Shown: positions 1 to 24,378 of the stretch, one piece after another
Position numbering within the stretch: position 1 is the first letter of the stretch
Layout: each line of letters starts with the position of its first letter
Virus record (IMG/VR): IMGVR_UViG_3300037189_013737
Location: 1-24,378 of that record
Strand: one strand, 5' to 3'
Source: a virus
Length of the DNA: 24,378 nucleotides
Notes under the pieces: generated by a model
Told to the model about the DNA's origin: nothing
The model's database searches: none
Seen by the model: the letters and a program-made list of their open reading frames with translations, nothing else
Translations under genes and position numbers: made by a program

Positions 1-1838
1 GCTCCGGATCCAGACCCTGCCGCATCTTTAAAAAATACGACATTATGCAGCACATCAAATAATCCAGCATTTGAAAAAGTTCCTGAAAGCGACTGAAGAT
101 TCAGGCCTTTTGTTATAACGGCCTGCCCTTTTGCCGCAACTCCGCTTGCATCAAGGCCTCCAACAAACTCAACATCGGGCGGAGAAGATAGATCGTACCC
201 GCTGCCCATCGATGTCATTGACACGGAACTCACAAACCCGAATCCAGTAGCTTCGTCGATTGAAATATTACCAACAGCACTTGCCGGTGTTGTTGGATTT
301 CCTCCAAAGCCAACAATCGGTGAACCCTTGTATTTGTAGCCCCCCGCGTCCGACAGAGTCGCTGTTGCGGTGCTGTATCCGTTTCCGCCAGTCACAAGTG
401 TTGCCGACGTGACAGGACCGCTCACAATTGCCTTTACCGACGCTCCAGATCCAGTTGGTTGAGGTAGATTCAGCCCAGATACGTTGATGTTGTTCTTCGT
501 GCCGGGGTTTGCAGTGATCTGCAGCAGTTTTGCCAAGCTATTTTGACCAACACCAGTCGTGATGAGGTTGATTGGGTTAGCTCCAGAAATTGAATCCGCG
601 TAGTTTGTGTGGAGCGTCACCGCATACTCCGTGAGAGAGTCGATGACGTGAACGTAGTAGTTCGTGCCGGCAATTAACGGCTGAGGAAGCGTTCCGCCGT
701 TCGTGTACGCCTGCACAATATCCCCGTTCTGATACCCATGCGATTCCGGGAAAACAAGTTTAGTCTCGGGCGTGATCGGACTGCGAGGGTAGACGTAAAA
801 GTTTGAATTTTGCCCCAACAACAAGACCGGGTTGATCTCATTCTGAGCATCTGTGATCGTCTCGTAGACCTGAAGCACTGTCGGCTCCTGCTGGTTCACG
901 AAATAGGTTTTATTTGCCTCCAGCGGGGACGGGAGGGCACTGTAGGACTGGGTGGCAAACGTCGCCTCTGTCGCTGTCGAAATCGGCAGCGGAGATGCCG
1001 TAGACAGCTTCACCACCGTCAATAGTTGCGAATCCCGCGAATCGGTCAACTTTAGCACCGGAGATCCTGCGATGCTCGAGACCGGGATTGGTTCGTTTTG
1101 GTTCCGAGCGTCCAGTTCGTTGGAGTAAAGCTGGATTTCCGTCGGTGAAGGCACCCCAACGTAATATTTCTGACCGTCGCCAAGTTCGGGGGGCAGCGTT
1201 CCAGATACGAGGTTCAGGATTGCGCCCTCCCCAGAGCTTAGCTGGTGCGCCGTAGCAGAAACGAATGTGGTGAGCGGAGAAACAGCCGCTGTGCGCGTCT
1301 GAATCGTCACTCCGTCGGGCTGAATGCTTCCAACCGGCCAGTCATTAATGCTGTGGATTGGCACCATGAGCCCGTCCATGCCCTCTCCAGACTCGGATTG
1401 CGTTCGGAGATCTCGGTTATTTCCATCCGTCCCGACCACCCGGATCATTTTGCCCACGTCAGCCTCGTGCTCGGCCACTGCAACAAGCTGCGAAGGCTGC
1501 CTGATGTCCATCTGAGTGGCAACCATACCGCGATCATCCCACGCCCAAGAGACGGAATTGTACATCCCGCCCTTGTTGACGTGGTATTGAAAGAGACGGT
1601 CCCGAAAATAGGTCGGAGACCCGTCCACATTGACTGCCAGAGGCACTTCAATTCCCCTCGGCAGCGTGATTGTCTGCTTGTCCCAGCCCGTGCAAACATC
1701 AACCTCTGCGACGGTGTGATACCAGTGACCGCTCTGCATGAGCGTCTTCACGGCTTGCGTGAGTTTACGGTAAACGACAGACTTGTCGGTCGTCCCGAGC
1801 ACATCCATCGCCTCGTCAATGATTTGCGAGACAAACAT
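1..1838 (-). CDS. Large virion protein, probable head-to-tail adaptor/tail protein, 3' end beyond the window
   Basis: The frame is open from ATG at 1838 to the left edge, at least 612 residues, so the protein is incomplete at its C-terminus. The N-terminal ~100 residues (MFVSQIIDEAMDVLG..., then VDVCTGW, TLPRGIEVPLAVNVDG and RLFQYHVNKG) resemble an N-terminal module of podovirus-type tail/adaptor proteins; this rests on memory of the family, not a search. The middle, roughly residues 185-420, holds about three degenerate repeats ending in forms such as GTLPPELGDGQKYYVGV, LEANKTYFVNQQ and GTLPQPLIAGTNYYVHV, each followed by residues like LYSNELDARNQNEP. Further on come Gly/Ser-rich GGNGYSTATATLS and MGSGYDLSSPP units, typical of beta-rich virion proteins. 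No signal peptide or membrane segment is visible. It begins 11 nt after the acidic 113-residue gene. The adaptor role is inferred; a fibre or baseplate role is also possible. Confidence 0.75.
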   Translation of the reverse strand, partial: MFVSQIIDEAMDVLGTTDKSVVYRKLTQAVKTLMQSGHWYHTVAEVDVCTGWDKQTITLPRGIEVPLAVNVDGSPTYFRDRLFQYHVNKGGMYNSVSWAWDDRGMVATQMDIRQPSQLVAVAEHEADVGKMIRVVGTDGNNRDLRTQSESGEGMDGLMVPIHSINDWPVGSIQPDGVTIQTRTAAVSPLTTFVSATAHQLSSGEGAILNLVSGTLPPELGDGQKYYVGVPSPTEIQLYSNELDARNQNEPIPVSSIAGSPVLKLTDSRDSQLLTVVKLSTASPLPISTATEATFATQSYSALPSPLEANKTYFVNQQEPTVLQVYETITDAQNEINPVLLLGQNSNFYVYPRSPITPETKLVFPESHGYQNGDIVQAYTNGGTLPQPLIAGTNYYVHVIDSLTEYAVTLHTNYADSISGANPINLITTGVGQNSLAKLLQITANPGTKNNINVSGLNLPQPTGSGASVKAIVSGPVTSATLVTGGNGYSTATATLSDAGGYKYKGSPIVGFGGNPTTPASAVGNISIDEATGFGFVSSVSMTSMGSGYDLSSPPDVEFVGGLDASGVAAKGQAVITKGLNLQSLSGTFSNAGLFDVLHNVVFFKDAAGSGSG

Positions 1839-1849
1839 AGGCTAGAGAG

Positions 1850-2191
1850 TTAGCGGGCGCGGTTGCTGCCTTCAGCCATCATAGACTTCAAGAATTCTTC
1901 ATCCTCCTTTGAAGGAGGAGCGCCGGCTCCGGCTGGCATTTCACCTTCCATCTCACCAGCTTCCCCTTCTCCACCTTCGTATTTGTAATGCTCAGCAGAT
2001 AAGATTTCATCAATTCCAGTCATAATCCCAGAGAGGATTTCCTTCAGATCTTCAAACGTAGACCTATGAAGCATGATCATGTCATCTTCTGGGCCAAGAC
2101 CGGCGGGACCGGCTGGCGCTACCCCTCCCGGAGGCATTGCTGGCATTGAAGGATCCATAGGAGCTGGCGATGTCATTTCTGGTGCAGGCAT
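1850..2191 (-). CDS. Acidic, proline/methionine-rich protein of unknown function
   Basis: 113 residues. The first ~33 residues are Pro/Ala/Met-rich (MPAPEMTSPAPMDPSMPAMP...), followed by a short probable helical segment around residues 39-70 (MIMLHRSTFEDLKEILSGIM) and a Glu/Gly-rich tail ending KSMMAEGSNRAR. No cysteine, signal peptide or membrane helix is seen. It lies between the FkbM-like methyltransferase and the large adaptor/tail protein, in the same direction. ATG at 2191 is preceded by an A/C-rich leader without a Shine-Dalgarno motif. Low-complexity acidic proteins of this size next to structural genes are often assembly chaperones or minor virion proteins, but nothing here proves that. 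Confidence 0.7.
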   Translation of the reverse strand: MPAPEMTSPAPMDPSMPAMPPGGVAPAGPAGLGPEDDMIMLHRSTFEDLKEILSGIMTGIDEILSAEHYKYEGGEGEAGEMEGEMPAGAGAPPSKEDEEFLKSMMAEGSNRAR

Positions 2192-2248
2192 AGGTTTGTT
2201 TGGTTGAGAATTCGATCAACAACAATTGAACTAAAAATACAAGTCTTT

Positions 2249-2845
2249 TTAAGATGAAAACGCCATTTCCATATTGTCTCCGTGTTGTAATGTTGAAAAC
2301 GGAGCAATTGATTCAAATAATCTCAAAACAAACGACAGATCATCCTGATTTGTTAGTGAATTGTTTTCAAACACAATTCTTTTAGGTAAAAGATTCTTGT
2401 TTTTAACAACCTCAATAAAAAACCATTTTAATATAGAGCAATCATGGCCTTCTGTGTCTATTTTTAGCACATCAATCGATGAAACATAGTTTTCCCATAA
2501 AAGCGTAGCCACAGACAACTTGCGAACCACATCCTTTTGAAGCAAATGCAGCACCGATAGATTTGAGTGTTGAGGATGCGGCTCGCCAATGGAATTGCAG
2601 CCACGCAGCCAATGAGGAAGTCCATGTAGATCAATTGTTTCCGGAGGGACAAAAAACACTTGGCACATCCCGTCGTTTCCATCTGTCGAGATAGCCGCAT
2701 TTATCTTTTTGACGCCATTTCGAGACGGCAATTTGTTGAGATGAGTCGCGACCGGCTCAACGCACAGCCCCACAGCGTCATCCGGAGCGGTTTCAACCAA
2801 CGAATCGAAGTCTGATGTGCCTATTTCAATGAAATCGTAGTGCAT
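2249..2845 (-). CDS. FkbM-like SAM-dependent methyltransferase
   Basis: 198 residues from ATG at 2845, one base after the stop of the upstream glycosyltransferase; a TTG three codons earlier would overlap that gene. FkbM-family enzymes transfer a methyl group from S-adenosylmethionine, usually to a sugar hydroxyl. Seen here: an N-terminal FIEIGTSDFDSL (5-16) in place of SAM motif I, VGLCVEP (25-31) in the position of motif II, and the family hallmark VLKIDTEGHD (126-135). The protein is slightly short compared with many FkbM proteins but has the full core order. It is the last of three consecutive glycan-related genes (GT4, GT4, methyltransferase), which suggests it methylates a sugar that they add. 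Fold assignment is good; substrate is unknown. Confidence 0.85.
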   Translation of the reverse strand: MHYDFIEIGTSDFDSLVETAPDDAVGLCVEPVATHLNKLPSRNGVKKINAAISTDGNDGMCQVFFVPPETIDLHGLPHWLRGCNSIGEPHPQHSNLSVLHLLQKDVVRKLSVATLLWENYVSSIDVLKIDTEGHDCSILKWFFIEVVKNKNLLPKRIVFENNSLTNQDDLSFVLRLFESIAPFSTLQHGDNMEMAFSS

Positions 2846-2846
2846 T

Positions 2847-3731
2847 TTATTCAAAAAGTTTAACCCAAGCGTCTATTCGATTTGACCAGTCAAAGTGCTC
2901 CTTAGCGTACTGCTGAGCCCGCTTGCAAGACTCAACGTAAATCTCCGGGTCACGGTGCCTTAGAAGCGCCTCTCTGGCATCAGAGACCCACTCATTCTCT
3001 GGTATTCGCACCAAAACGCCAGAGGATCCATCGAAGTACCCAATTTCAGCGCAAATTACCAGCCTGCCGGCTGCAGCAGCTTCCATGATTGGAAGCCCGC
3101 AAGCCTCGTAGGACGATGGCAGCAGAAGGGCATCAATCGTCGTGTAAAATCCAGCCATGCAAAGGTGATGCATGAATGCGTGATCCTGAAAGTTGAACGG
3201 CAAACCATTCATCGTCTCGAAGATCAGATGTTTCCGTTTGCAGTCCTGTCCATTGCTCATTGTGTGGTGGAGTGCGCCGGCATAACCAACAGTTCTGAGC
3301 ATGTCTGAGATCGGCTCGTAAAAGTGGTCGAAATCAATCCCATTCAGCGTTACATCGGGCGTCCGTTGAATCCCGAAATTTGCGCTTGAAGCTATCATGC
3401 TCGGATTGATTACTGCATAAGCCTTGAGGCCATTAAACATCTCAACACCAGCAATATTCACGGCCTTGTAGATATCAACCTCTGCATGTGCCACCGTGAC
3501 AATTCGTTCTTTTGGCAGCCCGAAGACGTTGATCAGGTGTGGAACCTGTGGAGGGTTCGTATAGAAGATGTCGAACTTCTTTTTGAGGTACTCAATCTCA
3601 ATTTGGCTGTAGTTGATCCTCCAGTCCAGCACATGAGCGTAGATCCCGCGCTCCCAAAACCGTTTCACCAATGCGTTGTGGATCTGGCCAAAGGCCCAAG
3701 CATTCTCGGTGAAGAACGCTACAGACTTCAT
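2847..3731 (-). CDS. GT4-like glycosyltransferase (GT-B fold)
   Basis: 294 residues. Retaining glycosyltransferases of this type move a sugar from a nucleotide donor to an acceptor. The C-terminal half carries the donor-site signature with two glutamates seven residues apart, E209-ACGLPIM-E217, preceded by LLLPSSY; TLNGIDFDHFYEP (128-140) matches the inter-domain linker motif of GT4 enzymes. The N-terminal domain (MKSVAFFTENAWAFGQIHNAL) is shorter than usual, so the protein is below the typical ~370 residues. ATG overlaps the stop of the upstream GT4 gene by 4 nt (ATGA), implying translational coupling. No membrane helix is seen, so a cytoplasmic enzyme is likely. Acceptor unknown. Confidence 0.85.
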   Translation of the reverse strand: MKSVAFFTENAWAFGQIHNALVKRFWERGIYAHVLDWRINYSQIEIEYLKKKFDIFYTNPPQVPHLINVFGLPKERIVTVAHAEVDIYKAVNIAGVEMFNGLKAYAVINPSMIASSANFGIQRTPDVTLNGIDFDHFYEPISDMLRTVGYAGALHHTMSNGQDCKRKHLIFETMNGLPFNFQDHAFMHHLCMAGFYTTIDALLLPSSYEACGLPIMEAAAAGRLVICAEIGYFDGSSGVLVRIPENEWVSDAREALLRHRDPEIYVESCKRAQQYAKEHFDWSNRIDAWVKLFE

Positions 3732-4873
3732 CTGTAGAGTGCGCTGTAGTTTAAGCCAAGGCCCGGACCTAGCGGGCGGTTGTGGTCCTCGTAGAACCCC
3801 TTTCGGCTCAACACGTCAGAAAAGTCATCAAACGCTCGATGGAACTTTGGCCGAACAGCATCGAGTGAAAAATTCTCTTGAGCGAACGTAATCATCCTAT
3901 CCCGGTCGATCGTATCCACTAAGCGCATTGCTCGCAGAATGTCGCCCATCGTGTTGCAACGAAAACCGTTGACGCCATCGACGATGTACTCGGTCATCGC
4001 GCCGACATCGGTGCAGATCGGAACGCAACCTGACAGCATAGACTCCACTGCGGTGCCTCCAAATGGTTCCCAGTATGTGGACAGCAGAAACGAGTAAGAC
4101 GCCTCGCCAAGGAGCTTTTTGCGCGTCTCTAGATCGGCGTAGCCAATGTATTCAACATGATCAGGCCATTTATCGAACCCAACATCCTGACAGGATCCCT
4201 GACCAGCCACGACCAGCTTGACTCCAGCTTGGAACGTCGCATCGATGGCAATATCAACGCCCTTGTTCCGGCCAATCCTGCCTAACGCCACCGCGTATGG
4301 TTTGCGTTCCTTCTGCGGCGCAAAGTCTCGAAGGTCGAAGTAGTTTGGTACGATTCTTCCGTACCATTCGGGTTTGCAGTAGCTGACTCCCTCGGTTCCC
4401 ATGAACGCTGCTTTCAGAGGATACGATTCGTAACACCGAAATGGAGCCCACGCATGACCGCACCCGATCCCGGGCTCCACAACGATCAAATCCCCGTCCT
4501 TGTTTGCGTAGTCACAAGCCGGTTTCACACCTCCCCAAAAGGCAAGCACAAGATCCCCGCGTTTCTTCCTACGGTAAATTTCCGGCCCTGCGTTTTCGTT
4601 GAACACCCTGTGAGCCAAATCGTCCGCAGAGTGTTTGAATTGGCCCTTCCGCCAATCGTAGCCGCCATAGGCAGCTTCCAGCACCCTATTTGAGGTCACA
4701 TTCACCTGCTCGTCGGCGTCGGTAACGCTCTCCGGATGACCATAGTGAATTGTCTTGTACTCGTGACCCTTAAACATCGTCAGGAATTTTCTGACCTTTT
4801 GAGTGAAGGCACACGCGACGTAATCCGCGTTTGAGATGGTATGCGGAAGACCAAGACAATGTATTTGATTCAT
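3728..4873 (-). CDS. GT4 glycosyltransferase (GT-B fold)
   Basis: 381 residues, normal length for family GT4. The hallmarks are clear: VALGRIGRNKGVDIAIDA (195-212), a KLVVAGQGS strand-turn (219-227), YIGYADLETRKKLL (242-255) and the donor-binding E269-PFGGTAV-E277 followed by MLSGCVPICTDVGAMTEYI. The N-terminal domain contains ADYVACAFTQKVRKFL and a VVEPGIGCGH loop. It starts a three-gene block (GT4, GT4, FkbM-like methyltransferase) directly after the second collagen-like fibre and its small partner. The leader upstream of ATG is A-rich with no Shine-Dalgarno sequence. The linkage suggests action on a virion glycan, but a role in modifying host surface polysaccharide or lipopolysaccharide is equally open from sequence alone. 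Confidence 0.9.
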   Translation of the reverse strand: MNQIHCLGLPHTISNADYVACAFTQKVRKFLTMFKGHEYKTIHYGHPESVTDADEQVNVTSNRVLEAAYGGYDWRKGQFKHSADDLAHRVFNENAGPEIYRRKKRGDLVLAFWGGVKPACDYANKDGDLIVVEPGIGCGHAWAPFRCYESYPLKAAFMGTEGVSYCKPEWYGRIVPNYFDLRDFAPQKERKPYAVALGRIGRNKGVDIAIDATFQAGVKLVVAGQGSCQDVGFDKWPDHVEYIGYADLETRKKLLGEASYSFLLSTYWEPFGGTAVESMLSGCVPICTDVGAMTEYIVDGVNGFRCNTMGDILRAMRLVDTIDRDRMITFAQENFSLDAVRPKFHRAFDDFSDVLSRKGFYEDHNRPLGPGLGLNYSALYR

Positions 4874-4894
4874 GTATTGTTATGTTGTTTTTAT

Positions 4895-5236
4895 TTACTT
4901 AATTTCTTTCCAACCAACTGGCTCAACCCATTTATAAATTTTCCCATCAGATGGATACGGAATTGGTGAATTCCATAAACACGTATCTTCATCTAAAATC
5001 CAAGAATCAAATGGTTTTGGGGGAATAAAAGCATCTTTATCCACATTATATGTAAATCCAATTCCAGCGTAGTTCATCCTTAACGGGCGACCGTCTGGAT
5101 GCGAGCCTCCATACGTATTGTAGGAGGTTTGAATCCATTGTCCGACAGAAGTATCAACAAACGAATTAAAGAAATCAGCCTCTGCACGTATAACCTGAAC
5201 AACTACACCATTTAAGACTTTTGCGTAAGATGCCAT
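4895..5236 (-). CDS. Small fibre-linked virion protein (cyanophage/pelagiphage-like)
   Basis: 113 residues, ATG at 5236 placed one base after the stop of the 1005-residue fibre gene; an open frame extends upstream but overlaps the fibre gene and is not needed. Motifs: MASYAKVLNGVVVQVIRAEADFF at the N-terminus, WIQTSYNTYGG, RMNYAGIGFTYNVDKDAFIPPKPF in the middle and DEDTCLW near the C-terminus. I recognise this pattern from small conserved proteins of aquatic myoviruses and podoviruses, where it sits among structural genes; the exact function is not known to me. Its position straight after the fibre suggests a fibre tip, attachment or folding helper. The 62-residue protein beside the other fibre shares the pattern of an N-terminal self-reading strand plus an AGIG motif. 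Confidence 0.75.
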   Translation of the reverse strand: MASYAKVLNGVVVQVIRAEADFFNSFVDTSVGQWIQTSYNTYGGSHPDGRPLRMNYAGIGFTYNVDKDAFIPPKPFDSWILDEDTCLWNSPIPYPSDGKIYKWVEPVGWKEIK

Positions 5237-5237
5237 A

Positions 5238-8255
<3,018 letters not shown>

Positions 8256-8256
8256 G

Positions 8257-8514
8257 TCAGTGGTTCTTTTGTTGCTTTAGTGCTGCAGCCGAATTTATTG
8301 CATCGCGCTCAACTTGTTGGTATCGCAGCAGTGAATACCATGTTTCATTTCCTTGAGCTATGTAATTGTCACCCTTTTTAAGGTGAAGGATCCCGTCGCT
8401 CGGATACCGCAATTCCGGATGACCTGAGTAGTCTGTCGCGCAGCTTGTCAGCGAGACTGTCGCCACTAGAAGTGCCGCTTTCGCGAGCTTTTTCAATTTG
8501 GTCTTCGATTTCAT
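8257..8514 (-). CDS. Outer-membrane lipoprotein, candidate o-spanin (Rz1-like)
   Basis: 85 residues from ATG at 8514. The N-terminus is a lipoprotein signal: a Lys-rich start ([10 protein letters not shown]), a hydrophobic stretch [11 protein letters not shown] and a lipobox LTSC with the lipid-modified cysteine at residue 25. The mature ~60 residues are hydrophilic ([32 protein letters not shown]). About 137 nt overlap, in another frame, the putative inner spanin gene, as in the lambda Rz/Rz1 arrangement. Rz1-type proteins join the outer membrane to an inner-membrane partner and fuse the two membranes at the end of lysis, so a Gram-negative-type host envelope is implied. An upstream extension of the frame (MNCTLL...) lacks a signal peptide and was not used. 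Confidence 0.7.
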
Positions 8515-8620
8515 CGCAGTAAGATCCAATGTCTCGCTCAAGTTCCCAATTAGCCCTTTTGACCTTGATAGCAAGGTACAATTCAAGGCTTTTGAGTATC
8601 GACAGAAGCAGCGGAAACAC
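8378..8620 (-). CDS. Candidate inner-membrane spanin component (Rz-like), GTG start
   Basis: 80 residues if translation starts at GTG 8620, which is preceded by AAGGA at a reasonable spacing, one of the few clear Shine-Dalgarno motifs here; this start overlaps the holin gene by 38 nt. The N-terminus is hydrophobic/amphipathic (VFPLLLSILKSLELYLAI), followed by a charged, probably coiled segment ([20 protein letters not shown]) and a basic C-terminus. That order, together with its overlap with a lipoprotein gene in another frame, fits an inner spanin. The hydrophobic segment is short for a confident membrane helix, so the gene is real with moderate confidence and the function is inferred mainly from context. 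Confidence 0.55.
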   Translation of the reverse strand: MFPLLLSILKSLELYLAIKVKRANWELERDIGSYCDEIEDQIEKARESGTSSGDSLADKLRDRLLRSSGIAVSERRDPSP

Positions 8621-8786
8621 TCTTTTCCTTTCTGAAAATGTTAATAATCCCCATAAGCGCAATTCCAGCAGCAATTATGGACTCAGCCAGATCAGGCCGG
8701 ACTTTAACGCCAAGCCCAGTCAATACTCCGATAACACCCCTCCATGTAGAGGTTTCGTTTAAACGATCAAGAATGTATCCAATCAT
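8583..8786 (-). CDS. Holin-like small membrane protein
   Basis: 67 residues. MIGYILDRLNETSTWRGVIG opens the protein, then VLTGLGVKVRPDLAESIIAAG and IALMGIINIFRKEKS follow. The STWRG motif, a hydrophobic segment, a short polar loop containing RPDLAE and a second hydrophobic segment match a common family of small phage holins with about two membrane segments. Holins form the inner-membrane lesions that release endolysin and time lysis. It lies 2 nt after the endolysin stop and just before the spanin candidates, which supports the assignment. No Shine-Dalgarno motif precedes the ATG. Confidence 0.8.
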   Translation of the reverse strand: MIGYILDRLNETSTWRGVIGVLTGLGVKVRPDLAESIIAAGIALMGIINIFRKEKSVSAASVDTQKP

Positions 8787-8788
8787 AA

Positions 8789-9310
8789 TTAAGTAATTAG
8801 TTCTTCAATTCCAGACACTCGGTTATTCCACCCGCCTTCAAACTTCCTGCATTTAGAATTTTGATGCGCCAACTTCTTATAAAAAGCCCTTCTAGCATCA
8901 CAAAACACTTTTGCAACCCTTTCCACGCTTGAATTTTCAATTGTTTTCAAAACAGACGCAAGGGTCTTTGGCCCAAAGATGCCATCGTCTTTTGTTCCGC
9001 AGACTCTTTGAAGGAAAAGAGTTGCCTGTGTTTTTCCGGTATTCACCACCGCATCGAAATAAACGATCGACAACGGGCTTGGCAGCTTGTTTGCCGAGCA
9101 ATCAAGCCATTCAGACCAGTAAATCTCTACAGCCTGCTCTTGGGTTAAATTTGCAACATCAACCTCGGGGTGGGATCGCTGATCAATACCAAATTTCGTC
9201 AAACCACCCCGATCATCGGGATCCATTTCAGAAATCACGTTCCCTTCTTTGTCGTAGACGTTTTCCCACTTAAACAAAAACGCCAACACTTTTTTGAAAT
9301 CGTCAGTCAT
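8789..9310 (-). CDS. Endolysin, GH108-type N-acetylmuramidase
   Basis: 173 residues from ATG at 9310, overlapping the upstream membrane-protein gene by 8 nt. GH108 enzymes cleave the N-acetylmuramic acid to N-acetylglucosamine bond of peptidoglycan. Seen: LFKWENVYDKEGN (12-24) with the candidate catalytic Glu16 where family members have an EGG motif, DPDDRGGLTKFGID (30-43) matching the conserved D-P/GG-T-GI segment, YFDAVVNTG (84-92), and a C-terminal half with KDDGIFGPKTL (107-117), typical of the peptidoglycan-binding domain that follows GH108. The E-N-V instead of E-G-G and an insertion before DP are departures from the usual motif. No signal peptide, so export through the adjacent holin is expected. 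Confidence 0.88.
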   Translation of the reverse strand: MTDDFKKVLAFLFKWENVYDKEGNVISEMDPDDRGGLTKFGIDQRSHPEVDVANLTQEQAVEIYWSEWLDCSANKLPSPLSIVYFDAVVNTGKTQATLFLQRVCGTKDDGIFGPKTLASVLKTIENSSVERVAKVFCDARRAFYKKLAHQNSKCRKFEGGWNNRVSGIEELIT

Positions 9311-9545
9311 TAGTTGTTTTATCAAGGATTCTGGACCAAAGCTCCTTACGGTCACGCTCGCATTCAATAATTGCATTTTTTAAGTCGCCTATTTGAGCAC
9401 CAAGAGCATTCAAGTGCTCTGTTCGCTCTTCATTGAGCTTTAACACCATGTCTTTATTCATTCTTTGAATCCACGTAATTGCTACGCAAGCCATAACAAA
9501 CGGCAAGCCCTGTCCTCGCATTGCTTCAATTAGCATTTGTTCCAT
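9303..9545 (-). CDS. Single-helix membrane protein with coiled-coil tail, lysis-linked
   Basis: 80 residues from ATG at 9545, 1 nt after the upstream stop. MEQMLIEAMRGQGLPFVMACVAITWIQRM contains one probable membrane helix (about residues 12-25). The rest is a charged heptad-like segment (LNEERTEHLNALGAQIGDLK, then ECERDRKELWSRIL). This architecture is shared by several small lysis-associated proteins (holin-like or XhlA-like). It lies directly upstream of the endolysin gene and overlaps it by 8 nt. It could be a second holin, an antiholin or a membrane anchor; sequence does not decide. An earlier in-frame start would overlap the 62-residue gene and is less likely. Confidence 0.7.
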   Translation of the reverse strand: MEQMLIEAMRGQGLPFVMACVAITWIQRMNKDMVLKLNEERTEHLNALGAQIGDLKNAIIECERDRKELWSRILDKTTND

Positions 9546-9546
9546 A

Positions 9547-9735
9547 TTAAATTTGGTTTGGATCGGCCTCGGGAGGTACAAATTGACCATTTACATATCC
9601 CCACCCAATTCCTGCATTAGAATCACCAATAGGAACAGCAAGGCAGTCCTGAGGAGGTTGCCAACCATCTCCTCCATCCCACATCACGGTGTTGATGACG
9701 ATGTTGTCTTTGATGATAGCGTATGGTTCTGACAT
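9547..9735 (-). CDS. Small fibre-linked protein, possible fibre assembly helper
   Basis: 62 residues: MSEPYAIIKDNIVINTVMWDG, then WQPPQDCLAVPIGDS and AGIGWGYVNGQFVPP. The pattern of YAII, an Asn/Val strand, WDG, and an AGIGW/Y motif ending in PP is common in short proteins encoded just after phage tail-fibre genes. It is 2 nt downstream of the 816-residue collagen-like fibre. The 113-residue protein after the second fibre has a comparable short beta-rich layout, including AGIG and a PP motif, so each long fibre seems to have its own small partner. A chaperone or fibre-tip role is inferred. Confidence 0.75.
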   Translation of the reverse strand: MSEPYAIIKDNIVINTVMWDGGDGWQPPQDCLAVPIGDSNAGIGWGYVNGQFVPPEADPNQI

Positions 9736-9737
9736 AT

Positions 9738-12188
<2,451 letters not shown>

Positions 12189-12189
12189 A

Positions 12190-12441
12190 TCAGACGACGA
12201 GCGTTGCCGAAACTAGGTTTGCATCATTCGCCGTTGGCGGCTGAGGCGAATAAAGCATCGTGATTGTCGCCACAGTCGTGCCAGCAGCCTTATACTGCAC
12301 GGTGGAGATGTTGTTAGTGGCTCCATAGTACGAGATCACCACCTGATCGTATGCTGGGATGGAGAACCCCTGTAGATCGGTGAGCCGATCCAATACGAGG
12401 TGGCGGTACTTGGCTGTGTCGAGAATAGACGGGGTATCCAT
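12190..12441 (-). CDS. Small protein between capsid and fibre genes, unknown
   Basis: 83 residues ([20 protein letters not shown], then [34 protein letters not shown] and SATLVV). The second half looks beta-rich, with alternating hydrophobic and small residues, and there is no signal peptide or membrane helix. It is translated 1 nt before the 816-residue fibre and follows the major capsid candidate after a 55-nt gap containing a strong hairpin. Position suggests a head-decoration, baseplate or fibre-attachment protein. I do not recognise the family with confidence. Confidence 0.7.
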
Positions 12442-12453
12442 ATGGGCTGACTG

Positions 12454-12482
12454 GTCAGGGAGGGCACGGGCCCCTCCCTGAC
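12454..12482 (-). terminator. 11-bp perfect G+C-rich hairpin after the capsid gene (attenuator or processing site)
   Basis: Arms 12454-12464 and 12472-12482 are perfect inverted repeats (GTCAGGGAGGG / CCCTCCCTGAC) around a 7-nt loop. It lies 14 nt downstream of the capsid stop and 12 nt upstream of the next ATG on the minus strand. There is no uridine tract after it, so a classic intrinsic terminator is doubtful. Partial termination, an RNase-processing site or mRNA 3' stabilisation would each fit. Confidence 0.6.
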
Positions 12483-12496
12483 AGTGTCAACTCAGA

Positions 12497-13705
12497 TTAG
12501 AGCCCAGTCGCGCTCGTTGAGCAAGGCAGCGGAATGCCGTCAAACGGGCAACGCTTGTAGAGGACAGGCAACACGTTTTGCGGCCGGATCGGCTGGATAG
12601 CCCGGCTGATCTGGTAGATGTGCTGACCGTAGTCTCCGTAGAGGTTACAGTCATTGTCCCTGAAGTAAGTCCACTCTAATTCGCCCATTGCGAGCTGTGG
12701 AGCAAACTTAAAGGTGCCCTCGCCAGTGTAGGTCTCAGGGACAAGACGCTTAAACGCATCACCCGCGATGATGAATCCGACTTCGTAAGGCGCCGCGACC
12801 CAAGCAGGATTCCGTCGTTGAGCAAAACCGTTAGTAACCGCCGTGGAGACGATTGGGTTAACCAAAACAAGGTTGCCAGACCCATCAAACCCGGTCGCAC
12901 GCAGCGGCTGCTGGTCGATCCCGAATGCAAAGCCACGGTATCCTTGGAATTGATAGCCCGAGATCGACTCCTCACCCAGCTTAAAGCTACCGGCAGAGAG
13001 ATACAGCAAGTCTTCCTTGACATCGGCGTCGTTGCGAAGGTTTTCGATCGCGTCGGCGCTCAACATGACTTGGAAGAACTCACCTTCCTTGGCGGCAAAA
13101 GGCTCGGCGAGCATTTCTTCGCGAAGGAACGTACCCAACTTGTAGAGGGTCTTGAAGTTCAAAGGGCCATCAGGCAGCGTCTGAGCAAACTGCGTGTTGA
13201 TGTTCTGCATATCCCCCGTGAGGTTCGTGCCGAACGAAGCGCCGGTGTTAACGACGTACTTCACACCGGACTGGATCAGGTACTGATACCGAATGTCCGC
13301 ATTGATAATCTGAAGGATGCTCTTTTCAAGCGAGACTTGCGCTTGAAGATAGCTGCCCTTAAAGGCCGTCCGGGCCTGTTTCACACAAACACGAGGACCA
13401 GCCCCGCGCAGTGTTTGCAGTTGGAACTGGTATTCAGTGGAGCCAACAACGTCAGGAGTTGCACCCACGCCGCAAAGCGTGGTGTCGTTCACGAAGGTTG
13501 GAGCAGCCAAAGAAGCAGCCGGAACGGCCATTTCCTCAATCACAGAACGGACTACATCAGACACATTCGGCAGAGTGCCGCCGTCAATGGAGTTGATATA
13601 GGGAGATTTTCGGGCAAGAACGCGAGCGATCTGACCAATGATACGATTTACGTCTTTGCTGGCGAAATTTTGGATAGTCGCCAACGGAATACAATTGTTA
13701 GGCAT
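12497..13705 (-). CDS. Major capsid protein candidate
   Basis: 402 residues. It follows portal and scaffold-like genes in order and has a size, composition and layout typical of HK97-fold capsid proteins. Examples are LARKSPYINSIDGGTLPNVS near the N-terminus, then SLEKSILQIINADIRYQYLIQ (a long helix), a GEFFQVMLSADAIENLR segment and FIIAGDAFKRLVPETYTGEG near the C-terminus. Several cysteines occur (C5, C78, C106 and more near the C-terminus), which is more than usual for a capsid protein. The upstream region is hairpin-rich and the ATG is partly paired in a 9-bp stem. Assignment rests on genome position and general character rather than a recognised family motif. Confidence 0.75.
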   Translation of the reverse strand: MPNNCIPLATIQNFASKDVNRIIGQIARVLARKSPYINSIDGGTLPNVSDVVRSVIEEMAVPAASLAAPTFVNDTTLCGVGATPDVVGSTEYQFQLQTLRGAGPRVCVKQARTAFKGSYLQAQVSLEKSILQIINADIRYQYLIQSGVKYVVNTGASFGTNLTGDMQNINTQFAQTLPDGPLNFKTLYKLGTFLREEMLAEPFAAKEGEFFQVMLSADAIENLRNDADVKEDLLYLSAGSFKLGEESISGYQFQGYRGFAFGIDQQPLRATGFDGSGNLVLVNPIVSTAVTNGFAQRRNPAWVAAPYEVGFIIAGDAFKRLVPETYTGEGTFKFAPQLAMGELEWTYFRDNDCNLYGDYGQHIYQISRAIQPIRPQNVLPVLYKRCPFDGIPLPCSTSATGL

Positions 13706-13735
13706 AACGAGTTACTGATTGTCTTGAACTCGTTA
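13705..13735 (-). promoter_or_regulatory. Hairpin abutting and pairing the capsid start codon
   Basis: Perfect 8-bp arms AACGAGTT (13706-13713) and AACTCGTT (13727-13734) enclose a 13-nt loop. Position 13705, the A of the capsid ATG on the minus strand, can extend the stem by one pair with 13735. The ribosome-binding region is therefore inside the structure and has no Shine-Dalgarno motif. This has the geometry of a translational operator. Confidence 0.6.
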
Positions 13736-13942
13736 CCCGCCCACTCAGGCAAACAACAAGTCCAAGGGAGAACGACCAATTTGCTTGGTAGTTCAATGTT
13801 TGGTGATTTGTTGCCCACGTCGGCTGAGCGATTTGACGACCTTTTTCGGTTTACGTCCGAAAACGTGCTGCATACGGAGCAGCAACACCGAGTTGCAATA
13901 GGTTTTAGCCTATGTTTTAAGATGTGCAATTATTTTTTTCAC
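13706..13942 (-). promoter_or_regulatory. Hairpin-rich leader between a glycosyltransferase gene and the capsid gene
   Basis: This 237-nt region is the longest gene-free stretch. Besides the start-codon hairpin it contains ACCAA/TTGGT (13775-13779 with 13785-13789), TTTTCGG/CCGAAAA (13843-13849 with 13857-13863) and TGCTGC/GCAGCA (13866-13871 with 13879-13884). It also contains ATAGG/CCTAT (13898-13902 with 13909-13913), nested inside TTGCA/TGCAA (13893-13897 with 13925-13929). No convincing -35/-10 promoter pair was found. The region probably carries capsid-gene regulation (promoter, processing sites or structured leader). Confidence 0.5.
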
Positions 13943-14527
13943 TCAACTTACAACTTGATTCAAATTATTTTCCCAAATCAAGGCCATGCCTGAAGACTTT
14001 GGATTGTCGTTTGTTCGATTTGCGTGAACAACCAATTCAATGTTTGTTGGATCAATTCCAAGAATACTTGACTCAAACCTAACACCCTGACAATCAACCA
14101 AATCTTCACTCAAGTACTTATTGAGTATATATTGAGAATTTTCTGCAGAAACATAAAAAAGATATGGTTTTTCTGAAGATAGCACCATTGGCTTTCCAAG
14201 ATTTGCAGCAGACTCTGGAGTGAACCCAATGTTCACAACGTCGTAATCAGACATCCACCCTCCTCCAGATGCATGGAGGGCGCACCACCTAATGAATCGA
14301 GCAACAATCAAATCAAACTGATTGCGGAGAGAATCTACATGTCTCAACTCGCCAACCAGCTTTTGAAGCATCTTGTTGTATCTTTGAGAGACTTGAGCGT
14401 GGCTTCTGTTGAGCATCACCGGTTCCCACCCGTAATGAGCCCAAGATGTCTTCCAAATGTTCGCGCACGCAAACTCTTCTTCCTGCCTTATTGTTGGAAT
14501 TGATTGATAGTATGAATAGATCTTCAT
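13943..14527 (-). CDS. GT32-like glycosyltransferase with DXD motif
   Basis: 194 residues from ATG at 14527, 1 nt after the upstream stop; a longer frame exists but its extra N-terminus overlaps the preceding glycosyltransferase. Features: MKIYSYYQSIPT at the start, a central ARFIRWCALHASGGGWMSDYDVVN (76-99) matching the R..AL...GG.Y.D.D pattern of DXD sugar transferases, with D94/D96 as the probable metal and nucleotide-sugar ligands. The remainder (VLSSEKPYLFYVS, NQYIL-like helix, HANRTNDNP) is compact. It sits between another glycosyltransferase and the major capsid gene, an unusual place. Retaining GT-A type chemistry is expected; donor and acceptor are unknown. Confidence 0.75.
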   Translation of the reverse strand: MKIYSYYQSIPTIRQEEEFACANIWKTSWAHYGWEPVMLNRSHAQVSQRYNKMLQKLVGELRHVDSLRNQFDLIVARFIRWCALHASGGGWMSDYDVVNIGFTPESAANLGKPMVLSSEKPYLFYVSAENSQYILNKYLSEDLVDCQGVRFESSILGIDPTNIELVVHANRTNDNPKSSGMALIWENNLNQVVS

Positions 14528-14528
14528 T

Positions 14529-15572
14529 TTAGTACGCTTTATATCCAACGTGAGCCAGAGGAATCCCAAGATCCACATGAGGTTGGTGGCCGCATTCTTT
14601 TGCTCTACGGCAAAACGCAATATCTTCACCGGATCCATCATCCCCGGGCTTGAAGTAGTTAAATGGCATCTCTGGGTTTACTGACTTCAAATCCGGGAAC
14701 CTTTCTCGAATGGCGTCAAAAACTTTTCGGTGAATCAGCATGGCTCCAGCCCCAAGCCAATCAACCGGCACGACCTTATCAGCAAACGCTTTTGCGTCAG
14801 CCGCCAAAGACTGGTTTGAGCACATGAGTTTTCCGCCTTCCTGCCGGCCGAAATAAGCGCCACCCACAAGCATTTTCCCGGCCCCGACGAGACGATGTAG
14901 CACATGGCGCTGTAGAGGCTGGTCCAGCGCCGTCCTTGCGCTCGCAACCCACGACTTGTACCAAGCAGATCGCCCAATTGCCGGTATGATGTCGTCGTCG
15001 AGCATGAAAAGCCATTTGGCGTCCGTCTCAAGGAACTTTGCAGCGATCGCGTTGCGAGAATTGTAAATCATCGCGTCGCCAAAGACCAAATCGAACCGGA
15101 TCTGGTCTTTCCCGAAATCCAAAGCCATAGCAACCAGCGCCATCGTCGTCACCGGGTTGCTGGTCTTGTACCAAGGGAGCCCCACGAAGATGTCCCGTCC
15201 GACAAACTCTGTTCGATACGAAGGACACCCACCGCGATCGTGGGTCACAACAATCTGCGGAGGCTCAATTTCCTGCAAGACCGGCTCTACTGCTGGATCT
15301 TGAGCCGTTTTTTGCAAATTTTTTGCAATTTCAACAGGGATTTTCTGGCTTTCCTCGGTTTCAACGCGGGCAAGGATGGCTTCAATTGAGTCTTGCTTTT
15401 GCTTTTTAGGCCTTGGTTTTTCTTTGCTCATTTCCGTATTTTCAAGTGGTTGAACGCGGTTCACTGGGCGTCCATCAAGGCTCGTGTGCCTTTGGATTGG
15501 AGTCTGGAATGGATTGGCAGAATCAAGTGCAGCAAGCGTGCGGCGCTCCATCGGGGAGTTTTTCTCTTCCAT
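14529..15572 (-). CDS. GT-A type glycosyltransferase with disordered N-terminal extension
   Basis: 347 residues. Residues 1-105 are charged and Pro/Gln/Lys-rich (KEKPRPKKQKQDSIEAILAR), probably disordered. The catalytic region follows: NSRNAIAAKFLETDAKWLFM then LDDDIIPAIG (191-200) with a DXD-type metal site, GGAYFGRQEGGKLM, VDWLGAGAMLIHRKVFDAI (270-288) and the acceptor-side GSGEDIAFCRRAKECG (313-328), ending in LAHVGYKAY. This is the GT2-like pattern seen in phage-encoded glycosyltransferases. It begins 2 nt after the scaffold candidate and is followed at once by the GT32-like gene. A long flexible N-terminal tail could tether it to a virion protein or a host partner, but that is inference. 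Confidence 0.88.
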   Translation of the reverse strand: MEEKNSPMERRTLAALDSANPFQTPIQRHTSLDGRPVNRVQPLENTEMSKEKPRPKKQKQDSIEAILARVETEESQKIPVEIAKNLQKTAQDPAVEPVLQEIEPPQIVVTHDRGGCPSYRTEFVGRDIFVGLPWYKTSNPVTTMALVAMALDFGKDQIRFDLVFGDAMIYNSRNAIAAKFLETDAKWLFMLDDDIIPAIGRSAWYKSWVASARTALDQPLQRHVLHRLVGAGKMLVGGAYFGRQEGGKLMCSNQSLAADAKAFADKVVPVDWLGAGAMLIHRKVFDAIRERFPDLKSVNPEMPFNYFKPGDDGSGEDIAFCRRAKECGHQPHVDLGIPLAHVGYKAY

Positions 15573-15574
15573 GA

Positions 15575-16882
15575 TTAAGCGCCAGCTTCATCCAATCCGA
15601 GGTCAATTGCGGCAGACGAATCCATCTTGATTCGATCCGATAGCGAGGACTTTGCAGGAGCCTGCCCCTGAATGCTCGATTTTGGCATGCGCCCAGACTG
15701 TTTAAGCATTGAGTTCTCCTTCATCAGGGCATCAATTTGCTTCTGCATTTGAGCCCTCGACGCCTGCTCAACTTTTAACTGATCCACAAGCACATGCGAC
15801 ATCACCGCCGCTGTGGTCACCGCTGCGCGTTCCTCGGCCGACTTTGCATTGTACGCAGACCTGAATTTGTCAGAGAGATCATCCACTCGGGCGTTGTGGG
15901 CCTGAATCTTCTGGATCTGTTCAGGTGTGGCGTTTGCGGGGACCTCTTGATACCTTGCCCACGGGTGATCTTTGGTGATCGTTTCAACGTAACGATTCAC
16001 CGATTCAACATCCTTAACGGTGCGTTCGTGCGACTCCTTCTGGCGCTGCTCCATCCACTCCTGCTGCTTTTGCGTAGACAGCTCGAGATCTTTCTCCCGG
16101 TTGGATTCAATGTCCTCAATCCCAGCCAAAGCGTTGTTGATCCGCTGGGCGTCCACAAACCCATCTTCAGACGCTGCCAACTTGTCGATGATATTCCGCT
16201 TCCACCAAGCCTTTTCTACTTTGTGCGGGCCCCCAGTGTCTTCAATTGCTTTTATGATTTCGTCGGACGCTTTGTGTTTTTTCAGCAGCCCGTAGATATT
16301 TTCCGACAAGTCTTTCATCGGTTTGTCGTACTTCGACTTGAATTCAGGATCGTTTTTCAGGTCAAAAGTTGCCCGAAACTCACGAAGCTCCTCGTAGTCC
16401 TCAGGAAGTTGGCGAGTCTTTTCTTGGTCAGCGACCTTCTGACGCAATGTCTCCAGCTCGGCTGCGTATTTCCTTGCAGAAACCGCGCTTTCGTTGGCTT
16501 TTGATGTCAGCTTTCGCCAATTTGACTGCTGTTTCTCTGACATGTTCGGAGGCATGTCGATCGCTGCAATCTCAGGGTCCAAATCGGCTGGCTGTTGCTG
16601 CTGCCCTGCCGGATCTTGAATCGGATCCGCTGTTGCGTTCGGATTTGCAAAGGTGCCATCAGCATTCCTTGCAGGCTGAGTGTTGTTAGAGTTTTGCTCT
16701 CCAATGTTCCTCGAGAAATCGTTGGTATCATCTAATACCGACGCTGCCTCTGCGGCATCCAACGCCGAATCGATCACATCGAGATCGCTTTGCGACGGCG
16801 TGTCGGCATCGAGCCTTTCAGCGCCTCCATCTGGGTTTGCCACATTGTATTCAGGCACCGTCAATTCATCTGCGTTTGGCAT
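15575..16882 (-). CDS. Scaffold-like head assembly protein
   Basis: 435 residues. The N-terminal ~110 residues are acidic and Asn/Gln/Asp/Pro-rich, hence probably disordered (MPNADELTVPEYNVANPDGG...). They are followed by a helical, coiled-coil-prone core (ARKYAAELETLRQKVADQEK near 137-156, LSTQKQQEWMEQRQKESHER near 268-287) and a helical C-terminal part (QMQKQIDALMKENSMLKQSG). No cysteine is seen. Size, acidity, helix content and placement between portal and major capsid genes are typical of scaffold proteins, which guide procapsid assembly and are then lost. The A/T-rich leader before the ATG has no Shine-Dalgarno motif. Confidence 0.8.
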   Translation of the reverse strand: MPNADELTVPEYNVANPDGGAERLDADTPSQSDLDVIDSALDAAEAASVLDDTNDFSRNIGEQNSNNTQPARNADGTFANPNATADPIQDPAGQQQQPADLDPEIAAIDMPPNMSEKQQSNWRKLTSKANESAVSARKYAAELETLRQKVADQEKTRQLPEDYEELREFRATFDLKNDPEFKSKYDKPMKDLSENIYGLLKKHKASDEIIKAIEDTGGPHKVEKAWWKRNIIDKLAASEDGFVDAQRINNALAGIEDIESNREKDLELSTQKQQEWMEQRQKESHERTVKDVESVNRYVETITKDHPWARYQEVPANATPEQIQKIQAHNARVDDLSDKFRSAYNAKSAEERAAVTTAAVMSHVLVDQLKVEQASRAQMQKQIDALMKENSMLKQSGRMPKSSIQGQAPAKSSLSDRIKMDSSAAIDLGLDEAGA

Positions 16883-16923
16883 AAGTATATGTTATTGTTT
16901 TTTGGGTATGTATTTTTCTGAAA

Positions 16924-17160
16924 TTACATGTTTGTGAAATTTCCAGACGCCGCATCTCCGGATTCTTGTTTTTCAGCCAGCATTGCTTCAAGCAACCCAA
17001 TGATGTGCTCGGCACCCTCCTTGTGCTTGGCCTCAAGAGCCACCGACTCAATTGTCTTTCCAAGCAGTGGAGGGATGTTTGATCTCAAAAATTGGATTAA
17101 ACGCCCTCCAGTGCTGCGGTGAAAGTCGCGAAACCTCGCTGTATCTTGTTGATTCCACAT
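16924..17160 (-). CDS. Small protein between portal and scaffold genes, unknown
   Basis: 78 residues (MWNQQDTARFRDFHRSTGGR, then IQFLRSNIPPLLGKTIESVA, LEAKHKEGAEHIIGLLEAML and a Gly/Asn-rich end). Mostly helical by appearance, with no membrane segment. It starts 3 nt after the portal stop and ends 41 nt before the scaffold candidate. An AGGA upstream of the ATG could act as a weak ribosome-binding site. Small head-module proteins in this slot are often minor capsid, completion or assembly factors; I do not recognise this one. Confidence 0.75.
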   Translation of the reverse strand: MWNQQDTARFRDFHRSTGGRLIQFLRSNIPPLLGKTIESVALEAKHKEGAEHIIGLLEAMLAEKQESGDAASGNFTNM

Positions 17161-17163
17161 AAT

Positions 17164-19560
17164 TTATCCTGCGGTTGGCGGTCTTGGTGGGTTTGCTAAC
17201 TGTTGAACTAAATTTGATTGGCTTGGATTTGCGGATCCCACTGCTTGGCCAACTTCTCTGAGCCCTGCTGCGGTTACTTGAGGTGCGCTCACAGCACCCG
17301 CTGCGGCGGGTGCAATATCTGGTGGCGGGGGAGTTCCGTGCCCTTGCGTAAGGTGTTTGTGGGCTTGCGCCAGAGCTTGCTTGTACTGTGCAAGCTGTTC
17401 TACCGGCATGCCTTTTACCTGCGCTGCTTGAATGTGATTCACGAAGTGCTCCATCGCTTTCGATAGAGGCTCAACGCCCTCTGGAGTCAACCCTCCCGGA
17501 GGAACGCTTTGAATGAGCGGCATGAGCTTCTGCACCATCGCATCAAGGTGAACCTGATCGTTATCACGCGGCGACACCGGCACGTTGTTCCCGGCCAGTA
17601 TCGATTGAAGCTCAATGATCTGCTGGCGAGTTGCCTCAATCGCCAACGCCTCAACTTGATCTTTCGGTAAAATGACTTCGTTCGCAATCGATTCTCCCAT
17701 TTTCTTGACCCAGTCGAGCTTAATGAGGGCATCCTGATTTATTTGTGGATTCCCAGTGTACCGCTGAATCAGAAGATCAAGGATCTGGCTGTCTTGAGCG
17801 GTTGTGTCGAGTAGTAATTCAGACGCAGGAGAGTAAGCCAGCATCAGGATGTCACTCGGAGGAAGATTCTTCTCAAGCATTTCCAGACAGCACTCAATTG
17901 CTTCCTCGTCGAGATGCTCAGGAACCTCGAACGGAACAAGGAAAGGAGGTAGTTCCATGTTTGATTTATCAAACACATCGACGATCTCTCGCTTAGCCCA
18001 ACTCACCTTCAATTGCCCCTGTCTGGCAAGGTCCAGTTTTGCCTTCAAATCAGCGGCTGCTTTGATGTGTTCAGGATGGCAGATCCCGCGTTGCATGCGT
18101 TCAACTCCTTGCGAGAATTGGCGTGCAAAACGCGTCATAATCCCCTGACGAAGCTGGTTTTCAATCGCTGCAACACGGTTGATTTCCGAGGCTGTTTTGT
18201 TTCCAGATCCCCCAATGTGAGGAGCCGGCAAAAACGTACCCAACTGAATCTCAGCCATGTTTGCAATGAACTGGTGAAGCTGGATGAACGAATTTACATC
18301 AACCGGCATGTTTTGAGGGATGACATCGTACCCTTCAGGGACAATTGCAACCGGGTGCTGCACCATTAGGGAAGGAGTGTTCGGCTTTGCGCTTGGCCCC
18401 TTCTTCAGTGTCATCAAAGACTTTAAATACACATCATCAATGATGAGGTTGTGGGCCTTGTCGATTGCAACGTGGGTGTTGTACAGGTCACGGCCCGCTC
18501 CCCGAGACGACATCAGGTTTCCGCTTCCAATTTCAATCGAGAAAAGACCCAAGCAATCAGACATGCGGTTATAGCGATCAACCTGCGTACAAATTTCGTC
18601 TCCGCTTTTGTCGTCAAAAAGGAATCGGGAGATTTTCCCATGCGGTTCTTTGACGAGAATCTCGCCAAGCTCGACATACTTAGCATCGTTTTCGTAAGAA
18701 GCCCCGTAGGAGCCTTCTCGCTGCCAATCTTCGTATCGGCGGGCGTCGTCATCAGAATCAAGCGTTCGGCCGGCAGGAGTGGCGTTGTTGATCGCTCTGA
18801 CTAGGTTTTTAATATTCCACCCGGCAAGGACGCTCATCGCCTCGTTCTCGAGAATAGGGAGCAGCTCTGCGATCTGATACCGGCGCTTTTTTGCCCAGAT
18901 CGGGGTAGCATCAGAAACCTGCGGAGTCTCAATCGAAAAGAACGTGTAATCCTGACGGCAAAATTCCGGCTTCCAGTCGCGCAAATCGTCCCAACTCCAA
19001 GCGCAAAACCCAAAGACGGTGTTTTCGTGGACGGTCTGAGCCAGCAAATCATCAAAACCATTCCACCCCCTGATGCATTTAGTGATGCACTCGCGAAAAA
19101 CCTTGGTCTTGTTCTCGGAATCGATCGATTCAATCGGGAATTTTGAAAACGTCAGCGTGGACGATTGCTCAATCACTTGCCGAAATGGCGGTTGCAACCG
19201 ACTGCACATCGTTGAGATAAACCCTGTGGAGCGATTGCTCCTCCAAGCCTGTCCCATCGATTCAAGTTTTTTTGGAGAATAGGGAGTCTCATTGTTGAGC
19301 TTCTTTTGAATTAGTTGGTTCTTCCGGTTGCGCTCAACATTTTGCTGCTTCAGCCGCCGGTAGGCACTGTGCGCCTGCGCTGCATCTTTAAATGTCCTCC
19401 GAACTTGAAGTGTCTTTTCATCAACCGTGTCGTTCGATCCTATTGTCGGGTTGACGACATCTAAATCAAGGATCCGAGGTTTCTCGTGATGATCGTGAAC
19501 CCGGGGCGCCTTGTCGGCGACCGCGTTGGTAATATTGGGATTGAAGGGCTTTGTGGCCAT
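17164..19560 (-). CDS. Portal protein (T7-like connector family)
   Basis: 798 residues. The portal is the dodecameric ring at one capsid vertex through which DNA enters and exits. The N-terminal part (MATKPFNPNITNAVADKAPR...) and a central region with long helices precede the characteristic GNKTASEINRV (453-463), reminiscent of the T-A-S/T-E motif in podovirus head-tail connectors, and the helical region after it (RQGIMTRFARQFSQGVERMQ). The C-terminal ~65 residues are Pro/Ala/Gln-rich (GTPPPPDIAPAAAGAVS), a likely flexible tail. It is longer than T7 gp8 (about 536 residues), partly because of N- and C-terminal extensions. It starts 1 nt after the cysteine-rich 192-residue gene. Terminase genes, usually close by, were not found in the window. 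Confidence 0.85.
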   Translation of the reverse strand: MATKPFNPNITNAVADKAPRVHDHHEKPRILDLDVVNPTIGSNDTVDEKTLQVRRTFKDAAQAHSAYRRLKQQNVERNRKNQLIQKKLNNETPYSPKKLESMGQAWRSNRSTGFISTMCSRLQPPFRQVIEQSSTLTFSKFPIESIDSENKTKVFRECITKCIRGWNGFDDLLAQTVHENTVFGFCAWSWDDLRDWKPEFCRQDYTFFSIETPQVSDATPIWAKKRRYQIAELLPILENEAMSVLAGWNIKNLVRAINNATPAGRTLDSDDDARRYEDWQREGSYGASYENDAKYVELGEILVKEPHGKISRFLFDDKSGDEICTQVDRYNRMSDCLGLFSIEIGSGNLMSSRGAGRDLYNTHVAIDKAHNLIIDDVYLKSLMTLKKGPSAKPNTPSLMVQHPVAIVPEGYDVIPQNMPVDVNSFIQLHQFIANMAEIQLGTFLPAPHIGGSGNKTASEINRVAAIENQLRQGIMTRFARQFSQGVERMQRGICHPEHIKAAADLKAKLDLARQGQLKVSWAKREIVDVFDKSNMELPPFLVPFEVPEHLDEEAIECCLEMLEKNLPPSDILMLAYSPASELLLDTTAQDSQILDLLIQRYTGNPQINQDALIKLDWVKKMGESIANEVILPKDQVEALAIEATRQQIIELQSILAGNNVPVSPRDNDQVHLDAMVQKLMPLIQSVPPGGLTPEGVEPLSKAMEHFVNHIQAAQVKGMPVEQLAQYKQALAQAHKHLTQGHGTPPPPDIAPAAAGAVSAPQVTAAGLREVGQAVGSANPSQSNLVQQLANPPRPPTAG

Positions 19561-19561
19561 A

Positions 19562-20140
19562 TTAAGGTGTCACCCAACAGTAGTCGGGGAGGTTGGCTGA
19601 TTTTTGTAAGGCATCTCTATCAAGAAAAATAGCAGTGCGATTGTCGTGCCGCATGAGACGGCACCCACCAAGAACGGCGCTTGATTGGGTGTCTCGAGCC
19701 TGACGAACGGACGCACAAAGGCGGTCAGTAGAAACAACGCATGAGGAACACCCCCCGCGCCAATTGACGTTCTCAGAGCACCCACGGCAGACCTTTGCCC
19801 GCTCTTCCGCCAAGTCGTCTGGGACAAGCGGATTAGGTTCTGTGCTTTGAAGGATGTTCCGGGCCCAAACACCAATGTCCTGCATGAGTTCCCCAGACAC
19901 AGTCAACGGGTTCACAGAAGTAATCGTGACCATGTCCACTCCGTGGCAGTACATTGGCCAGTTCGAGCAGAGATACGAGTTAACGTCTCCCTCAACATCG
20001 CCAATCGGTAAATGATTCTCGGCCCTGTAATGCTCAACAGCCTTCAAAAGGTCGTCATACGAATACCCCTGTAGGCGAATATCAGACTGGTAATAGTGCC
20101 ATCCCCCGGGAGGGATCATGCCCATGATTGGTTTTGCCAT
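19562..20140 (-). CDS. Cysteine-rich phage protein, probable zinc site
   Basis: 192 residues. The start MAKPIMGMIPPGGWHYYQSD and the block NHLPIGDVEGDVNSYLCSNW, with a second cysteine at C65, look like a conserved phage family I have seen but cannot name. The C-terminal half has C118-RG-C121, C131-SS-C134, C142, C160 and C188, enough for one zinc ribbon or two small sites. LGGCRLMRHDNRTAIFLDRD lies between them. The ATG overlaps the stop of the Gp88-like gene by one base (TAATG) and the portal gene follows after 1 nt. Position immediately before the portal suggests a packaging or head-assembly link, but the product is not recognised as a terminase. Confidence 0.75.
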   Translation of the reverse strand: MAKPIMGMIPPGGWHYYQSDIRLQGYSYDDLLKAVEHYRAENHLPIGDVEGDVNSYLCSNWPMYCHGVDMVTITSVNPLTVSGELMQDIGVWARNILQSTEPNPLVPDDLAEERAKVCRGCSENVNWRGGCSSCVVSTDRLCASVRQARDTQSSAVLGGCRLMRHDNRTAIFLDRDALQKSANLPDYCWVTP

Positions 20141-20787
20141 TACCGTGCCTTTTTCTTTGTGAAGTTTTCAAGCAATGCAAACGGGCTTTTCCCGTAAGCG
20201 GCGAGGCGATCATCGGTATCAATCTCCAAGCCAAGCCGCTGCGCCTCTTCTTCACTCCAAACAACCTGTGCGTACTTTAAATTGTGCTGCTTTATAAGCG
20301 CATCCTGTTTTCCTCCTACCGACGCCTGAAGTTCAAAATTGGCGGGAATCTCTGCAATTCGGTTAACCCAGAAAGAAACGGATTTTGTGAATGCCCAAAA
20401 ATGAACATCCGGGTGTCTGGAGGCAAAGAGCAACCAGCCGTCAAAATACGCTTGTGAAAAAAAGTCTCCCGCTGCGTGAGTGCGAACTAGCCGAGCCTTT
20501 TTTGGGAGGCACTCTAGTACGTCCGCCACTTCTTCTGGGGTCTTTCCTTTTACTGCATCAAAGTTGCACCATAGCCTCTCCCTTACACTTGGGTATCGCT
20601 CGGTCATTGCGCTATAGCAGCGAAACTTTTGCTTTGGACCGTGCGTGATTGTGCCGGTAACCCTGTCCGCTTTTGACAAACACGCTTCAGCAGATGGACA
20701 CGTCCACCCACTAGGAAGGTTCCAAGCGTAGGCGCTAGGGTCAAACAGGTATCGGTTAGCTTTTGTGAACGCCGGGATCATAATCAC
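20140..20787 (-). CDS. Gp88-family phage protein
   Basis: 215 residues from GTG 20787 (GTGA overlap with the preceding stop); ATG two codons later is also possible. The pattern matches the phage Gene-product-88 family as I know it: cysteines C30, C36, C57 and C74, the segment ERLWCNFDAVKGKTPEEV and the conserved RLVRTHAAGDFFSQAYFDGW (99-118), then HFWAFTKSVSFW. Family function is not established to my knowledge; the clustered cysteines suggest metal or Fe-S binding. It stands between the ParB-domain gene and the cysteine-rich gene before the portal. Family assignment is moderate and function unknown. Confidence 0.75.
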   Translation of the reverse strand: MIMIPAFTKANRYLFDPSAYAWNLPSGWTCPSAEACLSKADRVTGTITHGPKQKFRCYSAMTERYPSVRERLWCNFDAVKGKTPEEVADVLECLPKKARLVRTHAAGDFFSQAYFDGWLLFASRHPDVHFWAFTKSVSFWVNRIAEIPANFELQASVGGKQDALIKQHNLKYAQVVWSEEEAQRLGLEIDTDDRLAAYGKSPFALLENFTKKKAR

Positions 20788-21260
20788 AGGACAAACTCAT
20801 GGTGACACTTCGGGCAAATTGTCGTGTCGCTGTCAGGCTTTTTGGGCTTTTCGTCAGGGATTTCGGGGACTTCGTCAGGAGACCCAATCATATCTTCAAT
20901 CTCTTCTTTTGAAAAGCCCAACACTTCCAAATCAAAATCTTCATCATTTAACGAATCAATTTCTGCCGCCAACACGTCAAAATCCCAGCAAGCCATCGAT
21001 GGAAGCTGGTTGTCGGCAATGGTGTAGGCCTTGATTTGAGCCCCACTCAATCCCTCTAGCACAATTACCGGAACTTGCTCCATCCCAGCTTCATGCGCCG
21101 CAAGGACGCGACCGTGCCCTGCAATGATTTTGCTTTTCTCTGAAATGAGAACAGGATTTGTAAATCCAAATTGTTTGATGGATTCTTTGAGTGCCTTGAT
21201 TTGTTCGTTGCTATGTTTTCTGGCGTTGTTTTCGTAAGGATCAAGATCCTTAATTGCCAT
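20784..21260 (-). CDS. ParB/Srx-domain protein with C-terminal CPKC motif
   Basis: 158 residues from ATG at 21260, chosen because GAGGT lies at good spacing upstream; a start at 21299 would lack this and overlap the upstream gene more. ParB N-terminal/sulfiredoxin-like domain: DPYENNARKHS (7-17), KESIKQFGFTNPVLI (25-39), IIAGHGRVLAAHEAG (45-59) with the catalytic/binding GHGR, and YTIADNQLPSMA (79-90). The C-terminus is acidic and ends CPKCHHEF, a single Cys pair. In many phages this domain sits beside or is fused to a DNA methyltransferase; none is found here. It may act in DNA binding, nicking or CTP-dependent regulation, which is unproven. Confidence 0.85.
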   Translation of the reverse strand: MAIKDLDPYENNARKHSNEQIKALKESIKQFGFTNPVLISEKSKIIAGHGRVLAAHEAGMEQVPVIVLEGLSGAQIKAYTIADNQLPSMACWDFDVLAAEIDSLNDEDFDLEVLGFSKEEIEDMIGSPDEVPEIPDEKPKKPDSDTTICPKCHHEFVL

Positions 21261-21441
21261 CATCTTTACCTCGAGCCGTCGTCTTGTAGAATCTTTCATG
21301 CAATGGGCAAATGTGTATATTCCTTCCGTCTAACAGCTTAATTTTTTTAGAAGTTCTGACATGGCATTTTTCATACTTAACGGGATTGTATGACAAAACT
21401 ATTACATGTCCACACTCCTGAAGATTTAGTTTTTTATTCAT
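21250..21441 (-). CDS. Small basic protein with cysteines, unknown
   Basis: 63 residues: MNKKLNLQECGHVIVLSYNP, then YEKCHVRTSKK, and NIHICPLHERFYKTTARGK. C10, C27 and C46 with His residues nearby (H12, H28, H44) suggest a small metal-binding fold, but no known family is recognised. It overlaps the MazG-like gene by 8 nt and the ParB-domain gene by 11 nt. It is part of the tightly coupled early block. Confidence 0.65.
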   Translation of the reverse strand: MNKKLNLQECGHVIVLSYNPVKYEKCHVRTSKKIKLLDGRNIHICPLHERFYKTTARGKDDGN

Positions 21442-21742
21442 CTTTCACAAAAACACCAGAAGGCAACAGTGTTCCGGTGCGGTCTTTGATTTCGTTGTAC
21501 GCCCCCTGAAGGCATTCATTCAAATCGAGCGAACTCAACGCGCAAAAGTTGATGAGGCAGATCAGCACATCTCCAACTGCGTCCATTGTTTCTGCCCGGT
21601 TTCGTTTATTCACAGCATCAGCAAGCTCACCAACCTCTGCAACTGTCTTGAGCAGTTGAGATATCGGGGTTGCGTTCGGAATGATTTTCCGGTCCTCAGC
21701 CCACTTGATGACAAGTTCTTGTAGTTCTTCAAACGTATTCAT
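21434..21742 (-). CDS. MazG-like nucleotide pyrophosphohydrolase
   Basis: 102 residues, close to the usual length of a single MazG-type domain. The metal-binding helices are clear: LKTVAEVGELADAVNK (31-46) containing EVGE, and AETMDAVGDVLICLINF (50-66) containing E..DA.GD. NECLQGAYNEIKDRTG (75-90) is the common final helix. These enzymes hydrolyse (d)NTPs or alarmones to monophosphate and pyrophosphate; phage versions are proposed to reset host nucleotide or ppGpp levels. ATG overlaps the preceding stop (ATGA). It lies in the small-gene block upstream of the ParB-domain gene. Confidence 0.88.
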   Translation of the reverse strand: MNTFEELQELVIKWAEDRKIIPNATPISQLLKTVAEVGELADAVNKRNRAETMDAVGDVLICLINFCALSSLDLNECLQGAYNEIKDRTGTLLPSGVFVKDE

Positions 21743-21951
21743 TTCGATACTGATTCAATTAATTTGTTCCAGTCGTGAATTGATGCCACTCGCTCAACTG
21801 GAGTTTGAGCCCTTACTATTGCATTGCCAGCTCGGATCAAGCTAGCAACCTTTCGCTCCATCTCTTCAATGGCATCAAGCTCATCCATAATCGGCCGGCA
21901 ACGACCGCTATCGCGCCAACTTAACGTGTCTTCGCTGCATGTTGGCGTCAT
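21739..21951 (-). CDS. Small helical protein, unknown
   Basis: 70 residues: MTPTCSEDTLSWRDSGRCRP, then IMDELDAIEEMERKVASLIR and a helical tail ending LIESVSK. Mostly alpha-helical by composition, with no motif recognised. It starts with a strong Shine-Dalgarno sequence (GGGAGGA, about 7 nt before ATG), a rarity in this window. It overlaps both the Lar-like gene upstream and the MazG-like gene downstream by 4 nt, so its translation is coupled to both. Confidence 0.7.
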   Translation of the reverse strand: MTPTCSEDTLSWRDSGRCRPIMDELDAIEEMERKVASLIRAGNAIVRAQTPVERVASIHDWNKLIESVSK

Positions 21952-22238
21952 TCCTTGTCCTCCCTAGGCATGGCAGCAAAAACAATTTGAGCAAACCGGT
22001 TAAAAACCTCAAAAAGCGAATCTCCGTTTATTACCAAAGAGGCTTTATTCCGAACTGCAGAATTCCAAAGCTGAACAGCAGTGATATCATTCAGCGATTG
22101 CGGTCCTGCAGCACCGCATTCATTACAAGTAACACAAAATAAACCATCATCATCGTCAATGTCGCTCAAGTCTTCTAGTGAAAATGATTCTTGTTTACAG
22201 AATGGACACTGAAGAATCTCTATTTTTGTTGAACTCAT
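21948..22238 (-). CDS. Lar-like zinc-ribbon protein, possible restriction alleviation
   Basis: 96 residues. C11-PF-C14 and C38-NE-C41 with GAAGP after the second pair and AVQLWNSAV at 54-62 match the Lar zinc-ribbon pattern (CPFC, then C..CG.AGP, then A...WN). Lar proteins alleviate host restriction or modulate type I restriction-modification in the examples known. The acidic insertion LEDLSDIDDDDG lies between the two pairs, longer than in a minimal ribbon. The C-terminal half (SLFEVFNRFAQIVFAAMPRE) is helical and unknown. ATGA overlaps on both sides tie it to its neighbours. Anti-restriction function is inferred from the family. Confidence 0.75.
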   Translation of the reverse strand: MSSTKIEILQCPFCKQESFSLEDLSDIDDDDGLFCVTCNECGAAGPQSLNDITAVQLWNSAVRNKASLVINGDSLFEVFNRFAQIVFAAMPREDKE

Positions 22239-22441
22239 TTATTGATTATCACATCAACTTGATGTTTAGTTTGTTTTATTGTTTTCTCAGCCTCAATCCA
22301 TTTCAAATTTCCAACATTATTTGAAATAATGTCGTTCGACGCCCTAGAAAGCATCTTTAAAAGGAGTTTCAGGCTTTCATTGTCTTTTGTCAGTAAAAAA
22401 ATCTCACTGTGAAGCGATGCAATTTCGTCAATATGGCTCAT
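22235..22441 (-). CDS. Small coiled-coil protein, unknown
   Basis: 68 residues: MSHIDEIASLHSEIFLLTKD, NESLKLLLKMLSRASNDIIS and VGNLKWIEAEKTIKQTKHQV. Strong heptad-like hydrophobic spacing suggests a coiled coil in residues 5-35. No known family. ATG overlaps the upstream stop by 4 nt and its own stop overlaps the Lar-like ATG, so it belongs to the coupled block. Confidence 0.65.
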   Translation of the reverse strand: MSHIDEIASLHSEIFLLTKDNESLKLLLKMLSRASNDIISNNVGNLKWIEAEKTIKQTKHQVDVIINK

Positions 22442-22659
22442 TCTGTGTCTGGTTCTTGTTTAAGCTCGAAATAAAGGTCCAGAGTCTCTTTTGCTGTCTC
22501 TCTGTTAAACGACAAAACTCTATACGGGTCACGGAACGAGCCTCTTTGTTTAAACTCGTAGACGTTTGCGCCAAGAGAGTCCACTTTACATCGTATCCCG
22601 GGCTCAGCAATGTCCCAGTTTATCGATCCCCAGTCCGGAGGATATTTTTTTACAATCAC
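22438..22659 (-). CDS. Small protein, GTG start, unknown
   Basis: 73 residues from GTG at 22659, which overlaps the preceding stop as GTGA; GGAG about 5 nt before it supports the start. Sequence features: YPPDWGSINWDIAEPGIRCK, VYEFKQRGSFRDPYRVLSFN and ETAKETLDLYFEL. Mixed alpha/beta appearance, a single cysteine, no membrane helix. Not recognised. Confidence 0.6.
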   Translation of the reverse strand: MIVKKYPPDWGSINWDIAEPGIRCKVDSLGANVYEFKQRGSFRDPYRVLSFNRETAKETLDLYFELKQEPDTE

Positions 22660-22907
22660 ACTCTTTCTCCGTTGGCTTTGTACACATCAAGCCACTGTTC
22701 AAGTGCTTTCCAGACAGCTTTGTTGACCGGAAACTGACATTTCCGATGCTCCCCGCTCTTCTTGAGCCACAACGGGCCGCAGTAGCCGCAGTAGTCAAAC
22801 GTCCACATCCGTCCGTTGACGGTGATTTTTTGATCAACAGCGTCTGGAACCGAGATGAAGGTTTCTGGGTTTAGCTGAATTGATTTCAATTTATTTACCC
22901 TCAACAA
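22656..22907 (-). CDS. Small cysteine-containing protein, start uncertain
   Basis: Up to 83 residues. No ATG is suitable; TTG at 22907 or TTG at 22892 would start it, both close to the stop of the preceding gene. The core KITVNGRMWTFDYCGYCGPLW has C40 and C43 (CGYC), then HRKCQFPVNKAVWKALEQWL with C57, followed by DVYKANGERV. A partial zinc ribbon is possible with three cysteines and the nearby His. Codon pattern and tight coupling to the next gene (GTGA) support it being real. Confidence 0.6.
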   Translation of the reverse strand: MLRVNKLKSIQLNPETFISVPDAVDQKITVNGRMWTFDYCGYCGPLWLKKSGEHRKCQFPVNKAVWKALEQWLDVYKANGERV

Positions 22908-23106
22908 ATGTTATTGCTCCAATAATAGCAAACCCAAGCCTACGTCTTGTTTTTGCGCCAACCCCAGCCGGCGGTCGTTCAAAAACAACTGCCGCGTAAA
23001 GACGTTCTAAGGAGCCGCCGCAATCATACTGCTCAGCGTACTTCAGAGCAGCTTTAAGCTCTCTTCCGCGAAGGTTTGCGGTCAGAAAAGAAATGTGTCC
23101 ACTCAT
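22891..23106 (-). CDS. Small protein, unknown
   Basis: 71 residues: MSGHISFLTANLRGRELKAA, LKYAEQYDCGGSLERLYAAV, VFERPPAGVGAKTRRRLGFA and IIGAITFVEGK. One short hydrophobic stretch near the C-terminus (AIIGAITFV) is too short for a clear membrane helix. ATG overlaps the upstream stop (ATGA). No family recognised. Confidence 0.65.
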   Translation of the reverse strand: MSGHISFLTANLRGRELKAALKYAEQYDCGGSLERLYAAVVFERPPAGVGAKTRRRLGFAIIGAITFVEGK

Positions 23107-23402
23107 ACCGCTACCATGATGCGTTGAGACCGTCCGGAAGCCGCCCGTTTTGATCCAGCTTCTCGGATGAGTTTTTTGCGGAACAGCGCCCTGTATCGGG
23201 GCGTGATTGATCCATACCCAAACTCAGGCAGGTCTGCGATGACATCGTCAGAGATGCACCCAGCTTCCCCGTAGGATCGAACCACCTCCAAAACCATCTC
23301 CTCGAGCTTACTCGCATCGAGGGAAGCAGCTGCTTGCTTGCTCGTCACAGGGTCACTGCGACGAGCGGCAGGCTTGCTGAAATCAAGCTCAGGCTGGATC
23401 AT
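23103..23402 (-). CDS. Winged-helix-like DNA-binding protein candidate
   Basis: 99 residues from ATG at 23402, which overlaps the previous stop by 4 nt; an open frame extends upstream but overlaps the 191-residue gene and has unrelated composition. MIQPELDFSKPAARRSDPVT, then SKQAAASLDASKLEEMVLEV, a helix-turn-helix-like ISDDVIADLPEFGYGSITPR and YRALFRKKLIREAGSKRAAS. This is the layout of small phage winged-helix proteins that recognise DNA and regulate or help replication. The recognition helix is probably GSITPRYRALFRKK. Function beyond DNA binding is not known. Confidence 0.7.
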   Translation of the reverse strand: MIQPELDFSKPAARRSDPVTSKQAAASLDASKLEEMVLEVVRSYGEAGCISDDVIADLPEFGYGSITPRYRALFRKKLIREAGSKRAASGRSQRIMVAV

Positions 23403-23974
23403 TGGATAGCTTTCCAGAGGGAGAGATTGAACGTCCCGAACGGACCGCCTTTCTCGGGGCGGAAGTCCCCGATACCAACCTGCTGACCGCCCTCGGTGAT
23501 GAGTTGCTGAACAAACTCCGGAGGGAGAAGATCCTCGTTCACACGGACCGAGAACCGGGCAGACCAGCAATCAAACCGAGGACGATGGCGCATGATCCGC
23601 CCTTTGGTCGCCGGAATTGTCACTGGTCGGGAATCGACCTCGAACGACTTGGAAGGGGTCTCGCCGTCAAGGTCAAGGATCGTCACCGTGTCCTGCGTCA
23701 CCAGCACCGCAGCCGGCACGACGTACTTTGCAGACTTCCGAGTGCCCCTGAGCTTGTGGCCTCCGCCGGCTTCACGAATGAGTCGAGCGATCGCCGCGCC
23801 CGGAAAGTAGTAGGTACCATCACTGGCCTGATAAACGACCTCCTGAGCCTGTTCCCGAGGAGATTTCTCGACCACAAGAGCACTGCGGGTTGCCTTTCCC
23901 TGCTGTGCCGCCTCAGTGAAACGGTGTTGAAGTAGGGGTGATGTGCCTTCGATTAGGACTTCGTATGTTTTCAT
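23399..23974 (-). CDS. Conserved-looking phage protein, unknown (191 aa)
   Basis: 191 residues: MKTYEVLIEGTSPLLQHRFT opens the protein, then VYQASDGTYYFPGAAIARLI, TVTILDLDGETPSKSFEVDS, RHRPRFDCWSARFSVRV and the C-terminal VGIGDFRPEKGGPFGTFNLS. Beta-rich with two glycine-rich loops. The opening strand plus PLL-H and the closing glycine loop faintly resemble the RAMP-type fold of Cas7-like proteins, but I cannot establish homology by eye. It is the first gene after the pentamer repeat and the ABA-sandwich gene. The A/T-rich leader before the ATG has no Shine-Dalgarno motif. Confidence 0.75.
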   Translation of the reverse strand: MKTYEVLIEGTSPLLQHRFTEAAQQGKATRSALVVEKSPREQAQEVVYQASDGTYYFPGAAIARLIREAGGGHKLRGTRKSAKYVVPAAVLVTQDTVTILDLDGETPSKSFEVDSRPVTIPATKGRIMRHRPRFDCWSARFSVRVNEDLLPPEFVQQLITEGGQQVGIGDFRPEKGGPFGTFNLSLWKAIQ

Positions 23975-24025
23975 TTATTTTGCTGTAGTTGCGATTTTTG
24001 CGAGATCGTGAACTCAAATTGTATC

Positions 24026-24095
24026 CATGCCTTGCCTTGCCTTGCCTCACCGTGCCTTGCCGAGCCATGCCCTGCCGGACCGCGCCTGACCGCGC
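24026..24095 (-). repeat. Degenerate pentamer repeat, 14 units of G(C/T)NNG
   Basis: On the minus strand, starting immediately after the stop codon of the ABA-sandwich gene, 14 consecutive pentamers run 24095-24026. Every unit starts with G, ends with G and has C or T second: GCGCG, GTCAG, GCGCG, GTCCG, GCAGG, GCATG, GCTCG, GCAAG, GCACG, GTGAG, three GCAAG, GCATG. It is non-coding and lies in the 121-nt gap before the 191-residue gene. Function unknown; candidates are a structural or recombination element. Confidence 0.85.
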
Positions 24096-24378
24096 CTAAA
24101 AAGCATCAATACCTTCCGTTCCCTCCCATTTGCCCAGCGTCCGCAAAAACGCCTCTGCGCGTTGGCGGGCTGTGGCGCAAAAAAATGACGAGTCATCCGA
24201 ATAATGTGAGTTTGTGACTCTAGCTAGCTGAGTTGCGTAAAATGGGTTCCAATCCGAGAAAATAACCTTCTCCGCCTCATGCATCGCGTTGAGGTCGGTG
24301 CAGTAGTTTGGCAGGTCACTTTGCCATAGATCCCCATTCAAATCTCGGCAAATTAAATTGCCTTTCCAGCCACACGCC
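24096..24378 (-). CDS. Phage ABA-sandwich domain protein, 5' end beyond the window
   Basis: The frame is open to the right edge of the window, giving at least 93 residues; a TTG at 24341 is an internal possibility but the upstream frame is open with in-family residues, so the true start lies outside. The C-terminal part reads LPNYCTDLNAMHEAEKVIFS, NPFYATQLARVTN and ATARQRAEAFLRTLGKWEGT. The DLNAMHEAEK and ATARQRAEAFLRT-G-WE patterns are the hallmark of the small phage ABA-sandwich domain, a widespread domain of unknown function in phage early regions. The stop TAG borders the pentamer repeat directly. Confidence 0.85.
   Translation of the reverse strand, partial: ACGWKGNLICRDLNGDLWQSDLPNYCTDLNAMHEAEKVIFSDWNPFYATQLARVTNSHYSDDSSFFCATARQRAEAFLRTLGKWEGTEGIDAF

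Follow-up and report, generated by a model that had tools for sequence, protein, structure and literature searches.

A 14-unit GGYNN array beside a RAMP-fold protein gene in an IMG/VR virus record is very probably a VIPR guide region

What is the role of a strictly periodic array of degenerate pentamers that separates the end of one ORF from the gene of an uncharacterized 191-aa protein? The question was raised by positions 1 to 24,378 of the IMG/VR virus record IMGVR_UViG_3300037189_013737, a stretch of 24,378 nucleotides (hereafter the window) with phage-type genes including ParB, MazG and a Lar-like gene. A sequence-only reading had described the array in the register G(C/T)NNG, and in this register it does run from 24095 to 24026 on the minus strand as that reading gave. 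We used the register GGYNN (Table 1), in which the array starts with the G that closes the TAG stop codon (24098-24096) of the upstream ORF. The earlier statement that the array begins exactly at the stop codon holds in this register.

Table 1. Positions of the array, its protein gene and the flanking features in the window.
Feature	Position	Strand	Basis or remark
Very probable vrRNA repeat tract, 14 GGYNN units	24027..24096	minus (reads 24096->24027)	pattern match; layout as in the vrRNAs of PMC13142463
vipr, gene of the 191-aa RAMP-fold protein, phrog_4652	23399..23974	minus	family, PDB and fold matches
Putative vrRNA 3' tail, also 5' leader of vipr (52 nt)	23975..24026	minus	position
3' end of the upstream ORF, TAG stop touching the array	24096..24377	minus	no family match
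99-aa ORF, phrog_1123, candidate accessory (vap) gene	23103..23402	minus	overlaps the vipr stop by 4 bases (ATGA)

The 14 units of the array are, in reading order, GGCGC GGTCA GGCGC GGTCC GGCAG GGCAT GGCTC GGCAA GGCAC GGTGA GGCAA GGCAA GGCAA GGCAT. The triplet GGY is intact in all of them, without interruption over 42 fixed positions, and the variable dinucleotides follow in the order GC, CA, GC, CC, AG, AT, TC, AA, AC, GA, AA, AA, AA and AT. Matches of the window to a ten-unit GGYNN pattern were confined to the array, and none occurred in 100 dinucleotide-preserving shuffles. Outside the array and the stretches overlapping it, no run of nine units on either strand had more than 18 of the 27 fixed positions. 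No second array was found on either strand of the 24-kb record, an IMG/VR fragment that ends 282 bases upstream of the array. Because the NN positions vary, Tandem Repeats Finder split the array into two rows, both of them weak. Rfam models gave nothing at gathering score in the array region, with a weak pseudoknot match beside the array (23992-24016, E = 0.25), and no hammerhead was found in ten relatives. A coding repeat was considered and rejected: one frame is the end of the upstream ORF, a second has a TGA inside the array, and there is no shared protein.

The array lies on the minus strand, as do the upstream ORF and the 191-aa gene. The protein encoded by this gene matched phrog_4652 (E=1e-18), a family annotated as of unknown function. 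By itself it also matched PDB 36pp chain D, named 'SUSP1 Vipr protein', with E=1.8e-5, and a profile of 86 relatives matched the same chain with E=1.5e-37; the SUSP1 Vipr gene for its part matched phrog_4652 with E=1.4e-96. The AlphaFold model of the window protein was confident (pLDDT 94.7). Its best PDB matches in Foldseek were Csm3/Cas7-like RAMP subunits (E down to 1.8e-7), and BFVD gave a match under the name 'Cas system-associated RAMP superfamily protein'. A maximum-likelihood tree placed the window protein in a 14-row clade of metagenomic contigs (support 100/99), apart from SUSP1 and LESphi2 and with no named phage among the 14 rows.

The Viral Interference Programmable Repeat (VIPR) is described in a preprint (PMC13142463; bioRxiv 2026.04.26.720920, April/June 2026) as a phage-encoded ancestral RAMP protein, Vipr, together with vrRNA guides in which a YNNGG unit is repeated 9-16 times. 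The targets are double-stranded DNA, read by the NN dinucleotides with a one-base gap from each pair to the next, and genes of competing phages are repressed (PMC13142463). The guides are intergenic, flank vipr and carry an invariable, structured 3' tail after the repeats; a vap gene is typical but not universal, and the systems occur mostly in phages or prophages (PMC13142463). For other VIPRs the reported results are that the RNA is expressed and forms an RNP, that recognition follows the 1-nt skip rule, and that DNA is bound and genes are silenced; guide function was measured for SUSP1 (PMC13142463).

The window is matched with this description in several characteristics. It encodes a small RAMP homologue, its 14 units fall within the range of 9-16, and its setting is viral. 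It shows a single guide, which is intergenic and adjoins vipr, the array lying 52 bases upstream of the vipr start codon on the same strand. As the window agrees with PMC13142463 in its protein, in the unit and number of the repeats, in their position and in the viral setting, we count the locus as a new member of VIPR. The array is then, almost certainly, a vrRNA guide region and the adjoining protein is Vipr, which would be the partner that binds this RNA.

The linkage of array and protein was observed directly across many phages. Among 40 IMG/VR contigs found by the protein, 37 carry GGYNN runs of at least five units, all on the strand of the gene and mostly no more than a few hundred bases from it, upstream or downstream. 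Two of the other three begin inside the gene, and L001 has a four-unit run only. The reverse test is stronger because its starting point is not the protein. A phrog_4652-family protein was encoded within the fetched stretch in 89 of 120 viral contigs, among the matches listed, that were chosen solely by 11 exact GGY units (a pattern present in at least 120 contigs). The contig set has near-duplicates, and 85 proteins remain at 85% identity. In a control of 75 viral contigs (652 kb), none had the protein or an array of at least six units. Isolates had this pairing too, again with array and gene on the same strand, namely Escherichia phage SUSP1, Pseudomonas LESphi2, cyanophage Cy-LDV1, Cheoctovirus mycobacteriophages and Gordonia phages UmaThurman, Ecliptus and Pipp. 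The sequence-only reading had proposed to look for an equal periodicity at a like place in relatives, and this check was positive, with arrays beside the same protein family. Its view of a periodic design tied to the 191-aa protein, and not a simple microsatellite, agrees with the 14 exact GGYNN units and with this linkage.

The same reading had offered three further explanations at the DNA level: a binding array for a ParB or winged-helix protein, an origin- or recombination-linked element, and a relic of slippage. A ParB-domain gene does lie about 2 kb further on (20784-21299). However, arrays accompany the Vipr gene in phages that are unrelated to each other, and their strand relative to it is constant with a single exception: L137 is the sole locus with arrays on the strand opposite to the Vipr match, and that match is partial and weak. 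In addition, the NN positions are near random. In 352 distinct arrays of at least nine units, taken from L001-L160 and the window, with GGY fixed by the search itself, the two positions had entropies of 1.94 and 1.99 bits, near the maximum. Neither the protein-binding array nor the origin or recombination element finds support in these data, and any DNA-level element or slippage relic is hardly credible. A microsatellite or slippage relic was rejected because GGY is intact in 14 units and NN is near maximum entropy across the family. A pure-repeat ancestor, which the earlier reading had connected with simple decay, was not seen among the 352 arrays. Near-maximum NN entropy with fixed GGY fits the expectation for guides.

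Periodic RNA sites are also known from a different kind of regulation: TRAP RNA sites are (G/U)AGNN repeats. We first considered TRAP-like attenuation, with the array as the binding site of a ring or filament protein controlling the vipr transcript itself, and gave this up when the partner was recognised as a RAMP protein. The five-base period, the free dinucleotides and the leader position just before the gene would all suit such a site. But the window array has the triplet GGY in 14/14 units and not (G/U)AG, and the partner has the RAMP fold, which is unrelated to that of TRAP. In the family, arrays are also located on the downstream side of the gene, and several copies often stand in tandem, unlike a single regulatory leader, and for SUSP1 the measured function is that of a guide (PMC13142463). 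We consider the attenuation site very improbable.

As a VIPR locus, the window region would be transcribed on the minus strand, and Vipr subunits would be arranged in a row on the RNA, with one subunit on every GGY frame, presenting the two variable bases. The 14 dinucleotides (28 bases) would then jointly pair with double-stranded DNA, with one ignored base after each two-base match, and the predicted target code is GCxCAxGCxCCxAGxATxTCxAAxACxGAxAAxAAxAAxAT. Binding would block transcription of the matched gene, the most likely bearer being a competing phage, a satellite or a prophage; the matched DNA probably belongs to a rival phage. By analogy with the VIPRs studied by experiment, the window system is presumably expressed and functional.

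The target code was searched in several collections. When IMG/VR was searched at four offsets for exact matches to blocks of eight of the 14 dinucleotides, spaced by 1 nt, the best overall agreement was 22/28 bases, which is the chance level, and no exact 10-unit block was found. The nine-unit core gave four matches in 84,980 genomes, again at the chance level, and the contigs of nine relatives and the other collected loci had nothing above chance. When 368 guides were compared with 1.4 Mb of loci, too little target sequence for the skip rule, spacing by 1 nt showed no excess over 0, 2 or 3.

A target search without a match above chance, the single guide and the weak tail would also fit a decayed guide, which was formerly functional and is now merely a vipr leader kept by chance. 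Loss of the array does happen, since the close relatives L003-L010 keep a similar TACAATTTG stretch before vipr with no array of at least five units. However, decay would strike GGY as often as NN, and the 14 GGY triplets (42 positions) of the window are intact; the unit count is also still within the reported range. We therefore regard a vestigial guide as unlikely and prefer a guide in use by VIPR.

The stretch between array and vipr may serve as the tail of the vrRNA. We infer this role from position because in fold prediction the stretch did not outperform shuffled sequences (z 0.20, for a single copy only). The tail starts with GGA, with A in place of Y, and the same start was found in 18 of 44 long arrays of the Vipr clade of the window. 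Locus L002, with four guides in 3665-4082, belongs together with the window to a set of four rows in the tree (support 99/92). Each of these guides ends with GGAACAT, followed by a covarying hairpin, in which 5 of 9 pairs are changed on both sides, and then by GGTGGTTTG; together these form a structured vrRNA tail. In another group of loci (L018, L025-L037), array blocks upstream of vipr regularly end with GGTAC, then AT, GT or GC before the next block; such block ends might mark where successive guides are processed or overlap.

Regarding the flanking ORFs, the upstream one probably lies outside the VIPR system. Downstream, relatives of the phrog_1123 ORF in other loci were in no case adjoining vipr, so its link as a vap gene is unsupported. 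No known vap gene was found at the window locus, where the gene next to vipr is neither phrog_5926 nor phrog_15946. The latter family adjoins vipr or the array in Cheoctovirus, Gordonia phage Pipp and cyanophage Cy-LDV1 (L171, L174, L175) and comes after vipr in Cheoctovirus and Gordonia phages. It is likely an accessory (vap) gene, and SUSP1 and LESphi2 have phrog_5926 in its place. It is conceivable, though we find it rather doubtful, that in the Vipr clade of the window VIPR works without an accessory protein, and that the guide is the untranslated leader of vipr, with one transcript for both, which may tune each other.

The VIPR of SUSP1 (type II; PMC13142463) resembles the window locus in its phrog_4652 Vipr, in the same-strand GGY/NN arrays beside the gene and in being phage-encoded. 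In SUSP1 there are four vrRNAs of ~100 nt and a structured tail, and vipr is followed by vap1 (phrog_5926). The window has a single guide and no homologue of vap1, its tail has no supported structure, and its Vipr belongs to a separate clade. The RAMP proteins of Class 1 CRISPR-Cas (Csm3, Cas7, Csm5) share with Vipr the RAMP fold and a glycine-rich C-terminal loop. In contrast to Class 1 systems, the window guide is broken by GGY every five bases, and there is neither a cas operon nor a repeat-spacer array: the scanned early-region proteins of the window had no Pfam match to Cas proteins, and the tandem-repeat scan of the window found no CRISPR-type repeats.

VIPR has been proposed as the viral ancestor of CRISPR RAMP proteins and as the first guide system that reads DNA non-contiguously. 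The window adds a compact example, with one guide and one gene, outside the clade studied by experiment. The anonymous family phrog_4652 is now tied to Vipr, and with this link VIPR loci can readily be located in phage genomes that are already annotated. Arrays stand at the head of the early operon in Cheoctovirus and Gordonia phages that are in culture, and the system would be testable there in standard laboratory strains.

Some GGYNN arrays of cultivated phages are partly annotated as hypothetical proteins, such as Donkeykong gp48 (L171, 4833-5219), Pipp gp43 (L175, 2997-3266) and ByChance gp39 (L176, 3956-4114); these are probably mis-called ORFs over guide RNA. The contig of L013 has a truncated second copy of vipr (2586-2915) directly upstream of the full gene (2995-3570), as well as many GGTNN-rich arrays, one of 47 units.

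Elsewhere in the window, two long proteins compared with a phage collection for host assignment had no match there. Two long collagen-like proteins are encoded on the minus strand (5238-8255 and 9738-12188), with Gly-X-Y runs of up to 46 triplets and Pfam Collagen matches of E about 1e-42. They are probably fibres, and the 9- and 18-base repeats of these two regions are due to them. Adjacent glycosyltransferase genes (Pfam Glycos_transf_1 / Glyco_trans_1_4) were identified on the minus strand at 2847-3731 and 3728-4873. The early region encodes a Lar-like restriction alleviation protein (phrog_599; 21948-22238, minus), with MazG, ParB-domain and GP88 genes nearby.
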